Source: Streptomyces radicis
GTDB lineage: Bacteria; Actinomycetota; Actinomycetes; Streptomycetales; Streptomycetaceae
Direction of reading: 5' to 3'
Length of the DNA stretch: 64,000 bases
NCBI RefSeq assembly: GCF_003626575.1
Contig: NZ_RBDY01000005.1
Location: forward strand, 124,001 to 188,000
Both the position numbers and the translations under genes were made by a program. This document shows positions 1 through 64,000 of this stretch, piece after piece. Position 1 is the stretch's first letter, and every line of letters begins with the position of its first letter. A model generated the notes under the pieces. That model was not told the DNA's origin. It saw only the letters and a list, made by a program, of their open reading frames with translations, and made no database searches.

Positions 1-791
1 GCCTGGCCGAGGTCCTGCGGCTCGCCGATCGCGGCCAGCTCGGGCCGCCAGCGGGTGACGGGGACGACACCGGGCTCGACCAGCTCGAGGCCGTCGAAGT
101 ACCCGGCGATCTCGTCCATCGTGCGCAGCCGGTAGGGGATGGCGCCCGACTCGTTGTACTCCCGCTGGGCGCTGACGTAGACGTCGTCGGTGTCGGTGCC
201 CTCGTTGAGCGAGAGATGGCTGCCGGGGGGCAGCCCGCCCATGAGCCCGCGGACGATGTCGCGCGCGCCCTCGTAGGTGGGCACATGGCCGAGGATGCCG
301 CTGAGGATCAGCCCGACGGGGCGCGACAGGTCCAACGTCCCCGCCGCGCGGCGCAGGATCTCCTCGGGGTCGCGCAGGTCAGCCTCGATGTACTCGGTCG
401 CGCCCTCGGGCGTCGACGTCAGCAGGGCGTGCGCGTGCATCAGCACCAGCGGGTCGTTGTCCACGTAGACGACGCGGGAGTCGGGGGCGACGCGCTGGGC
501 GATCTGGTGGGTGTTGTCGGCGGTGGGCAGGCCCGTTCCGACGTCGAGGAACTGGCGGAGGCCCGCATCGCGCGCCAGGAAGCGCACCGAGCGGGCCAGG
601 AACTGCCGCGAGGCGCGGGCGATGTCCACGATGCCGGGGAACGCCCTGCGGTAGGCGTCGCCCGCCGCGCGGTCCACCTCGTAGTTGTCCTTGCCGCCGA
701 GCCAGTAGTTCCAGATCCTGGCCGAGTGCGGCACGGACGTGTCGATCTTCGAGACCGGGTCGGAGCGGGGGGTGGACGCGTCGTCTGTCAC
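1..791 (-). CDS. SAM-dependent methyltransferase, DUF574 family (C-terminus off window)
   Basis: The reading frame opens with a GTG at 791, eight bases after an AGGAG, and stays open to the window edge, so the end of the protein is missing. The translation shows the DUF574 (PF04672) signature: an N-terminal ARIWNYWLGGKDNYEVDR, then FLDVGTGLPT as the SAM-binding glycine loop, and VVYVDNDPLVL after strand 2. This family is expanded in actinomycetes; the substrates of most members are unknown. It lies downstream of bioF on the same strand with a 106-bp gap, so co-transcription is possible but there is no functional link to biotin that I can see. A second member of the family sits near 36.4 kb. 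Family call is confident, substrate unknown. Confidence 0.88.
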   Translation of the reverse strand, partial: MTDDASTPRSDPVSKIDTSVPHSARIWNYWLGGKDNYEVDRAAGDAYRRAFPGIVDIARASRQFLARSVRFLARDAGLRQFLDVGTGLPTADNTHQIAQRVAPDSRVVYVDNDPLVLMHAHALLTSTPEGATEYIEADLRDPEEILRRAAGTLDLSRPVGLILSGILGHVPTYEGARDIVRGLMGGLPPGSHLSLNEGTDTDDVYVSAQREYNESGAIPYRLRTMDEIAGYFDGLELVEPGVVPVTRWRPELAAIGEPQDLGQ

Positions 792-897
792 CGGAGGTCT
801 CCTGCCGTGGGGCTGCTGGTCCCTGCCGCCCTCAACGTAACCGCGCCACCGCGGGCACGCGCACCCGTGACACGCCCGGGCGGCTTCAGGGGCGGCG

Positions 898-2037
898 TCA
901 TGGGCGCGGGGCCGTGGTGAGGATGGTCGCCAACGCGCGGTTGAGCGCGCCCCTGGTCAGGTCGGCGCGGGCGGTCAGGCGCAGCCGCGAGACGCCGTCG
1001 GGGACGGACGGCGGGCGGAAGCAGCCCACCGCGACGCCCGCGGCGCGGCACTCCGCCGCCCAGCCGACCGCGGCCTCGGGCGAGGGCGCGCGGACCGACA
1101 CCACCGCGGCGTCGGGGCGCGCGGCGCTCAGCCCGCCCGCGGTCAGCCGCCGGTGCAGGGTGGCCGCGTGGGACCTGGCGCGCTCGGCGCGTCCGGGCTC
1201 GCGGCGCAGCAGCCGCAGGGCGCCGAGCGCGGCGCCCGCGGCGGCCGGGGCGAGGCCGGTGTCGAAGATGAACGTGCGGGCGGCGTTGACCAGGTGGTCG
1301 ATCACGCGGCGCGGGCCGAGGACCGCGCCGCCCTGGCTGCCGAGCGACTTGGAGAGGGTGACCGTCGCGACCACGTCGGGGGCGCCCGCGAGCCCGGCGG
1401 CGGCGACCGCGCCCCGGCCGCCCTCGCCCAGCACGCCGAGGCCGTGGGCGTCGTCGACGATCAACGCGGCGCCGCGCTCCCTGCACACCGCGGCGAGCGC
1501 GGGCAGCGGGGCGGCGTCGCCGTCGACCGAGAACACCGAGTCGGTGACGGCCAGCGCGCGCCCCTGGTGGCGGTCGAGGGCCTTGTCGAACGCGGCGGGG
1601 TCGGCGTGCGGCACCACCGCGACCTCGGCGTGGGCCAGGCGGCAGCCGTCGATGAGCGAGGCGTGGTTGCCCGCGTCGGAGGCGATCAGCGTTCCGCGGC
1701 CGCCCAGTGCGGTGAGGGCGGCGAGATTGGCGGCATAGCCGGAGGCCAGCACGAGCGCGGCCTCGAAGCCGCAGAAGTCCGCGAGCTCCGCCTCGAGTTC
1801 GGCGTGCAGCGCGGTGCTCCCCGTGACCAGGCGCGAGCCGGTGGCGCCCGCGCCCCAGCGCTCGGCCGCCTCGACGGCGGCGGCGATCACCTCGGGGTGG
1901 CGGGCCAGGCCGAGGTAGTCGTTGCCCGCCAGGTCGAGCGGTGCCGCGTCGGCGGCGCGGGGGCGCAACTCGCGGTGCAGCCCGGCTCGGTGGCGGCGCG
2001 CGGCCTCGTCGTCGAGCCAGCCGAGGGCGTCGTGCAC
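898..2037 (-). CDS. bioF: 8-amino-7-oxononanoate synthase BioF
   Basis: PLP enzyme of the alpha-oxoamine synthase family; condenses pimeloyl-ACP/CoA with L-alanine in the first committed step of biotin ring assembly. Visible motifs: [15 protein letters not shown] near the N-terminus, GSRLVTGST, the cofactor aspartate in [12 protein letters not shown], and the PLP lysine in [11 protein letters not shown]. The GTG at 2037 follows GGGAGGG by nine bases and gives 379 residues, the usual family length; a frame extension up to 2139 has no matching ribosome site and would add atypical sequence. It is transcribed away from bioBAD, with about 170 bp between, so the two arms probably share a control region. 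Confidence 0.93.
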
Positions 2038-2207
2038 CGGCCGCGGCCCTCCCGTTGTCCCGTGGTCCCACCGTCCCCTTGTGGGCTGCCCATAAAGGTA
2101 ACGGGCGGCCATGCCGGGCGTCAGTGGCGATGTGCACATTCGGCGCCCTGGCCTGTTGTACGTTCCCTCCTTGGCCGGGCCGCCGCGCGTGGGCGAGGAT
2201 CGAGCGC
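2038..2207. promoter_or_regulatory. Divergent bioF / bioBAD control region
   Basis: This 170-bp gap must hold both promoters. On the minus strand CTGACG, 18 bases, then TACCTT is a plausible promoter for bioF. I could not find a convincing inverted repeat of the BioQ or BirA operator type, and the bioB promoter is not clear. A consistent GAGGA ribosome site precedes the bioB ATG. Confidence 0.35.
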
Positions 2208-3272
2208 ATGGACCTGCTGAACACCCTGGTGGACAAGGGACTTCGCCGCGAGGCGCCCACCCGCGACGAGGCGCTGGCCGTGCTGGCGACCACCGACGAC
2301 CAGCTGCTCGACGTGGTCGCCGCGGCCGGGAAGGTGCGCCGCCAGTGGTTCGGGCGGCGGGTGAAGCTCAACTACCTGGTCAACCTCAAGTCGGGCCTGT
2401 GCCCCGAGGACTGCTCCTACTGCTCCCAGCGCCTCGGCTCCAAGGCCGGGATCCTGAAATACACCTGGCTCAAGCCCGGCGAGGCCGCGGACGCCGCGAG
2501 CGCCGGGGTCGCGGGCGGCGCCAAGCGCGTGTGCCTGGTGGCCAGCGGCCGCGGCCCTACCGACCGCGACGTGGACCGGGTCTCCGAGACGATCGCGGCG
2601 ATCCGCGAGCGGCACGCGGACGTCGAGGTGTGCGCGTGCCTTGGGCTGCTGGGCGAGGGCCAGGCCGAGCGGCTGCGCGAGGCGGGCACCGACGCGTACA
2701 ACCACAACCTCAACACCTCCGAGGCCACCTACCGCGACATCTGCACGACCCACGAGTTCGGCGACCGCGTCTCGACGGTCGAACGGGCGAAGGCGGCCGG
2801 GATGTCGGCGTGCTCGGGGATCATCGCGGGGATGGGCGAGAGCGACGAGGACCTGGTGGACGTGGTGTTCGCGCTGCGCGCCCTCGACCCCGACTCGGTG
2901 CCGGTCAACTTCCTGATCCCGTTCGAAGGAACGCCCCTGGCGGGAACGTGGGAGCTGACGCCGCGACGGGCGCTGCGGATCCTGGCGATGGTGCGGTTCG
3001 TCTGCCCCGACGCCGAGGTGCGGCTCTCGGGCGGCCGCGAGCTGCACCTGCGGTCGTTGCAGCCGCTCGCGCTGCACATCGTCAACTCGATCTTCCTGGG
3101 CGACTATCTGACCAGCGAGGGCCAGGCGGGGCAGGCCGACCTCGACATGATCGCCGACGCGGGCTTCGAGGTCGAGGGCGCGGAGACCACGACGCTGCCC
3201 GAGCACCGGGCGCGCGACCTGGTGGCGGTGCGCCGCAGGGGCGCGGGCACGGAGCTGCCGCCCAATGCGTGA
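2208..3272 (+). CDS. bioB: Biotin synthase BioB
   Basis: Radical-SAM enzyme that inserts sulfur into dethiobiotin. The CxxxCxxC cluster motif is visible as [10 protein letters not shown] about 60 residues in, and the second [2Fe-2S] cluster ligands and arginine fall in the conserved [20 protein letters not shown] and RLSGGRE stretches. The ATG at 2208 has GAGGA nine bases upstream and gives 354 residues, normal for the family; the open frame further upstream lacks a ribosome site. The end overlaps the start of bioA by eight bases, so bioB, bioA and bioD are translationally coupled. Confidence 0.96.
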
Positions 3273-4593
3273 GCCTGTGCCCGCGCCGTCGCCCGCGCTG
3301 GAGCCCGACGAGCTGCTCGCCCTCGACCGCGAGCACGTGTGGCACCCCTATGGCCCGATGCCGGGACGGCATGAGCCGCTGGTCGTCGAGTCGGCCTCGG
3401 GGGTGCGGCTGCGGCTGGCCCGACCGGCGTGGGGGCAGCGGGAGTTGGTGGACGGCATGGCGTCGTGGTGGTCGGCGTTGCACGGCTACGACCACCCGGT
3501 GCTCAACGCCGCGGCGACCGAGCAGCTGGGCCGCATGAGCCATGTGATGTTCGGCGGGCTCACCCATGAGCCCGGGGTGCGGCTCGCCAAGCGCCTCGTG
3601 GACATCACGCCCGCCCCGCTGCGCCATGTCTTCCTGTCCGACTCGGGCTCGGTCTCGGTCGAGGTGGCCATCAAGATGTGCCTCCAGTACTGGCGTTCGC
3701 TGGGGCGCGGCGGCAAGCGGCGGCTGCTGACGTGGCGCGGCGGGTACCACGGCGACACGTGGCACCCGATGTCGGTGTGCGACCCCGAGGGCGGAATGCA
3801 CGACATCTGGTCGGGGGCGCTGCCCCGGCAGATCTTCGCCGACGTGCCGCCCGCCGGATACGACGCCGAGCCCGACCCGGCGTACGCCCGCGCGCTGCGC
3901 GAGCTGATCGCGCGGCACGCGGCCGAGGTGGCGGCGGTGATCGTGGAGCCGGTGGTGCAGAACGCCGGCGGCATGCGGTTCCACTCCCCCGGCTATCTGC
4001 GGGTGCTGCGGGAGGCGTGCTCGGAGCACGACGTGCTGCTGGTGTTCGACGAGATCGCCACGGGGTTCGGCCGGACGGGCACGCTGTTCGCCGCGGACCA
4101 CGCGGGGGTGGCGCCCGATGTGATGTGCGTGGGCAAGGCGTTGACCGGCGGCTATCTGTCGATGGCGGCGACGCTGTGCACGTCGCGCGTGGCGGAGGGG
4201 ATCTCGCGCGGCGAGGTGCCGGTGCTCGCGCACGGGCCGACGTTCATGGGCAACCCGCTGGCCTCGGCCGTCGCGGACGCCTCGATCGGGCTGCTGCTCT
4301 CGGGGGACTGGGCGGCCGAGGTGGCCAGGGTCGAGGCGGGCCTGCGGGCCGGGCTCGCCGCGGCCGAGGCGCTGCCTGGGGTGCGCGAGGTGCGGACGCT
4401 CGGCGCGATCGGCGTGATCGAGCTCGACCGCGAGGTGGACGTCGCCGCGGCGACGCGCGCGGCGGTGGGCCTCGGCGTGTGGCTGCGCCCCTTCCGCAAC
4501 CTGGTCTACACGATGCCGCCCTATGTGACCGACGACGCGGATCTGGCGCTGATCTGCGACGCGGCGTGCGCGGCGGCACGGGCGGCGGCGTGA
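3265..4593 (+). CDS. bioA: Adenosylmethionine-8-amino-7-oxononanoate aminotransferase BioA
   Basis: Class III PLP aminotransferase that makes 7,8-diaminopelargonate from KAPA using SAM as amino donor. It begins with the family hallmark [10 protein letters not shown] near residue 30. Other landmarks are the GDTWHPMSV stretch, the cofactor aspartate in [15 protein letters not shown], and the PLP lysine in [16 protein letters not shown]. At 442 residues it has full length. The start codon lies inside the end of bioB and the stop overlaps the GTG of bioD, so the three genes form a tight operon. Confidence 0.95.
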
Positions 4594-5363
4594 ACGGGCG
4601 TGGCATGAACGGGCGTGGCGTGAACGGCGGTCCGCCGGGGCGTGTGCTCGTCGTGACCGGGACGGGCACCGGGGTCGGCAAGACGGTGGTGACGGCGGCG
4701 CTCGCGGTGGCCGCGCGGGCGGCGGGGCGTTCGGTCGCGGTGCTCAAGCCCGCGCAGACCGGGGTCGGGGGCGGCGAGGACGGCGACCTGGCCGAAGTGG
4801 CGCGGCTCGCCGGTCCGTCGACCGGCCCGTCGACCGCCCCCTTGACCACCAGGGAGCTGGCGCGTTACCCCGAGCCGCTGGCGCCCGCGACGGCCGCGCG
4901 GCGGGCGGGGCTGCCGCCGGTGGCGCCCGCGGACGCGGCCAAGGCGGCCGATGAGCTGGCCGAGGCGCACGACCTGGTGCTGGTCGAGGGCGCCGGTGGG
5001 CTGCTGGTGCGGTTCGACGACGCGGGCGGGACCCTCGCGGACGCGGCCGTGCTGCTCGGCGCCCCCGTGCTGATCGTCGCCGAGGCGGGCCTCGGCACGC
5101 TCAACGCCACCGCGCTCACGGCGGAGGCGCTGCGGGCCCGGGGGCTGGCCCCGGCGGGCGTGGTGGTGGGCAGCTGGCCCACCGCGCCCGACCTGGCCGC
5201 GCGCTGCAACCTGACCGACCTGCCCGAGGTGGCGGGCGCCCCGCTCCTGGGCGCGCTCCCCGCGGGCGCGGGCGCACTCCCCACGGCCGACTTCCGCACC
5301 CGGGCCCCGAGTTGGCTCGCCCCACCCCTCGGCGGCACATGGCGCCTCGCACGGCGCCCCTGA
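4590..5363 (+). CDS. bioD: Dethiobiotin synthetase BioD
   Basis: ATP-dependent carboxylase that closes the ureido ring of dethiobiotin from diaminopelargonate and CO2. The P-loop GTGTGVGKT follows a short leader, then LKPAQTG carries the substrate lysine and [11 protein letters not shown] the acid region. Start choice is open: GTG at 4590 overlaps the bioA stop by four bases (GTGA), with ATG at 4605 and GTG at 4620 as alternatives, because this leader is built from a 15-bp tandem repeat. With the first start the protein has 257 residues. Last gene of the operon. Confidence 0.93.
4591..4628 (+). repeat. 15-bp tandem repeat at the bioD start
   Basis: TGAACGGGCGTGGCA is repeated almost perfectly next to itself (4591-4605, 4606-4620) and then begins a third time. 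Each copy carries an in-frame start codon and codes for five residues (NGRGM/V), so copy number changes would not break the frame. Confidence 0.8.
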
Positions 5364-5558
5364 AGGACACCGCCCGGTGGCCGGGCCCGCGGTACCCACT
5401 CCGGCCGCACCAGGACCGTGGCGCGGGTGCGGCTGGCTTCTCTGCCGCGCCTGGCGGCCGGTGCCGCAAGCCCCAGCCACACCTTCCGGCCACGCCCGGA
5501 CATCCACCGGAACCACCGACGGCGGCCGGGCCCCGGTGCCTCCCCGGAGGGGAACCCC

Positions 5559-5588
5559 TTGTCGAAACCGCACGAACGTGCGTAGCAT
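5559..5588 (+). promoter_or_regulatory. Sigma-70-type promoter of the LacI/sugar-importer operon
   Basis: TTGTCG at 5559-5564 and TAGCAT at 5583-5588 are separated by 18 bases. A palindromic operator begins 13 bases after the -10 box, and the regulator starts at 5656. The stretch between the bioD stop (5363) and this promoter is GC-rich with no gene that I can support. Confidence 0.6.
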
Positions 5589-5601
5589 CCCGTTGCCGTC
5601 G

Positions 5602-5617
5602 ATCGAATCGATTCGAT
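5602..5617. promoter_or_regulatory. 16-bp perfect palindrome, likely LacI-type operator
   Basis: ATCGAATCGATTCGAT reads the same on both strands and has the central CG dinucleotide usual for LacI/GalR operators. It lies just downstream of the -10 box and 38 bases before the LacI-family start codon, so autoregulation and repression of the downstream importer is the natural reading. I found no second copy in the window. Confidence 0.75.
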
Positions 5618-5655
5618 GAACGAGTGGGCGAACACCTCACCCCAAAGGGACCGGG

Positions 5656-6663
5656 ATGGCAACGATCAAGGACGTCGCCGAGCGCGCGGGGGTCGCGCCC
5701 AGCACGGTGTCGTACGTCCTCAGCGGCTCGCGGAAGATCTCCGATGAGACCGCGACGGCGGTGCGCGCCGCCATCGCCGAGCTGGGCTACCACCCGCGCG
5801 CCAGCGCGCGGACGCTGCGCCGCGCGCGGAGCGAGGTGCTGGTGCTCGCCGTGCCGAGGGAGCGCGGGAAGTACCGGGCCATGGACGGGCGGTTCGCCGT
5901 GGAGATCAGCGACGCGGCGCGCGACCACGGCTACGACCTGCTGATGATGACGGACCCCGACGGCGTGGGCGGGCTGCGCCGCGTCGCGCGCAGCGGCCTC
6001 GCCGACGCCGCGATCCTCATGGCGGTCGCCGAGGCCGACCCCAGGATCGCGGCCCTGCGCGACCTCGGCTTCCCGACCGCCCTGTTGGGCCACGGGAACG
6101 AGCGCGACGAGGCCGAGCTGTCCTGGGTGGACCTCGACTGGGCCGCGGCCGTCGCCCTTGCCGTGCGGGAGACGGTGGCCGCGGGGCACCGGCGGATCGT
6201 GTTCTGGGCCTCGGCCGACCACGAGATCGCCGCCCGCAGGGGCTACGCGATGCACGGCCTGTCGGGCGCCGAGGCCGCCGCCCTCGAGACCGGCGCCGAT
6301 GTGCGGGTCTGCCCGTCGAGCGCCGACCCCGACGAGCTGCGGGCCAGGCTGCGGCGCGCGCTTCGCGTGAGCCCCGCGCCGACCGCGTTGATCGTGCAGC
6401 ACCTCATCCCGCTCGACACGCTGCTCGACGAGCTGGCCGCGCTCGGGCGCGGGTCACCCGACGAGCTCGCCGTCGTGCTGGTCGGCAGCCTGCCCGACGA
6501 GGCGGGCCCCGGGCGGCTGCCGCGCATCGACCTGCCCGTGGGGCGGATGTCGGCCGCCGTCGCCGGGCTCGCCGTCGCGGCGATCGACGCGGGGCCGCCC
6601 CGCCACGAGCTGATCCCGCCCCGCCTCGCCGGGGGTCCCCCCATACCTCCGCCGCACCCCTGA
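5656..6663 (+). CDS. LacI/GalR-family transcriptional repressor
   Basis: The first 60 residues are a textbook LacI helix-turn-helix and hinge: MATIKDVAERAGVAPSTVSYVL, then a DETATAVRAAIAELGYHPRA-type hinge. A periplasmic-binding-protein-like ligand domain follows to residue 335. The gene sits first in line before the solute-binding protein, two permeases, GH1 and GH31 enzymes, with 20 bp to the next start, so it probably senses the imported sugar or its breakdown product. The palindrome upstream is the likely binding site. The inducer cannot be read from sequence; an isoprimeverose- or cellobiose-type glycoside fits the enzymes. Confidence 0.92.
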   Translation: MATIKDVAERAGVAPSTVSYVLSGSRKISDETATAVRAAIAELGYHPRASARTLRRARSEVLVLAVPRERGKYRAMDGRFAVEISDAARDHGYDLLMMTDPDGVGGLRRVARSGLADAAILMAVAEADPRIAALRDLGFPTALLGHGNERDEAELSWVDLDWAAAVALAVRETVAAGHRRIVFWASADHEIAARRGYAMHGLSGAEAAALETGADVRVCPSSADPDELRARLRRALRVSPAPTALIVQHLIPLDTLLDELAALGRGSPDELAVVLVGSLPDEAGPGRLPRIDLPVGRMSAAVAGLAVAAIDAGPPRHELIPPRLAGGPPIPPPHP

Positions 6664-6683
6664 CCGAAGGAGCCGTCGAACCG

Positions 6684-7922
6684 ATGCGATCGAGATCCGG
6701 GCGCAGAGCCGCGCCCGCCGTGGCCCTGGCCCTGGCCGGTGCCGTGACCGCCGCCGGGCTCTCCGGCTGCGCCGCCGAGCCCGACCCCGGCACCGTCACG
6801 GTGCTCAACTCGGCGACCGACACCGCCGAGCACGAGGCCAACCAGGACTTCTTCGACCGCTGCGCCGAGCCGCTCGGCCTGCGGGTCGAGCAGGTGAGCG
6901 TGCCCGCCGACCAGGTCGCGTCGAAGGCGCTGCGCATGGCCTCGTCCGACTCGCTGACCGACATCCTCGAGCTCGACGGCTCCGAGCTGCCGCAGTTCGC
7001 GGAGACGGACGGGCTGCGGCCGATCGACGAGGTCGGCGTGGACACCTCGGGGCTCTCCGACAGCGCGAACGCGCTCGGCTCCCACGACGGGGTCCAGTAC
7101 GGCGTGGCCCGCTCCGTCAACTCGCTCGCGCTGGTCTACAACACGGCGCTGCTGGCCGAGGCGGGCCTCGAACCTCCGGCCACCTGGGAGGAGTTGGAGA
7201 CCACCGCGGCCGCGCTGACCCAGGGCGACACCTATGGCATGGCGTTCAGCGCCAGCCCGAACGCGGACGGCGTCTACCAGTTCCTGCCGTTCTTCTGGTC
7301 GGCGGGCGGCGACGAGGCGCGGCTGGACGACGGCGCGGGCGCGCCCGCGCTCCAGCTGTGGAAGGACCTGGTGGACGACGGGTCCGCCTCGCGCTCCGTC
7401 GTCAACTGGAACCAGCAGGACGTCAACGACCAGTTCATATCGGGGCGGGCCGCGATGATGATCAACGGCCCGTGGCAGGTGCCCGTGCTGAGCGCGCAGG
7501 ACGACGTGGACTGGGCGGTGGCCAGCATCCCGGTGCCCGAGGCGGGCGGCGACCCGGTCCCGCCGATCGGCGGCACGGTGATGGCGGTGCCGAGGAACGA
7601 CGGGGACCGCGAGCGCGAGGAGAACGCGGGCCGCGTCCTGACGTGCCTCAACTCCGAGGAGAACCAGCTGGCCTGGGGCGAGCGCGTGAACAACGTGCCC
7701 ACCCGCGCCTCGGCCGCGGCGGCCTACCGCGAGCAGAACCCCGAGCTCGCGCCGTTCGCCGACCTGGTGCTGACCGCGCGGTCGCGCACCGGCGAGGTGG
7801 GCACCCGCTGGCCGGTCGTGGAGACGGCGCTCGCGGGCGCGTTCCAGTCCGTGCTGACCGGCAGGCAGTCGCCCGACGACGCGCTCGGCACCGCCCAGCG
7901 CCAGGCCACGGCCGGGGAGTGA
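6684..7922 (+). CDS. Sugar ABC transporter solute-binding lipoprotein
   Basis: Family 1 extracellular solute-binding protein. It has a charged N-terminus, a hydrophobic segment and the lipobox LSGC at about residue 30, so it should be lipid-anchored on the outer face of the membrane. The mature part shows the usual family features such as VYNTALLAEAGLEPPATWEEL and GRAAMMINGPWQVP. At 412 residues it is a normal length. The two permeases follow directly; no ATPase is encoded here, which is usual in actinomycetes, where the shared MsiK ATPase serves many sugar importers. Confidence 0.92.
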   Translation: MRSRSGRRAAPAVALALAGAVTAAGLSGCAAEPDPGTVTVLNSATDTAEHEANQDFFDRCAEPLGLRVEQVSVPADQVASKALRMASSDSLTDILELDGSELPQFAETDGLRPIDEVGVDTSGLSDSANALGSHDGVQYGVARSVNSLALVYNTALLAEAGLEPPATWEELETTAAALTQGDTYGMAFSASPNADGVYQFLPFFWSAGGDEARLDDGAGAPALQLWKDLVDDGSASRSVVNWNQQDVNDQFISGRAAMMINGPWQVPVLSAQDDVDWAVASIPVPEAGGDPVPPIGGTVMAVPRNDGDREREENAGRVLTCLNSEENQLAWGERVNNVPTRASAAAAYREQNPELAPFADLVLTARSRTGEVGTRWPVVETALAGAFQSVLTGRQSPDDALGTAQRQATAGE

Positions 7923-7930
7923 GGACGACG

Positions 7931-8818
7931 ATGCGCTCCCGACGGCTCACGCGGTGGCTCTTCGTGGCCCCCGCCCTGGCCTATCTGCTGGCCTTCTTCG
8001 GCTATCCCCTGGTCCGCAACGTGGTGATGAGCTTCCAGGAGTTCACGCCGCGCACGTACTTCACCGGCGAGGCACCGTTCAACGGGCTCGACAACTGGCG
8101 GCGGGTCTTCGACAACGACCTGTTCGGCGACGCGCTGTGGCAGACGATCCTGTTCACCGTGGGGTCGCTCGCGGGCCAGTTCACCCTCGGCCTCGCCCTC
8201 GCGGTCTTCTTCTCGCGGCGCTTCCGCCTCTCGGGCTTCGTCCGGGCGATCCTGCTGCTGCCCTGGCTGGTGCCCATGGTGGTCTCCGCGGTGGTCTGGC
8301 GGCGGATCATGGACGAGGACCATGGCGTGCTCAACAGCTTCCTCGGCACCGTCGGCCTCTCGTCCGACGGCGTGCCCTGGCTGAGCAGCCCCAGCGTGGC
8401 GCTGCTCTCGGCGATCCTGGTGAACATCTGGATCGGCATCCCGTTCAACATGGTGATCCTCTACGGCGGGCTCCAGGAGATCCCGCGCGAGCTGTACGAG
8501 GCGGCCGCGCTCGACGGGGCGAGCCCGTGGCGGACGTTCCGCAGCGTGACGCTTCCGCTGCTGCGGCCCGTGGTGACCGTGGTGCTTGTCCTCGGGTTCA
8601 TGTCCACGATCAAGATCCTCGACCTGATCCTGGCGCTGACCGGCGGCGGGCCCGCCGACTCCACCCAGACCTTGGGCACGCTCACCTACCAACTGTCGTT
8701 CCTCCAGCTCGACTTCGGCCAGGGCGCGGTGGTCGGAAATGTCCTCATCCTCATCAGCGCCGTCTTCGCGGTGCTGTACCTGCGCGTCAACCGCGCCGAT
8801 CTCAGGGCAGGGAAGTGA
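7931..8818 (+). CDS. Sugar ABC transporter permease (MalF/LacF-type)
   Basis: Inner membrane subunit with six predicted membrane segments; the first is LFVAPALAYLLAFFGYPLV. The cytoplasmic EAA loop that contacts the ATPase is visible as EAAALDGASPWRTFRSVTLPLLRP. The ATG at 7931 follows the lipoprotein stop by eight bases and gives 295 residues; the longer open frame upstream is a shadow of the lipoprotein gene. It pairs with the next permease to form the channel. Confidence 0.93.
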   Translation: MRSRRLTRWLFVAPALAYLLAFFGYPLVRNVVMSFQEFTPRTYFTGEAPFNGLDNWRRVFDNDLFGDALWQTILFTVGSLAGQFTLGLALAVFFSRRFRLSGFVRAILLLPWLVPMVVSAVVWRRIMDEDHGVLNSFLGTVGLSSDGVPWLSSPSVALLSAILVNIWIGIPFNMVILYGGLQEIPRELYEAAALDGASPWRTFRSVTLPLLRPVVTVVLVLGFMSTIKILDLILALTGGGPADSTQTLGTLTYQLSFLQLDFGQGAVVGNVLILISAVFAVLYLRVNRADLRAGK

Positions 8819-8823
8819 GTGCC

Positions 8824-9690
8824 ATGTCAGGGACCGTGACCTCGGGGCACCGTGAACGCGGCCGTGAACGCGGCCGTGAACGCGGCCGGGCCCGGCGCGC
8901 CTGGAACACCGCGGCCGCGCTGCTGATCCTCGCGGTGATGCTCTTCCCCGTGTACTGGATGATCAGCACCGCGCTCCAGCCGCACACCAGCATCGCGTCG
9001 GCCGATCTGATCCCGACCTCGGCGAGCTTCGAGAACTTCTCCCACGCCCTGGACACCCAGGGCGGCTCGCTGGTGACCAGCCTGGTGGTGTCGCTGGGCG
9101 CGGTCGCGGTGTGCCTCGCGCTCGCCGCGCCCGCCGCGTACGGGCTCGCGCACTTCGGGCTCAGGGGCGGGGGCGCCATCGTCTTCTCCACGCTGATCAC
9201 GCAGATGGTGCCGGGCATCGTGGTGGCCAACGCCCTCTACAGCGCGTATGCCGAGCTGGGGCTGGTCAACTCCTATCTGGGCCTGATCCTGGCCGACGCG
9301 TCGCTCGGGCTGCCGTTCGCGATCGTGCTGCTGCGGGCGTTCATGGTGTCCATCCCCACCGAGGTGGTGGAGGCGGCGATGGTGGACGGGGCCAACCGGT
9401 TCACCGCGTTCGTCAGGATCGTCCTGCCGATGAGCAGGAACGCGCTGATCACCTCGGGGCTTTTCGCGTTCCTCTTCGCGTGGGCCGACTTCATCTTCGC
9501 GCTCACGCTCAACACGACCGACGACGTCAGGCCCGTGACGCTCGGCATCTACCAGTTCATCGGCGCGCATGTGAGCGACTGGGGAGCGGTGATGGCCACG
9601 GCCGTTTTGTCGGCGATACCGGCGGCGATACTCCTCGTCGTTGCCCAGAAGTACATCGCCGCCGGGATCGCCGGCGGTTCACTCAAGTGA
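8824..9690 (+). CDS. Sugar ABC transporter permease (MalG/LacG-type)
   Basis: Second channel subunit. After an arginine/glutamate-rich N-terminus built from a 12-bp tandem repeat, the first membrane segment AALLILAVMLFPVYWMI appears, with five more to follow. The EAA loop reads EAAMVDGANRFTAFVRIVLPMSR. Start ATG at 8824 lies five bases after the previous stop. Length 288 residues, normal for the family. Confidence 0.93.
   Translation: MSGTVTSGHRERGRERGRERGRARRAWNTAAALLILAVMLFPVYWMISTALQPHTSIASADLIPTSASFENFSHALDTQGGSLVTSLVVSLGAVAVCLALAAPAAYGLAHFGLRGGGAIVFSTLITQMVPGIVVANALYSAYAELGLVNSYLGLILADASLGLPFAIVLLRAFMVSIPTEVVEAAMVDGANRFTAFVRIVLPMSRNALITSGLFAFLFAWADFIFALTLNTTDDVRPVTLGIYQFIGAHVSDWGAVMATAVLSAIPAAILLVVAQKYIAAGIAGGSLK
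8851..8886 (+). repeat. Three 12-bp tandem repeats in a permease N-terminus
   Basis: CGTGAACGCGGC occurs three times head to tail and codes for the block ERGRERGRERGR just before the first membrane segment. Repeat length is a multiple of three, so the frame is kept. Confidence 0.85.
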
Positions 9691-9704
9691 GGCCGGCCAC
9701 CGCC

Positions 9705-11144
9705 ATGACTGTCACCGACCGAACCACCGACCGAACCACCGATCCGACCACCGTGCGCGAGGGCGCCGGGTTCCCCCGGTTCCCGCGCGGATTCTTCTTC
9801 GGCGCCGCGACCGCCAGCTACCAGATCGAGGGCGCCCACGACGTGGGCGGGCGCGGCCCTTCCATCTGGGACACCTACTGCCGCGAGCCCGGCCGCGTGG
9901 CCGAAGGGGCCACCGGCGACATCGCGTGCGACCACTACCACCGCTACCGCGAGGACGTCGCGCTGCTGCGTGAACTCGGCGTGGACAGCTACCGGTTCTC
10001 CGTCGCCTGGCCGCGCGTCCAGCCGACGGGCGCCGGGCCCGCCAACGCGGAGGGGCTCGACTTCTACGACCGGCTCGTCGACGAGCTGCTCGCCGCCGGG
10101 ATCGCCCCGGCCGCCACGCTCTACCACTGGGACCTGCCGCAGGCCCTGGAGGACCGGGGCGGCTGGCGCGTGCGGGAGACTGCGGAGCGTTTCGCCGAGT
10201 ACACGCGGCTGGTCGTCGACCGGCTCGGCGACCGCGTGGACCGCTGGATCACGCTCAACGAGCCGTTCTGCTCGGCGTTCGTCGGCTACGCCATCGGGCG
10301 GCACGCGCCGGGGGCGCGCGAGGGCCGGGGCGCGCTGGCCGCGGCGCACCACCTGCTGGTGGGGCACGGGCTCGCGGTGCGGGCGCTGCGCGAGGCGGGC
10401 GCGCGGGAGGTCGGCATCACGCTCAACCCCGACCGGCTGCTGCCCGCGACCGAGTCGCCCGCCGACCTGGCCGCGGTGCGCCGCGCCGAGACGCTGCACA
10501 ACGCGGTGTGGCTCGACCCGCTGTTCGCCGGGCGCTACCCCGAGCACGAGCGGGAGACCTGGGGCGATCTCGCCGACGGCTCCTACCGGCGGGAGGGCGA
10601 CCTGATCACGATCGCCGCCCCGTTGGACTTCGTCGGCGTCAACTACTACCGGCCGATCACCATCGCCGACGCGCCGCACCGCGCGGCCGACCCCGCGGCC
10701 CGCACGGCCGTGGACATCGGCGTCGAGGAGTCCTGGCGGCAGGACGTGCGGCGCACGACGATGGGCTGGCCCGTCGTCCCGCACACGTTCACCGATCTGC
10801 TGGTCGACCTCGGCCGGCGCTACCCGGAGCTGCCGCCGGTGATCATCACCGAGAACGGTTCGGCCGAGGACGACTCCGTCGCCGACGACGGGCAGGTCCA
10901 CGATGCCGACCGGGTCGCCTACCTCCGCGACCATCTGCACGCCCTGGCCGCGGCCGTGGACGCGGGCGTCGATGTGCGCGGGTACTACGTCTGGTCGCTC
11001 ATGGACAACTTCGAGTGGGCCTTCGGCTACGCGAAGCGCTTCGGCATCGTCCGCGTCGACTACGACACCCTCGAACGACTCCCGAAGGACAGCTATCGCT
11101 GGTACCGGGAGCTGATAGCCCACCACAAGCAGGAGTGGCAGTGA
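9705..11144 (+). CDS. GH1 beta-glucosidase
   Basis: Retaining family 1 glycoside hydrolase. FPRGFFFGAATASYQIEGA opens the catalytic barrel. The acid/base glutamate is in TLNEPF, and the nucleophile glutamate is in ITENGS. VWSLMDNFEWAFGYAKRFGIV closes the active site. No signal peptide, so it acts in the cytoplasm on sugars brought in by the upstream importer. 479 residues, full length. The N-terminus carries a 12-bp tandem repeat (TDRTTDRTTDPTT). The stop overlaps the GTG of the alpha-xylosidase by four bases. Confidence 0.95.
   Translation: MTVTDRTTDRTTDPTTVREGAGFPRFPRGFFFGAATASYQIEGAHDVGGRGPSIWDTYCREPGRVAEGATGDIACDHYHRYREDVALLRELGVDSYRFSVAWPRVQPTGAGPANAEGLDFYDRLVDELLAAGIAPAATLYHWDLPQALEDRGGWRVRETAERFAEYTRLVVDRLGDRVDRWITLNEPFCSAFVGYAIGRHAPGAREGRGALAAAHHLLVGHGLAVRALREAGAREVGITLNPDRLLPATESPADLAAVRRAETLHNAVWLDPLFAGRYPEHERETWGDLADGSYRREGDLITIAAPLDFVGVNYYRPITIADAPHRAADPAARTAVDIGVEESWRQDVRRTTMGWPVVPHTFTDLLVDLGRRYPELPPVIITENGSAEDDSVADDGQVHDADRVAYLRDHLHALAAAVDAGVDVRGYYVWSLMDNFEWAFGYAKRFGIVRVDYDTLERLPKDSYRWYRELIAHHKQEWQ
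9717..9752 (+). repeat. Three 12-bp tandem repeats in the GH1 N-terminus
   Basis: Two perfect copies of GACCGAACCACC and one variant copy follow each other directly within the first 16 codons, ahead of the conserved barrel. Confidence 0.8.
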
Positions 11145-13447
11145 AGTTCACCGACGGCTACTGGCTCATCCGCGACGGCGTCTCGGCGGCGTTCGCCAAG
11201 CAGGTCGCCGACACGACGGTCCTGGACGACCGCCTCGTCCTCCACGCGGCCGTGCGCCCCGTCGAGGTGCGCGGGCACACCCTCAACTCCCCGCTGCTCA
11301 CGGTCGAGTGCCACGCCCCGGCCGATGGCGTCATCGCGGTCAGGTCGACGCACCACGCGGGAACGGCGGAGCGCGGGCCGCGCTTCCCGCTCGCCGGGGA
11401 TCCGGGGCACCGGGCGAAGACGGCCGTGGACGGCTCGGTCGTCGAGCTGTCGAGCGGCTCGCTCACGCTGCGCGTGGACACCGCGGCGCCCTGGCGCCTC
11501 GACTTCGTCGCCGAGGGGCGCGTGCTCACCTCGGCCGGGAAGCGCGGCACGGGCTTCGTCACGACGGAGGATGGGCGGCAGCACGCGCTCGGCCAGCTCT
11601 CGCTCGGCGTGGGCGAGCTGGTGTACGGGCTCGGCGAGCGGTTCACGCCGTTCACGCGCAACGGCCAGTCCGTCGACATCTGGCAGGCGGACGGCGGCAC
11701 GGCCAGCGAACAGGCCTACAAGAACGTGCCGTTCTACCTCACCAACCGCGGCTACGGCGTCTTCGTCAACCACCCGGGCCAGGTCTCCTACGAGATCGGC
11801 TCCGAGGCGGTCGGGCAGGCGCAGTTCAGCGTCGAGGGCCAGTCGATCGAGTACCTGGTCATCCACGGGCCGACGCCCAAGGAGATCCTGGACCGCTACA
11901 CGGCGCTGACCGGCCGCCCCGCGCTCCCGCCCGCGTGGTCGTTCGGGCTCTGGCTTTCCACGTCGTTCACGACCGACTACGACGAGGCGACCGTCAGCCG
12001 CTTCGTCCAGGGCATGGCCGAGCGCGACATCCCGCTGAGCGTCTTCCACTTCGACTGCTTCTGGATGCGCGAGTACCAGTGGTGCGACTTCACCTGGGAC
12101 CCCGCGGTCTTCCCCGACCCCGAGGGCATGCTCGCCCGGCTCAAGGAGCGCGGGCTGCGCGTCTCGGTCTGGATCAACCCCTACATCGGGCAGAAGTCCC
12201 CGCTGTTCGCCGAGGCGGCGCGGCACGGCTTCCTGCTGCGCAGGCCCAACGGCGACGTGTGGCAGTGGGACATGTGGCAGGCCGGGATGGCGCTGGTGGA
12301 CTTCACCAACCCCGAGGCCAGGCGCTGGTACGCGGACAAGCTGCGGGCCCTGGCCCGGCAGGGCGTGGACTGCTTCAAGACGGACTTCGGCGAGCGGGTC
12401 CCCACGGACGTCGTCTGGTACGACGGCTCGGACCCCGAGCGGATGCACAACTACTACACGCAGCTCTACAACGAGACGGTGTTCGGCGTGCTCACCGAGC
12501 GGCGCGGGGAGGGCGAGGCGGTCCTGTTCGCGCGCTCGGCGACGGCGGGCGGGCAGAAGTTCCCGGTGCACTGGGGCGGCGACTGCGAGTCCACGTTCGA
12601 GGCGATGGCCGAGTCGCTGCGGGGCGGCCTGTCGCTGGGCCTGTCCGGGTTCGGCTTCTGGAGCCATGACATCGGCGGCTTCGAGGGCACCCCGACGCCC
12701 GCGCTGTTCAAGCGGTGGGTGCAGTTCGGGCTGCTGTCGTCGCACAGCAGGCTGCACGGCAGCAACTCCTACCGGGTCCCGTGGGACTACGACGAGGAGG
12801 CGGTGGCCGTCACCCGGGACTTCACTCGCCTCAAGCACCGGCTGATGCCCTATCTGGCGGGCGCGGCGCGCGAGGCGGCCGAGCGGGGCGCGCCGGTGAT
12901 GCGCGCGATGCTGCTCGAGTTCCCCGACGACCCCGGCTGCCACACGCTGGACCGCCAGTACATGCTGGGGTCCGACCTGCTGGTGGCGCCGGTGTTCAGC
13001 GAGGACGGCGCCGTCGACTACTACGTGCCCGAGGGGACGTGGACGCACGTGCTCACCGGCGAGCCGGTGCGCGGCGGCGGCTGGCGGCGCGGGCGGTTCG
13101 GCTTCGACAGCCTGCCGCTGCTGGCCCGCCCCGGGTCGGTGATCCCGTTCGGCGCGGCCGACGACGCGCCCGTGTACGCGTGGGCGGACGGCGTGACGCT
13201 GCGGGTGCACGCGCCCGACGAGGGCGGCGAGACCGTCACCACGGTGCCATCGCCCGACGGCGGCGAGCCGACGACGTTCACCACCCGGCGCGAGGGCGAC
13301 GCGGTGACCGTGCGCGCGGCGAACGCCCCCGGGCCGTGGCGCGTCATGCTCGCGGGTCCCGAGGGCTACGGCGAGCCGGTGGCCGTGTCGGAAGGCGGCA
13401 CGTCGCTCACGGTCCCGCTGGCCGGGTCCGCGGGGTCCGCGGGGTAA
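11141..13447 (+). CDS. GH31 alpha-xylosidase (YicI-type)
   Basis: Closely resembles YicI-type alpha-xylosidases. The nucleophile aspartate lies in KTDFGERVPTDV, followed by the tell-tale WYDGSDPERMHNYYTQLYN; the acid/base aspartate is in HWGGDCESTF. The N-terminal beta-sandwich, catalytic barrel and C-terminal beta domains together make about 768 residues. It starts with a GTG that overlaps the GH1 stop by four bases. Alpha-xylosidase plus beta-glucosidase removes the alternating xylose and glucose units of xyloglucan oligosaccharides, so this cassette likely handles isoprimeverose-type sugars. A plain alpha-glucosidase role is less likely because of the YicI-type motif block. Confidence 0.92.
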   Translation: MKFTDGYWLIRDGVSAAFAKQVADTTVLDDRLVLHAAVRPVEVRGHTLNSPLLTVECHAPADGVIAVRSTHHAGTAERGPRFPLAGDPGHRAKTAVDGSVVELSSGSLTLRVDTAAPWRLDFVAEGRVLTSAGKRGTGFVTTEDGRQHALGQLSLGVGELVYGLGERFTPFTRNGQSVDIWQADGGTASEQAYKNVPFYLTNRGYGVFVNHPGQVSYEIGSEAVGQAQFSVEGQSIEYLVIHGPTPKEILDRYTALTGRPALPPAWSFGLWLSTSFTTDYDEATVSRFVQGMAERDIPLSVFHFDCFWMREYQWCDFTWDPAVFPDPEGMLARLKERGLRVSVWINPYIGQKSPLFAEAARHGFLLRRPNGDVWQWDMWQAGMALVDFTNPEARRWYADKLRALARQGVDCFKTDFGERVPTDVVWYDGSDPERMHNYYTQLYNETVFGVLTERRGEGEAVLFARSATAGGQKFPVHWGGDCESTFEAMAESLRGGLSLGLSGFGFWSHDIGGFEGTPTPALFKRWVQFGLLSSHSRLHGSNSYRVPWDYDEEAVAVTRDFTRLKHRLMPYLAGAAREAAERGAPVMRAMLLEFPDDPGCHTLDRQYMLGSDLLVAPVFSEDGAVDYYVPEGTWTHVLTGEPVRGGGWRRGRFGFDSLPLLARPGSVIPFGAADDAPVYAWADGVTLRVHAPDEGGETVTTVPSPDGGEPTTFTTRREGDAVTVRAANAPGPWRVMLAGPEGYGEPVAVSEGGTSLTVPLAGSAGSAG

Positions 13448-13956
13448 CGCCCCTGGCCGTCGCTGTCGATCTTGGCCAGGAGGGCGGGGGTCCAGCGGCG
13501 GCCGTAGGCGGCCCTGAGGGACGCCAGGCGCCAGTCGGCGCCCGTGACCCTGCCCCGGCACAGGGCGCTCCCGCAGCGGCACTCCATCGACCACGCCTCC
13601 ACGCCGGTCATGGTGGCGTAGTCCGAGGTCAGCTCCTCGCCCTCGGCGATGGCGCGGCGGGCCTCGAGGGTCACGGCGTCCCGGTGCCACAGGTTGGGGT
13701 CGCACGCGTGGTTGCCCAGGCTCGCGGGGTGCTCGGGGTCGGTGACCATGTGCAGCCCCGGGGCCACGGTGAAGCTGCTCGGCGGGGAGGTCGCGGCCAG
13801 CTCGGCGTCGTCGATCAGCGGCCCGCCCAGCCGCGCCACGACCTCGCCCTCCGCGATGGGGGCGGTGGCGAACAGGCCACGGCCCTGGATCGGTGAGCCG
13901 CGCACCTCGGCGCGCGGGGTCAGCCAGCACTCGGTCGGCGGATCGACGGCGTCCAC
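13366..13956 (-). CDS. SET-domain protein
   Basis: 196 residues on the minus strand from a GTG. The order of motifs is that of a SET methyltransferase domain: RGSPIQGRGLFATAPIAEGE (SET-I start), SLGNHACDPNLWH for the NHxCxPN SAM/active-site knot, EGEELTSDYA for the ELTxDY motif, and a post-SET cysteine cluster CRCGSALCRG. Bacterial SET proteins methylate protein lysines in a few studied cases; the target here is unknown. The 3' end overlaps the end of the alpha-xylosidase gene antiparallel by about 80 bp. The tail after the post-SET cluster is low complexity. Confidence 0.87.
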   Translation of the reverse strand: MDAVDPPTECWLTPRAEVRGSPIQGRGLFATAPIAEGEVVARLGGPLIDDAELAATSPPSSFTVAPGLHMVTDPEHPASLGNHACDPNLWHRDAVTLEARRAIAEGEELTSDYATMTGVEAWSMECRCGSALCRGRVTGADWRLASLRAAYGRRWTPALLAKIDSDGQGRYPADPADPASGTVSDVPPSDTATGSP

Positions 13957-14021
13957 GCGGTGACGCTACCCGCGTTTCACCGGCCGACGCCCGGGCACTC
14001 GGCGCCGCGAGGTGGTGCAGC

Positions 14022-14249
14022 ATGCCTGAACCGGGCAGCAAGAAGTACGACATTCACCGCGCCCATGGGCGCAAGGCCGCCGAGGACCAGGGCGTTCCCG
14101 ACCGGCACGCCAACGCGGAGGCCAAGAAGTCCCTGGAAGAGGACCCCAAGTGGCGCCCGAGCGGGCCCCGCACCGAGCGCGGGCGCGGGCCGCTGTCCGA
14201 GCGCGCCGAGCGGGAGGCGTTCAGGGACCTCAGGCCGGAGACGGACTGA
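14022..14249 (+). CDS. Small conserved-looking hydrophilic protein of unknown function
   Basis: 75 residues starting MPEPGSKKYDIHRAHGRKA, very rich in charged residues and with no hydrophobic core, so probably disordered or nucleic-acid associated. GAGGTGG lies upstream at a sensible distance from the ATG. The codon pattern is typical of the genome. It is followed at 37 bp by the HhH-GPD gene on the same strand, so the two may be one transcript. I do not recognise a named family. Confidence 0.65.
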   Translation: MPEPGSKKYDIHRAHGRKAAEDQGVPDRHANAEAKKSLEEDPKWRPSGPRTERGRGPLSERAEREAFRDLRPETD

Positions 14250-14286
14250 GCCGCCGGGCCTGACGGACTCCCTGGAGGTGATCGGC

Positions 14287-14946
14287 ATGAGCGAGCGGAC
14301 GGAGAGGACGGCGCGGGCCCTGCTCGAACGCTGTGGGGAGACCTACGCCGAGCAGGCGGGCATCCGCCTGCGGAACACACCCGCGCCGCTGTACCAGGCG
14401 CTCGTCCTGGCGCATCTGCTCTCGGCGCGCATCCGCGCCGATGTGGCGGTGGCCGCGGCGCGCGCGCTGTTCGACGCGGGGATGACGACCCCGCGGCACA
14501 TGGCGGACGCCACGTGGCAGCAGCGGGTGGACGCGCTGGGCGTGGGCGGCTACCGCCGCTACGACGAGCGCACCGCGCGCCAGCTGGGGGACGGCGCCGA
14601 GCTGGCGCTGCGCGAGTACGGGGGCGACGTGCGCGGGCTGCGGGGCGACGACGTGGCCGAGCGGCTGCGGGCGTTCCCCGGGATCGGCCCGATGGGCGTG
14701 GACATCTTCCTGCGGGAGGCCCAGGCCGTGTGGCCCGAGCACGTCCCCTACATCGACGGCAAGGCGCAGGACGGCGCCGAGCGCGTGGGCCTGCCGCGCT
14801 CCCCAGGGGCGCTGGGCGGGCTGGTCGAGGATCGCGAGGTGCCGAGGCTGACCGCGGGCCTGGTGCGCGTCGCGCTCGACAAGGACCTCGCCCATGAGGT
14901 CAGGGAGCGGGCCGCGGGACGTCAGCCGGGGAAGCCGAGGCCGTAG
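14287..14946 (+). CDS. HhH-GPD-type DNA repair-like protein
   Basis: 219 residues of mostly helical sequence. It carries a helix-hairpin-helix core, LRAFPGIGPMGVDIFLREAQ, as in endonuclease III-like glycosylases, and the fold resembles the HhH-GPD superfamily. The catalytic lysine of bifunctional enzymes (LPGVGxxxA...K) and the C-terminal Fe-S cysteines are absent, so it may be a monofunctional or non-catalytic relative. The last 25 bases overlap the end of the opposing lactonase gene. Confidence 0.72.
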   Translation: MSERTERTARALLERCGETYAEQAGIRLRNTPAPLYQALVLAHLLSARIRADVAVAAARALFDAGMTTPRHMADATWQQRVDALGVGGYRRYDERTARQLGDGAELALREYGGDVRGLRGDDVAERLRAFPGIGPMGVDIFLREAQAVWPEHVPYIDGKAQDGAERVGLPRSPGALGGLVEDREVPRLTAGLVRVALDKDLAHEVRERAAGRQPGKPRP

Positions 14947-15782
14947 ACGCGCGAGGCCGTCCGGCCGAAGACGGCGGCGCGCTCGTTGGCGTTCAGCTGG
15001 GACGTGAGCGCGCGGGCCAGCGTCAGCACCTCGTCGTAGCGCGCGGCGAGGGTGCACACCGGCCAGTCCGAGCCGAACATCAGCCGGTCGGGGCCGAACG
15101 CGCCGATCACCGTGTCCGCGTAGGGGCGCAGCCCCTCGGTGGTCCAGGACGCCCAGTCGGCCTCGGTGACCATGCCGGAGAGCTTGCAGAACGTGTTGGG
15201 CAGCGCGGCGAGGCGGGCGATGTCCCCGGCCCATGACCCGATCTCGCCCGAGGCGATCGGCGGCTTGGCCAGGTGGTCGAGGACAAAGGTCACCTCGGGC
15301 AGCAGGGCGGCGACCTCGACGGCCGCGGGCAGCTGGTGGGGCAGGACAAGCAGGTCGTAGACGAGCCCGGCGGCGCCCACGGCGAGCAGCCCGCGCCGCA
15401 CGTCGTCGCGCAGCAGCCAGCGGGGGTCGGGCTCGCCCTGGACCTGGTGGCGGATGCCGGTCAGCAGCCCGCCGCCGGGCGCGTCGACGAGGGCAGCCAG
15501 CGCGTCGGCCACGCCGGGGTCGGTCAGGTCGGTCCAGCCCACGACCCCGGCGATCAGGTCGGACGAGGCGGCGACGGCGAGCAGCTCGGGCGTCTCGTCC
15601 GGCACCGTCACCGTCTGCACGACGACGGTGGCCGTCACGCCCGCGGCGCGCGCCTCGGCGTCGAGGTCGGCCACGGTGAAGTCCCGGCGGATGGGCGCCA
15701 TGGCCTCCCCGGTGATCCAGTCCTGGTCGCGGACGGCGAGGTCCCACAGGTGGTGGTGGGCGTCGATGACGGGGGCGGTCAT
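14922..15782 (-). CDS. Amidohydrolase 2 family, likely L-fuconolactonase
   Basis: Metal-dependent TIM-barrel hydrolase. The N-terminal metal motif is VIDAHHHLWD, with further ligands in FVLDHLAKP and the closing LMFGSDWPVC. Relatives of this length (286 residues) open L-fucono- or L-rhamnono-1,4-lactone. It lies directly after L-fuconate dehydratase on the same strand, which favours L-fuconolactonase in the oxidative L-fucose route. The ATG at 15782 has GGAGGAG just upstream. Confidence 0.85.
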   Translation of the reverse strand: MTAPVIDAHHHLWDLAVRDQDWITGEAMAPIRRDFTVADLDAEARAAGVTATVVVQTVTVPDETPELLAVAASSDLIAGVVGWTDLTDPGVADALAALVDAPGGGLLTGIRHQVQGEPDPRWLLRDDVRRGLLAVGAAGLVYDLLVLPHQLPAAVEVAALLPEVTFVLDHLAKPPIASGEIGSWAGDIARLAALPNTFCKLSGMVTEADWASWTTEGLRPYADTVIGAFGPDRLMFGSDWPVCTLAARYDEVLTLARALTSQLNANERAAVFGRTASRVYGLGFPG

Positions 15783-15814
15783 AGCTCCTCCGGAACTCAT
15801 TTCTCCTCCGGGAC

Positions 15815-15913
15815 TCATATCGCCTCAGGAACGGGGACGTCGGCGGGCACCGGACGTGCGGCGCGGGGCTCGTCCCCGGGGCCGCCGCCGCGGGCGTGAC
15901 CCGGGTCGTTCAC
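15815..15913 (-). CDS. Possible 32-residue coupled ORF between fuconate dehydratase and lactonase
   Basis: A GTG overlaps the dehydratase stop by four bases (GTGA) and the frame runs 32 codons to a TGA 32 bp before the lactonase start. The product is proline/alanine/glycine rich and matches nothing I know. It may be a translated spacer that couples the two genes, or a remnant of a lost gene. Existence is suggested only by the overlap geometry. Confidence 0.3.
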
Positions 15914-17250
15914 GTGCCCGGCACCTCCCGCGGCGCCAGCTCGGCGGCCCAGAACTCGCCGTCGGGATAGGCATATTCGGCGAGGGTCGTGGGGCGCATC
16001 GCGGCGGAGAAGCCGGGGGTGCTCGGCGCCTGGTACCGGCCGCTGACGACCCGGGCGGGGTCGAGGAAGTGCTCGTGCAGGTGGTCGACATACTCGAGGA
16101 CGCGGCCCTCGGTGGTGCCGCTGAGGGCGACCTGGTCGAACATCGCCAGGTGCTGCACCAGCTCGCACAGACCGACGCCCCCGGCGTGCGGGCAGACGGG
16201 CACGCCGTGCTTGGCGGCGAGCAGGAGGATGGCGAGGTTGTCGTTGACCCCGGCGACGCGTGCGGCGTCGAGCTGCACGATGTCGATCGCGCGGGCCTGG
16301 AGGAGCTGCTTGACGATCACTCGGTTCGGCGCGTGCTCGCCCGTGGCCACCTTGACGGGGGCGACGGCCTCGCGGATCGCGGCGTGCCCGAGGACGTCGT
16401 CGGGGCTCGTGGGCTCCTCGATCCAGTAGGGGTCGAACTCGCGCAGGGCGTTGACCCAGGCGATGGCGTCGTCGACGTCCCAGCGCTGATTGGCGTCGAT
16501 GGCGATGCGCACGTCGGGGCCCACGGCGGCGCGGGCCACGCGCAGCCTGCGGATGTCGTCGTCGATGTCGGCGCCGACCTTGAGCTTGATCTGCGGAAAC
16601 CCCTCGGCGACGGCCCGCTCGGCCAGCCGGGTGAGCTTGGCGTCGGAGTATCCGAGCCAGCCGGGCGACGCGGAGTACGCGGGGTAGCCGTGGGCGCGCA
16701 GCTCGGCGGCGCGCTCGGCGGAGCCCTCCTTGCCGCGGCGCAGCAGGTCGAGCGCCTCGGCGGGGGTGAGGGCGTCGGTCAGGTAGCGGAAGTCGACCTG
16801 GGAGAGCAGCCACTCGGGGTCGGCGTCGGCGAGCAGCCGCCACAGCGGCTTGCCGGCGCGCCGGGCGGCCAGGTCCCACGCGGCGTTCACCACGGCGCCG
16901 ATGGCCATGTGCATCACGCCCTTCTCGGGGCCGAGCCAGCGCAGCTGGCTGTCCCCGGTCAGGTCGCGGTAGAGCGTGCCGGGGTCGGCGGCGAGCTCGT
17001 CGGCGTCCCGGCCGACCACATAGGGGGCGAGCGCGCGGATGGCGGCCACCTGCACGTCGTTCCCGCGCCCGATGGTGAACGCGAGGCCATGGCCGTCCGG
17101 CTCGCCGTCCGCCGAGGTGTGGAGGGTGACATAGGCCGCGGAGTGGTCGGGGTCGGGGCTCATCGCGTCGGAGCCGTCCAGCTCCCGCGAGGTGGGGAAC
17201 CGGATGTCATGCGTCTCGATGGCGGTGATCCGCGCGGAGCGTGGCGGCAT
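15910..17250 (-). CDS. L-fuconate dehydratase
   Basis: Enolase-superfamily enzyme, 446 residues, which removes water from L-fuconate to give 2-keto-3-deoxy-L-fuconate. The start [20 protein letters not shown] and the [14 protein letters not shown] stretch are typical of this subgroup. The catalytic KLK motif appears as IKLKVG, the first metal ligands in [11 protein letters not shown], then [10 protein letters not shown], and the catalytic histidine in CPHAGGVGL. Together with the adjoining lactonase it covers two steps of L-fucose breakdown; the dehydrogenase and aldolase are not in this window. Confidence 0.92.
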
Positions 17251-17378
17251 GAACGGACCTTCCAGGGGGGACGGCGCTCTGCGGGCACCCTAAAGCCGCA
17301 CGTGACCCCCCACAAGTAAACAGACGGCCCCGGTGGGGCATGGCCCCCGCCGCCAGACCGACCCGCCGGGGCGACCGC

Positions 17379-18566
17379 TCAGCCGTCCGCCGGGCGGGCG
17401 TTGAGCGAGGGGTCGGGGGTGCGGGCGCCGGGCGCGGGGCGGACGGCGACCGACTCCCACCACGAGCTGACCGGCAGCCCGGCCGCGGGCTCGAACGACT
17501 CCCCTGGCCTGGGCACCGCCACCGTGACATCGACCGCCTTGGCCTCGGCCACCGTGCGCTCGGCGGGCTCGTCCCACGGGTGCATCGCGAGGTTGAACGT
17601 GCCCCAGTGGATCGGCAGCAGCACGCCGTGCGGGGCGCCGCCCGAGACATCGAGGTGCGCGCGCACGCCCTCCTCAGGCGTCATGTGGATGTCCGGCCAG
17701 TACGCGCTGCTGTAGGCGCCTATCTGGACCATGGTGGCGTCGAACGGGCCATGCTCGGCGCCTATCTCGGCGAAGCCGGGGAAGTACCCGGTGTCGCCCG
17801 AGTGGTAGACACGGTGCTCGGGCCCGGCCACCACCCAGGACGCCCACAGCGTCTGCCAGCGGTCCCGCAGGCCGCGGCCGCAGAAGTGCTGCCCGGGGGT
17901 GGCGGTCAGGGTGAGCCCGCCGACGGTCGCCGACTCGTGCCAGTCCAGCTCGACGACGCGCGCCTCGGGGACGCCCCAGCGCTCCAGGTGCGCCCCGACG
18001 CCGAGCGGCACGGCGAACACGGCGTCGCCCGCGATCAGCTCCCTGATGGTGGACATGTCGAGGTGGTCGTAGTGGTCGTGGGAGATGACCACCACGTCGA
18101 GGCGCCCGAGCTCGGCGAGCGCGACCGGCACGGGGTGCAGCCGCTTGGGCCCGGCGAAGGAGAACGGGGAGCAGCGCTTGCCGAAGACCGGGTCGAACAG
18201 CACCCGGTGGCCGTCGATCTCGGCGAGCACGCTGGCGTGCCCGAGCCAGGTCAGCCGCAGGCCCGAGGCCGGGACGTCGGTCGGGGCGGCGGGGCGGGCC
18301 AGGGGCACGGGACGGGCCGGGGTCCTGCGCAGCCGCTCGCCGCGCCGGGCGAAGTCCCGCACCATGGACAGCGCGTCCCCGAACCCGGCCATGCGCACCG
18401 GCCTTTCGTTGCGGAAGGCGCCGTCGCGGTACTGCGGGGAGCGGCGGACGCGCTCGAGGCGCTCGCCCGTGGGCCTGGCCCCGAACGACGCGGGCCCCAG
18501 CCTGGCGAGCACGGAGGGGCGGGACGACTTCTCGGAGACGGGCACTCGGGACGGCGAATCGGACAC
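17379..18566 (-). CDS. Metallo-beta-lactamase fold hydrolase (NAPE-PLD / UlaG-like)
   Basis: 395 residues from a GTG that is preceded by GGAGG. The beta-lactamase fold begins at LRLTWLGHASVLAEIDGHRVLFDP; the metal motif HxHxDH is SHDHYDHLD, with later ligands in YHSGDTGYF and LLPIHWGTF. The long N-terminal arm and the family pattern match the N-acyl-phosphatidylethanolamine phospholipase D-like / L-ascorbate-6-phosphate lactonase-like group. Substrate not deducible. It is followed downstream by fuconate dehydratase with about 130 bp between, so a shared role is not implied. Confidence 0.85.
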   Translation of the reverse strand: MSDSPSRVPVSEKSSRPSVLARLGPASFGARPTGERLERVRRSPQYRDGAFRNERPVRMAGFGDALSMVRDFARRGERLRRTPARPVPLARPAAPTDVPASGLRLTWLGHASVLAEIDGHRVLFDPVFGKRCSPFSFAGPKRLHPVPVALAELGRLDVVVISHDHYDHLDMSTIRELIAGDAVFAVPLGVGAHLERWGVPEARVVELDWHESATVGGLTLTATPGQHFCGRGLRDRWQTLWASWVVAGPEHRVYHSGDTGYFPGFAEIGAEHGPFDATMVQIGAYSSAYWPDIHMTPEEGVRAHLDVSGGAPHGVLLPIHWGTFNLAMHPWDEPAERTVAEAKAVDVTVAVPRPGESFEPAAGLPVSSWWESVAVRPAPGARTPDPSLNARPADG

Positions 18567-18755
18567 GGGGACCTCCAAGAACGCGGCTGCCGCAACTCTA
18601 ATCGACCGGGGTGACAACCGGTCACCCTGCGCGAGGAGGAGAGGCGAACGGGGGTTTCCCCGGGGGTTTCTCCACCCGTGAGTGGAGGAGCACCCGCCGC
18701 GGAATCGCCCGCAGGGCCGACCCGTTCACGCCGTCGCGGCCTTACCCTGGCCGCC

Positions 18756-19514
18756 ATGGAGCGTCCATTCGATGGTGTGCGACGGCACTCGGCGACGGTG
18801 GACCTCTTCCTCGCCGCACTCGTGCTCGCCCTGTGCGCGGTGAACATCGTCGTCGACCCCTCGCTGCGCGGCCACGACGGCGCGCTCGCGGTCCTGTTGA
18901 CGCTCTCCCTCACGCTGGGCGTCGTCCTGCGGCAGCGGGTCCCCGAGGGCACCCTGCTCCTCGCGCTGTTCGCGTGCCTGGCCCAGATCGTGTGGGAGAA
19001 CGAGTCGTTGTGGGCGCCGAGCCTGGCCGTCTACGTCATCATCTGCGCGGTGGCCGACCGGGGCGCCACGTGGGCGGCGCGGCTCGCGCTGTTCGGCGGG
19101 ATCGGCGCCGCGGTGCTCGCGGCGGTGCGGGAGTCGCGCGGCGCGGAGGGCACGGCCGAGCTGGTGATCGGCTGGTCGGTGCCGTTGACGCTGGCCTGGG
19201 CGATCGGCTACCGGGCGCGCTGCCGCCGCTGCCTGGGCAGGCAGCTGGCCGAACGCGCCGAGACCGCCGCGCTGATGCGCTCCGCGCGGCGCGAGGCGGC
19301 GCTCGCGACCCAGCGGATCGAGATCGTGCGCGAGATGTACGACATCACGGGGCAGCGGGTGGCGGGCATGGTGGTGCAGGCCGAGGCGGCCGACCGCGTG
19401 CTCGACGCGGCGCCCGGGCAGGCGCGGCAGGCGCTCGGCGCGATCGTGAGCAACGGCCGCGAGTCGGAGACGGATCTGCGCCGGACGTGGGGGCTGCTGT
19501 CGCCACGGGACTGA
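18756..19514 (+). pseudogene. Degenerate, kinase-less histidine kinase remnant
   Basis: 252 residues. An N-terminal membrane domain (about five hydrophobic segments from VDLFLAALVLALCAVNIVV on) is followed by a NarL-partner-type dimerisation helix. The normal phosphoacceptor motif R-E-M-H-D reads REMYDITGQRVAGMVV here, with tyrosine at residue 195 in place of histidine. The protein stops after the dimerisation helices at LLSPRD, so no HATPase domain is present, and no response regulator follows. It is therefore a decayed kinase or a membrane protein with a new role. Alternative GTG start at 18678 would add 26 residues. Confidence 0.72.
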
Positions 19515-19569
19515 CGCCGGGGGGCGCGGGCGTTTGGTCAACGCGCGTGCGGCGCCGGATAGTGGGCGC

Positions 19570-20076
19570 ATGGCATCTTCCACGATCATCGTGATGGGCG
19601 TCTCGGGCTCGGGAAAGACGACCGTCGCCGAGGGGTTGGCGCGGCGGCTCGACGTCCCGTTGGCCGAGGCCGACGACTTCCACCCGCCGGCCAACGTGGC
19701 CAAGATGTCGGCGGGCACCCCGCTGACCGACGAGGACAGGGCGCCCTGGCTCGACGCGCTCGGCGCGTGGCTTGCCGAGCGGGACCTGGCGGGCGGCGGT
19801 GGCGTGATGACGTGCTCGGCGCTCAAGCGGCGCTACCGCGACCGGCTGCGCGCGGCGTCGCCCGACGTCTTCTTCGTCCATCTCACCGGCGACTTCGACC
19901 TCATCGAACGCCGGATGCGGGAGCGGAAGGGCCACTTCATGAAGGCGGGCCTGCTGCGGTCGCAGTTCGCCGACCTGGAGCCGCTCCAGCCGGACGAGCA
20001 CGGCGTGGCCATCGACATCGGCCCGGCGCCCGACGAGCTGGTGGAGCGGGCGGCGGAGGCCGTTCAACGCGCGTGA
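19570..20076 (+). CDS. gntK: Gluconokinase
   Basis: Phosphorylates D-gluconate to 6-phosphogluconate. 168 residues with the P-loop MGVSGSGKTT, then EADDFHPPANVAKMSAGTPLTDEDRAPWL, which is the hallmark of the GntK/IdnK family, and CSALKRRYRDRLR. Full length. It stands alone: no gluconate permease or GntR-type regulator is next to it, and the kinase remnant lies upstream with 55 bp between. Confidence 0.95.
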   Translation: MASSTIIVMGVSGSGKTTVAEGLARRLDVPLAEADDFHPPANVAKMSAGTPLTDEDRAPWLDALGAWLAERDLAGGGGVMTCSALKRRYRDRLRAASPDVFFVHLTGDFDLIERRMRERKGHFMKAGLLRSQFADLEPLQPDEHGVAIDIGPAPDELVERAAEAVQRA

Positions 20077-20149
20077 GCCCGCGGGGCGTTGGGCGGGCGG
20101 CACGTCTGGAAGGATGGCCGTGGGACCGCCGCGCCACTGGGGAGGCACC

Positions 20150-20407
20150 GTGACGATCCACAGATTGCCGACCATGAGGAACGACGAGCCGGAGCCGTTC
20201 CGTGAGATGTGGGTCACCTCGCTCGACGAGGCCGTGAGCGCGCTGAGGGCCGCCCAGGAGCTCGGCCTCGGCGTCGAGGTGCGGAACGTGATGCACCCCG
20301 ACCCCGAGGACGAGGACGCCTCGTCGGAGTGGTGGGAGATCCGCCTGTTCGGCGAGGTCCCCGAGGAGGACCCCGACGAGGACGAGGGAGAGGCGGACGA
20401 CGAGTGA
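20150..20407 (+). CDS. Small acidic protein of unknown function
   Basis: 85 residues from a GTG preceded by GGAGG. The core is MWVTSLDEAVSALRAAQELGLGVEVRNV, a small alpha/beta unit, and the tail is a run of Glu/Asp. It overlaps the next gene by four bases (GTGA), so both are made together. I do not recognise either family. Confidence 0.7.
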   Translation: MTIHRLPTMRNDEPEPFREMWVTSLDEAVSALRAAQELGLGVEVRNVMHPDPEDEDASSEWWEIRLFGEVPEEDPDEDEGEADDE

Positions 20408-20808
20408 GGGCCGCGACGCCCGCGCCCCTCGACCAGCCCTTCGAGATCCGCATCGGCGTCTACGCGACCGCCGAGGACGCGGCCCGGGTCGCCACGGGGT
20501 GCCGTCGGCTGCTCGACGCGGGCCCGTCGCGGTTCTCGCTTGCGCTCGCTGAACGGCCGCGGGGGGACGACCTCTACGAGGAGCTGCCCGAGCAGTGGCG
20601 GGCCGAGTACCCGGGCGCGGATCCCGGCGCACGGGCGGTCCATGAGGTCACGGTCGACGTGGTGACGACGCGGGAGCGCGCGAACGCCCTGTGCACGGCC
20701 CTGACCCACACGATCTGCCCCGACCCCGACCACGCCTCCCCCTGCCCGATCCCCTGGTCCTCGGCCTGCCTGCGGGGCCGCCCGAGCGACGGTATGAGCG
20801 GCAGATGA
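20404..20808 (+). CDS. Unknown protein coupled to the small acidic protein
   Basis: 134 residues from a GTG inside the stop of the preceding gene. FEIRIGVYATAEDAARVATGCRRLL and the later VHEVTVDVVTTRERANALCTALTHTI suggest a ferredoxin-like alpha/beta fold with two similar halves. Four cysteines lie in the last 40 residues. Function unknown; the tight coupling implies the two products work together. Confidence 0.7.
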   Translation: MRAATPAPLDQPFEIRIGVYATAEDAARVATGCRRLLDAGPSRFSLALAERPRGDDLYEELPEQWRAEYPGADPGARAVHEVTVDVVTTRERANALCTALTHTICPDPDHASPCPIPWSSACLRGRPSDGMSGR

Positions 20809-21011
20809 GCAGCGGCCCGGCCCGCCGAAGACGGTTGTCCACCGGGGCGACCCGGTGGTGCGGGTGACCGACACCGTCGGCGGGCGCCCACGCCGCGGGC
20901 ACGGCGCTCGTGGAGTACGGCCTCCCGGGTCGGCGTCGCCGAGGGCGACGGCCATCACGACATCCGAGACCGCCTCGCCGCCGCAGAGACGCCGTAGCAT
21001 GGTCCGCGTGA

Positions 21012-21102
21012 GGTGAGTCCTGGCGGGTGTTCGAGCCCGCGCCCGAGGTCAGTGCCCTTGCCGCGGTCGGCGGGGGCTTCTCGTCGATCCCGGAGACTCA
21101 CC
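21012..21102 (+). promoter_or_regulatory. Stem-closed leader RNA ahead of the APH-fold kinase gene
   Basis: GGTGAGTC at 21012-21019 and GACTCACC at 21095-21102 are perfect inverted repeats that close a 91-base element ending exactly at the GTG start. The 3' arm covers the last base of the GGAG ribosome site (21092-21095), and an internal hairpin GCGGG...CCCGC follows the 5' arm. This could hide the start region when folded. It does not match any riboswitch I can recall. The rest of the gap back to 20808 holds nothing I can support. Confidence 0.4.
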
Positions 21103-22028
21103 GTGTCACCCACTTCCCCGCACCCGCGGGCCATCTCCCTTGCCCTGGCGGCCCATTGGGGCCTCGCCGACGCCGAAGTCACCGTTCTGGACGGTGGCGG
21201 GATGAACTCGCGCACGTTCACCGTCAGGGAGGGCGGCGCCCGTTGGGTCGCCAAGGCCGTGCCCCTGGACGCGCCCCACCTGGCCGCCTTCCGTGTGGGG
21301 CTGCCGCTCGCCGTCCGCGTCGCGGCGGCCGGGATCCCGACCGGGGCGCCCGTCGCGGCGTTCGGCGGTGACCTCTCGGTCGACGTCGACGGCCACGCCG
21401 TCGCGCTGCTGCGCTGGCTTGGCGGCGAGGAGTTGACCGGGGAGGGCGAGCGCGACCTGGTGGACATGGGCGCCACCCTCGGGCGGGTCCACGCCGTGCT
21501 GCGCGGCGCCGCCGTGGCCCCGGCGCCGCTGGGCCACCCGGCCGACTCGGAGGACGTGCTCGCGCTGCGGCCCTGGATCCGCCCGGCGCTCGACGGCGTC
21601 ATGAAGCGGCTCGCGGCGCTCGACCCCGCGACGCTCACATGGGGCCCGGTGCACGGCGATCCCGCGCCCGAGGCCTTCCGCCGCGACCAGGCCACGGGCG
21701 TGTGCGGGCTCATCGACTGGGGCGCGGCGGGGTGCTGGCCGTTGATGTACGACGTGGCGTCGGCCGTGCTCTACGGCGGCGGGCCCGAGCGGGCCGAGCC
21801 GCTGCTGCGCGCGTATCTGCGGGAGGGGGTGCTCGCCGCGGAAGAGGTGGAGCGGGCGCTGATGCCCCTGCTCGACTTCCGGTATGCCATCCACGCCGCC
21901 TACTACGCGGGGCGGATCCTGCGGGGTGACCGGACGGGGAGCGTTGATCCTGGGAAGAACGAGGCCGAGCTCGAGGAAGCCCGCCGGTGGTTGGAGGGGC
22001 CCGCGCCGGGGAGGCGCGGGCCCGCGGC

Positions 22029-23033
<1,005 letters not shown>

Positions 23034-23055
23034 GGTGCGTCTTCCCTTCAGGTCC

Positions 23056-24231
23056 TCACTCGGGGGCCGGGACGGGGATGGGCGTGTGGACGGCGTTCTT
23101 CTCGGCGCTCTCCTCGACCGCCGCGAGCACCCGCTGCACCTGGAGACCGTCCGCGAAGGTCGGCTCGGGTTGGGCGTTCTCCGCGATGGCGTGCACGAGG
23201 TCGCGCGCCTGGTGCGTGAACGTGTGCTCGTAGCCGAGACCGTGCCCCGGGGGCCACCAGCCCTCGAGGTAGGGGTGGTCGGCCTCGGTCACCAGGATGC
23301 GACGGAAGCCGCCCTCGGCGTCCGGCAGTGTGTTGTCGTGGAACTCCAGCTCGTTGAGGCGCTCCAGGTCGAACGCCAGCGAGCCGTCGGAGCCGTTGAC
23401 CTCGACGCGCAGCTGGTTCTTGCGGCCCGCGGCGAACCTGCTGACCTCGAACGAGGCCAGCGCGCCCGAGGCGAGCCGCCCGCTGAAGACGGCGGCGTCG
23501 TCCACGGTGACCGCGCCGACCTGCCCGGCCTCTCCCTCGGGCAGGGGGCGCTCCTTGACGAACGTCTCGGTCTGCGCGGAGACGCCGACCAGCAGCTCCC
23601 CCGAGAGGTGCTGGGCGATGTCGACGATGTGCGCGCCCAGGTCGCCGAGCGCGCCCGAGCCCGCCTTCTCCTTGCGCAGCCGCCAGGCCAGCGGCATCGC
23701 CGGGTCGGCGGCCCAGTCCTGGAGGTAGCTGGCCCTGACGTGGCGCAGGGTGCCGAGTCGGCCCTCGGCGATGAGCTGGCGCGCGAGCGCGAGGGCCGGA
23801 ACGCGGCGGTAGTTGAAGCCGACCATGGCGAGCTGGCCGCGCCTGCGGGCCGCTATGGCCGCCGCGGTCATCGCCTCGGCCTCCTCGACCGTGTTGGCCA
23901 GCGGCTTCTCGCACAGCACGTGCTTGCCCGCCTCCAGGGCGGCGATGGCGATCTCGGCGTGGCTGTCCCCTGGGGTGCAGATGTCCACGAGCGACACGTC
24001 GTCGCGGGCGATGAGGGCACGCCAGTCGGTCTCGGCCGCCGCCCAGCCGAGACGGTCGGCGGCGGCCTCGACCCTGGACCGGTCGCGGCCGCACACGGCG
24101 GCCATCACGGGCGTGAGCGGCAGGTCGTAGGCGCGCCCAACGGTGCGCCAGCCCTGGGAGTGCGCGGCGCCCATGAAGGCGTAGCCGACCATGCCGACGC
24201 CGAGGGGAGGTGCGGGGGTGGAGTACGGCAT
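23056..24231 (-). CDS. Gfo/Idh/MocA-family oxidoreductase
   Basis: 391 residues. The Rossmann start [17 protein letters not shown] binds NAD(P), and the catalytic lysine is in the family motif [12 protein letters not shown]. Further conserved sequence is [20 protein letters not shown] and [14 protein letters not shown] with the second catalytic His/Asp. It follows the solute-binding gene by about 40 bp and is followed by the isomerase, a common pairing for the oxidation and rearrangement of an imported cyclitol or sugar. Confidence 0.93.
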
Positions 24232-24271
24232 CTGGTTCCCTGTCGGTTGGGGGTCGGTGGGGGTCTGCTGA

Positions 24272-25336
24272 TCAGTTGAAGCCGGTCGGCAGGTACTGCT
24301 CGACGTTGTCGCGGCTGACGACGGCCGAGAAGAGCGTCAGCGAGGACGGGATCTCGAACTCGGCGAGGCCGTTGAGCCCTCTGGCCTGGCCAAGGGCCCT
24401 GGCCAGGTCGATGGCGGAGGCCGCCATCGTCGGCGGGTAGAGCACGGTGGCCTTCAGGACCGAGTCGTCGGCCTGGATGTGGTCCATCGCGGCCCGCGAT
24501 CCCGCGCCGCCGACCATGAGGAACTCGTCGCGGCCCGCCTGGGCGATGGCCTGGAGCGCGCCGGCGCCCTGGTCGTCGTCGTGGTTCCACAGGGCCTCGA
24601 ACTCGGACTCCGCCTGGAGCAGGTTCGCCATGACCTCCTGGCCCGACTCCGTGGTGAACTCGGCGGCCTGGCGGGCCACCTTGGTGATGTTCGGGTAGTT
24701 GGCCAGGGCGTCGTCGAAGCCCTGTGTGCGCTGCTGGGTCAGCTCGAGGTTGTCGGGGCCCGACAGCTCGACCACGCGGGCGTTCTCGACGTCGCGCAGC
24801 TGCTCACCGATGAAGTGACCCGCGTTGAGTCCCATGCCGTAATTGTCGCCGCCGATCCAGCAGCGGTATGCCTGGGGGTTGTCGAAGATGCGGTCCAGGT
24901 TGATCACGGGCGTCCCGGCGCGCATGATCTCGAGGGCCGTGTCGGTCATGGCCACGCCGTCGGCGGGCAGGATGACCAGCACGTCGACGCCGCCGTTGAC
25001 CAGGGCCTCCACCTGCCCGATCTGGGTGGCGGTGTCGTTGGAGCCCTCGGCGATCTCGAGGGTGACCTCTTCGTAGATCTCGGCGCGGGCGCGGGCCTGC
25101 TCGTTGATCGCGTTGAGCCAGCCGTGGTCGGCCTGCGGGCCCGCGAAGCCGATGGTGACGGGCGCGCCCGCCTCCTCGCTCGCGGCCGGGGCCTGCTGCT
25201 CGGTGCCGCCCTCGTCATCGTCGGACTCGTTGCTCGTACATCCGGCGATGAAGAGTCCTGAGGCGGCGGCCGCCCCGCCGAACAGGACGTTTCTGCGGCT
25301 GGCGAGCTGGCTCTTGCGTGAGCGTGAGGAGTTCAT
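24272..25336 (-). CDS. RbsB-type sugar-binding lipoprotein
   Basis: 354 residues. The N-terminus has a twin arginine (SRRNVLFGG) and lipobox IAGC, so it is probably exported by Tat and lipid-anchored. The mature part is a type 1 periplasmic binding domain: VTIGFAGPQADHGWLNAINEQARA, VDVLVILPADGVAMTD, VINLDRIF. Fits ribose/inositol-type ligands. An acidic Glu/Asp/Gln linker follows the cysteine. Confidence 0.92.
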   Translation of the reverse strand: MNSSRSRKSQLASRRNVLFGGAAAASGLFIAGCTSNESDDDEGGTEQQAPAASEEAGAPVTIGFAGPQADHGWLNAINEQARARAEIYEEVTLEIAEGSNDTATQIGQVEALVNGGVDVLVILPADGVAMTDTALEIMRAGTPVINLDRIFDNPQAYRCWIGGDNYGMGLNAGHFIGEQLRDVENARVVELSGPDNLELTQQRTQGFDDALANYPNITKVARQAAEFTTESGQEVMANLLQAESEFEALWNHDDDQGAGALQAIAQAGRDEFLMVGGAGSRAAMDHIQADDSVLKATVLYPPTMAASAIDLARALGQARGLNGLAEFEIPSSLTLFSAVVSRDNVEQYLPTGFN

Positions 25337-25366
25337 CGTGATCGACCCTTCGTGGAATACGGGGAG

Positions 25367-26419
25367 TTATGTGGTGGTGGCGGAGCGGCGCTGGAGCAGG
25401 ACGGCGGCGACGATGATCGCGCCCTGGGCGATCTGCTGGGCCGCGCTGTCGAGCCCGTTGAGGATGAACAGGTTGGTGATCGTCTGGAAGACCAGGACGC
25501 CGAGCACCGAGCCGAGGATGGTGCCGCGGCCGCCGCTGAGCAGGGTCCCGCCGATGATGGCGGCGGCGATGGCGTTCAGCTCGTAGAGGTTGCCGTTGGT
25601 GTTCTGGCCCGAGCCGGTGAGGATGACCAGCATGAAGGCGGCGATGCCGCAGCACAGGCCCGACAGGGCGTAGAGCATCAGCCGCTGGCGGCGGACGGCG
25701 ATGCCCGCGAGGCGGGCGGCCTCGGGGTTGCCGCCGATGGCCACGGTGCGGCGGCCGAAGGTGGTGCGGGTCAGCAGCAGCCAGCCGAGGACGGCCACCA
25801 CGCCGAAGATGATCACCAGGGGCGGGACGCCGAGGATGAACGAGTCGCGGCGGCTCAGCTCGAGCACGGAGTCCACCGTGACGTTCTGGGTGGTGCCGCC
25901 GGTGATCTGGAGCGCCAGGCCGCGGGCCGAGGCCAGCATGGCGAGCGTCGCGACGAACGGCACCATCGGGCCGAACGCGATGAGCGTGCCGTTGACCAGG
26001 CCGCAGCCGAGGCCGACGACGACCGCCGTGAACGCCATGCCCCAGAAGCCGAACTCCTGGGTGGCCACCGTGGTGCACCACACGGATGCCAGCGCGACGA
26101 TCGCGCCGACGGACAGGTCGATGCCGCCGCCGATGATGACGAACGTCACGCCGACGGTGACCACGCCGATGATCGACGCCTGGGTCAGGACCAGTTGGAG
26201 GTTGGTCGTGGAGAGGAACGAGTCCGGCTCCGTGATGCCGCCGATCAGGATGAGGATCGCCAGCACGCCGAGGAGCGAGATGGTGTGGATGTCCGTCAGC
26301 TTCCCGAGGACGAGGCGGGGGCCCGACCGCCCCCCGGCCTCGGGCGGGGAGGCGCCCGGCGGCTCGCTCTTGGCGAGGGTGGACGACGATGCGGGTTCGG
26401 AGGTGGCGCCGTGGGTCAC
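25367..26419 (-). CDS. RbsC-type sugar ABC transporter permease
   Basis: 350 residues with a hydrophilic 40-residue N-terminal arm and then about eight to ten membrane segments. The conserved IIGGGIDLSVGAIVALASV and the cytoplasmic IGGNPEAARLAGI are hallmarks of the RbsC/AraH branch. The start overlaps the ATPase stop by four bases. It should form a homodimeric channel with the RbsA-type ATPase. Confidence 0.94.
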   Translation of the reverse strand: MTHGATSEPASSSTLAKSEPPGASPPEAGGRSGPRLVLGKLTDIHTISLLGVLAILILIGGITEPDSFLSTTNLQLVLTQASIIGVVTVGVTFVIIGGGIDLSVGAIVALASVWCTTVATQEFGFWGMAFTAVVVGLGCGLVNGTLIAFGPMVPFVATLAMLASARGLALQITGGTTQNVTVDSVLELSRRDSFILGVPPLVIIFGVVAVLGWLLLTRTTFGRRTVAIGGNPEAARLAGIAVRRQRLMLYALSGLCCGIAAFMLVILTGSGQNTNGNLYELNAIAAAIIGGTLLSGGRGTILGSVLGVLVFQTITNLFILNGLDSAAQQIAQGAIIVAAVLLQRRSATTT

Positions 26420-27939
26420 GCCGGGCTCCCTTCCATGACGAGGTCGAGCACCCGGTGCTCGTCGAGCTCCGGGGCGGGGGCGGTGTGGACGACCTGTCCC
26501 TCGCGCACCACGAGGATCCGGTCGGCCAGGCCGAGGACCTCGGGGATCTCGCTCGAGACGAGGAGAACGCCCACCCCCTGGTCGGCGAGGCGCCGGATCA
26601 GGGCGTACAGCTCGGCCCTCGCGCCGACGTCGACGCCGCGGGTGGGCTCGTCGAGCAGCAGGACCTTGCAGTCGCGCAGCAGCCAGCGGGCCAGGACGGC
26701 CTTCTGCTGGTTGCCGCCCGAGAGCGTGCGGATGGCGACGTCGGGGTTGTCGGGGCGCAGCGACAGCTCGCGCGTGTGCTCCCTCGCCGCCTTGCGCTCC
26801 CCGCGGCGGTCGAGCCAGCCGCCGGTGGAGAAGCGGGGCAGCGAGGAGATGGAGACGTTGCTCGTGATGGACTCGAGCAGGAACAGCGCCTGCGCCTTGC
26901 GCTCCTCGGGGGCCAGGCCGACCCCGGCGCGGACGGCGTCGATCACGTTGCCTGGCCGCAGCTTGCGGCCGTCGACGTGGACGCTGCCCGCGGTGGGGCG
27001 GCGGGCGCCGTAGATGGTCTCCAGGATCTCCGAGCGGCCCGAGCCGACGAGGCCGGCGAGGCCGACGATCTCGCCGGGCGCGACGTCGAGGTCGAGGGCG
27101 GCGAACTCCCCGTCCCTGGCGAGCCCTTGGACGCTGAGCGCGGGCGTCGCCGAGGTGTCGGCGGTGGGTGGCTCGGGGCGTTCGGGGAAGGGGTGCTCGA
27201 TGTCGCGGCCGGTCATCAGGGCGACGATGTCGCGCGTGGCGGTGGTGCTCGCGGGCAGGCCGCGGGCGACGGCGCGGCCGTCCTTGAGCACGGTGACCCG
27301 GTCGCCGATGCGGCGTATCTCCTCGAGGCGGTGGGAGATGTAGACGATGGCGACGCCCGCCTGGGTGAGGCTGTCGACGATGCGGAAGAGGTTGTTGACC
27401 TCGTCGGGGTCGAGCACGGCCGACGGCTCGTCCATGATGATCAGCTGGGCGTCGTGGGAGAGCGCGCGGGCCATGCTGACGATCTGCCGCCCGGCCGCGG
27501 AGAGGGTGCTGACGATGCGGTCGGGGCTGATCTCGGGGTGGCCGAGCCTGGCGAGCAGCTCGGCGGTGGCCGTCCTCGCGCTGCCGCGGCGGACGAACCC
27601 GGCCTTGGAACGCTCGTTGCCGAGGAAGACGTTCTCGGTGACGGAGACGTGCTCGATGAGGTCGAGCTCCTGGTAGATGGTGGCGATGCCGAGCCGCATC
27701 GCCGCGCTGGGCGAGCGGATGACGGTCTGTTCGTTTCGCCAGGTGATCTCGCCACTGTCGGGCTGGTGGGCCCCGGAGACGACCTTGATCAGGGTGGACT
27801 TGCCGGCGCCGTTCTGCCCGAGGAGGCAGTGGACCTCGCCTGGGACGACGTCGAGGTCGACGCCCTGAAGGGCGCGGACGCCGGGGAAGGACTTGCTGAT
27901 GCCGGTCAGCGTGAGTATCGGCGGTGGCGCGCTTGCCAT
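26416..27939 (-). CDS. RbsA/MglA-type duplicated ATPase of a sugar ABC importer
   Basis: 507 residues with two ATP-binding cassettes in one chain. The first has Walker A GQNGAGKST, signature LSAAGRQIVSMARALS and Walker B LIIMDEPSA. The second has a degenerate Walker A, GLVGSGRSE, with signature LSGGNQQKAVLARWLL and Walker B VLLLDEPTRGVD. This asymmetry is normal for the family. First structural gene of the operon, after a 190-bp gap behind the ROK regulator. Confidence 0.95.
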   Translation of the reverse strand: MASAPPPILTLTGISKSFPGVRALQGVDLDVVPGEVHCLLGQNGAGKSTLIKVVSGAHQPDSGEITWRNEQTVIRSPSAAMRLGIATIYQELDLIEHVSVTENVFLGNERSKAGFVRRGSARTATAELLARLGHPEISPDRIVSTLSAAGRQIVSMARALSHDAQLIIMDEPSAVLDPDEVNNLFRIVDSLTQAGVAIVYISHRLEEIRRIGDRVTVLKDGRAVARGLPASTTATRDIVALMTGRDIEHPFPERPEPPTADTSATPALSVQGLARDGEFAALDLDVAPGEIVGLAGLVGSGRSEILETIYGARRPTAGSVHVDGRKLRPGNVIDAVRAGVGLAPEERKAQALFLLESITSNVSISSLPRFSTGGWLDRRGERKAAREHTRELSLRPDNPDVAIRTLSGGNQQKAVLARWLLRDCKVLLLDEPTRGVDVGARAELYALIRRLADQGVGVLLVSSEIPEVLGLADRILVVREGQVVHTAPAPELDEHRVLDLVMEGSPA

Positions 27940-28107
27940 GGCTGGCCTCCTCGGCGATGCCGGTGCGCGGGCGTGCGTGGGCAGGGTCGGGCGTGGGAAG
28001 TGCTGCGGCTGCTTCGAGATGGGTCGAACGGTGCGGACAGGTGTGGTGCGGCTTCGTGGTGGCCCGTTGGGGGCGGTCCGTCCGGTGGTCGTGCTGTGGT
28101 GCGTCGC

Positions 28108-28125
28108 GGCGGGGCGGGCCCCGCC
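28108..28125 (-). terminator. Short GC hairpin directly after the ROK gene
   Basis: GGCGGGG, four-base loop, CCCCGCC, beginning five bases past the ROK stop. No U-run follows, as is usual in this GC-rich group. It might lower read-through into the importer genes. The rest of the 27940-28129 gap holds the likely importer promoter, but I could not pick the boxes or a ROK operator. Confidence 0.35.
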
Positions 28126-28129
28126 TCGG

Positions 28130-29326
28130 TCAGGTCGGGGTGTAGCTGAACAGGTGATCGCTGATCAGGCGGGCCGCGCCGGTGACCCCGGCGGCGGGCC
28201 CGAGTTCGCCCAGGACGATGGGCAGGTTGCCGGTGGCCAGCGGGAGGGACTGCCGGTACACCTGCGTGCGGATGGCGGCGAGCAGCGTGTGGCCGAGCCC
28301 GGTGACGCCGCCGCCGATCACCACGAGGGCGGGGTTGAAGAAGCTCACGAGGCCCGCGATGACCTGGCCGGTGCGGTTCCCGCCGTGCCTGATGAGGTCG
28401 AGGGCGGCGACGTCGCCCGCCGATGCGGCGGCGGACACGTCGGCGGCCGTGAGGGTGCCCATGGTCTCGAGCCTGCTCGCCAGCTCGGCCGACCGCCCGT
28501 CCCTGGCGGCCTCCTCGGCGTCGCGGGCGAGGGCGGCGCCGCCGAAGTACGCCTCGAGGCACCCCCGGTTGCCGCAGGGGCACTGGCGCCCTTCGGCCTC
28601 GACCTGGATGTGGCCGATGTCGCCCGCGCTGCCCGTGGCGCCGCGGTGCACCTTGCCGTCGGCCACGATGCCGCAGCCGATGCCGGTGCCGATCTTGACG
28701 CAGATGAAGTCCTGCACGGAGTGGGCGACTCCGGCGTGCTGCTCGCCCAGCGCCATGAGGTTCACGTCGTTGTCCACCATGACCGGGCAGCCGAGCTCCT
28801 GGCCGAGCGCCTCGCGCACGGGGAAGCCGTCCCAGCCCGGCATGATGGGCGGCGCCACCGGGATCCCGTCGGGGAAGCGTACGGGCCCGGGGACGCCTAT
28901 CCCGGCGCCGTCGAAGTGCTCGGCGAGGCCGTCGTCCTTGAGCTTGGCCGTCATGGTCAGCACCTGCTCGAAGACGGCGACCGGCCCCTCGCGGACATCC
29001 ATCGGCGCGGTCAGGTGGCCGAGGATCTCCAACTCGGGTCCGGTCACGGCCACGTCGATCGAGGTGGCGCCGATGTCCACGCCGAGGAAGCGGAGCTGTG
29101 GCGCGAGCCTGACGTTGTGCGAACGGCGCCCGCCGCGCGACGCGGCGAAGCCGTCGCCGACCACGAGGCCCGTCTCGAGCAGCCGGTCGATCTCGACGGC
29201 GAGCTTGGAACGCGACAGGTCGATCCGGTCGCCGAGCTGAGCCCGCGAGCTCGGGCCGCCGTCGCGCAGCAGGCGCAGCAGGCGCGCCTGATGCACGTTC
29301 CCGGGCCGAGCCGTCATCCGCCTCAC
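28130..29326 (-). CDS. ROK-family transcriptional regulator
   Basis: 398 residues. A winged helix begins near the start (LLRLLRDGGPSSRAQLGDRIDLSRSKLAVEIDRL), followed by a sugar-kinase-like ROK domain: LGVDIGATSIDVAV, GIGVPGPV, VMVDNDVNLMALGE and GTGIGCGIV. The zinc-binding ROK motif is the CPCGNRGCLE region. The GTG at 29326 has GGGAGGG six bases upstream; an ATG nine bases further in is the alternative. It lies immediately upstream of the RbsABC importer on the same strand, so it probably represses that operon and responds to the sugar. Confidence 0.92.
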   Translation of the reverse strand: MRRMTARPGNVHQARLLRLLRDGGPSSRAQLGDRIDLSRSKLAVEIDRLLETGLVVGDGFAASRGGRRSHNVRLAPQLRFLGVDIGATSIDVAVTGPELEILGHLTAPMDVREGPVAVFEQVLTMTAKLKDDGLAEHFDGAGIGVPGPVRFPDGIPVAPPIMPGWDGFPVREALGQELGCPVMVDNDVNLMALGEQHAGVAHSVQDFICVKIGTGIGCGIVADGKVHRGATGSAGDIGHIQVEAEGRQCPCGNRGCLEAYFGGAALARDAEEAARDGRSAELASRLETMGTLTAADVSAAASAGDVAALDLIRHGGNRTGQVIAGLVSFFNPALVVIGGGVTGLGHTLLAAIRTQVYRQSLPLATGNLPIVLGELGPAAGVTGAARLISDHLFSYTPT

Positions 29327-29757
29327 GCTGTCCCTCCCGCCACCGTCGGCATCGGGCCCCGACGCGAGGTCCGCGCCGGGCTTCGGGTGGGGAATGTAGC
29401 AGTGGGCTGGCGGGGTGGGAAGAAGTTCTGCACAAATCGTTAAGACTTTTCCCTCACCGAGGACAAAGCCTCGTCCGGCCCGCCGTGACCTGCCCGAAGG
29501 TCCGGACCGGATCAACGGCCGCCGGGCGACCGGCCCGACGGCGCACACGGCGGCGCACGCGCGGCCCCGTGCGACCCTCGTGCGACCCCTGCGGGACGGC
29601 GCACAACCGGGGCCCGGGAAATCGTGTGGCGTGCCCGAACGGGGGCAGGAGCAACGTAAACTCACCGCGGGGAACAGAAGATCGAAGCGTGACCTCACCG
29701 TGTCCACGCGGCGACGAGTCCGCGCACCGCCAACGCTGCCATTCGGGAATATCGACT
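29327..29757. other. Intergenic stretch between ROK regulator and PAP2 gene
   Basis: Divergent control region of 431 bp. Around 29428-29453 lies the only AT-rich patch, AAGTTCTGCACAAATCG...ACTT, which could be the ROK promoter/operator on the minus strand. The remainder is GC-rich with no supported gene; long open frames here lack good starts or familiar sequence. Confidence 0.4.
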
Positions 29758-30660
29758 ATGCCAAGCGCACCTGTGCTGAAGCGTCCTCACCTCACAGGGA
29801 AGCGGGAGCGGCCCGCGGCCTCCCCAAGACCCGCGCTGATCCGCGAGCTTCCGCTGGTCATCGCGCTGTACATGGCCTACAAGTTCGGCAGACGCGCGGC
29901 CAACGGCCAGTTCGACGACGCCTATGAGAACGCCACGCGCGTATGGGATCTCGAACGCGCCCTGCGGCTGCCGAGCGAGGCGTGGGTGCAGGATCTGGCC
30001 ATGAACAGCGAGACATTGATCCGCGCGATCAATGTCTACTACGCGACCGTGCACTTTCCGGCCATGGTCGTCTTTCTCGTGTGGATGTACTGGCGCCGTC
30101 CCGGCCATTACCTGTGGGTCCGCTGGGTGCTCACCTGGCTCACCGGCGCCGCGCTCGTGCTGCACCTGCTGGTGCCGCTCGCGCCCCCGCGCCTGTTCGC
30201 GGGCGCGGGGATGGTGGACACCGGCGTGCTCTACGGGCCCGCGGTCTACGACAAGCCCGAGCCCGACTCGATGGCCAACCAGTTCGCGGCGATGCCCTCG
30301 CTGCACGTCGGCTGGGCCGTGTTCATCGCCGTGGCACTCGTCGTGTCGTGCCGCTCGCGGCTGCGCTGGCTGTGGCTGATCCACCCGGCCATCACCCTGG
30401 TCGCCGTGGTCGCCACCGCGCACCACTACTGGCTGGACGGCCTGGTGGCCTGCGCCATCCTCGCCGCCGTCCTCGCCGTGCTCAGGCCCCCGTTGAAGGC
30501 CCCGGCGCCCGATCGGGCGCCGGATCCGGAGGAGGAGCGGGCCGGGGACCCGGCCGGGGAGCGGGCAGCGGCGCCCGAGCCCACCGGTGGCTCGGCCCCC
30601 GCCACGGCCCCCGAGCCACTGACGCCGAGAGCGGCGCACCTGGCGCGCCGGAAGACATGA
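29758..30660 (+). CDS. PAP2-family membrane phosphatase (inositolphosphotransferase-like)
   Basis: 300 residues with about six membrane segments. The phosphatase signature is seen as MPSLHVGWAVF (C2) and HHYWLDGLVA (C3), with the KPEPDSMANQFA loop before. This pattern matches the PAP2_3 branch related to Aur1-type inositol-phosphate transferases, acting on lipid phosphates at the outer face of the membrane. The last 55 residues are Pro/Ala/Glu-rich and lie antiparallel over the tail of the lanthipeptide synthetase gene by 179 bp. ATG at 29758 is chosen because it precedes the conserved N-terminus; the ribosome site is weak. Confidence 0.85.
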   Translation: MPSAPVLKRPHLTGKRERPAASPRPALIRELPLVIALYMAYKFGRRAANGQFDDAYENATRVWDLERALRLPSEAWVQDLAMNSETLIRAINVYYATVHFPAMVVFLVWMYWRRPGHYLWVRWVLTWLTGAALVLHLLVPLAPPRLFAGAGMVDTGVLYGPAVYDKPEPDSMANQFAAMPSLHVGWAVFIAVALVVSCRSRLRWLWLIHPAITLVAVVATAHHYWLDGLVACAILAAVLAVLRPPLKAPAPDRAPDPEEERAGDPAGERAAAPEPTGGSAPATAPEPLTPRAAHLARRKT

Positions 30661-33199
30661 GCCCGCGCAGAAACGTCAGCACCCCCGCGTAGCCCATCCC
30701 GAACGACAGCGGCGCGTCCTGGCTCCCCGGGGCGATCAGCTCGGGCGCGTGGTCGGGCCCGAAGCTGCGCGCCACCAGGTGGCGCGCGGCGCGCTCGGCC
30801 GCCGCCCGGTACCGCTCGGCCCCGCCGAGGTGGGCGAGGTCGAGCAGCGCGCTGCCCACCCCGGCGACGCCGCAGCACTGCGACAGGTTCTCCATGCGGG
30901 GCACCCACGCGGCGCAGACGTCCCCGGCCAGCTCCGCGGCCCGGCCCAACTCCGGCTCGTCGAGCACCGCGTGGGCGTGCGCGAGGGCGCTGGCCGCCCC
31001 GGCCATGCCCTGGCACCACGACGCCGCCACGGGCACGGCCGAAGGGCCGGCGGCCAGCGCCGCCAGCTCCGCCGTCCGCCGGGCCAGCCGCCAGGAGCGC
31101 ACCGCCGCCGCCCACCCCACCTCCGGGTCGCCGGTGCGCGCGGCGAGACCGGTCAGGAAGTCGACGATCCCGGCCAGGCCGTGGGCGTGCCCGAACGTCG
31201 GGTCGAGGCCCGCGCCCGGCGCGAAGCCCGTCTCCCGGTCCACGCCGAGCAGCGGCTCGTCCCTGGCCATCAGCGCCTCCGCGGCCTCGCGGGCGGCGGC
31301 GAGGTGCGCGGGGTCGCCCGTGGCGTCGGCGAGCAGCAGCGCGCCGAGCCCGCGCCCCGCCGCGCCCCCGAACACGTCGTCGTGCGGCGCGCCGGGCGCG
31401 CCGGGCGCCGCCTCCCGCGCCTCGAACCCGGCGGCCTCGGCGCGCGCCAGGAACAGGGCGATGCCGGTCGTGCCCGCGAACAGGCCATCGGCGAGCGGCA
31501 CTCGGCGCGTGGCGGCCGAGGCGTGCGTGACCAGGGCGCGCAGCGCCTCGGGCACGCCGGGGCGCTCGGTGTGGTGGAGGAGCTCGAGGCCGAGGCCCGC
31601 GCTCCCGCTGTAGACGCTGCCGTCCACCGCGCCGACGTCGTGCGCCCCGCCGCCCTCGCCATACGTCCCGACGCCGGCGAGCAGCAGCTCGAGCACGCGC
31701 TCGGCCAGCACCGCGGCCGGGTCACGGGGCAGCGGCGGAACGGCGGGCAGCGGGCGCGGACCAGGCCCGTTCCGCCCGGTGGGCCAGCGCCCCGCGGCCA
31801 GGGTGGCGAGCGCCGCGGTGGCGCGTTCCTCGTCCGCGTCGAGCAACGCGCCCACCGCGCCGACCACATGGCCAGGCGCGGCGCCGTGCGGCGGGGCCAG
31901 CGTCTGGAGCGCGCGCTGCCGCGCCAGCTCGCGCGTGACGGGCGCGGCGACGGGCGTGAGCCCCGTGGCCGCGAAGGCCAGGGTCATGCCGAGCGCGAAG
32001 CAGTCGTCCCCCGGCGTCGGCGGCTCGCCGCGCAGCTGCGCGGGAGGCGAGAACCCCGGTGTGCCGCCCGGCAGATGGACGCCGTCGAGCGCGGCGAGGC
32101 CGAAGTCGACGAGGAACGCCCGGCGCCCGCCGAGCACCACGTTGCGCGGGGTGATGTCCCGCATGAGGACGCCCCTCCGGTGCAACGCGGCGACCGTGGC
32201 GGCCAGTTGGAAGGCGAGCCGGGTGAACGCCTCGGGCGGCGGCGTGCCTCGGGTGCGGACGTGGTCGAGCAGGTTGACGGCGCCGACGTCGGGCGTCACC
32301 AGGAACTCGTCGGGCCCGTGCGCGAAGTGGTCGAGGAAGTCGGGGACCCCGTCGAGCCCTTGGCACGCCGTGAGCGCCCGGCGCTCGTTGCGCAGCCGGG
32401 TGCGCGCGTCGCCCGCGCGCCCCTCCCCCACATGCGCGCGCGCCTGTTTGACGATGACGCGGCGGCCCGAGCGGGTGTCCCTGGCCCTGAACACGTTGCC
32501 GTGCGCGGCGCGGTAGATGCCCCTGAGCAGCCGGAACCGGCCCCCCAGCGTCTCCCCCGCCCCTTCGGCGCCGTCGGGTCCTTGGGCGTCATCGGGCTTG
32601 TCAGGCTTCGCGTCGCCCCCGAACGGGTCGGTCACCCACGGCGGTTGGCGGTACTCCAGCGTCGCCACCGCGTCGAACGTCTCCCCGTCGGGCCCCGGGA
32701 TCCTGATGCCGAGGTCGCCCCTCGGGCCCGCGGACCAGCGCGTGGCGAAGGGGCCGTAGCGGTAGTACACCGGCGCGTCGTCGGCAACCCGCCGGTCGCT
32801 GAGCACGCGCGGCCCCTCGTGGCCGCGCAGCAGCCCGGCCAGCGCGAGCCCGAGATCCCGCACCCGGCGCGGCTCCGGATACACGGTGACGGCCTTGCCG
32901 ACGGCCGCGGGCGACTCCCGGCCGCCGTTGATCCGGGTCAGCGCGGTGTCGGAGCGCGCCAGCTTGAAGTGGCAGCGCTCGGCGAGCAGCACGGGGAGCA
33001 GCGCCTCGGCCAGCGCGGGGAACGTCAGGGGTCGCGCCGAGACATGCAGCTTCCAGCCGTGTTCGCCCAGTGGGACGCCGTCGGGCGCGACGGTGAGCCA
33101 GGAGCCGCGGACGCGCAGGGTGTGCCCCGCCTCGCCGAGGCCCCCGGCCATGGCCCGCCGGACCAGCTCATCGGCGCTCCAGGTCAGCCCGGGGTGCAC
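30482..33199 (-). CDS. Class IV lanthipeptide synthetase (LanL-type)
   Basis: 905 residues in three parts. Residues 1-210 form the phospho-Ser/Thr lyase (GWKLHVSA, HFKLARSD, PVYYRYGPF). Residues about 225-480 are a Ser/Thr kinase (VIVKQARAHV, MRDITPRNVVL, FLVDFGLAALDG). The rest is a LanC-like cyclase. Predicted zinc ligands are Cys729 (SWCQGMAG), Cys775 and Cys776 (QCCGVAG), with the 46-47 spacing of NisC; retained ligands point to class IV rather than class III. The third ligand is cysteine where His is common. GTG start lies seven bases after the precursor gene stop. The C-terminal 40 residues are Pro/Arg-rich and overlap the PAP2 gene. Confidence 0.88.
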   Translation of the reverse strand: MHPGLTWSADELVRRAMAGGLGEAGHTLRVRGSWLTVAPDGVPLGEHGWKLHVSARPLTFPALAEALLPVLLAERCHFKLARSDTALTRINGGRESPAAVGKAVTVYPEPRRVRDLGLALAGLLRGHEGPRVLSDRRVADDAPVYYRYGPFATRWSAGPRGDLGIRIPGPDGETFDAVATLEYRQPPWVTDPFGGDAKPDKPDDAQGPDGAEGAGETLGGRFRLLRGIYRAAHGNVFRARDTRSGRRVIVKQARAHVGEGRAGDARTRLRNERRALTACQGLDGVPDFLDHFAHGPDEFLVTPDVGAVNLLDHVRTRGTPPPEAFTRLAFQLAATVAALHRRGVLMRDITPRNVVLGGRRAFLVDFGLAALDGVHLPGGTPGFSPPAQLRGEPPTPGDDCFALGMTLAFAATGLTPVAAPVTRELARQRALQTLAPPHGAAPGHVVGAVGALLDADEERATAALATLAAGRWPTGRNGPGPRPLPAVPPLPRDPAAVLAERVLELLLAGVGTYGEGGGAHDVGAVDGSVYSGSAGLGLELLHHTERPGVPEALRALVTHASAATRRVPLADGLFAGTTGIALFLARAEAAGFEAREAAPGAPGAPHDDVFGGAAGRGLGALLLADATGDPAHLAAAREAAEALMARDEPLLGVDRETGFAPGAGLDPTFGHAHGLAGIVDFLTGLAARTGDPEVGWAAAVRSWRLARRTAELAALAAGPSAVPVAASWCQGMAGAASALAHAHAVLDEPELGRAAELAGDVCAAWVPRMENLSQCCGVAGVGSALLDLAHLGGAERYRAAAERAARHLVARSFGPDHAPELIAPGSQDAPLSFGMGYAGVLTFLRGLMSSGAPGAPLSASVARGPWRGPSHRWARAPLPAPRPGPRPAPPPDPAPDRAPGPSTGA

Positions 33200-33206
33200 G
33201 CCGGGC

Positions 33207-33386
33207 TCAGCGGGCGTAACTGTTGCCGGTGGCCTGGCAGTTCCCGCCGGTGCCGGTGATGCAGACGCAGCTCACCGGGCACCGGTCGGCCGCGTGCGCG
33301 GCGCTCTCCACCAGGTCGAAGTCGACCCGCGGCTCGACGACACGGTCGCCGGCCCGGCGCGGAACGAGGTCTGACAAGGCTTGCAT
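33207..33386 (-). CDS. Lanthipeptide precursor peptide
   Basis: 59 residues from an ATG with GGGAGGG four bases upstream, ending seven bases before the synthetase. The leader is charged and carries VDFDLVESAAHAAD, resembling the amphipathic helix that class III/IV kinases bind. The C-terminal 24 residues begin CPVSCVC and hold four cysteines (36, 40, 42, 50) and five Ser/Thr (39, 44, 46, 53, 56). Ser39 can pair with Cys40/42 and Thr44/46 with Cys50, whereas Cys36 has no Ser/Thr before it in the core and Thr53/Ser56 no Cys after. A longer frame start exists 30 codons up but lacks a ribosome site. Leader cleavage site and transporter are not identifiable. Confidence 0.8.
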   Translation of the reverse strand: MQALSDLVPRRAGDRVVEPRVDFDLVESAAHAADRCPVSCVCITGTGGNCQATGNSYAR

Positions 33387-33452
33387 GGACCCTCCCGACG
33401 TCTCCCCCATATGCGGATATGGCCGTGCGGGCTTCGAAGGTAACACCGGGGA

Positions 33453-33496
33453 GCCGCGCTGCCCATGGCGCCTCATCAGGCCATGGGCGGCGCGGC
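33453..33496. terminator. Strong bidirectional-looking hairpin between rtcB and the lanthipeptide genes
   Basis: Arms 33453-33469 and 33480-33496 pair over 17 positions with a single G-U pair and a ten-base loop. It lies between the rtcB stop and the precursor start on the same strand, so it should end rtcB transcripts and isolate the lanthipeptide operon. No U-run. A possible promoter for the precursor (TTACCT, 16 bases, CATATC on the minus strand) lies just downstream. Confidence 0.7.
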
Positions 33497-33507
33497 GTTC
33501 ACCCCTC

Positions 33508-34701
33508 TCACCCCTTGACGCACACCACCTGGGTGAGCTTGGCGACCACCTCGACCAGGTCGCGCTGGCGCTCGATGACCTGCTCGATCGGCTTGTACGC
33601 GCCGGGGATCTCGTCCACGACGCCCGCGTCCTTGCGGCACTCCACGCCCCGGGTCTGCTCGGCCAGATCCCGCACGGTGAAGCGCTTCTTGGCGGCGTTC
33701 CTGCTCATCCTGCGGCCCGCGCCGTGGGACGCCGAGCGGAACGAGGCGGCGTTGCCGAGCCCCTTCACGATGTACGAGCCGGTGCCCATCGAGCCGGGGA
33801 TGATCCCCAACTCACCACTTCCCGCCCGGATCGCGCCCTTGCGGGTGACGAGGAGGTCCACACCGTCGTAACGCTCCTCCGCCACATAGTTGTGGTGGCA
33901 CGAGGTCACATCGCCGAAGGCCGGCCTGGCCTTCCTGAACTCCTTGCGCACCACGTCCTGGAGCAGCGCCATCATCAGCGCCCTGTTGCGCCGCGCGTAG
34001 TCCTGCGCCCAGAACAGGTCGTGCCGGTAGGCCGCCATCTGCGGGGTGTCGGCGACGAAGACCGCCAGGTCCCGGTCCACCAGGCCGTGGTTGTGCGGGA
34101 GGCGCTGGGCCTCGCCGATGTGGTGCTCGGCCAGCTCCTTGCCGATGTTCCGCGAGCCGGAGTGCAGCATGAGCCAGACCGCGCCCTCGGTGTCGGTGCA
34201 CACCTCGATGAAGTGGTTCCCGCCGCCGAGCGAGCCCAGCTGCCGACCGGCGCGCTCCCTGCGGTACTTGACGGCGTCGGCGACCCGGTCGAAGCCCGCC
34301 CAGAACGCGTCCCAGTCCGCCGTCGGCACCCCGTGCAGGCGCCGCGGGTCCACGCTCTCGCCGTGCATCGCGTGGCCGACGGGGATGGCCTCCTCGATGC
34401 GCGAGCGCAGCCGGGAGAGGTCGCCGGGCAGGTCGTCGGCGGTGAGCGACGTGCGCACCGCCGACATGCCGCAGCCGATGTCCACGCCGACGGCCGCGGG
34501 GCAGACCGCGCCCGCCATGGCGATCACGGAGCCGACGGTGGCGCCCTTCCCGTAGTGCACGTCGGGCATCACGGCCAGGCCGCGGATCCACGGCAGCGTC
34601 GCGACGTTCTCCAACTGCCGCATCGCGCCGTCCTCGACCGTCGCCGGGTCAGCCCACATGCGGATCGGCACACGCGCGCCGGGCAACTCGGTGTAACCCA
34701 T
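33508..34701 (-). CDS. rtcB: RNA-splicing ligase RtcB
   Basis: GTP/Mn-dependent ligase that joins 2',3'-cyclic phosphate and 5'-OH RNA ends. 397 residues from an ATG with GGGGGA ahead. Conserved motifs: MPDVHYGKG, VGVDIGCGM (Mn cysteine), GGGNHFIEV, LHSGSRNIG, CHHNYVAEE, GSMGTGSYIV, and SHGAGRRMSR with the guanylylated histidine. It stands alone without the archease or RtcA partners and without an RtcR activator next to it. Confidence 0.96.
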   Translation of the reverse strand: MGYTELPGARVPIRMWADPATVEDGAMRQLENVATLPWIRGLAVMPDVHYGKGATVGSVIAMAGAVCPAAVGVDIGCGMSAVRTSLTADDLPGDLSRLRSRIEEAIPVGHAMHGESVDPRRLHGVPTADWDAFWAGFDRVADAVKYRRERAGRQLGSLGGGNHFIEVCTDTEGAVWLMLHSGSRNIGKELAEHHIGEAQRLPHNHGLVDRDLAVFVADTPQMAAYRHDLFWAQDYARRNRALMMALLQDVVRKEFRKARPAFGDVTSCHHNYVAEERYDGVDLLVTRKGAIRAGSGELGIIPGSMGTGSYIVKGLGNAASFRSASHGAGRRMSRNAAKKRFTVRDLAEQTRGVECRKDAGVVDEIPGAYKPIEQVIERQRDLVEVVAKLTQVVCVKG

Positions 34702-34901
34702 GGTGAATCCCCCCGTGGAACGAATAAATGGAATCGCGGGCTCCGCCGCGTTCACCCCATTGTGTGATGGGGCCCCGGGGGCGCGGCAACCGCTTTTGTG
34801 GCGCGTGGGGTCGGAGGGGTCCCGAGCCGTTCTTGCCGTGGGGATTCCGCGCCCATATCGTTGATCCGCCGTACAACTCCCTTGATCGGGTCATAATCTG
34901 A

Positions 34902-36227
<1,326 letters not shown>

Positions 36228-36250
36228 GCGGCGCCAGGCCGGTCCCGCGC

Positions 36251-36283
36251 CGTCATATCGGCCAGGTGTTTGGCCGGATGACG
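36251..36283 (+). terminator. Hairpin after the Rpf gene
   Basis: CGTCATATCGGCCA, loop GGTGTT, TGGCCGGATGACG: about 13 base pairs with one bulged base, starting 24 bp after the stop codon. Plausible factor-independent terminator without a U-run. Confidence 0.5.
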
Positions 36284-36438
36284 CCCTCGGGGCCGTCCCC
36301 CAATCCGGGACAGAAGGACAGGTAACGCCGCCGCGGGCGGATGTTGATCCTCCGTTTCCTTCCCTGATCTGGCGCCGGGTCAGTAGTCTCGACCGCCTGG
36401 ACCAAATCGCGCATATGCTGGGGACATTGGAGACGTCG

Positions 36439-37251
36439 ATGGAACGACCCGCCTGGGCGCCGCACGGCATCGATCTGTCCGTGCCGAGTGTCTCGCGGAT
36501 GTACGACTACTACCTCGGTGGCTCGCACAACTTCGAAGCGGATCGCGTCGCGGCGCGCAAGGTCATCGAGGCGTTTCCCGGGCTGCCCAAGATCGTGCAG
36601 GCGAATCGTGCCTTCATGCGGCGCGCGGTGCGCCACGCGGTGGCCGAGGGCGTCACGCAGTTCCTCGACATCGGCTCGGGAATCCCCACGTTCGGCAATG
36701 TCCACGAGGTCGCCAGGGAGGCCAGCCCCGAGGCGCGTGTGGTCTACGTCGACAACGACCCGGTGGCCGTCGCCCACAGCAAGGCCGTGGTGGCGGGGGA
36801 CGACCGGGTGGGCGTCGTGGCGGGGGACTTCCGCGAGCCGGCCGCCATCCTGGCCAGCAGGCAGGTCGAGGACCTCATCGACCTGAACCGCCCGGTGGCC
36901 CTGCTGCTCGTCTCACTGCTGCACTTCATGGACGAGGACGACAAGCCGTACGAGCGGGTGGCGGAGTTCCGCGACGCGCTCGCGCCGGGCAGCGTCCTGG
37001 TCCTCTCCCACGCCTCCGTCGAGCGGGGCCCCGCGACGACCGCGCAGGGCGACGACGTCAGCGACATATACCGCAGGGGCGGCTCCACGTTCGTGATGCG
37101 CACGAGCGCGGAGATCGCGCGCTTCTTCGACGGCTTCGAGCTCGCGGAGCCCGGCGTGGTCACGCTGCCCGACTGGCGCCCCGAGGGGCCCGTCGACGTC
37201 GATGACCCCATCGTGTACAGCGGTTTCGCGGGAGTAGGGCGCACAGCGTGA
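36439..37251 (+). CDS. SAM-dependent methyltransferase, DUF574 family
   Basis: 270 residues. MERPAWAPHGIDLSVPSVSR leads into MYDYYLGGSHNFEADR, the family start; FLDIGSGIPTFGN is the SAM loop and VVYVDNDPVAV the acidic strand. The ATG at 36439 is chosen over 36415 because GGAG lies eight bases before it. The stop overlaps the GTG of the GGDEF-EAL gene by four bases, so the methyltransferase and the c-di-GMP enzyme are made together. Confidence 0.9.
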   Translation: MERPAWAPHGIDLSVPSVSRMYDYYLGGSHNFEADRVAARKVIEAFPGLPKIVQANRAFMRRAVRHAVAEGVTQFLDIGSGIPTFGNVHEVAREASPEARVVYVDNDPVAVAHSKAVVAGDDRVGVVAGDFREPAAILASRQVEDLIDLNRPVALLLVSLLHFMDEDDKPYERVAEFRDALAPGSVLVLSHASVERGPATTAQGDDVSDIYRRGGSTFVMRTSAEIARFFDGFELAEPGVVTLPDWRPEGPVDVDDPIVYSGFAGVGRTA

Positions 37252-39413
37252 GAGCCAAGTCTTCGGGTGCCGCGGACCGGCCCGACGCGCGCGGTGGCGG
37301 GGAGCCCCCCGACGGGGTGCGCCGCTTCGCGACGATCTGGTGCCGCGCGGTCTACCCCGCCACGGCGACATCCATGACGAAGGACGAGTTCGAGGGCCTG
37401 CTGCTGCGGCAGGCCAGGGTGCTGACCGACGCGCTGCGCGCCCCGCGGTTCGACCCCGCGCCGGGCCGGGCGGTCGGGGAGGCGCTGGTCGCGGCGCACT
37501 GCACGGCGCCCGACGCGCTGCCCGCCGTCCTCGGCGTGGTCGACTCGTATCTGCTGCTGTACTGCCTCGACCCGGCCGAGCTGTCGGCCGACGAGGCCCG
37601 CGCCCGCTGCGCCCGGCTCCAGCACGCCATCTCGGCGGGGTTCGCGCGGGCCCTCCAGGAGCGCACGCGCAGCGAGCAGGAGGCGGTCTCGCTGGCCGCG
37701 TTGACCGCGCAGCAGGAGATGGCGGACGCGCTGCACGTGAGCGAGACGCGCTTCCGCGCGGTCTTCAAGGACGCGGCGCTCGGCATCAGCATCGCGGACA
37801 TGGACGGCAGGGTCCTCGACGTCAACGACGCGCTCGCGCGCATGCTCGGCCGCTCCGAGCCGCACATCCGCAGCCGCAACATCCTGGAGTGGACACACCC
37901 CGAGGACACGCCCGAGGTGTGGCGGCTCCAGCGGGAGCTGATGCGCGGTGAGCGCGAGCACTACCACATGGAGAAGCCGTACAGCCGCACGGACGGCACG
38001 GTCCTGTGGACCAATCTCACGGTCTCGCTGCTGCGCGACGCCGAGGGCGAGCCGCGCTACATGCTGGCGATGATCGAGGACGTCTCGGAGCGCCGCCTGC
38101 TCAACCTGCGGCTGCGCTACCAGGCCACGCACGACGCGCTGACCGACCTGCCCAACCGCTCGCTGTTCTTCGAACGCCTCGAGCAGGCCCTCTCGTCCAA
38201 CTCGGCGCCCACCAGGGTCGGGCTGTGCTACCTGGACCTCGACGGCTTCAAGGCGGTCAACGACAGCCTCGGCCACGCCGTCGGCGACCAGCTGCTGATC
38301 GGGGTCGCGGAGCGGCTCGGCACGATCGCCTCGGGCCCTGGGCAGATGCTGGCCCGCATCGGCGGCGACGAGTTCGTGGCGCTCATGCTCGACCCGCCGA
38401 CGCCCGACGCGGTGACGGACCTGGCGGAGCGGGCCCTCGAGGCGCTGTCGACGCCGATCGAGGTGGGCGGCAGGGAGCTGCTGGTACGAGCGAGCATCGG
38501 CATCGTCGAGGGCCCGACCGCGCACCTGACGTCGGCCGAGGTGCTGCGCAGCGCGGACATCACGATGTACCGGGCGAAGGCCGAGGGCGGCAACCGTTAC
38601 GCGGTCGCCGACCCCGACTCCGACGCGCGGGCCATCTCGCGGCACCATCTGACGCACCATCTGCCCGCGGCGTTGAAGGGTGCTGAGTTCTTCATCGAGT
38701 ACCAGCCGCTGGTCAAGATGGAGGACGGCAGCCTGGAGGGCGCCGAGGCGCTGGTGCGCTGGAGCCACCCCAGGCACGGGGTGCTCGGGCCCGACCGTTT
38801 CATCCCGCTGGCCGAGCACACGGGCCTGATCGTGCCGCTGGGCCGCTGGGTGCTCCAGGAGGCCGTGCGGCAGGCGTGCCAGTGGCAGGTGCGCGGGATA
38901 GGGGGTCCGAGGCCCCTCAAGGTGAACGTCAACCTCTCGCCGCGTCAGCTGCACCACCCCGAGCTGGTGGAGGACACGGTCGCGGTGCTCGAGGAGGCGG
39001 GACTGCCGCCGAGCTCGCTGTGCCTCAAGGTCACCGAGACGGCGATGATCAGCGCCGACGAGAACGAGCTGCGGCCGCTGCGCGAGCTGGCCGACCTGGG
39101 CGTGGGCATCGCGCTCGACGACTTCGGCACCGGCTACTCCAACCTCGCGAACCTGCGCAGGCTGCCCGCGAGCACCCTCAAGCTGGACCGTTCCTTCACC
39201 CAGGGGCTCCAGCGCGACCCGGCCGATCCGATCGACCTCAAGATCGTGGAGGGCATCGTCTCGCTGGCCCACACGCTCCAGCTCTCGGTGACGGTCGAGG
39301 GCGTGGAGACCTCGGCCCAGGCCGAGCAGCTGCGCGACCTGGGGTGCGACTCGGCGCAGGGCTGGTTCTACGCGCGGCCAGGGCCGCCGGAGCGGCTGCC
39401 CGAGGCGGTCTGA
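37248..39413 (+). CDS. PAS-GGDEF-EAL cyclic-di-GMP signalling protein
   Basis: 721 residues, no membrane segments. The first 150 residues are an unassigned helical part, followed by a PAS/PAC sensor (ETRFRAVFKDAALGISIADMDG to YMLAMIEDVSERR), a GGDEF domain with intact IGGDEFVAL and no RxxD inhibitory site just before it, and an EAL domain with GAEALVRW and DDFGTGYSNL intact. Both making and breaking of c-di-GMP are possible. In Streptomyces, proteins of this layout tune development. It is coupled to the DUF574 methyltransferase; similar to the CdgF-type arrangement as far as I recall. Confidence 0.93.
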   Translation: MRAKSSGAADRPDARGGGEPPDGVRRFATIWCRAVYPATATSMTKDEFEGLLLRQARVLTDALRAPRFDPAPGRAVGEALVAAHCTAPDALPAVLGVVDSYLLLYCLDPAELSADEARARCARLQHAISAGFARALQERTRSEQEAVSLAALTAQQEMADALHVSETRFRAVFKDAALGISIADMDGRVLDVNDALARMLGRSEPHIRSRNILEWTHPEDTPEVWRLQRELMRGEREHYHMEKPYSRTDGTVLWTNLTVSLLRDAEGEPRYMLAMIEDVSERRLLNLRLRYQATHDALTDLPNRSLFFERLEQALSSNSAPTRVGLCYLDLDGFKAVNDSLGHAVGDQLLIGVAERLGTIASGPGQMLARIGGDEFVALMLDPPTPDAVTDLAERALEALSTPIEVGGRELLVRASIGIVEGPTAHLTSAEVLRSADITMYRAKAEGGNRYAVADPDSDARAISRHHLTHHLPAALKGAEFFIEYQPLVKMEDGSLEGAEALVRWSHPRHGVLGPDRFIPLAEHTGLIVPLGRWVLQEAVRQACQWQVRGIGGPRPLKVNVNLSPRQLHHPELVEDTVAVLEEAGLPPSSLCLKVTETAMISADENELRPLRELADLGVGIALDDFGTGYSNLANLRRLPASTLKLDRSFTQGLQRDPADPIDLKIVEGIVSLAHTLQLSVTVEGVETSAQAEQLRDLGCDSAQGWFYARPGPPERLPEAV

Positions 39414-40684
39414 GCCACGGGCTCGACCACCAGGCGGCGGGGAGCGGCGCCCGCTCGCGGCTCGGGCAGCCGCAGCGGGCCCGCGCCGGGGGTGAGCGAG
39501 CCGAGCACCGCGGGGCCCGAGGCGCCGGTGGCCGAAGGGACGTTGCCAGCAAGGCCGTTGACGGTGAGGAAGCCGAGCAGCGCGAACAGGTACGCCTCCT
39601 TGGCCTGCGCGGGCAGCCCGTACTCCTCGGCGCCCGTGACGCGCGTGGGCGCGGCGCGGGCGCGGATCCTGGCCATGAGCGCGGGGTTGCTCACGCCCCC
39701 GCCCGAGACGACCAGCTCGCTGAGCCCGTGTGCGCGGCAGGCGCCCGCCACGAGCTCGGCGGTGAGCTCGGTGAGGGTGGCGACCAGGTCGTCCGCGGTC
39801 GGCGCATGCCCGCGGCCCTCGACGCGTTCGCGCAGGTAGGCGGCGTGGAACAGCTCCTTGCCCGTGGACTTGGGCGGCGGAAGCCGGTAGTAGGGCTCGG
39901 CGAGCAGGTCGGCCAGCAGGGCGCGGTCCACCCGGCCGCGCGCCGCGCGCGCCCCTCCGGCGTCCATGCGCTCCGCGCCCCCGGTGGCCGCGGTGACGGC
40001 GGCGTCGATGAGGGCGTTGGCCGGGCCGAGGTCGTATGCCAGCACGTCGCCGCGGGCGCCGCGGGCGGTGATGTTGGCGATGCCGCCGAGGTTGAGCGCG
40101 CCGCGCGCGGGGCGTTCCGGGTCGGCTTCGGGGTGCGGGTCGGCGTCCGGGTGCGGGCCCAGCACGAGCAGGGCGTCGAGCAGGGCGGCCAGGGGCGCGC
40201 CGTGGCCGCCGCGCGCGATGTCGCGGGTGCGCAGGTCGGAGACCACGGGCAGCCCGGTGGCCTCGGCGATCCAGGCGGCGGCGCCGAGTTGGAGCGTTCC
40301 CCTGGCGCGGGCGCCGGTCACCCAGTGGTAGACGGTCTGGCCGTGGGAGACCACGAGGTCGGCGCGCCCCTCGGCGAGGGCGGCGTTCGCGCGGGCGGCG
40401 ACCGCGCCGAAGAACCGGCCGAGCTCGGTGTCCAGACGGCACACCGCCTCCAGGGTGGTGGCCGCGGGCGGCAGGCACGCGGCCAGCGCGTCGCGCAGCG
40501 GCGCGGGGTAGGGCTCGGTGTGCAGGCCCCGCGGGCGCAGCACGACGGCGTCGCCGTCGATGGCCAGCTCGGCGACGGCGGCGTCGACCGCGTCGTACGA
40601 GGTGCCGCTGAGCATGCCGATCACCCGCAGGGGCCGCCGTCGTTCTCCGTTCAAGGGGCCGACGTTCTCGGGGCCAACGTTCAT
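39368..40684 (-). CDS. anmK: Anhydro-N-acetylmuramic acid kinase AnmK
   Basis: Recycles 1,6-anhydro-MurNAc from peptidoglycan turnover to MurNAc-6-phosphate. 438 residues with VIGMLSGTSYDAVDAAV as the ATP/substrate loop, VSHGQTVYHW, LNLGGIANIT and VVSGGGVSNPALM. Start is uncertain: ATG at 40684, ATG at 40693, or a GTG about 45 bases in, next to the usual family start. The leader repeats NVGP/NVGPLN. The last 46 bases overlap the end of the GGDEF-EAL gene antiparallel. A wall-recycling role sits well with the nearby Rpf hydrolase but the two are not in one operon. Confidence 0.92.
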   Translation of the reverse strand: MNVGPENVGPLNGERRRPLRVIGMLSGTSYDAVDAAVAELAIDGDAVVLRPRGLHTEPYPAPLRDALAACLPPAATTLEAVCRLDTELGRFFGAVAARANAALAEGRADLVVSHGQTVYHWVTGARARGTLQLGAAAWIAEATGLPVVSDLRTRDIARGGHGAPLAALLDALLVLGPHPDADPHPEADPERPARGALNLGGIANITARGARGDVLAYDLGPANALIDAAVTAATGGAERMDAGGARAARGRVDRALLADLLAEPYYRLPPPKSTGKELFHAAYLRERVEGRGHAPTADDLVATLTELTAELVAGACRAHGLSELVVSGGGVSNPALMARIRARAAPTRVTGAEEYGLPAQAKEAYLFALLGFLTVNGLAGNVPSATGASGPAVLGSLTPGAGPLRLPEPRAGAAPRRLVVEPVAQTASGSRSGGPGRA

Positions 40685-40982
40685 GGGGCCCATCCGAGCA
40701 CGGTCCGCGGGGGGCGCGGAAGGGGCGCGCGGCGCGGCGCCGGTGTGACGCGGACCCCCCTGGCGGGGGCCGTGGCGCCCGGGTGACAATGGGGGTCGAC
40801 GCCCGTGCTGATCCTTGTCAACGGGCCCGGTGCGCGCGGGCGTTCCCCGGGACGCCGCTGCCGCTCCGGCTGCTCCGCCCTCCCCTTCTCCACCGTTCTC
40901 CCGCCGAGCCGGGCGCCGTCGCCCCTCGGCCCGTTCCACGCGCCCCGGGGCCCGCCCGCCCACGGGCGGAAAGTGACGCCCC

Positions 40983-41942
40983 ATGACCCTCAGCCCCCGA
41001 CGGCGCGCGCGAACGCTGCTCGCCACGGTGTTCTGCGGCATCCTCCCGCTGCTCGCGGGCGTGTTCGTGACCGCTCCCCCGGCGTCGGCCGCGGCGCTGG
41101 TGGAGGTGAAGGCCTTCGGCGCGAACCCCAGCGGACTGCGCATGTACCTGTATGTGCCCGAGCGGCTGCCCGAGCGGCCCGCGGTGCTGGTGGCCGCGCA
41201 CTACTGCGGCGGCTCGGGGCCCGCGTTCCACCTGGGCAGCGAGTTCGCCTCGCTGGCCGACCTGCACGGCTTCCTCGTGGTCTACCCCTCCGTCACGCGC
41301 GAGAGCCGCTGCTTCGACGTGTCGTCGCCGCAGGCGCTGCGGCGCGGCGGGGGCAGCGACCCGGCCGGGGTGCGGGCGATGGTGGCGTATGTCGAGCGGG
41401 TCCATGGGGCCGATCCGGGGCGGGTGTTCGTCACGGGCCTCTCGTCGGGCGCCATGCTGACCAATGTGCTGCTCGGCGTCTACCCGGATGTGTTCAGGGC
41501 GGGGGCGGCGTTCGCCGGTGTGCCGTTCGGCTGCTTCGCGACGACGGACGGCTCGGGGTGGAACGCCGACTGCGCGCAGGGCCGGGTCGAGGCGACGGCG
41601 CCCGCGTGGGGCGAGCGGGTGCGGGAGGCGTTCCCCGGGTACGAGGGCGAACGGCCGCGGATGCAGCTGTGGCACGGCACGGACGACGAGGTGCTGCGGT
41701 ACCCCAACTTCGTGCAGGAGATCAGGCAGTGGACCGATGTGCTGGGCGTGAGCCGGATACCGGAGCGGACGGACCGGCCGCGGGACGACTGGGAACGCTA
41801 CCGGTACGGCGGCTCGGGCGAGCGGGCGCCGGTGGAGGCGATCGCCATGAGGGGCACGGACCACGGGCTGCTCTCGCCGGGGATGGCGGGCATGGCGATC
41901 GCGTTCTTCGGCCTCGACGAGGCGCCCGTCGGCGCCGACTGA
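40983..41942 (+). CDS. Secreted PHB depolymerase / CE1-like esterase
   Basis: 319 residues with a signal peptide ending near PASAAALV (residue 38). The alpha/beta-hydrolase core shows LVAAHYCGGSGPAFH (oxyanion region), the nucleophile in TGLSSGAMLT, an aspartate in LWHGTDDEVL and a late histidine in GTDHGLLSP. The pattern fits the esterase_phd / acetyl- or feruloyl-esterase group, which act on polyester or on acylated plant polysaccharide. No carbohydrate-binding module is present. Confidence 0.88.
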   Translation: MTLSPRRRARTLLATVFCGILPLLAGVFVTAPPASAAALVEVKAFGANPSGLRMYLYVPERLPERPAVLVAAHYCGGSGPAFHLGSEFASLADLHGFLVVYPSVTRESRCFDVSSPQALRRGGGSDPAGVRAMVAYVERVHGADPGRVFVTGLSSGAMLTNVLLGVYPDVFRAGAAFAGVPFGCFATTDGSGWNADCAQGRVEATAPAWGERVREAFPGYEGERPRMQLWHGTDDEVLRYPNFVQEIRQWTDVLGVSRIPERTDRPRDDWERYRYGGSGERAPVEAIAMRGTDHGLLSPGMAGMAIAFFGLDEAPVGAD

Positions 41943-41964
41943 TCACTCAGGGCCAACCGATCGC

Positions 41965-43146
41965 TCAGGCCCGGCCGATCGGGGTGGTGACGGGGCACGT
42001 GGGGGCGTGTGACTCCGCGGGCGCGCCCTCGTCGAGCACCGTGTGCGGGAGCAGCGCGACGGCCTGGACGCCGCCGTAGACGTTGCCGCCGAGGCGGACG
42101 CCGATGCCGTGGCGCGCGGCGAGCGTGGAGACGACGAACAGGCCGACGTGGCCTTCGTCGAGGAGCTCGGTGGCATCGCCCCTGTCGGCCCCGGCGAGCA
42201 CGGCGTTCATCCGCTTCTGCTCGGCGGCCGTCATGCCGAGGCCCCGGTCATCGACCTCGACGGCGACGCCCGCGGGCACGCGCCTGGCGCGCAGCGCGAC
42301 CTGGGTCGCGGGGGCGGAGAACTGGGTGGCGTTCTCGATGAGTTCGGCGAGCAGGTGGACGACGTCGGCGGCGGAGTCGCCGCGCACCGCGCCGTCGAAG
42401 GGCGTCGCGAGCTGGACGCGCGCGTCGTGTTCGACCTCGGCGGCGGCGCGGCGCAGCACCTCGGCGACGCTCACCTGGCGGCCGTCCCTGCGGCGGGGGA
42501 CGGCGCCGCCGAGCACGGCGAGGTTCTCGGCGTGGCGGCGCAGCCGGGTCGCGAGGCGGTCGACCCGGGAGAGCCCCGTGGCCACGTCGGGGTCGTCGAG
42601 CGCGCCCCTCGCCTCGCCCCTCACCTCGCCCTTCACCTCGTCTCTCAGCTCGTCGAGGTACTCGATCTGGCGGTGGACCGACGTCTGCATGCGGCGGGCG
42701 AGGTGGACGAAGACCTCGACGCGCGCGTCGCCGCCCGCGCCGCCCGCCGCGGCGGCCCGGGAGACGGCGGACTCGGCGGCGTACCTGGTGGCGTCGATCT
42801 CGTGGCGCAGCCGGTCGAGCGGGTCGTCGGTGGGCTCCGCGGGCGGTGGGCCGTCGGGCGGCCCGACGCGTTCGCCGCGCTCCACCTTGCCGAGCAGCGC
42901 CTGGAGTTCGACGCGGCCCCTGGCGGCCCTGCGGCGCAGCAGGGCCAGCCGGGCGGCTCCCCGCCTGGCCTGGGCGCCCGCCGCGGCGACGGCCCCGGCG
43001 AGCACGGCCGCGGTCAGCAGTCCCGCCCCGACGGGCGGGGCCTCGCCGTCCCGCAGAAGGGCGGTCGCGGCGGCGATGGCGGCCACCAGCGCGGCGGGCA
43101 GCACGGCGAGGGTCACCGGTCCGATGAGGCGGGGGCGGTGCGACAT
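41965..43146 (-). CDS. CvnA-type sensor ATPase, orphan, altered phosphoacceptor motif
   Basis: 393 residues. Two N-terminal membrane segments (VTLAVLPAALVAAIAAATALL and GAGLLTAAVLAGAVAAAG) have almost no outside loop between them. The central helical region matches the nitrate-sensor-like kinases of actinobacterial conservons (FVHLARRMQTSVHRQIEYLDEL and RRHAENLAVLGG). Where these usually read LDHLATR, this one reads VDRLATR, with Arg197 in place of His. The HATPase is intact (ELIENATQFS, DDRGLGMT, VGLFVVSTLA). The roadblock, DUF742 and GTPase partners are not adjacent. A 12-bp repeat codes EVKGEVRGEARG. Confidence 0.8.
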   Translation of the reverse strand: MSHRPRLIGPVTLAVLPAALVAAIAAATALLRDGEAPPVGAGLLTAAVLAGAVAAAGAQARRGAARLALLRRRAARGRVELQALLGKVERGERVGPPDGPPPAEPTDDPLDRLRHEIDATRYAAESAVSRAAAAGGAGGDARVEVFVHLARRMQTSVHRQIEYLDELRDEVKGEVRGEARGALDDPDVATGLSRVDRLATRLRRHAENLAVLGGAVPRRRDGRQVSVAEVLRRAAAEVEHDARVQLATPFDGAVRGDSAADVVHLLAELIENATQFSAPATQVALRARRVPAGVAVEVDDRGLGMTAAEQKRMNAVLAGADRGDATELLDEGHVGLFVVSTLAARHGIGVRLGGNVYGGVQAVALLPHTVLDEGAPAESHAPTCPVTTPIGRA

Positions 43147-43254
43147 GGGGGTCTCGGGGCTCCTTCGCGCGGGGGTGGGGGTGTGCCACCACGCTAGGGC
43201 CGGGCCCTCGGCCGAACGGGCCAGGTCCGGGCAATCGCCACCCTTCGCCAGCTC

Positions 43255-43959
43255 CTATGGAGTGAATCCGCCGGGGCCCAGACCTGACGCGCGGACGGTG
43301 ACGTTGACCCGCCCGGTCAGCCCGAGCGCCGGGGGCGCGGTGCCGGGGCGGGTGCGCGGGACGCCGTGGTGGGCGAGGCGGGCGGGGCCGCCGAAGACGA
43401 ACGCGTCGCCGCTGCGCAGCTCGACATCGGTCCACGGCCGCCCGCGCCCCTCGGCCGTGCCGAACCGGAAGACGCAGGTGTCGCCGAGGCTGAACGAGAC
43501 GACGGGCGCGGGGGAACGCTCGTCGCTGTCGCGGTGCATGCCCATGCGGGCGGTGGCGTCGTAGAAGTTGACGAGCGCGATGTCGAACGGGTCATCGCCG
43601 CCCTCGTCCGCCGCCCCGGCCGCCGCCCCGGCCGTCGGCTCGTGCGGGAGCCCGGCGTCGGCGGCGGCCCGCCGGGCCCACTCCCCCAGCCACGCGGGGA
43701 ACGGCTTGACCGGCTCCCCGCCCCCGTCCACCACGGTCCTGGCGTAGCCGTAGGGGTACCAGTGCCAGCCGAGGGAGAGCTGCCGCACGGACATGACGCC
43801 GTTGCGCGTCCGCACGGTCCGCAGCCCGGCGGGCGGCCTGGCCCACTCCCGGCACGCGTCGAGCAACTCCCGCTGCCGCGCGCCCGAGAGCCACCCCGGC
43901 AGGTGCACCGCCCCCTCCACGACCACGCCCCGCTCCCGCGGGAACAGCTCACCGTTCAT
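43255..43959 (-). CDS. AlkB-like 2-oxoglutarate/Fe(II) dioxygenase
   Basis: 234 residues from ATG at 43959, starting MNGELFPRERGVVVEGAVHL. The dioxygenase core is clear: LVNFYDATARMGMHRDSDE carries the HxD pair, LARLAHHGVPR region the distal His, and RVNVTVR the 2-oxoglutarate arginines. VSFSLGDTCVFRFG is typical of AlkB. It should reverse alkyl damage on DNA/RNA bases. An Ala/Gly repeat (AGAAAGAA) interrupts the loop before the core. No Ada or AlkA gene is adjacent. Confidence 0.9.
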   Translation of the reverse strand: MNGELFPRERGVVVEGAVHLPGWLSGARQRELLDACREWARPPAGLRTVRTRNGVMSVRQLSLGWHWYPYGYARTVVDGGGEPVKPFPAWLGEWARRAAADAGLPHEPTAGAAAGAADEGGDDPFDIALVNFYDATARMGMHRDSDERSPAPVVSFSLGDTCVFRFGTAEGRGRPWTDVELRSGDAFVFGGPARLAHHGVPRTRPGTAPPALGLTGRVNVTVRASGLGPGGFTP

Positions 43960-44067
43960 GGGTTCCTGGCCGAAAACGGCCCGCTTCCGGCGACATACAG
44001 AAAATGCCTCGATCCTGAACGGGGGCTCAACGGGGCGGCTCTGCACGGTGGTTGAGCGGCGGCCGAC

Positions 44068-45912
44068 TCAGCGGGGCGTGGGCAGCGTGATGCCGTAGGC
44101 CCGCATCTTGCGGTAGATCGTCGTCCGGGAGATGCCGAGCCGCTGCGCCGCGAGCAGCTTGTTGCCGCCCGCGTCAAGCAGGGCTTCGACCAGGGTGTCG
44201 CGCTCCGCGGTCTCCCACGCGCTCAGGGAGCGGTGTCCGACGGTGTGCAGCGAAGGAGGCAGGTCGCGGGGCTCGACGCGGTATGTGCGGCGGCCCGCGG
44301 CGGCCTTGCGCAGCACGGACTCCAACTGGCCGACGTTGCCCGGCCAGTTCTGGCGGCGCAGCAGGGGCAGCACGTCGGGGGAGCACTCCACGCCCGCTCC
44401 GGTACGCCGGAGCAGACACTCGGCCAGTGCGGGCAGGTCGGCGAGGCGGTGCCGCAGGGGCGGCACCGTGACCGCCTCGACGAAGCGGCGCAGCAGGGAG
44501 TCAGGGACCTCGGGAGCCGGGCCGAGTGTCCCCACGATCCAGGTCCCGCGCGCCGCCGCGGCGGTCAGTGCCTCGGCGACGGCCGACGCCTGCGCGGGGG
44601 CCACGGCGTCGAGGTGCCGCAGCACCAGAGCCCGCCCGGGGCCCGCGGGCGCGGCGCGCAGGGCGTCCGGCAGGGCGTCGGGCCCCGAGTCGCCGCCGGA
44701 GCCCAGGGCCTCGGCGCGGTACCGCGGGTCCGCGGCGTCGAGGACCGCGGGAGCCGATGCCGCGCCGGTGAACGCGTGGGCGGCGCGGGCCAGCGCGGAC
44801 TTGCCCGTCCCCGCCTCGCCGTAGATCAGCAGCGGCACCCGCTCGCGGGCGCAGCGCACCGCGGTCCGTGAGGCGGTGTTCCACGCGGGATCGGCCCCGG
44901 CCAGGCCCGGCAGCGCGCGGGGCCCGGCGTCGGCGGCGGCACCGGGTCCGCCGGAGGAGCGCGTACCGGCCGCCCCGGTGGACGCCTCCGCCGGTGGCCC
45001 GTCGTCGAAGACCAGGTCGAGCAGGTATCCGGCCACGCCCGCCCGGCTGTCCACCCGACGGCAGCGCACCAGCGCGGACGTGCCGCCGGTCAGCCGCACC
45101 CTCCTGCGGGTGCGCGGCGCGTGGCCGAGCTCGGCGGAGGCCTCGCGCAGCAGCCGGTGGTCGTCGCCGGTGAGCCGCTCCGCGGCGGCGGCGTTGGCGA
45201 GCAGCAGGTCATCGCCGATGCAGAGCACGGGCCGGTCGCCGTAGTGCGTCGCCTGCCGGAAGGCCTCGAGCAGGGCGCGCTCGTACGACGTGCTGATCTC
45301 GTACATCACCCGCTCGATGTCGTCGGCCGACTCCTGCGCCAAGGCGGCCATCAAGGAGCTCGCCGGGCCGTTCCAGCAGGTCAGGTTCATCGTGCCGGCC
45401 ACCCGCCCGCTGATCGGATCGCGGATGGGTGAGGCGGCGCACGAGACCTTCTGCAAGCGCTCGTTGAAGTGCTCGGCGCCCAGCACCACGGAGGACCTGC
45501 GCTCCTCGAGGGCGACCCCGATGCCGTTGGTGCCGACGAACTGCTCGGCGTAGCTGAAGCCCGGCGCCAGATGGACACGGTCCAGGTGGGCCATCAGCCG
45601 CGCCTCCCCCACGCGGCGATCACGCACCCAGCCTTTCCGGTCGGTCACGATCACGCAGACATCCGAACCCGCCAACGTCTGCTCAAGCCGGTCGAGAACG
45701 GGCGCCGCCGCGCGCATCAGGTGACTCTCCCGGTCGTAGTCGGGCCGGTAGGGCACGACCACTTCGTCGATGCCGATTCCCAGGAGCTTGGAGCGCTTCC
45801 ATGAGTCGCGGACGCTCTCGGGCACGACCGGCGTCGGTGGCTCCGAGCCCTCGAGGAACTTCAGGCGCGCCCGCGCGATGGTGCGCCCTTGCGCTTCGCT
45901 CTCCATCGGCAT
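44068..45912 (-). CDS. Fis-type activator of the AcoR/MimR group
   Basis: 614 residues. An N-terminal sensory part with a GAF-like domain (VCVIVTDRKGWVRD, GFSYAEQFVGTNGIGVALEE) is followed by a remodelled AAA+ domain: P-loop YGEAGTGKSALARA is present, but the GAFTGA sigma-54 contact loop is missing and the region is rich in Ala/Gly. The C-terminus is a Fis helix-turn-helix (NKLLAAQRLGISRTTIYRKM). Such regulators in actinobacteria control propane, acetone or acetoin genes without sigma-54. It is divergent from the SDR-amidohydrolase-DUF59-ADH genes and is their likely regulator. Confidence 0.9.
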   Translation of the reverse strand: MPMESEAQGRTIARARLKFLEGSEPPTPVVPESVRDSWKRSKLLGIGIDEVVVPYRPDYDRESHLMRAAAPVLDRLEQTLAGSDVCVIVTDRKGWVRDRRVGEARLMAHLDRVHLAPGFSYAEQFVGTNGIGVALEERRSSVVLGAEHFNERLQKVSCAASPIRDPISGRVAGTMNLTCWNGPASSLMAALAQESADDIERVMYEISTSYERALLEAFRQATHYGDRPVLCIGDDLLLANAAAAERLTGDDHRLLREASAELGHAPRTRRRVRLTGGTSALVRCRRVDSRAGVAGYLLDLVFDDGPPAEASTGAAGTRSSGGPGAAADAGPRALPGLAGADPAWNTASRTAVRCARERVPLLIYGEAGTGKSALARAAHAFTGAASAPAVLDAADPRYRAEALGSGGDSGPDALPDALRAAPAGPGRALVLRHLDAVAPAQASAVAEALTAAAARGTWIVGTLGPAPEVPDSLLRRFVEAVTVPPLRHRLADLPALAECLLRRTGAGVECSPDVLPLLRRQNWPGNVGQLESVLRKAAAGRRTYRVEPRDLPPSLHTVGHRSLSAWETAERDTLVEALLDAGGNKLLAAQRLGISRTTIYRKMRAYGITLPTPR

Positions 45913-46140
45913 GACGCCTCCCGGGGACGGTTTCCGTCATATTACGAACGTTGTGCGTGAGCGCAAGATCTCCGGCAACGGCAACGAAAATCGGCGGCCC
46001 GCCGAAGCGGTGGCCACGCGTGTCCGTGTTCCACATTGAAAAAGTCGCCGCCGCCCCACCGCCCCACACTGAGGGGCACGGCAGGCCGCCCTCGCGGGAC
46101 GGCCGCTGCGACGGAGCAGAACCGAGCCGAGGAGCGCCCC
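45913..46140. promoter_or_regulatory. Divergent control region of the Fis-type regulator and the SDR operon
   Basis: 228 bp. A small inverted motif TGTTCCACA (TGT-N3-ACA) lies inside TGTCCGTGTTCCACA near 46020-46034, a possible Fis-regulator site. The patch GAAAATCGGCGG near 45986 and CATATTACGAAC near 45938 are the only AT-rich spots. No boxes are convincing. ATG of the SDR is preceded by GAGGAG. Confidence 0.35.
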
Positions 46141-46935
46141 ATGAATTCCGCCAGCAACGCAGCCCGTACCGCCATCGTCACCGGAGCGGCCCGCGGCATC
46201 GGCCGCGGCATCGCGGAGCGGTTGGCGCGGGACGGCCTCGATGTCGCCGTCGCCGACCTGCCGGGGATGCGTCAGGAGTTGGACGAGGTGGCGGCCGCCA
46301 TCGAGAAGACGGGGCGCCGGGCTCTCGCCGTGGACACCGACGTGACCAGCAAGGAACAGACCGACGCCCTCGTGCGGGAGGTGGCCGAGCACTTCGGCCA
46401 TGTGGACGTCTTCGTGGCGAACGCCGGAATAGCCAGGGTCACCGCGCTGCTCGACACCGGGCTCGAGGAGTTCGAGCAGGTCATGGCCGTGAACCTGCGC
46501 GGCGTCTTCCTCTCCTACCAGGCCGCGGCGCGGCAGATGATCGCCCAGGGAACCGGCGGCAAGATCATCGGCGCCGCCTCGATCGTCGCGTACCGGCCCT
46601 TCGCGCTGCTCGGCCCGTACTCCGCGTCCAAGTGGGGCGTTCGCGGCCTGACGCAGGCCGCGGCCCTGGAGTGGGCGCGGCACGGCATCACCGTCAACGC
46701 GTACTGCCCGGGAATCGTCGGCACCGCCATGTGGGAGCTGATCGACGAGAAGCTGGCGGAGGCCGAAGGGCTCGACAAGGGCAAGGCCATCAAGAAGTAC
46801 GCGGAGTCGATCGCCCTCGGCCGGGTCGAAGAGCCCGCGGACGTGGCTTCCTTCGTCTCCTATCTGGCGTCGCCCGACTCCGATTACATGACGGGCCAGT
46901 CGGTCATGATCGACGGCGGCATCCAGTTCTCCTGA
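46141..46935 (+). CDS. Short-chain dehydrogenase, acetoin reductase / butanediol dehydrogenase-like
   Basis: 264 residues. The NAD motif is TGAARGIGRGIAERL, the structural NAG is VANAGIARV, and the catalytic tetrad shows in AASIVAYRPFALLGPYSASKW. VNAYCPGIVGTAMWELID closely matches the acetoin(diacetyl) reductase / meso-2,3-butanediol dehydrogenase branch. First gene of a four-gene operon with an amidohydrolase, DUF59 protein and zinc alcohol dehydrogenase. The real substrate may be a small diol or ketol made or used by that route. Confidence 0.88.
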   Translation: MNSASNAARTAIVTGAARGIGRGIAERLARDGLDVAVADLPGMRQELDEVAAAIEKTGRRALAVDTDVTSKEQTDALVREVAEHFGHVDVFVANAGIARVTALLDTGLEEFEQVMAVNLRGVFLSYQAAARQMIAQGTGGKIIGAASIVAYRPFALLGPYSASKWGVRGLTQAAALEWARHGITVNAYCPGIVGTAMWELIDEKLAEAEGLDKGKAIKKYAESIALGRVEEPADVASFVSYLASPDSDYMTGQSVMIDGGIQFS

Positions 46936-46936
46936 G

Positions 46937-46975
46937 GCGGGGAATCGACGCGGCGAATCGACGCGGGGAATCGAG
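46937..46975 (+). repeat. Three 13-bp tandem repeats in the SDR-amidohydrolase gap
   Basis: GCGGGGAATCGAC, GCGGCGAATCGAC and GCGGGGAATCGAG lie head to tail. The last copy ends in GAGGAA and so supplies the ribosome site of the amidohydrolase start at 46984. Confidence 0.85.
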
Positions 46976-46983
46976 GAATACGC

Positions 46984-47985
46984 ATGTATACGAAGGACGG
47001 CGAAGACTACTTCATCGTGGACGCGCACATCGCGCTCTGGGACGCCCGCCCCGAGAACCAGCTCAACATCCATGGCAGGCAGTTCATCGACTGCTTCTAC
47101 GACTACCACCGCAACCTGAGCCCGGAGTCGGAGCTGTGGCCCTACGAGGACTACCTCTACTACGGCGGTGAGCGTCTGCTGAAGGACCTCTTCGTCGATG
47201 GACACGTCGATCACGCCATTTTCCAGCCCGCCAGGCTCGGGGCGTTCTACCGCCGCGGCTTCGGGCAGACCGAGGAGGCGTTCGGCCTCGCTCAGCGGCA
47301 TCCCGACAAGCTGACCTACAACCACCACTGGGACCCCCGCTTCGAGCGGGAAGGGCTCGACCAACTCCGGCGTGACGCGGAGCGCTTCCAGCTCAAGGGC
47401 GTGAAGCTGTACACCGCCGAGTGGCAGGGCGCCTCCCGTGGATACAAGCTGGACGACCCGTGGGCCTACCGCTATCTCGAGGCCTGCCAGGAGCTCGGGA
47501 TCACGAACATCCACGTCCACAAGGGGCCGACGATCCGGCCGCTCGACCGGGACGCGTTCGACGTCTCGGACGTCGACAAGGCGGCGACGGACTTCACCGG
47601 CCTGAACTTCGTCGTCGAGCACTGCGGCCTGCCCCGGCTCGAGGACTTCTGCTGGATCGCGACGCAGGAGCCCAACGTGCACGCGGGGCTCGCCGTCGCC
47701 ATGCCGTTCATCCACACCAGGCCGCGGTACTTCGCGCAGATCATCGGCGAGCTGCTGTACTGGCTCGACGAGGACCGGATCCAATTCTCCAGTGACTACG
47801 CGCTGTGGACGCCGAAGTGGCTGATCGAGCGATTCGTCGACTTCCAGATCCCCGAGGACATGCGGGACGAGTACCCGCCGATCACCGTGGCGCAGAAGAA
47901 GAAGATCCTCGGGCTGAACGCCGCGGCCATGTACGACATCGACGTGCCGGCCGGTCTCGGCGTCCCCGAGCCCGCGGGGGCCTGA
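46984..47985 (+). CDS. Amidohydrolase of the propane/phenol-monooxygenase cluster type
   Basis: 333 residues, amidohydrolase 2 fold. The metal motif normally HxH reads VDAHIALWD (His then Ala), a feature to note. Further conserved sequence is NIHVHKGPT, VEHCGLPRLEDF and FSSDYALWTPKW. Proteins of this kind accompany propane and phenol diiron monooxygenase genes in actinobacteria; their chemical role is unclear and some may act in enzyme maturation. Here it follows an SDR instead of monooxygenase subunits. DUF59 gene begins one base after its stop. Confidence 0.85.
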   Translation: MYTKDGEDYFIVDAHIALWDARPENQLNIHGRQFIDCFYDYHRNLSPESELWPYEDYLYYGGERLLKDLFVDGHVDHAIFQPARLGAFYRRGFGQTEEAFGLAQRHPDKLTYNHHWDPRFEREGLDQLRRDAERFQLKGVKLYTAEWQGASRGYKLDDPWAYRYLEACQELGITNIHVHKGPTIRPLDRDAFDVSDVDKAATDFTGLNFVVEHCGLPRLEDFCWIATQEPNVHAGLAVAMPFIHTRPRYFAQIIGELLYWLDEDRIQFSSDYALWTPKWLIERFVDFQIPEDMRDEYPPITVAQKKKILGLNAAAMYDIDVPAGLGVPEPAGA

Positions 47986-47986
47986 C

Positions 47987-48814
47987 ATGCCCGCCGACCC
48001 CCCGCCCGAGCAAGCGGCGCGCGCGGCGCGGGAACGCGCGGCGCTCGCGGCGCTCGACGACGTCCTCGACCCGGAGCTCGACGAGCCGATCACCGACCTC
48101 GGCTTCGTCCGCTCCGTCGCCGTGGCCACCGACGGCGTGCTGACCGTGCACCTCAGGCTCCCGACGTCGTTCTGCGCACCGAACTTCGCGTATCTGATGG
48201 CGTCCGACGCCAAGGACGCGCTGGCGGCGCTGCCAGGCGCCCGCGGCGTCGTGGTGCTGCTCGACGACCACCACGACTCCGAGCTGATCAACCGCGGCCT
48301 GGCCGCGGACGCGGGCTATCGCGGGACGTTCGGCGAGGAGGCGGACGAGGATCTCGACGCGCTGCGCCTGACCTTCCGCCGCAAGGCGCACGCCGCGGCG
48401 ATGGAACGCGCGCTGACCGCCCTGCTCAGGGCGAGACCGGACCTGACCGAGGCGGGACTCCACGGCGTCACCCTGGCCGATCTCCCCGAGACACCGGCGA
48501 CGCGGGCGCTTCGGCGGCGACGTGAGTCCCTCGGGCTGAGCGTCGCCCCGGCGGCCGAGGTGCTCGTGGACGACCAAGGGCATCCGTATCCAGGCCAGGA
48601 GATCCCCCTCCGCCTGCGCTTCGCCCGTTCGGTCCGGATCTCGATCGACGGCAACGCGCACTTCTGCCGCGGCCTGCTGCGCACCCGCTATCCCGGGTCC
48701 GCCGCGGACCAGTCGCCCCGCCCCCACGGCACCGACCGCACCGGATCCACCGACCCCACCGGCCCCACCGGCTCTTCGAAGCTCCGCACGACAGCAGAGG
48801 TGAAACCCGCATGA
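47987..48814 (+). CDS. DUF59 / MIP18-type metal-sulfur assembly protein
   Basis: 275 residues. The N-terminal 90 are a DUF59 domain (LDDVLDPELDEPITDLGFVRSV and LPTSFCAPNFAYLM with the conserved cysteine), as in PaaD and SufT. A second, helical part of 150 residues follows, as in monooxygenase-linked members, and the last 30 residues are a Thr/Gly/Pro run coded by 12-bp repeats. It probably helps insert iron or iron-sulfur centres into a partner enzyme. Its stop overlaps the ADH start (ATGA). Confidence 0.87.
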   Translation: MPADPPPEQAARAARERAALAALDDVLDPELDEPITDLGFVRSVAVATDGVLTVHLRLPTSFCAPNFAYLMASDAKDALAALPGARGVVVLLDDHHDSELINRGLAADAGYRGTFGEEADEDLDALRLTFRRKAHAAAMERALTALLRARPDLTEAGLHGVTLADLPETPATRALRRRRESLGLSVAPAAEVLVDDQGHPYPGQEIPLRLRFARSVRISIDGNAHFCRGLLRTRYPGSAADQSPRPHGTDRTGSTDPTGPTGSSKLRTTAEVKPA

Positions 48815-49836
48815 AGGCAGTCCAGGTCGTCGGCTACGGCGAGCCGCTCCGGATGACGGACGTGCCCGCCCCGAAGGTCACAGCCCCGTACGACGTGATC
48901 GTCAGGATCGGTGGGGCGGGCGTGTGCCGTACCGACATCCACATTCTCGAGGGCCAGTGGGCCGAGAAGTCGGGGGTGACGCTGCCCTACACGATCGGGC
49001 ACGAGAACGCGGGCTGGGTGCACGCCGTCGGCGACGCCGTCACCCATGTCGCCGAGGGCGACAAGGTGATCGTGCATCCGCTGATCACCTGCGGCCTCTG
49101 CCGGGCCTGCCGGTTCGGCGACGATGTGCACTGCGAGCAGTCCCTCTTCCCCGGCATCGACACCGCGGGCGGTTACGCGGAGTACCTCAGGACGTCCGCC
49201 CGCAGCGTGGTCAGGATCGACGACTCCCTCGAACCCGCCGACGTGGCCGCGCTCGCCGACGCGGGCCTGACCGCGTATCACGCCGCGGCGAAGGCGGCCA
49301 GGAGCCTCAGGCCCGGCGACCGCTGCGTCGTGATCGGCGCGGGCGGGCTCGGGCACATCGGCGTGCAGGTGCTGAAGGCGATCACGGCGGCCGAGCTCGT
49401 CGTGGTCGACCGCAACCCCGACGCGGTGAAGCTCGCCGTCTCGATCGGGGCCGACCACGGTGTCGTCGCCGACGGCGGCCAGGTCGACGCGGTGCGCGAG
49501 CTGACCGGTGGTCAGGGGGCCGAGACGGTCATCGACTTCGTCGGCGAGGGCGGCGCGACCAGGGACGGTGTCGGCATGCTGCGCCGCGCGGGCGAGTACC
49601 ACGTCGTCGGCTACGGGGAGAACATCGACGTCCCGACCATCGACATCATCTCGAGCGAGATCTCGTTCATCGGCAGCCTCGTCGGCTCCTACAACGACCT
49701 GTGCGAGCTGATGGTCCTGGCCGCGCGGGGACGCGTGCGCCTGCACACCACCACCTACCCGCTCGAACGCTTCCAGGACGCCCTGGACGACCTCGCCGCG
49801 GGCCGCATCCGCGGGCGCGCGATCCTCACCCCGTGA
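48811..49836 (+). CDS. Zinc-dependent alcohol dehydrogenase
   Basis: 341 residues, medium-chain family. Catalytic zinc ligands are in GVCRTDIHILEG and TIGHENAGWVH; the structural zinc is CGLCRACRFGDDVHC. The NAD fold reads VIGAGGLGHIGVQVLKA. This type oxidises secondary or primary alcohols formed by propane-type monooxygenases (for example isopropanol to acetone). Last gene of the operon and coupled to DUF59. Confidence 0.93.
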   Translation: MKAVQVVGYGEPLRMTDVPAPKVTAPYDVIVRIGGAGVCRTDIHILEGQWAEKSGVTLPYTIGHENAGWVHAVGDAVTHVAEGDKVIVHPLITCGLCRACRFGDDVHCEQSLFPGIDTAGGYAEYLRTSARSVVRIDDSLEPADVAALADAGLTAYHAAAKAARSLRPGDRCVVIGAGGLGHIGVQVLKAITAAELVVVDRNPDAVKLAVSIGADHGVVADGGQVDAVRELTGGQGAETVIDFVGEGGATRDGVGMLRRAGEYHVVGYGENIDVPTIDIISSEISFIGSLVGSYNDLCELMVLAARGRVRLHTTTYPLERFQDALDDLAAGRIRGRAILTP

Positions 49837-50005
49837 GACGGAGCCCGGCGCGCCGGGACCGACCCCCAACGGGCCCGCGCCGATGTCGAGTTGACATGTC
49901 ACGATCCTGCGACAGAAGTGGTCGCGCGTCCGTGGGCGGGCAGGTGTCCCACCACAGTGAGGGGAACACCGTTCGGGGCGTGCCTTCGGGCAGCGGGGGG
50001 ATCAC

Positions 50006-53000
50006 ATGGCGGGAGCGACGGAACGGGTCTTCGAACGGCTGGTGGCCATCCAGGGGATACACACGCTGGTGGGGCCGTCGTATCCGCTGCCGCCGGGACA
50101 GCGCCGCCCCCTGGCGTTCTTCGAGGGCAGGCACGGCAGCGGCAAGACGCAGCTCCTCGAGGACCTCGCCGCCCTTTGCGACCAGCATGTGCCGTATGGG
50201 CGCGTCGACTTCGCGGAGGCGCGCCACGACGACATCCCGCACACGCTCACCGCGCTGGCCGGACAGCTCGAGCAGTACAGGCCGCGATACGGGCGGCTCC
50301 GCTTCCACCGGCTGCTCATCGGGCTGCTCGTGATGGAGCAGCCTCTCGGCCCGCTCCACTTCGAGCAGGCCCGCGAGGCGGTGGAACGGCTGCTGAGGCA
50401 GCGACGCGGAGGACGTTGGCCCCAGGGGTTCCTGAGCGACCACGGGGGGCAGCCGCCGCAGCTCCAGCTGACGTTCTTCCCCGCCACGCTGCTGCTGTCG
50501 CTCAACGCGCTCAGCGTCCTGACGGGCTTCAGGTTCACCAGGCGCTCGCGACGGTGGTTCGGGCACCGCGACCGGGGGTTGACCGGCGCGGCGGTGGACA
50601 CCCTGGTCGAGCTGAACACCTGGGCATGGGAGGCGCGGCAGAATCCGACGGGATCGCGCGGAGCGGAGGCGAGGGGCCGGGTGGCCGATCTGCTCTGCGA
50701 GGCGTTCCTGGCCGATCTGCGGGACTGCCCGCGGCGGGTGCGCGGGCTCAACACGCCGTTACTCCTGCTGGACAACGTCGACACCCCGGCGGGCCGGGCC
50801 TTTCTGCGCCGCCTGCTCGGGGCCCGCCCGCCGCTCGGCCCCGCCGACCGCGCCGAGCCGTTGACCGTGGTCACCACGGGGCGTGGGCCCCTCCCTGAGA
50901 TGTCCGAAGGGACGGTGGCGGAGTTCGAGGAGGCGCTCGGCGGCTCCCGCCCGCGGGACGCCGCGCATCCGGCGTGGCTCCGCTACCCGCTGCCGGATCT
51001 GACGAGGGCCGACATCCAGCGGCTGATGGACGACGTGTCGAGTCGCGGTCGCGTGGACCGGCGGCTGGCGCGGCTCGTGCACGAGTTCACCGCCGGGCAT
51101 CCGGAGGCGGCCGGTGTGCTGGCCAAGGTGGCGGCGCGCCCGCCCCATCCGGCCGACGGCGTGGGGCAGTTGCTCGCGCGGACCGCGCCCGCCGACGAGG
51201 GGGCCGCCCCCGCGGCAGCCCGGACCGCCGGGGAGTGGCTGCTCTCCCGGCTGCTGCCGGGCCCGGGGTCCATGACCGCCGCCTTCGCCACCTGCGCCGC
51301 CGCGCGGGACGAGACCGGCGGGCTGTGGCTCAGCCACCAGTCGGACCTGGTGGACGCGGCGTGGGGCGACGAGGTGAGGCGCGCGGCCCCCTGGGCGACC
51401 GAGGGCGAGGCCGGGGCCGCCGTGCTGCGGCGGCTGCTGCTGCACCGGCTGGCCGCGCCGGGGCCCGGCCGCCCGGCGGACTGGGCGACCGTGCACGAGC
51501 GGCTGCGCGGCTTCTGCGTCGAACGCGACGACAAGGCCGGGGAGTTGTACCACCGGCTGGCCATGGACGACCTGGCCGGGGTGGCGTCCGAGCTGGCCGC
51601 GCTGCTGCCGACGATGACGGGACAGGAGTGGCTCGACCTGGTGCACAGCACGGCACAGGCGCCCCTCGGCCCCGCGGAGCGGCAGCTCATGGACCCCTAC
51701 GCCCTGTTCCACGCCTGCGTGGACGAGGCGCGGACCGCCTCGCTCGACGCCACGGCGACGCATGTGGTGGACCTCCTCGCGGCCCTGCGGATCGTCGGCG
51801 ACCCGCTGTGCGGCGTCTCACGGGAGTACCTCTACTCCCGGATCACCACCACGTTGAACCTCCTGGACCTCCGGTCGTCCGACGGCCTGGTGGCCGTGCA
51901 GCGGACCGTCACCGTTTACGACGAGGAGAAGCAGTGGTGGACATCGGACATCGATGTCCGGGGACAGGGCCCTGCCTCTTCCACCGCGGCCGTGGTCCCC
52001 GGCTTCAAGAACCCGCCGCGCCACGGGACCGGACAGCGCCTGGTGGCCGCGGGAACGGTCGGCGCGCTGCTCGTCGCGGTGGTGGCGCTCTGGCTGCCGG
52101 ACCGGCTCGACTGCGACCGGTCCGATCTGACCGAGCGCGGCGGCGAGTGCCTGGGGGTCACCGACGGCTCTTTTGCCTTCGTGCCCTCCGGGGAGGCGGA
52201 CCTGGCGGAGGAGTTCAGGGAGGTCCAGCGGCTGATCAAGGAGGAGAACGACCGGGTCGTCGAGCAGGGGGACGCCTCGGTGAAGGTGGGCCTGCTCGCC
52301 ACCCTGACCCCGGATGACACGGGGCCGCAGGCGCCGCGGCGCGTGCTGCACGCGTTGGAGGGCGCGTACACCGCCCAGATGCGCGCCAACCAGACCCGTC
52401 AACTCGGCGATCCCGCCCCGCAGATCCAGCTGCACCTGGCCAACGCGGGCAGCCGCCACGAGCAGTGGGGCCCGGCCGTGGACGGGCTGGTGTCGATGGC
52501 CGACGACAGCGCGCCCCTCGTCGCGGTGGTCGGCCTGTCGATCAGCACCGAGGACAGCAGGGCCGCCGCCCAGCGGCTGGCGGACCACGGCATCCCGGTC
52601 ATCTCCTCGTCGGCCAGCGCGGACGGGCTCAACTCCGAGACCGTCCCCGGGCTGGTCCGCGTCACCGCGAGCAACACCGACTTCGTCACGGCCCTGCGCC
52701 AGTACGTGCGCGGCCGCGAGGGCCTGGACGAGGCCATCCTCGTCTACGACCGGAACGCGCCCGACCTGCATGTGGCCACCCTGACCGAGGCGTTCCGCGA
52801 GCTGATGGCCGACGAGCTCGGCGCCAACCCGGACCAGCCGTTCCAGGGCACCACGGTGGCACCGGACACCCCGGCCGCGCTGTTCGACGCGGCGGTGCTC
52901 AACGTCTGCCACACGGAGGCCGACATGGTGCTCTTCGCGGGGCGCACCGGTGACCTCCACGCGTTCACCGAGTCCCTGCACAATCGCGCGTGCCGGGACG

Positions 53001-53494
53001 AGCCGATCGCGGTGCTGTTCGTGGAGACCGGGCCCGTCGTCGACGCGGGGCAGGAGCAGCGCCTGGCCGAGAACAACATCACCGTCGTGCAGGCGTCCGC
53101 GATGGACCCCGAGTGGGCGCGGAACGTCGACGCCGCGGGCGCGCCCCCCGGCTTCCGCGGCTTCTTCGAGCAGTACGACACCCATGTCCCGTACGCCGAC
53201 GACGTGCCCGCCGCGCTCGAGGACGGCTATGCCGTGGCCAACCACGACGCGCTGGCGACGGCCGTCCGCGCCATCAGGGTCAGCCACGCGCAGGACCCCG
53301 AGGCGCCGATGACCAGCGGGCGCGTGGGCGACGCGCTGTTCCTGCTGAACCTGGGCAACGCGGTGGAGGCCGCGAGCGGCACCCTGCACTTCACGACGGA
53401 CCGCCACGGCGACCCGGGCGGCAAGCCGGTCCCGGTCCTGGAGACCCCGCCCTCCCCGTCCCCGCCCGAGCTCCATGTGACGCCCGTCCCGTAA
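50006..53494 (+). CDS. Single-pass membrane receptor: cytosolic P-loop NTPase fused to an outside PBP type 1 domain
   Basis: 1162 residues, ATG with GGGGGGA upstream. Walker A is GRHGSGKT at residues 41-48, and a Walker B-like strand LLLLDNVD follows near 250. The first 650 residues are helical and resemble a STAND-type NTPase module. One membrane segment lies at about 679-697 (LVAAGTVGALLVAVVALWL). The remaining 460 residues, predicted outside, look like a branched-chain-amino-acid-type periplasmic binding domain (KVGLLATLTPD, ALEGAYTAQM, VAVVGLSISTEDSRAAAQRL, IPVISSSASADGLN). Binding outside could thus gate an NTPase inside. It is a one-gene unit between ADH and arsC with no transporter genes nearby. 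Not a family I can name. Confidence 0.8.
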   Translation: MAGATERVFERLVAIQGIHTLVGPSYPLPPGQRRPLAFFEGRHGSGKTQLLEDLAALCDQHVPYGRVDFAEARHDDIPHTLTALAGQLEQYRPRYGRLRFHRLLIGLLVMEQPLGPLHFEQAREAVERLLRQRRGGRWPQGFLSDHGGQPPQLQLTFFPATLLLSLNALSVLTGFRFTRRSRRWFGHRDRGLTGAAVDTLVELNTWAWEARQNPTGSRGAEARGRVADLLCEAFLADLRDCPRRVRGLNTPLLLLDNVDTPAGRAFLRRLLGARPPLGPADRAEPLTVVTTGRGPLPEMSEGTVAEFEEALGGSRPRDAAHPAWLRYPLPDLTRADIQRLMDDVSSRGRVDRRLARLVHEFTAGHPEAAGVLAKVAARPPHPADGVGQLLARTAPADEGAAPAAARTAGEWLLSRLLPGPGSMTAAFATCAAARDETGGLWLSHQSDLVDAAWGDEVRRAAPWATEGEAGAAVLRRLLLHRLAAPGPGRPADWATVHERLRGFCVERDDKAGELYHRLAMDDLAGVASELAALLPTMTGQEWLDLVHSTAQAPLGPAERQLMDPYALFHACVDEARTASLDATATHVVDLLAALRIVGDPLCGVSREYLYSRITTTLNLLDLRSSDGLVAVQRTVTVYDEEKQWWTSDIDVRGQGPASSTAAVVPGFKNPPRHGTGQRLVAAGTVGALLVAVVALWLPDRLDCDRSDLTERGGECLGVTDGSFAFVPSGEADLAEEFREVQRLIKEENDRVVEQGDASVKVGLLATLTPDDTGPQAPRRVLHALEGAYTAQMRANQTRQLGDPAPQIQLHLANAGSRHEQWGPAVDGLVSMADDSAPLVAVVGLSISTEDSRAAAQRLADHGIPVISSSASADGLNSETVPGLVRVTASNTDFVTALRQYVRGREGLDEAILVYDRNAPDLHVATLTEAFRELMADELGANPDQPFQGTTVAPDTPAALFDAAVLNVCHTEADMVLFAGRTGDLHAFTESLHNRACRDEPIAVLFVETGPVVDAGQEQRLAENNITVVQASAMDPEWARNVDAAGAPPGFRGFFEQYDTHVPYADDVPAALEDGYAVANHDALATAVRAIRVSHAQDPEAPMTSGRVGDALFLLNLGNAVEAASGTLHFTTDRHGDPGGKPVPVLETPPSPSPPELHVTPVP

Positions 53495-53514
53495 GGCGGG
53501 GCGCGCGCGGGCGT

Positions 53515-53928
53515 TCACGTGGTGAGCAGCTCGTCGAGCAGGTCGCGGACGCGGCGTTCGATCGCGTCGCGGATCGGGCGCACGGCCTCGACGCCCTGCC
53601 CCGCCGGGTCGTCGAGCGGCCAGTCGAGGTAGCGCTTGCCGGGGAAGACGGGGCAGGCGTCGCCGCAGCCCATGGTGATCACCACGTCGGACGCCCGCAC
53701 CGCCTCGGTGGTCAGCACCTTGGGGGTCTCGGCGGAGATGTCGACGCCGACCTCGGCCATGGCCGCCACGACGGCGGGGTTGACGGCGTCGGCGGGGGCG
53801 GATCCGGCCGAGCGGACCTCGACGCGGTCCCTGCCGAGATGGGTGAGGAAGGCGGCGGCCATCTGCGAGCGCCCGGCGTTGTGGACGCACACGAACAGCA
53901 CGGACGGGGGCGAGGAGGCGGTGGTCAT
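53515..53928 (-). CDS. arsC: Arsenate reductase, LMW-phosphatase type
   Basis: 137 residues. The P-loop CVHNAGRSQMAAAF holds the nucleophile cysteine and arginine, and TMGCGDACPVFPGK carries the two resolving-type cysteines of the thioredoxin/mycothiol-coupled class. LDWPLDDPAGQG is the usual closing motif. Third gene of the arsR-aquaporin-arsC operon. Confidence 0.94.
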   Translation of the reverse strand: MTTASSPPSVLFVCVHNAGRSQMAAAFLTHLGRDRVEVRSAGSAPADAVNPAVVAAMAEVGVDISAETPKVLTTEAVRASDVVITMGCGDACPVFPGKRYLDWPLDDPAGQGVEAVRPIRDAIERRVRDLLDELLTT

Positions 53929-53955
53929 GGGAAGTCCCTTGCTGGCCCTGGGAGT

Positions 53956-54711
53956 TCAGGGGACGGAAACGGGCGAGGTGGCGGGCTCGGCCGCGCCACG
54001 AGGGGCGGCGGCGTCGGTGTGCGCGGGAGCGGGGCGGCCGAAGAGCGCCGCGACCAGGGCGAGGCCGACCGCCGCGCCGACGAGCTGGGCGGCGACGAAC
54101 GGGGCGACGGAGGCCGGGGCGATCCCGGCGAACGTGTCGGTGAAGGCCCGCCCCACGGTCACCGCCGGGTTGGCGAACGACGTGGAGGAGGTGAACCAGT
54201 ACGCGGCCCCGATGAACGCGGCCACCACGGCCGGTGCCAGGCTCGCGCGCCCGACCCGGGCCAGGCCGATGACCAGCGTGACGAGCCCGGCCGTCGCGAC
54301 GACCTCGCCGAGCCACAGCTGCCAGGCGAACCGGTCCTGGGTCGACCACGCGACGGGCGGCAGGTCGAACATGGCGTTGGCCAGGACCGCCCCGCCGACG
54401 GCCCCGGCGATCTGAGCCGGGACATACGCGGCCACCTGCCGCCTGCCGGGCCCCCGGCCGCCGACGCGGCCCTCCGCCCACGTCGCCAGGGTGATCACGG
54501 GGTTGATGTGCGCCCCCGACACGGGGCCGAGCAGCGCGATCAGCGCGCCCAGCCCGAGGACGGTCGCGAGGGAGTTGGCCAGCAGCCGCACACCGTTGTC
54601 CCCCGACAGCTCGGCCGCCTGGACGCCGGAGCCGACGACCACGGCGACCAGGGCGGCCGTCCCGAAGGCCTCGGCCGCCACACGCCGCGGCAGCGGCGCC
54701 GGGACGCTCAT
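53956..54711 (-). CDS. MIP-family channel of an arsenic operon (AqpS-like)
   Basis: 251 residues with six membrane segments. The two half-helix motifs are GAHINPVIT (NPV instead of NPA) and SFANPAVTV (NPA). Aquaglyceroporins in ars operons let arsenite leave after ArsC makes it from arsenate, replacing the ArsB or Acr3 pump. It overlaps arsR by four bases and is followed by arsC at 27 bp. Tail after residue 230 is Pro/Ala-rich. Confidence 0.92.
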   Translation of the reverse strand: MSVPAPLPRRVAAEAFGTAALVAVVVGSGVQAAELSGDNGVRLLANSLATVLGLGALIALLGPVSGAHINPVITLATWAEGRVGGRGPGRRQVAAYVPAQIAGAVGGAVLANAMFDLPPVAWSTQDRFAWQLWLGEVVATAGLVTLVIGLARVGRASLAPAVVAAFIGAAYWFTSSTSFANPAVTVGRAFTDTFAGIAPASVAPFVAAQLVGAAVGLALVAALFGRPAPAHTDAAAPRGAAEPATSPVSVP

Positions 54712-55082
54712 GCCTCCGCCTCGGCGGCCCGGGGGCGCAGCACGGCGGCCAGCCCCTCCAACGCCTCGGGCAGCACCCGGTAGTAGACCCACGTCCCGCG
54801 CCGCTCGCCGTCGATCAGACCGGCCTGCCGCAGCAGCTTCAGATGGTGGGAGATCGTCGGCTGGGACACCTCGAACGCGGGCGTCAACTCGCACACGCAG
54901 ACCTCGCCGCCCTGCCGCGAGGCGATCAACGACAGCAGCCGCAGCCGCACCGGGTCGCCCAGCGCCTTGAACACCCTCGCCAACTCCCCGGCCCTGTCCT
55001 CGCCGAGCGGCGCGGCGGACAACCCGGGGCGGCAGAAGTCGTCCGCGTCCTGCCCGAGCACCACGAGCTCCTGTTTCGACAT
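54708..55082 (-). CDS. arsR: ArsR-family metalloregulatory repressor
   Basis: 124 residues. Winged helix VFKALGDPVRLRLLSLIA, then the metal motif region EVCVCELTPAF (Cys-Val-Cys) and recognition helix VSQPTISHHLKLLRQAGLI. Arsenite binding to the cysteines should release DNA. First gene of the ars operon, with a candidate operator just upstream. Confidence 0.93.
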   Translation of the reverse strand: MSKQELVVLGQDADDFCRPGLSAAPLGEDRAGELARVFKALGDPVRLRLLSLIASRQGGEVCVCELTPAFEVSQPTISHHLKLLRQAGLIDGERRGTWVYYRVLPEALEGLAAVLRPRAAEAEA

Positions 55083-55091
55083 GGCTCTATA

Positions 55092-55110
55092 TTGACGACT
55101 TTCGATTCAA
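55092..55110. promoter_or_regulatory. Candidate ArsR operator
   Basis: TTGACGACTTTCGATTCAA lies 10 bp before the arsR start. The ends TTGA and TCAA are inverted repeats with 11 bases between, and the site is in the only AT-rich patch here (CTATATTGAC). The inner bases are not symmetric. Confidence 0.45.
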
Positions 55111-55166
55111 CCCGCAAGCGCGTCCCGGCCGCGTCGATCGCGTCGGCGCCCCGCGGGCGGCGGGTC

Positions 55167-55937
55167 TCAGCCCCAGGTGAGCGGGTCGAGGTGCAGGTAG
55201 AAGCGCCGCCGCTCGGGGTCGACGGCGGTGCCGTGGCGGCGGGCGAACGTCTCGTCCGCCGCCCTCGCCCGGTCCTCGTCGGGCCATGTCTCGCGCGCGT
55301 TGGCGAGCAGGAGCGCGATGTCCGCGTGCGGGTCGGCCCGGCCGAGGCGGCCCAGGTCGACAAAGCCCGCCACCCGAAGGGTCTCGGGGTCGAGGACGAT
55401 GTTCGGCAGGCACAGGTCCCCGTGGCACACGACGGCCTCGGCGGCCTCCTGGGCCAGGCGGCGTTCGAGCTGGGGGGCGAGGCGGGCGAGCAACTCGTCG
55501 GGGGGCGTGTGCCGCTGCTCCTCGGGCAGGAAGTCGGGGTCGACCGCGCCCCGCGCGACCACGTCGCGCGCCAGGGCGAACATCCCGGCGAGGTCGCGGC
55601 CGAACGGGCAGCGCCGCACGGGCAGCTCGTGCAGGTGGCGCACCGCGTCCGCGATCGGCTCCCACGCCGCCCACAGCTCGGGCGCGGTGACGCGGTCGGC
55701 GGGGACGCCATCGACCGCGCTGGTCACCAGGCGGGCGCCCGCTCCGTCGGCGTGCCAGTCGAGGACGCGCGGCGCGGGGACACCCTGGGCGCCGAGCCAG
55801 CCGACGCGGTCCCGCTCCGCCTCGAGCGCGGGCGTTCCCTCGGCGGGAACGCACTTGGCGTAGCGCGAGCCGTCGGGCGAGCGGAGGACGCGGGCCCCCG
55901 ACTCCCCCGCCGTGACCGGCTCCCACCCGGAGCGCAT
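55167..55937 (-). CDS. APH(3'')-like aminoglycoside phosphotransferase
   Basis: 256 residues. The catalytic block VCHGDLCLPNIVLDPETLRV and the metal block GFVDLGRLGRADPHADIALLL match the streptomycin 3''-phosphotransferase family (StrA/AphE) closely. The N-terminal lobe has YAKCVPAEG with the ATP lysine. It probably modifies streptomycin or a related compound. No streptomycin biosynthesis genes are nearby. Next to it lies a VOC-family protein on the same strand with 12 bp between. Confidence 0.87.
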   Translation of the reverse strand: MRSGWEPVTAGESGARVLRSPDGSRYAKCVPAEGTPALEAERDRVGWLGAQGVPAPRVLDWHADGAGARLVTSAVDGVPADRVTAPELWAAWEPIADAVRHLHELPVRRCPFGRDLAGMFALARDVVARGAVDPDFLPEEQRHTPPDELLARLAPQLERRLAQEAAEAVVCHGDLCLPNIVLDPETLRVAGFVDLGRLGRADPHADIALLLANARETWPDEDRARAADETFARRHGTAVDPERRRFYLHLDPLTWG

Positions 55938-55949
55938 CGCGGCCGACCC

Positions 55950-56324
55950 TCAGCTCAGGCGGGCCCGCAGGAGGCAGAACTCATTGCCCTCGGGGTCGGC
56001 CAGGCAGTGCCAGGACTCCTCGCCGGTCTGGCCGACGTCGGCCGGGCGCGCCCCGAGCCGGAGGAGGCGTTCGAGCTCGGCGTCCTGATCGCGGTCGGTG
56101 GCGTTGACGTCGATGTGCAGCGGCAGCTTGCCCCTCCTGGGCTCGGTCGTCGGGCTGAAGATCAGCGTCGGCTGCAATCCGCCGAACCCCTCCCTCGGCC
56201 CGATCTCCACCGCGCCGTCGTCCTCGGTGTCGAGCACGACGAAGTCCAGCACCTCGCACCAGAACGCCGCAAGCCGCTGCGGATCCCGGCACTCGATCAC
56301 CAACTCGGAAATGCGGCACGCCAT
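55950..56324 (-). CDS. VOC-family (glyoxalase/bleomycin-resistance fold) protein
   Basis: 124 residues from ATG at 56324 (a GTG three codons earlier is possible). ISELVIECRDPQRLAAFWCEVLDF and the later LHIDVNATDRD and LADPEGNEFCLL form the two beta-alpha-beta-beta-beta units. The member group is the glyoxalase_6 type, often with unknown substrate. It probably shares a transcript with the downstream APH gene, both being possible drug-modifying or drug-binding proteins. Confidence 0.88.
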   Translation of the reverse strand: MACRISELVIECRDPQRLAAFWCEVLDFVVLDTEDDGAVEIGPREGFGGLQPTLIFSPTTEPRRGKLPLHIDVNATDRDQDAELERLLRLGARPADVGQTGEESWHCLADPEGNEFCLLRARLS

Positions 56325-56495
56325 GATCGGCACCCTAAGGGGCGGCGACCGCGCGCGGCCAACCGTTAAACGCCAACCGCTGACGCCGGACGATCAACGG
56401 CCCGGCGATCAACGGCCGTACGAGCCCGCGTATCCGCCGGTGAACCGGCTGCTCGACGGCACGGTCCACGACCGGTGAGGCGGGGCCGCCCCCGT

Positions 56496-56524
56496 TTGAC
56501 ACGGCCACGACCTCCAAATAGCTT
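56496..56524 (+). promoter_or_regulatory. Consensus-like promoter of the DHA2 exporter
   Basis: TTGACA (perfect -35) at 56496-56501, 17 bases, and TAGCTT at 56519-56524. The start codon of the exporter is at 56601. The operator array begins within the -10 box. Confidence 0.75.
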
Positions 56525-56551
56525 TGCTTCCAAAGCAAAGCCTCCTTTGCT
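56522..56551. promoter_or_regulatory. Triple inverted-repeat operator overlapping the exporter promoter
   Basis: CTTTGCTT at 56522-56529, CCA, then AAGCAAAG at 56533-56540, a perfect 8-bp inverted repeat; after CCTC a third half-site CTTTGCT follows at 56545-56551, again inverted to the second. The pattern covers the -10 end and the start region, as for a TetR- or MarR-type repressor. No such regulator gene lies next to it. Confidence 0.75.
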
Positions 56552-56600
56552 GTGGACTCGTCAGCGCTGCTGTGCGCAGACCTACCCGAAGGGCCACCTC

Positions 56601-58082
56601 ATGACGGCCGGACAGAGAGCCGAAGGAACAGACCTGGCGGAGTACAGCCCCCGCCGTTGGGTGACGCTCGCGGTGACGCTCTTCGCGGTGTTGATGGACA
56701 TGGTCGACAACACCGTGCTCAACGTGGCCCTCCCCGCGGTGCAGGAGGACCTCGACGCCTCATCGGCCCAACTGGAGTGGTCGGTGGCCGGATACACGCT
56801 CGCGTTCGCCGCGGCCATGATCACCGGCGCGCGGCTCGGCGACCAGTTCGGCCGACGGCGGATCTACCTCATCGGCCTCGGCGGCTTCGTCGTGACCTCC
56901 GCGCTGGCCGGGGCCAGCGCCGACGCGGAGACGCTGATCGCCTCCCGCGTCCTCCAGGGCATCGCGGCGGCGCTCATGGTGCCCCAGGTGCTGGCGATGC
57001 TCCAGGTCGACTTCCCCCGCTCGGAACGCCCGAAGGCCATGTCCCTGTACGGGATGTCCCTGGCCGTCGGCGGCATCGGCGGCCCGCTGCTCGGCGGCGT
57101 GCTGCTCGAGGCCGACCTGTTCGGCCTGGGCTGGCGGCCGATCTTCTTCGTCAACATCCCGATCGGCATCGCGGCCCTGATCGCCGCCGCGATCCTGACC
57201 CGCGAGTCGCGCGCCGAGCGGCGGGAGACGTTCGATGTGACCGGGACGCTGATCGCGACCGCGGGCCTGCTGGCCCTGCTCTTCCCGCTGGTCCAGGGGC
57301 GGGAGCTCGACTGGCCGTGGTGGACGTTCGCCCTCATGGCCGCGTGCCCCGCGATCCTGTGGGCGTTCCACCGTCACGAGAGGCGCGTGGCCGCCGCGGG
57401 CCGCTCCCCCCTCATCGACCCGGCGCTGCTGCGCCACCGCGGGGCGGTCGGCGGGCTGCTCGTGGCCGTCCTCTTCTTCTGCGGCATGGCCTACCAGGTC
57501 GTCCTGACCGTGCACCTCCAGGTGGGCGAGGGCTACTCGCCGCTGCGCACGGCGCTGGCGCTCGCGACGTTCACCGTGGGCGTCGGCATCGGCTCAGGCT
57601 TCGCGCCGCGGCTCATGCCGCTCGGCCGACGGGTGGTGCTCATGGGTTCCGCCGTCATCGCGACCGGCATGGCCGTGACCACGTTCACCGTCGACCGGTA
57701 CGCGGGCTCGCTCGAGTGGTGGCACCTCGTCCCCGGCATGGTGATCTCCGGCGTCGGGCTCGCGATGGTCGCGGGCACCCTGCTGAACATCGTGCTCGCC
57801 ACCATGCCCAAGTCGGCGTCGGGCGCGGCCTCCTCGCTGGTCAACACCGCCATCCAGGTCGGCGTCGCCACGGGCGTCGCGGTGGTGGCCACCGTCTACT
57901 TCTCGCTGCTCGAGGGCGGCGAGACCCCGTCGGACTCCGCCGTGGGCGGCCTGCTCACCGTGGTCGGGCTCCAAGTCCTGGCCGGTGCCTGCGCGCTGGT
58001 GCTCCCGCCGGGGCGCGTGAGCCTCACGGACGACGCACCGGCCGACGCACCGGCCAGGCCCCAGGAGCCCGCCGCGCGGTAG
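56601..58082 (+). CDS. MFS drug exporter, DHA2 family (14 membrane segments)
   Basis: 493 residues. The family motif LMDMVDNTVLNVALPAV is in the first membrane segment, GARLGDQFGRRRIYLIGL is the A motif loop, and GGIGGPLLGGVL is motif C of antiporters. Fourteen hydrophobic segments are spread along the chain. It uses the proton gradient to export drugs or a metabolite. Regulated by a strong promoter with an operator array, so it is likely induced by its substrate. The gene to its right reads toward it. Confidence 0.93.
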   Translation: MTAGQRAEGTDLAEYSPRRWVTLAVTLFAVLMDMVDNTVLNVALPAVQEDLDASSAQLEWSVAGYTLAFAAAMITGARLGDQFGRRRIYLIGLGGFVVTSALAGASADAETLIASRVLQGIAAALMVPQVLAMLQVDFPRSERPKAMSLYGMSLAVGGIGGPLLGGVLLEADLFGLGWRPIFFVNIPIGIAALIAAAILTRESRAERRETFDVTGTLIATAGLLALLFPLVQGRELDWPWWTFALMAACPAILWAFHRHERRVAAAGRSPLIDPALLRHRGAVGGLLVAVLFFCGMAYQVVLTVHLQVGEGYSPLRTALALATFTVGVGIGSGFAPRLMPLGRRVVLMGSAVIATGMAVTTFTVDRYAGSLEWWHLVPGMVISGVGLAMVAGTLLNIVLATMPKSASGAASSLVNTAIQVGVATGVAVVATVYFSLLEGGETPSDSAVGGLLTVVGLQVLAGACALVLPPGRVSLTDDAPADAPARPQEPAAR

Positions 58083-58143
58083 CGGGCGCGTCGGGGCGTC
58101 GGCTGCTCGGGGAGCGCGAGGGGACGTCCGGGCGCCCGCCGGG

Positions 58144-58833
58144 TCAGGAGGCGCCGGTCAGCGCGGCCACGATCGCGCCGAGGGCGCGCTGTTCGCCCTC
58201 GGGCAGCCACCGTGCGGCATGGACCAGGTGGAGGGCGGCGGCCAGCCGCACGCGATCGTCCTCGGTCCCGAGGTCGGCGAGGCGCGCGGGCAGCACCAGG
58301 CCGAGGGCCTTGAGGTCGCCACGCGCGCACCACGCGGCCAGCAGCTCGTTCAACGGGCCGTCGACGGCCCGCCGTTCGACCGCCCCGGTGGAACGCAGCC
58401 CCTCCGCGATCGCCATCCGCGTCCCGTCGCGGTAAGGGCCTGGCGGCACGTCGTCGACGCGGGCGGCGGCCCGCTCGAAGTGCTCGCGCGCGGCGTCGCG
58501 TTCGCCGAGATCGCCGTGCGCGGCGGCCATGGCGAGGTGCAGGGAGGCATAGAAGCCCCTGACCCGGTCGTCGCCGACGCGGTCGGCGCGCTCGAGGCAC
58601 TCCAGGTTCCAGCGCAACGTCAGCCGCGGGGTGGGCTGGTGGCGCGCGAGGTAGTGGGCGGCGACGCACGCCTCGTAGTCGTCGGCGGCCGTCTCCCACG
58701 CCCGTCGGAAGAGGTCGCGGGCGTCGTCGTCGCGGCCTTCGGCCTCGGCGCGCATGCCCTCGGAACACAGCCTGACCACGGGGTTGTCGGTGTCCATCGT
58801 CTCGCCTTCTCGGGTGGTCGGGGTGGGGGTCAT
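58144..58833 (-). CDS. TPR-like helical protein coupled to the MerR-clamp gene
   Basis: 229 residues, all-alpha, with repeat-like stretches EGMRAEAEGRDDDARDLFRRAW and AMAAAHGDLGERDAAREHFERAA that resemble tetratricopeptide units. ATG at 58833 overlaps the MerR-clamp stop by four bases; an ATG 12 codons later at 58797 has a better ribosome site (GAGAAGG) and may be the true start. Probably a partner-binding protein working with the upstream regulator. No known function. Confidence 0.78.
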   Translation of the reverse strand: MTPTPTTREGETMDTDNPVVRLCSEGMRAEAEGRDDDARDLFRRAWETAADDYEACVAAHYLARHQPTPRLTLRWNLECLERADRVGDDRVRGFYASLHLAMAAAHGDLGERDAAREHFERAAARVDDVPPGPYRDGTRMAIAEGLRSTGAVERRAVDGPLNELLAAWCARGDLKALGLVLPARLADLGTEDDRVRLAAALHLVHAARWLPEGEQRALGAIVAALTGAS

Positions 58834-59915
58834 GGGCGTCGCGGCGGGCCGGGGTCGTCATGGACCGGCATGACGAGGGTGGTGAAGCTGCCCTGGTCGG
58901 CGGAGCGGACGACGACGGGCCCGGTGGGCGACGAGATCTCGAGCAGGACGTCGGGGCCCACGCCCGCGTCGAGCGCCGGGAGCAGCACGCCGGGGTCGAA
59001 CGCGACGCGCACGGGCGGGCCCGTGGTGATGGCGGGGAGCGCGGGCGGCGCGGCGTCGGGTCCGATGGCGAGGCGCCGCCCTTCGGCGCGCAGCAGCAGG
59101 GGCCCGTCGTGTCCGGCGTCGGCGACCGCGGCGCGCAGCGCGCTCCGGTCCACGATGATCCGGTGCCGCGCGGTCGGCAGGGCGTCAAGGACCGCCCGGT
59201 AGTCCGGGAACGCCCCGTCCACCGGCGCGAGGGCGCGTTCGGCGGAGCCACCGCGCAGCCGCGCGCCCCGTTGATCCACCTCGACGGCGACCTCGGGCAT
59301 GCGCATGGCCCAGGAGGCGAGGTCCCTCAGCTCGGCCGCGTCGACCAGGACGCGCCCCGGGTCGCCCTCCGACGCGACGGGCCGCAGCGCGCGAACGGCC
59401 AGGCGGTAGCGGTCCGTTGCCACCAGGCGCACCTCCTGGCGTGCCAGCTCGACCAGGACATGGCCGAGCACGGGGAACTCCTGCGCCACCGCGGCCCGCG
59501 CCGCCGCGGGCGCGACCTGGCGCACGGCGCTCGCCAGCTCCGCGCCGCCGAGCCGCGCGACGGTCGGGCGCGGGCCCCCAGGGAGGGCGCGCAGGATCTC
59601 GTCGATCGCCGCCGCGGCGGACGCGGCGGTCTCCCGCGCCCGCGTGGCATGCGCCTCCAGCACGGCGCGCGCCTCCTCGCGCGCGCCGTCGAGCACCACA
59701 GAGGCGTCGGCGAGCGGCATCCCGGCCTCGCGCAGCCGCCGCACGAGGACGGCGCGGGGCTCCTGGTCGGGGGCGTAGCCGCGGTACCCGGTCGCCGGGT
59801 CCACGCGCGCGGGCCGCAGCACGCCGCAGTCGTCGTAGAACCGCAGGGCGCTCGGCGCGAGCCCCACCCGCCGCGCGAAGGCGCCGATGCTCATCAACGG
59901 ATCGGTGTCGTCCAT
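58830..59915 (-). CDS. MerR-type regulator fused to DNA sliding-clamp (DnaN) domains
   Basis: 361 residues. Residues 8-75 are a MerR winged helix (IGAFARRVGLAPSALRFYDDCGVL, then TGYRGYAPDQ), with a dimerisation helix to about 108. The rest is not a ligand pocket but looks like two domains of the polymerase III beta clamp: VLGHVLVELARQEVRLVATD RYRLAVR matches the DnaN middle domain, FPDYRAVLDALP the interdomain strand, and SFTTLVMPV the C-terminal clamp strand. A MerR dimer would carry four clamp domains, not the six of a full ring. Divergent to the Wadjet locus, with 138 bp between. Confidence 0.85.
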   Translation of the reverse strand: MDDTDPLMSIGAFARRVGLAPSALRFYDDCGVLRPARVDPATGYRGYAPDQEPRAVLVRRLREAGMPLADASVVLDGAREEARAVLEAHATRARETAASAAAAIDEILRALPGGPRPTVARLGGAELASAVRQVAPAAARAAVAQEFPVLGHVLVELARQEVRLVATDRYRLAVRALRPVASEGDPGRVLVDAAELRDLASWAMRMPEVAVEVDQRGARLRGGSAERALAPVDGAFPDYRAVLDALPTARHRIIVDRSALRAAVADAGHDGPLLLRAEGRRLAIGPDAAPPALPAITTGPPVRVAFDPGVLLPALDAGVGPDVLLEISSPTGPVVVRSADQGSFTTLVMPVHDDPGPPRRP

Positions 59916-60053
59916 GCGGACGATGGTGGACGTTCAAGCAGCACGAAGGTCAACCCACGGCGCCGCGCTCCTCGTCGACGCGACCGACGCGGCACCTCGT
60001 TACCCTGGGCCCTGGGCAGGATCGAGCACGAGCCAGGGGGTGGCGATGGCGGA

Positions 60054-61299
60054 GTGGGGCAGGCACCGAGGGTTCCGGCCGACATGTTCCGGTTCACGAC
60101 GGGCGAGCGGGCGCCGCTCTACAGCGCCGTCCTGCACGCCTTCGGGGAGGCGCACGAACGCCTGGTGACCGCGCTCTCCCTTGACGAGGTGCGGGAACGG
60201 CTGCGCGGCGTGGGGTGGTTCGACGCGCTGGAGGACGACGACCTGGTGGCGGCGTTGCGGCAGCTGCGGGAGTGGCGCCTGGTGGACGCCATGCAGAATC
60301 ACGCGGGGAACTACCGCACGGCGGAGGAGTACGAGCGGCGGAATCTCCAGTACTCCCTCACCCGGCACGGCGAGGCGGCCTTCGCCGGGGTGCAGCACGC
60401 GCTGACCGTGCTCGCGTCATCGGGTGCCCTTCAGACGGCGGTGCTCGACGCGATCGCCGACCGGCTCCACGCCCTCGACGCGCTCCTCGCGGACCCGGCT
60501 TCCGCGAACCGCCGGGTGTTCGCGACCCTTCAGGAGCTGGAAGGGCACCTGGACGCGTTGCGCTCCAACACCAAGCAGTTCAACGGTGAGTTGCAACGCC
60601 TCCTGCACGCCGACGGCGCCGAGCTGCCGCCGCTGGCGGGTGGCGATCCCGGGCCCGCCTGGTCGCAGACGCGGCGGGCCCGCTGGGAGGGGCTGCGCGC
60701 GTGGTTCCTGCCCGAAGACGGCGCGCCCGCCCGGGTGGAGCAGCTGCACCATGTGGCGCGCCGGGCGATCGTGACGCTCCTCCAGTTCCTCGACCGGATC
60801 ACGCAGACGCGGCGCAGGTCCTCGAGCGCGGCGGAGGACTTCCGCGAGTTGGCGCGCTGGTTCGCCGCCGCGCCGTCCGAGGCCGACGCGCACCGGCTCT
60901 GGGCCACCGCGTTCGGCCTCGGCCCGGCCCGGCACGCCCACCTCGTGCACGCCGATCCCGAGACGATGCCCGCGTCGGCGCGTTGGAGCGAGGCACCGCC
61001 CGTCGAGGTGTCGGCGCTGCCGCGCTCGAGCGGGCGAACGGAGCGGTTCACCCGGACGGGCCGGGTGCGGGACGTGGCGGCGGTGCGGGCCGACCGCGCC
61101 GAACGGGCCAGGGCGGAACGGGCCGATCTCGAGGCGGCGTGGAGCCTGCTGCGCACGCGGGGACCCGTCCGCCTCTCGCACGTCGCGGAGCTGGACGACC
61201 CGGCGTTCGAGCGGCTTCTCGACCTGCTCGGCCGGGCGTTGGCGGTGCGCCCCGACGCGGCGGGGCTCAGGCGCGCGGTCACGGGGGACGGCCGGCTCG
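60054..61299 (+). pseudogene. jetA: Wadjet JetA (DUF2397), C-terminal end lost by fusion into jetC
   Basis: About 415 residues of a DUF2397/TIGR02677 protein: FRFTTGERAPLYSAVLHAFGEAHERL at the start, a winged-helix region, ARRAIVTLLQFLDRI and WFAAAPSEADAHRLWATAFGL. In type II Wadjet this is the kleisin-like subunit bound to the SMC ATPase. It runs without a stop into sequence like the middle coiled coil of JetC after GDGRL (about 61299), so its own last few dozen residues and stop are missing. Start GTG at 60054 keeps the conserved VPADMFRF; ATG at 60084 is the alternative. The exact fusion point is my estimate. Confidence 0.75.
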
Positions 61300-62746
61300 C
61301 GGTGGACCGTGCCGAGGCGGACGTCGCCGCCCGCGAGGACTCCGTGCGCGCCGCCGCGTCGCACCTCGCCGGTCGGGAGGGCGACGTGACGCGCGCGGCG
61401 CGCGCCCTCGACTCCCTCGCCGCCGAGTACGGCCTGCCCGCCGACGAGCGGGCCCTCGACCGGCTCGCCGAGCACGCGGAGGCGCTGCGGGAGAGCTCGG
61501 GACGTTGGCTGGTGGCCTCCGGTCCGGCTCGCCGCCCTGGCGCGCGCCGCGGAGGAGGCGGGCAGCCGCGCGGCCCGCGCGCGGCGCGGCGATCACGGCG
61601 CGGGACACGGCGGTCACCCACCGCGACGCGGCCGTCGACCGGCTGCGCCGATGCCTCACCCTCGGCCTCGCCGACGACGCGGGGGCGGCCGACATCCGCC
61701 CCGCGCCCGAGGCGAAGGTGACGGCCGCCCTGGAGTCGGCGCGCGCGGTCTCGGCCCGCTGGCCCTCGGTGCCGCACTCGGCCAAGAACATCGCGGACGC
61801 CTTGGAGCGCCTTGCCGAGACCCGCTACGCCACGGCGCGGACGCTCAGCGACCGCGCCGACATCCATCTGGAGGCGGAGGAGGATCTCCACGTCCTCAGC
61901 GCCTCCATCGACGGCACATCGCTGGGCACCGCGGGCCTCCTCGCCGTGCTGACCGAGGAGCGCGACCGCGGCAGGGACGACATCACCGCCGGCGAACGCA
62001 CCCTGTTCGACCGGATCCTGACCGGAGACACCCGCCGCCACCTCGCCTCGCGCATCCGGCAGGCGAACGAGCTGGTCGACACCATGAACGCCCGGCTCGA
62101 GCGGGTCCGCACCGCGTCCCGCGTCGCCGTGCAGCTGGTGTGGCAGGTCGACCCCGCCCTGCCGCCCGGCACCGTGGCCGCCCGCAACCTCCTGCTGAAG
62201 GACCCCCTGAGGCTCACCGACGCGGACCACGAGGCACTGCACCGGTTCTTCAGGGAACGCATCGAGGAGGCCAGGACCGGCCAGCGGGCGGGCAGTTGGG
62301 AGGAGCAGCTGGCGCAGGTCCTGGACTACACGGCGTGGCACCGGTTCGTGGTCAGGCTCGACCGGGCGAACGGGCAGGGCTGGCAGCTGCTGACGAAGAG
62401 GCTGCACGGCGCCCTGTCGGGCGGCGAGAAGGCCATCGCGCTGCACCTGCCGCTCTTCGCGGCGGTCGCGGGGCACTGCCACACGGTGCCGGAAGCCCCT
62501 CGGCTGATCCTGCTCGACGAGGTGTTCGTCGGCGTAGACGCGACCAACCGCGGACAGGTCTTCGCCCTGCTGTGCTCCCTCGACCTCGATCTGCTGCTCA
62601 CCTCGGACCACGAGTGGTGCACCTACCGCGAGCTGGACGGCATCGCCATCCACCAGCTGATCACCGACGGGGACGACGACGCGGTGACCACGGCCCGTTT
62701 CGTCTGGACCGGCACCGGGCTGTCGTCCGACGAGGCGGCCACGTGA
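61300..62746 (+). pseudogene. jetC: Wadjet JetC (SMC-like ATPase), N-terminal half missing and frameshifted
   Basis: Only the second coiled coil and C-terminal head remain. The head shows RLHGALSGGEKAIALHLPLF (ABC signature) and APRLILLDEVFVGVD (Walker B), as in TIGR02680. The Walker A half, roughly the first two thirds, is absent, as is all of jetB. Sense jumps frame twice: the JetA frame serves to 61523, one extra base leads to RLAALARAAEEAGSRAARAR (61525-61587), and another extra base to AITARDTAVTHRDAAVDRLR from 61589 to the stop. The stop overlaps the jetD GTG. Either true decay or two sequencing slips on top of a deletion. Confidence 0.75.
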
Positions 62747-64000
62747 GCCGACGGACCCGGCACGCCCTCGACCGCCCCGAGCTGGCCCTGCTGTGGCGGG
62801 CGGTCCACGCCCGGCTGTCCTCGGGGCGGCCGGTCAGCCGGGTCACCGTCGGCCCGCTCGACGTCGATGCCCGGCAGGCGCTCGCCGACCTGCTCGGCCT
62901 CGACCGGCTGCCGCGGCCCCGTGCGACGGTGACGTTGGCGCGCCTTGACGAGGCCCTGCGCGACAGCGTCGGCGCCGACGCGCGCGCGGTCGTCGAGGCG
63001 ATCCTTGGCCCGCTCGGCGACCGCGCGGCGGACCGCGAAGCCGACCGGGCCGACCGGGCCGCGCTGTGGGGCTGGCTCGATGCCCACCCCGTGGTCACCG
63101 CCCAGCCCGCGCTCGGCGCCTGGACGGCGCACATGCGCCGTTCGGGGCTGGTCCAGGGCTCGGTCGAGGCCACCCGGCGGCTCCTGGAGCGCGCGCTGAC
63201 CGTCATGGCGGCCCTCCCCGCGCGGGGCGAGCCGCTGCCGGTCTTCGCCACCGCCCACCTCGGCGACGCCCATGCCCTCGACGACGGCACGCGCCTCGCG
63301 GGCGTGGTGCTGCGCGCCCTGGCCGCCCTGCACGACACCGAGCCGCCCGCGTCCGCCGGTGACCGCCGCGCCCTGTGGGGGCTGGCCGGTATCGCCGACG
63401 ACGCCCTGTCCACCACCGTCCTGGTCGCGGGTCTGCGCCCCATGGGCGCCGGGCCCGTCGCCCGCGCGCTCACCGCCTACGCGGACGCGGGGCACGCCGC
63501 GCACGTGTCCCTGGCCCAGCTCCGCGACCCCGGGGAGACGGTGCTTCCTGCGACCGAGGTGCGCGTCGTGGAGAACCCCAGCGTCCTGGCCCTCGCCCTA
63601 CGGCGCTTCGGCCCGCGCTGCCCGCCCCTGGTGTGCACCTCCGGCTGGCCGAACAGCGCCGCCGTGTCGCTGCTGCGCCACCTCGCCTCCGCCGGTGCCA
63701 CCCTGCGCTACCACGGCGACCTCGACGGTGAGGGGCTGCGCATCGCCGCCCATGTGCTCGCGGCCACGGGCGCGCGGGCGTGGCGCATGTCGGCCGCCGA
63801 CTACCGTGCGGCGCAGGCCCGTTCGCCCACGGGCCCGCCACCGGGGCGGGTGACGGAGGCCCCCTGGGACCGCGAGCTGGCCGCCGCTCTGCGGGAACGC
63901 GGCACCGCCGTGCTCGAGGAGCACATGGCCGAGACGCTCCTCGCGGATCTCGCCGATCTCGCCGCCCTCACGGATCCCGCTCACCGGGCGCGCGACGCCC
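62743..64000 (+). CDS. jetD: Wadjet JetD (DUF2399, Toprim-like nuclease subunit), runs off window
   Basis: 419 residues to the window edge with no stop. GTG at 62743 overlaps the jetC stop (GTGA). The N-terminal helical part (LDRPELALLWRAVHARL, then PVSRVTVG) leads to VRVVENPSVLAL, LVCTSGWPNSAAVSLLRHL and LRYHGDLDGEGLRIA, the DUF2399 block with the Toprim-type acidic metal motif. JetD cuts DNA bent by the SMC complex in plasmid defence. The frame is intact as far as seen, in contrast to jetA and jetC. Confidence 0.85.
   Translation, partial: MSRRTRHALDRPELALLWRAVHARLSSGRPVSRVTVGPLDVDARQALADLLGLDRLPRPRATVTLARLDEALRDSVGADARAVVEAILGPLGDRAADREADRADRAALWGWLDAHPVVTAQPALGAWTAHMRRSGLVQGSVEATRRLLERALTVMAALPARGEPLPVFATAHLGDAHALDDGTRLAGVVLRALAALHDTEPPASAGDRRALWGLAGIADDALSTTVLVAGLRPMGAGPVARALTAYADAGHAAHVSLAQLRDPGETVLPATEVRVVENPSVLALALRRFGPRCPPLVCTSGWPNSAAVSLLRHLASAGATLRYHGDLDGEGLRIAAHVLAATGARAWRMSAADYRAAQARSPTGPPPGRVTEAPWDRELAAALRERGTAVLEEHMAETLLADLADLAALTDPAHRARDA

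What the first reader, a model, noticed from the sequence alone, without database searches (positions are those of the whole stretch)
50006..53494. Candidate new receptor class: cytosolic NTPase linked through one membrane helix to a PBP sensor
The layout is P-loop NTPase and long helical region inside, a single membrane segment, and a complete ABC-type ligand-binding domain outside. This is the reverse of a transport role: a binding protein used as a receptor for an inside NTPase, similar in logic to STAND sensors. The effector is not obvious; it could be part of the helical region. It is a lone gene beside stress and defence genes.
Basis: partly seen in the sequence, partly recalled or inferred. 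Interest (0 to 1): 0.75.

Follow-up and report, generated by a model that had tools for sequence, protein, structure and literature searches.

The report
Fused outside-sensing NTPase receptor gene
This Streptomyces gene joins an NLR-like (STAND-type) switch protein inside the cell to a nutrient-binding-type sensor outside it; it appears to be a natural fusion of a common two-gene receptor pair whose two halves also turn up in bacterial immune-type systems.

Summary
In detail: 50006-53494 encodes 1162 residues with a P-loop NTPase, a helical region, one strong membrane helix (679-697) and a complete type I periplasmic-binding-protein (PBP) domain. But the single chain is the exception. In relatives the halves are two adjacent genes: 127 of 132 strong PBP matches in 199 genomes of the genus (the window's own included) have the NTPase directly upstream on the same strand, and only the window's copy is one ORF. 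Its three nearest relatives (51-72% identical by half) are split; the window lacks the stop codon between the genes. The real unit is a two-gene receptor module, fused here. The PBP model matches LivJ (Z 31.5); the NTPase has STAND motifs and superposes on NLR and ORC/Cdc6 ATPases alike. The same PBP family also sits, across one membrane helix, on TIR, TIR plus NB-ARC-like, caspase (with EACC1), EAD1 and Ser/Thr kinase outputs; the same NTPase family also sits in a VMAP-MoxR conflict locus. Best reading: an outside-in ligand receptor working through a STAND-like switch, perhaps in conflict or stress. Ligand and effector are unknown. PBP domains in such systems are in print (Kaur 2020); I found no report of this pair.

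The parts
50006..53494 (+). whole gene: fused NTPase / membrane helix / PBP receptor, 1162 aa
   Evidence: homologues
50108..51145 (+). STAND-like NTPase core (residues about 35-380): Walker A 41-48, Walker B 252-259, sensor-1 region about 286-294, GxP motif TAGHPEA 362-368
   Evidence: model m2af9ef21312a
50126..50149 (+). Walker A, GRHGSGKT
   Evidence: GxxxxGK[ST] intact in 40 of 52 aligned sequences (window included), 10 degenerate, 2 without letters
51146..51940 (+). helical region (residues about 381-645)
   Evidence: model; alignment
51941..52036 (+). linker made from the former intergenic stretch; the stop codon present in the nearest relatives is missing
   Evidence: junction alignment; no stop in any forward frame 51901-52127
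52040..52096 (+). single transmembrane helix, residues 679-697
52097..53491 (+). extracytoplasmic type I PBP (LivJ-like) domain, with four cysteines that are invariant in the 21 sequences of alignment A1

Best explanation
The gene encodes a one-chain version of a two-protein transmembrane receptor. Outside the membrane, a LivJ-like PBP domain binds a small ligand (inferred). Its closure or dimer change is passed through one membrane helix (inferred, by analogy with the ANP receptor) to a cytosolic STAND-like NTPase, which changes nucleotide state and oligomerises, and so engages an effector encoded elsewhere (inferred). In most relatives the NTPase is a separate protein that would have to meet the short cytosolic tail of the PBP protein; here a missing stop codon has tethered the two. 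Shown here: anatomy, predicted folds, gene pairing, fusion, and sharing of both halves with conflict-system modules. Inferred: direction of signalling, ligand, effector, and a role in conflict or stress.
For: Pairing: 127 of 132 strong PBP rows (window included) have the NTPase just upstream, same strand, in 104 of 199 genomes; of 52 loci with strong matches that I opened, 48 are adjacent pairs, 17 of them overlapping and 28 overlapping or at most 6 bp apart. Distances within the two families track each other: Mantel r 0.90 in 46 loci, 0 of 1000 permutations as high (shared descent contributes). Fusion in the window. PBP fold: Z 31.5 to LivJ; Foldseek also lists ANP, mGlu and taste receptors. 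NTPase: STAND motifs; superposes on plant NLRs, CED-4, Dark, Avs3 and ORC/Cdc6 at Z about 10-11.5. Same PBP family on other outputs: kinase, TIR, TIR plus NB-ARC-like, caspase with EACC1, EAD1. Same NTPase family inside a VMAP-MoxR locus. Control: among proteins called in nine Peripla_BP_6 loci of the same genome, one hits the family model, at E 1.2e-5.
Against: No experiment. No effector domain found in the gene. Walker A is degenerate in 10 of 52 aligned NTPases, 6 of them without the lysine, so nucleotide use cannot be essential everywhere. Three full-length NTPases sit at the ccsB/resB locus without a PBP gene (L118-L120). Seven of 91 PBP rows on the tree have neither an NTPase nor a long N-terminal part in my gene calls. 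The NTPase model rests on 12 sequences (pLDDT 76); NLR and ORC rows are tied in Z; profile search of PDB sequences finds only P-loop stretches; Pfam AAA/NACHT hits of relatives stay below their cut-offs. The same sensor family also tops HTH and DUF4062 proteins, so conflict is not the only possible output.
Confidence: 0.6

Rival explanations
1. Transport-related: the PBP still hands a solute to an ABC importer, and the NTPase regulates or docks that importer.
For: LivJ fold; PBPs of this class normally serve importers; NTPase present.
Against: No ABC signature LSGGQ in the ORF. In 45 of 48 pairs no same-strand gene lies within 80 bp downstream. Among neighbours of 20 loci and the window, families found in six or more loci all come from one chromosomal place; a few others recur in two to four loci. 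Neighbours were not all scanned with Pfam, so a permease is not excluded. By eye, a transport PBP of the same genome has permease-like and ABC-ATPase-like neighbours (L046 translations; the Pfam check failed).
Confidence: 0.1
2. Nutrient or cell-wall sensing receptor without any conflict role, in the manner proposed for GlnH-GlnX-PknG: the pair tunes metabolism or development.
For: A solute-binding protein is proposed to signal to a cytosolic kinase in actinobacteria (PMC6069109, abstract read). One group keeps a fixed place beside ccsB/resB genes in 9 of 20 loci, which is unlike defence islands. HTH and kinase outputs occur.
Against: Both halves are shared with TIR, caspase, EAD1 and VMAP-MoxR proteins; the pair is patchy, in 104 of 199 genomes of the genus, and 11 of 20 loci lie elsewhere than the ccs place.
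Confidence: 0.25
3. Inside-out signalling: the NTPase senses an inside signal and the PBP domain is the output part outside.
For: Kaur et al. [quoted passage not shown]
Against: The outside part is a complete LivJ-like binding fold and no enzymatic or lytic domain was recognised in it.
Confidence: 0.08
4. The fusion is an assembly or sequencing error and the organism has two genes like its relatives.
For: In all three nearest relatives the two genes lie in the same frame with one stop codon between them, about where the window has none.
Against: No stop in any forward frame between 51901 and 52127, so a one-base indel cannot hide a gene end; a base substitution would be needed. GC by codon position stays coding-like through the junction, weakest (0.75 at position 3) in one 60-base block.
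Confidence: 0.07

Closest known systems
EACC1-caspase two-gene system ('System 4', Kaur et al. 2020, PMC7159879, section 33 read)
   Same: The paper mentions a membrane helix plus extracellular PBP behind the caspase; locus L122 has EACC1, then caspase-TM-PBP, and its PBP belongs to the window's family (E 5.6e-116).
   Different: The window gene has neither caspase nor EACC1; a STAND-like NTPase takes the inside place.
VMAP-MoxR-vWA ternary conflict systems (same paper)
   Same: In L121 the same NTPase family (E 1.1e-78) forms the C-terminal half of a 1279-aa protein next to a MoxR-like AAA gene and a trypsin-VMAP-C gene.
   Different: The genes next to the window gene are of other kinds; a PBP is present instead.
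STAND NTPases / NLRs (Avs, plant NLRs, CED-4)
   Same: Walker A, Walker B, GxP motif; predicted fold over about 300 residues at Z 10-11.
   Different: Those known to me (recalled) sense inside the cell with repeat domains; here the sensor is an outside PBP and no N-terminal effector was recognised.
GlnH-GlnX-PknG amino-acid sensing (PMC6069109, abstract read)
   Same: Actinobacterial solute-binding protein proposed to signal to a cytosolic protein.
   Different: Lipoprotein plus separate membrane protein and a kinase; no NTPase switch.
PBP-topped receptors: ANP receptor guanylyl cyclase, metabotropic glutamate receptors
   Same: Type I PBP fold outside; membrane helix and signalling inside (recalled).
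   Different: Eukaryotic, other outputs.

Membership tests
STAND NTPase | Walker A GxxxxGK[ST] | tested here: met
   GRHGSGKT in the window; 40 of 52 aligned sequences intact (window included), 10 degenerate, 2 without letters
STAND NTPase | Walker B hhhhD[DEN] | tested here: met
   LLLLDN in the window; the D is present in all 52 aligned, next position mostly N
STAND NTPase | GxP motif after the NTPase core | tested here: met
   TAGHPEA in the window; G-x-P in 46 of 52, GRA in 5, GHW in 1
STAND NTPase | sensor-1 hhhToR and N-terminal hhGRExE motifs (recalled) | tested here: inconclusive
   loose patterns found in 22 and 21 of 52; window lacks a clear hhGRExE
STAND NTPase | NBD-HD-WHD fold | tested here: inconclusive
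   NLR, CED-4, Dark and Avs3 at Z about 10-11, but ORC/Cdc6 at up to 11.5 is tied
type I PBP (LivJ class) | two-lobed fold | tested here: met
   Z 31.5, rmsd 3.3, 341 residues, to 4gnr
type I PBP (LivJ class) | binds a ligand in the cleft | not testable with these tools
   needs a binding assay
ABC importer component | ABC signature in the ATPase | tested here: not met
   no LSGGQ-like motif in the ORF
ABC importer component | permease encoded nearby | tested here: inconclusive
   no third gene kept with the pair; neighbours not all scanned
EACC1-caspase System 4 | EACC1 gene upstream and caspase domain | tested here: not met
   no caspase hit in the ORF; upstream gene is a zinc dehydrogenase
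VMAP-MoxR ternary system | MoxR, vWA and VMAP genes in the locus | tested here: not met
   adjacent genes are dehydrogenase and arsenic-type genes
anti-phage defence system in PADLOC | match to a PADLOC model at E 0.001 | tested here: not met
   best is mad8 at E 0.0075 for the window, PtuA at 0.013 for a relative

The most novel reading that the evidence does not exclude
Streptomyces and related actinobacteria carry a family of cell-surface immune-type receptors in which one venus-flytrap (PBP) sensor cassette is plugged, through a single membrane helix or as a separate gene, onto the same outputs that animals and plants use in innate immunity (STAND/NLR, TIR, caspase). The window gene is a one-chain 'surface NLR': a STAND switch that looks outward, sensing a small molecule from phages, rivals or dying neighbours.
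Probability: 0.35. Interest if true: 0.85.

Novelty: new variant of a known kind. Interest (0 to 1): 0.62.

Why it matters
The bacterial STAND sensors known to me look for signals inside the cell (recalled). A STAND-like switch tied to an outside ligand-binding domain would let a filamentous bacterium start a conflict response before entry, or in answer to a neighbour's chemical signal. The pair is common (104 of 199 genomes of the genus by strong matches), so a ligand screen on a stand-alone PBP protein is a direct and cheap test. The natural fusion predicts that the two separate proteins in other species touch.

Tried and rejected
Sequence search of solved structures with the whole protein found nothing at E 1; with family profiles the PBP finds Leu/Ile/Val-binding and glutamate-receptor proteins (best E 1.1e-6), while the NTPase finds only P-loop stretches (best E 2.8e-4 to a P-loop protein; an NLRP9 at 0.29). 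NCBIfam found nothing. PADLOC gave only weak hits. No match in 50,697 phage records; 4 of 72,556 plasmid records match, all in the PBP part only; the best one shows no annotated feature there. Of 198 genomes drawn from the phylum, 4 have the NTPase at E 1e-20, all in the same class, three in the genus including the window's own. I looked for a third gene: an upstream same-strand gene within 40 bp occurs in 2 of 47 (L038 and L073, alike by eye), and a downstream one within 80 bp in 3 of 48, all different.

Considered and dropped: ABC importer (no LSGGQ). 'One gene, one receptor' as the general design. An effector in the helical region: the model shows helices and no enzyme fold came up, but this part was barely tested alone. 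Foldseek's first NTPase rows (HslU, TM-score to query 0.17-0.20, rmsd 14-21 A) were not used as kin. I did not map LivJ ligand contacts onto the window, because the residue numbers would have come from memory.

Literature: eight listings seen. Read: PMC7159879 sections 20 and 33 and passages, PMC8195603 passages, PMC6069109 abstract and outline. What I read of these does not describe the NTPase-PBP pair; only open-licence PMC papers are held, so this is a limited negative.

Sampling notes: L021-L040 were picked from the rows, L066-L085 for long open frames so as to find other fusions, L086-L105 and L127-L146 as weaker PBP matches; none is a random sample. In L086-L105 no protein reaches the strong NTPase score. 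One search uses the 132 listed PBP rows down to E about 1e-94; weaker rows were left out. L069's print was cut but it is counted. L021, L111 (incomplete) and the window were left out of the Mantel test. On the tree only PBP matches with E below 1e-35 were used, so L137 (E 8.1e-30) is not on it, and the label 'pseudoNTPase_fused' was given by a rule (more than 150 residues before the PBP and no named domain), not by homology in each case. Gene calls are from my own simple caller.
Full report
1. What is there. Window 50006-53494 (+) is one open frame of 1162 codons. Pfam gives only a sub-threshold Peripla_BP_6 match, NCBIfam none and PDB sequences none. Residues 1 to about 645 carry a P-loop NTPase and a helical region, 679-697 one membrane helix, and the rest an outside domain. 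Of 52 PBP proteins shorter than 560 aa a helix was detected in the first 80 residues of 49; the 15 residues before it carry mean charge +2.2 and those after -0.7, and before exceeds after in 43 of 49, which fits N-inside, C-outside. Four cysteines are invariant in 21 PBP sequences, as suits an exported domain.

2. The one-chain form is a fusion. In one search, 32 of 61 genomes have a match, often in two pieces. Opening loci showed two genes in a fixed order: an NTPase, mostly 590-750 aa (478 and 553 in two incomplete calls), then a membrane-helix PBP protein of 443-547 aa. All 20 loci picked are such pairs; 17 of 20 loci picked for long open frames are (the other three, L080-L082, are PBPs with another N-terminal part in one chain); and 11 of 12 loci from named genomes are (L117 has no NTPase). 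Of these 48 pairs, 17 overlap and 28 overlap or are at most 6 bp apart. In 199 genomes of the genus, 127 of 132 strong PBP rows, the window's own among them, have an NTPase match just upstream on the same strand, in 104 genomes. The five without are two P-loop-less fusions (L080, L081), one similar-sized fusion (L124), the caspase protein (L122) and L123, whose upstream gene overlaps the PBP gene by 4 bp but is only 353 aa and misses the NTPase profile. A fused frame needs at least about 1030 codons; 19 of the 132 rows reach that, and the 18 besides the window were all opened: 16 are split pairs and two are L080 and L081.

3. How the fusion arose. The nearest relatives are Streptomyces sp. SBT349 (60% and 71% identical in NTPase and PBP), MUM 2J (55%, 64%) and S. 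triticirhizae (51%, 67%), all split. In all three the two genes lie in the same frame with one stop codon between them; the window reads through the same place. No stop occurs in any forward frame from 51901 to 52127, so a single-base indel cannot explain the open frame. A natural fusion of two genes usually means that the products work together (general inference).

4. The PBP half. The model (13 sequences, pLDDT 83) aligns with LivJ, LivK and other type I binding proteins, Z 26.7-31.5 in the 50 rows shown; Foldseek also lists the ANP receptor, glutamate receptors and the sweet receptor. The family is separate from ordinary PBPs: of the proteins called in nine Peripla_BP_6 loci of the same genome, one hits the family model, at E 1.2e-5, while all 91 rows of the tree score below 1e-35.

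5. The NTPase half. Walker A is intact in 40 of 52 aligned sequences (window included), degenerate in 10 (6 lack the lysine) and without letters in 2; the Walker B aspartate is in all 52 and G-x-P in 46. Looser STAND motifs (hhGRExE-like, sensor-1 arginine; recalled) were found in 21 and 22 of 52. The model (12 sequences, pLDDT 76) superposes on ORC/Cdc6 at up to Z 11.5 and on NRC3, Sr35, another plant NLR resistosome (6j5t), Avs3, Dark and CED-4 at about Z 10-11 over about 300 residues; these are tied, so fold alone does not separate STAND from ORC-like. Sequence profiles find only P-loop stretches in PDB. A further group of relatives has a version of this domain joined directly to helix and PBP; of 37 proteins with more than 150 residues before the PBP match, one (L132) has GxxxxGK[ST]. 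Profile comparison of seven of them with the NTPase gives 98.7% probability, E 2.3e-16 over 269 columns.

6. Both halves are shared with immune-type modules. The same PBP family sits, after one membrane helix, behind a Ser/Thr kinase (L082, L128), TIR_2 (L096), TIR_2 plus an NB-ARC-like NTPase (L132; NB-ARC 19.2 of 23.5 bits, below its cut-off), caspase with an EACC1 gene just upstream (L122), EAD1 (L137, PBP at E 8.1e-30), HTH_31 (L091) and DUF4062 (L097, L127, L133, L134). On a tree of 91 PBP domains the caspase PBP is sister (98) to the PBP of an NTPase pair from the same genome, and the HTH form, one kinase (L082) and three fused forms (L080, L081, L124) lie on the side of the tree that holds all 48 pairs; the pair label needs at least 7 changes. 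So partners have been changed several times. The TIR, L128-kinase and DUF4062 forms are on the other, more distant side. Independently, the same NTPase family forms the C-terminal half of a 1279-aa protein beside a MoxR-like AAA gene and a trypsin-VMAP-C gene (L121); its N-terminal part looks vWA-like by eye, but Pfam names none.

7. Mechanism. Committed view (0.6): ligand outside, PBP closure or dimer change, one helix, STAND-like switch inside, unknown effector. That the output is a conflict or stress response is less sure. Shown: parts, pairing, fusion, sharing. Inferred: ligand, direction, switch, effector. Results against it: degenerate P-loops in part of the family; three NTPases at the ccsB/resB locus without a PBP gene (L118-L120); 7 of 91 PBP rows without a recognised partner; a group with a fixed chromosomal place in 9 of 20 loci, which looks like housekeeping rather than defence.

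8. Known or new. Kaur et al. 2020 mention TM-PBP as a C-terminal domain of caspase proteins in the EACC1 system; locus L122 is such a case and its PBP is of the window's family. The two-gene NTPase-PBP pair, its fusion here, and the TIR/NB-ARC-like/EAD1 relatives were not found in eight listings of open-licence papers. I rate it a new variant of a known kind.

9. Distribution. PBP family at E 0.001: 160 of 199 genomes of the genus (155 of 194 good ones) and 49 of 246 genomes drawn from the class; some of these are weak matches. Pair by strong matches: 104 of 199. NTPase at E 1e-20: 4 of 198 genomes drawn from the phylum. No phage record. Pairs outside the genus were seen in Nocardiopsis, in three genomes of the same order (L021, L035, L037) and one of another family of the class (L085).

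Noticed in passing
window 60084-63999: Incomplete Wadjet type II locus: JetA2 (TIGR02677), only the last quarter of JetC2 (TIGR02680 positions 1017-1353 of 1356) and JetD2 (TIGR02679); the three called genes abut, so JetB and most of JetC have no room and the locus looks deleted.
   Followed up: partly
window 53515-55082: Arsenic-type set on the minus strand directly behind the gene: arsenate-reductase-like phosphatase, MIP-family channel, ArsR regulator.
   Followed up: partly
window 44068-49836: Upstream catabolic-looking cluster: Fis-type regulator, SDR, an unnamed 333-aa protein (amidohydrolase-like by eye), an iron-sulphur-assembly-like protein, zinc alcohol dehydrogenase.
   Followed up: partly
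L132 3375-6941: TIR plus NB-ARC-like NTPase plus membrane helix plus PBP in one 1188-aa protein: a TNL-like protein with an outside sensor.
   Followed up: partly
L137 4016-6451: EAD1 (effector-associated domain 1) joined to membrane helix and PBP.
   Followed up: no
L097, L127, L133, L134: DUF4062-TM-PBP clade in one other family of the class, on a long branch of the PBP tree.
   Followed up: no
L118, L119, L120: Full-length NTPase genes at the usual ccsB/resB locus without a PBP gene next to them.
   Followed up: partly
L038 12696-13502 and L073 3618-4301: A third gene of 268 and 227 aa, alike by eye, overlaps the start of the NTPase gene by 4 bp in these two loci only.
   Followed up: no
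L047 1432-3543 (own genome): A 703-aa protein that looks like a Ser/Thr kinase by eye, in the frame of an ordinary Peripla_BP_6 match that misses the window's PBP family; kinase-PBP fusions may have arisen more than once.
   Followed up: no
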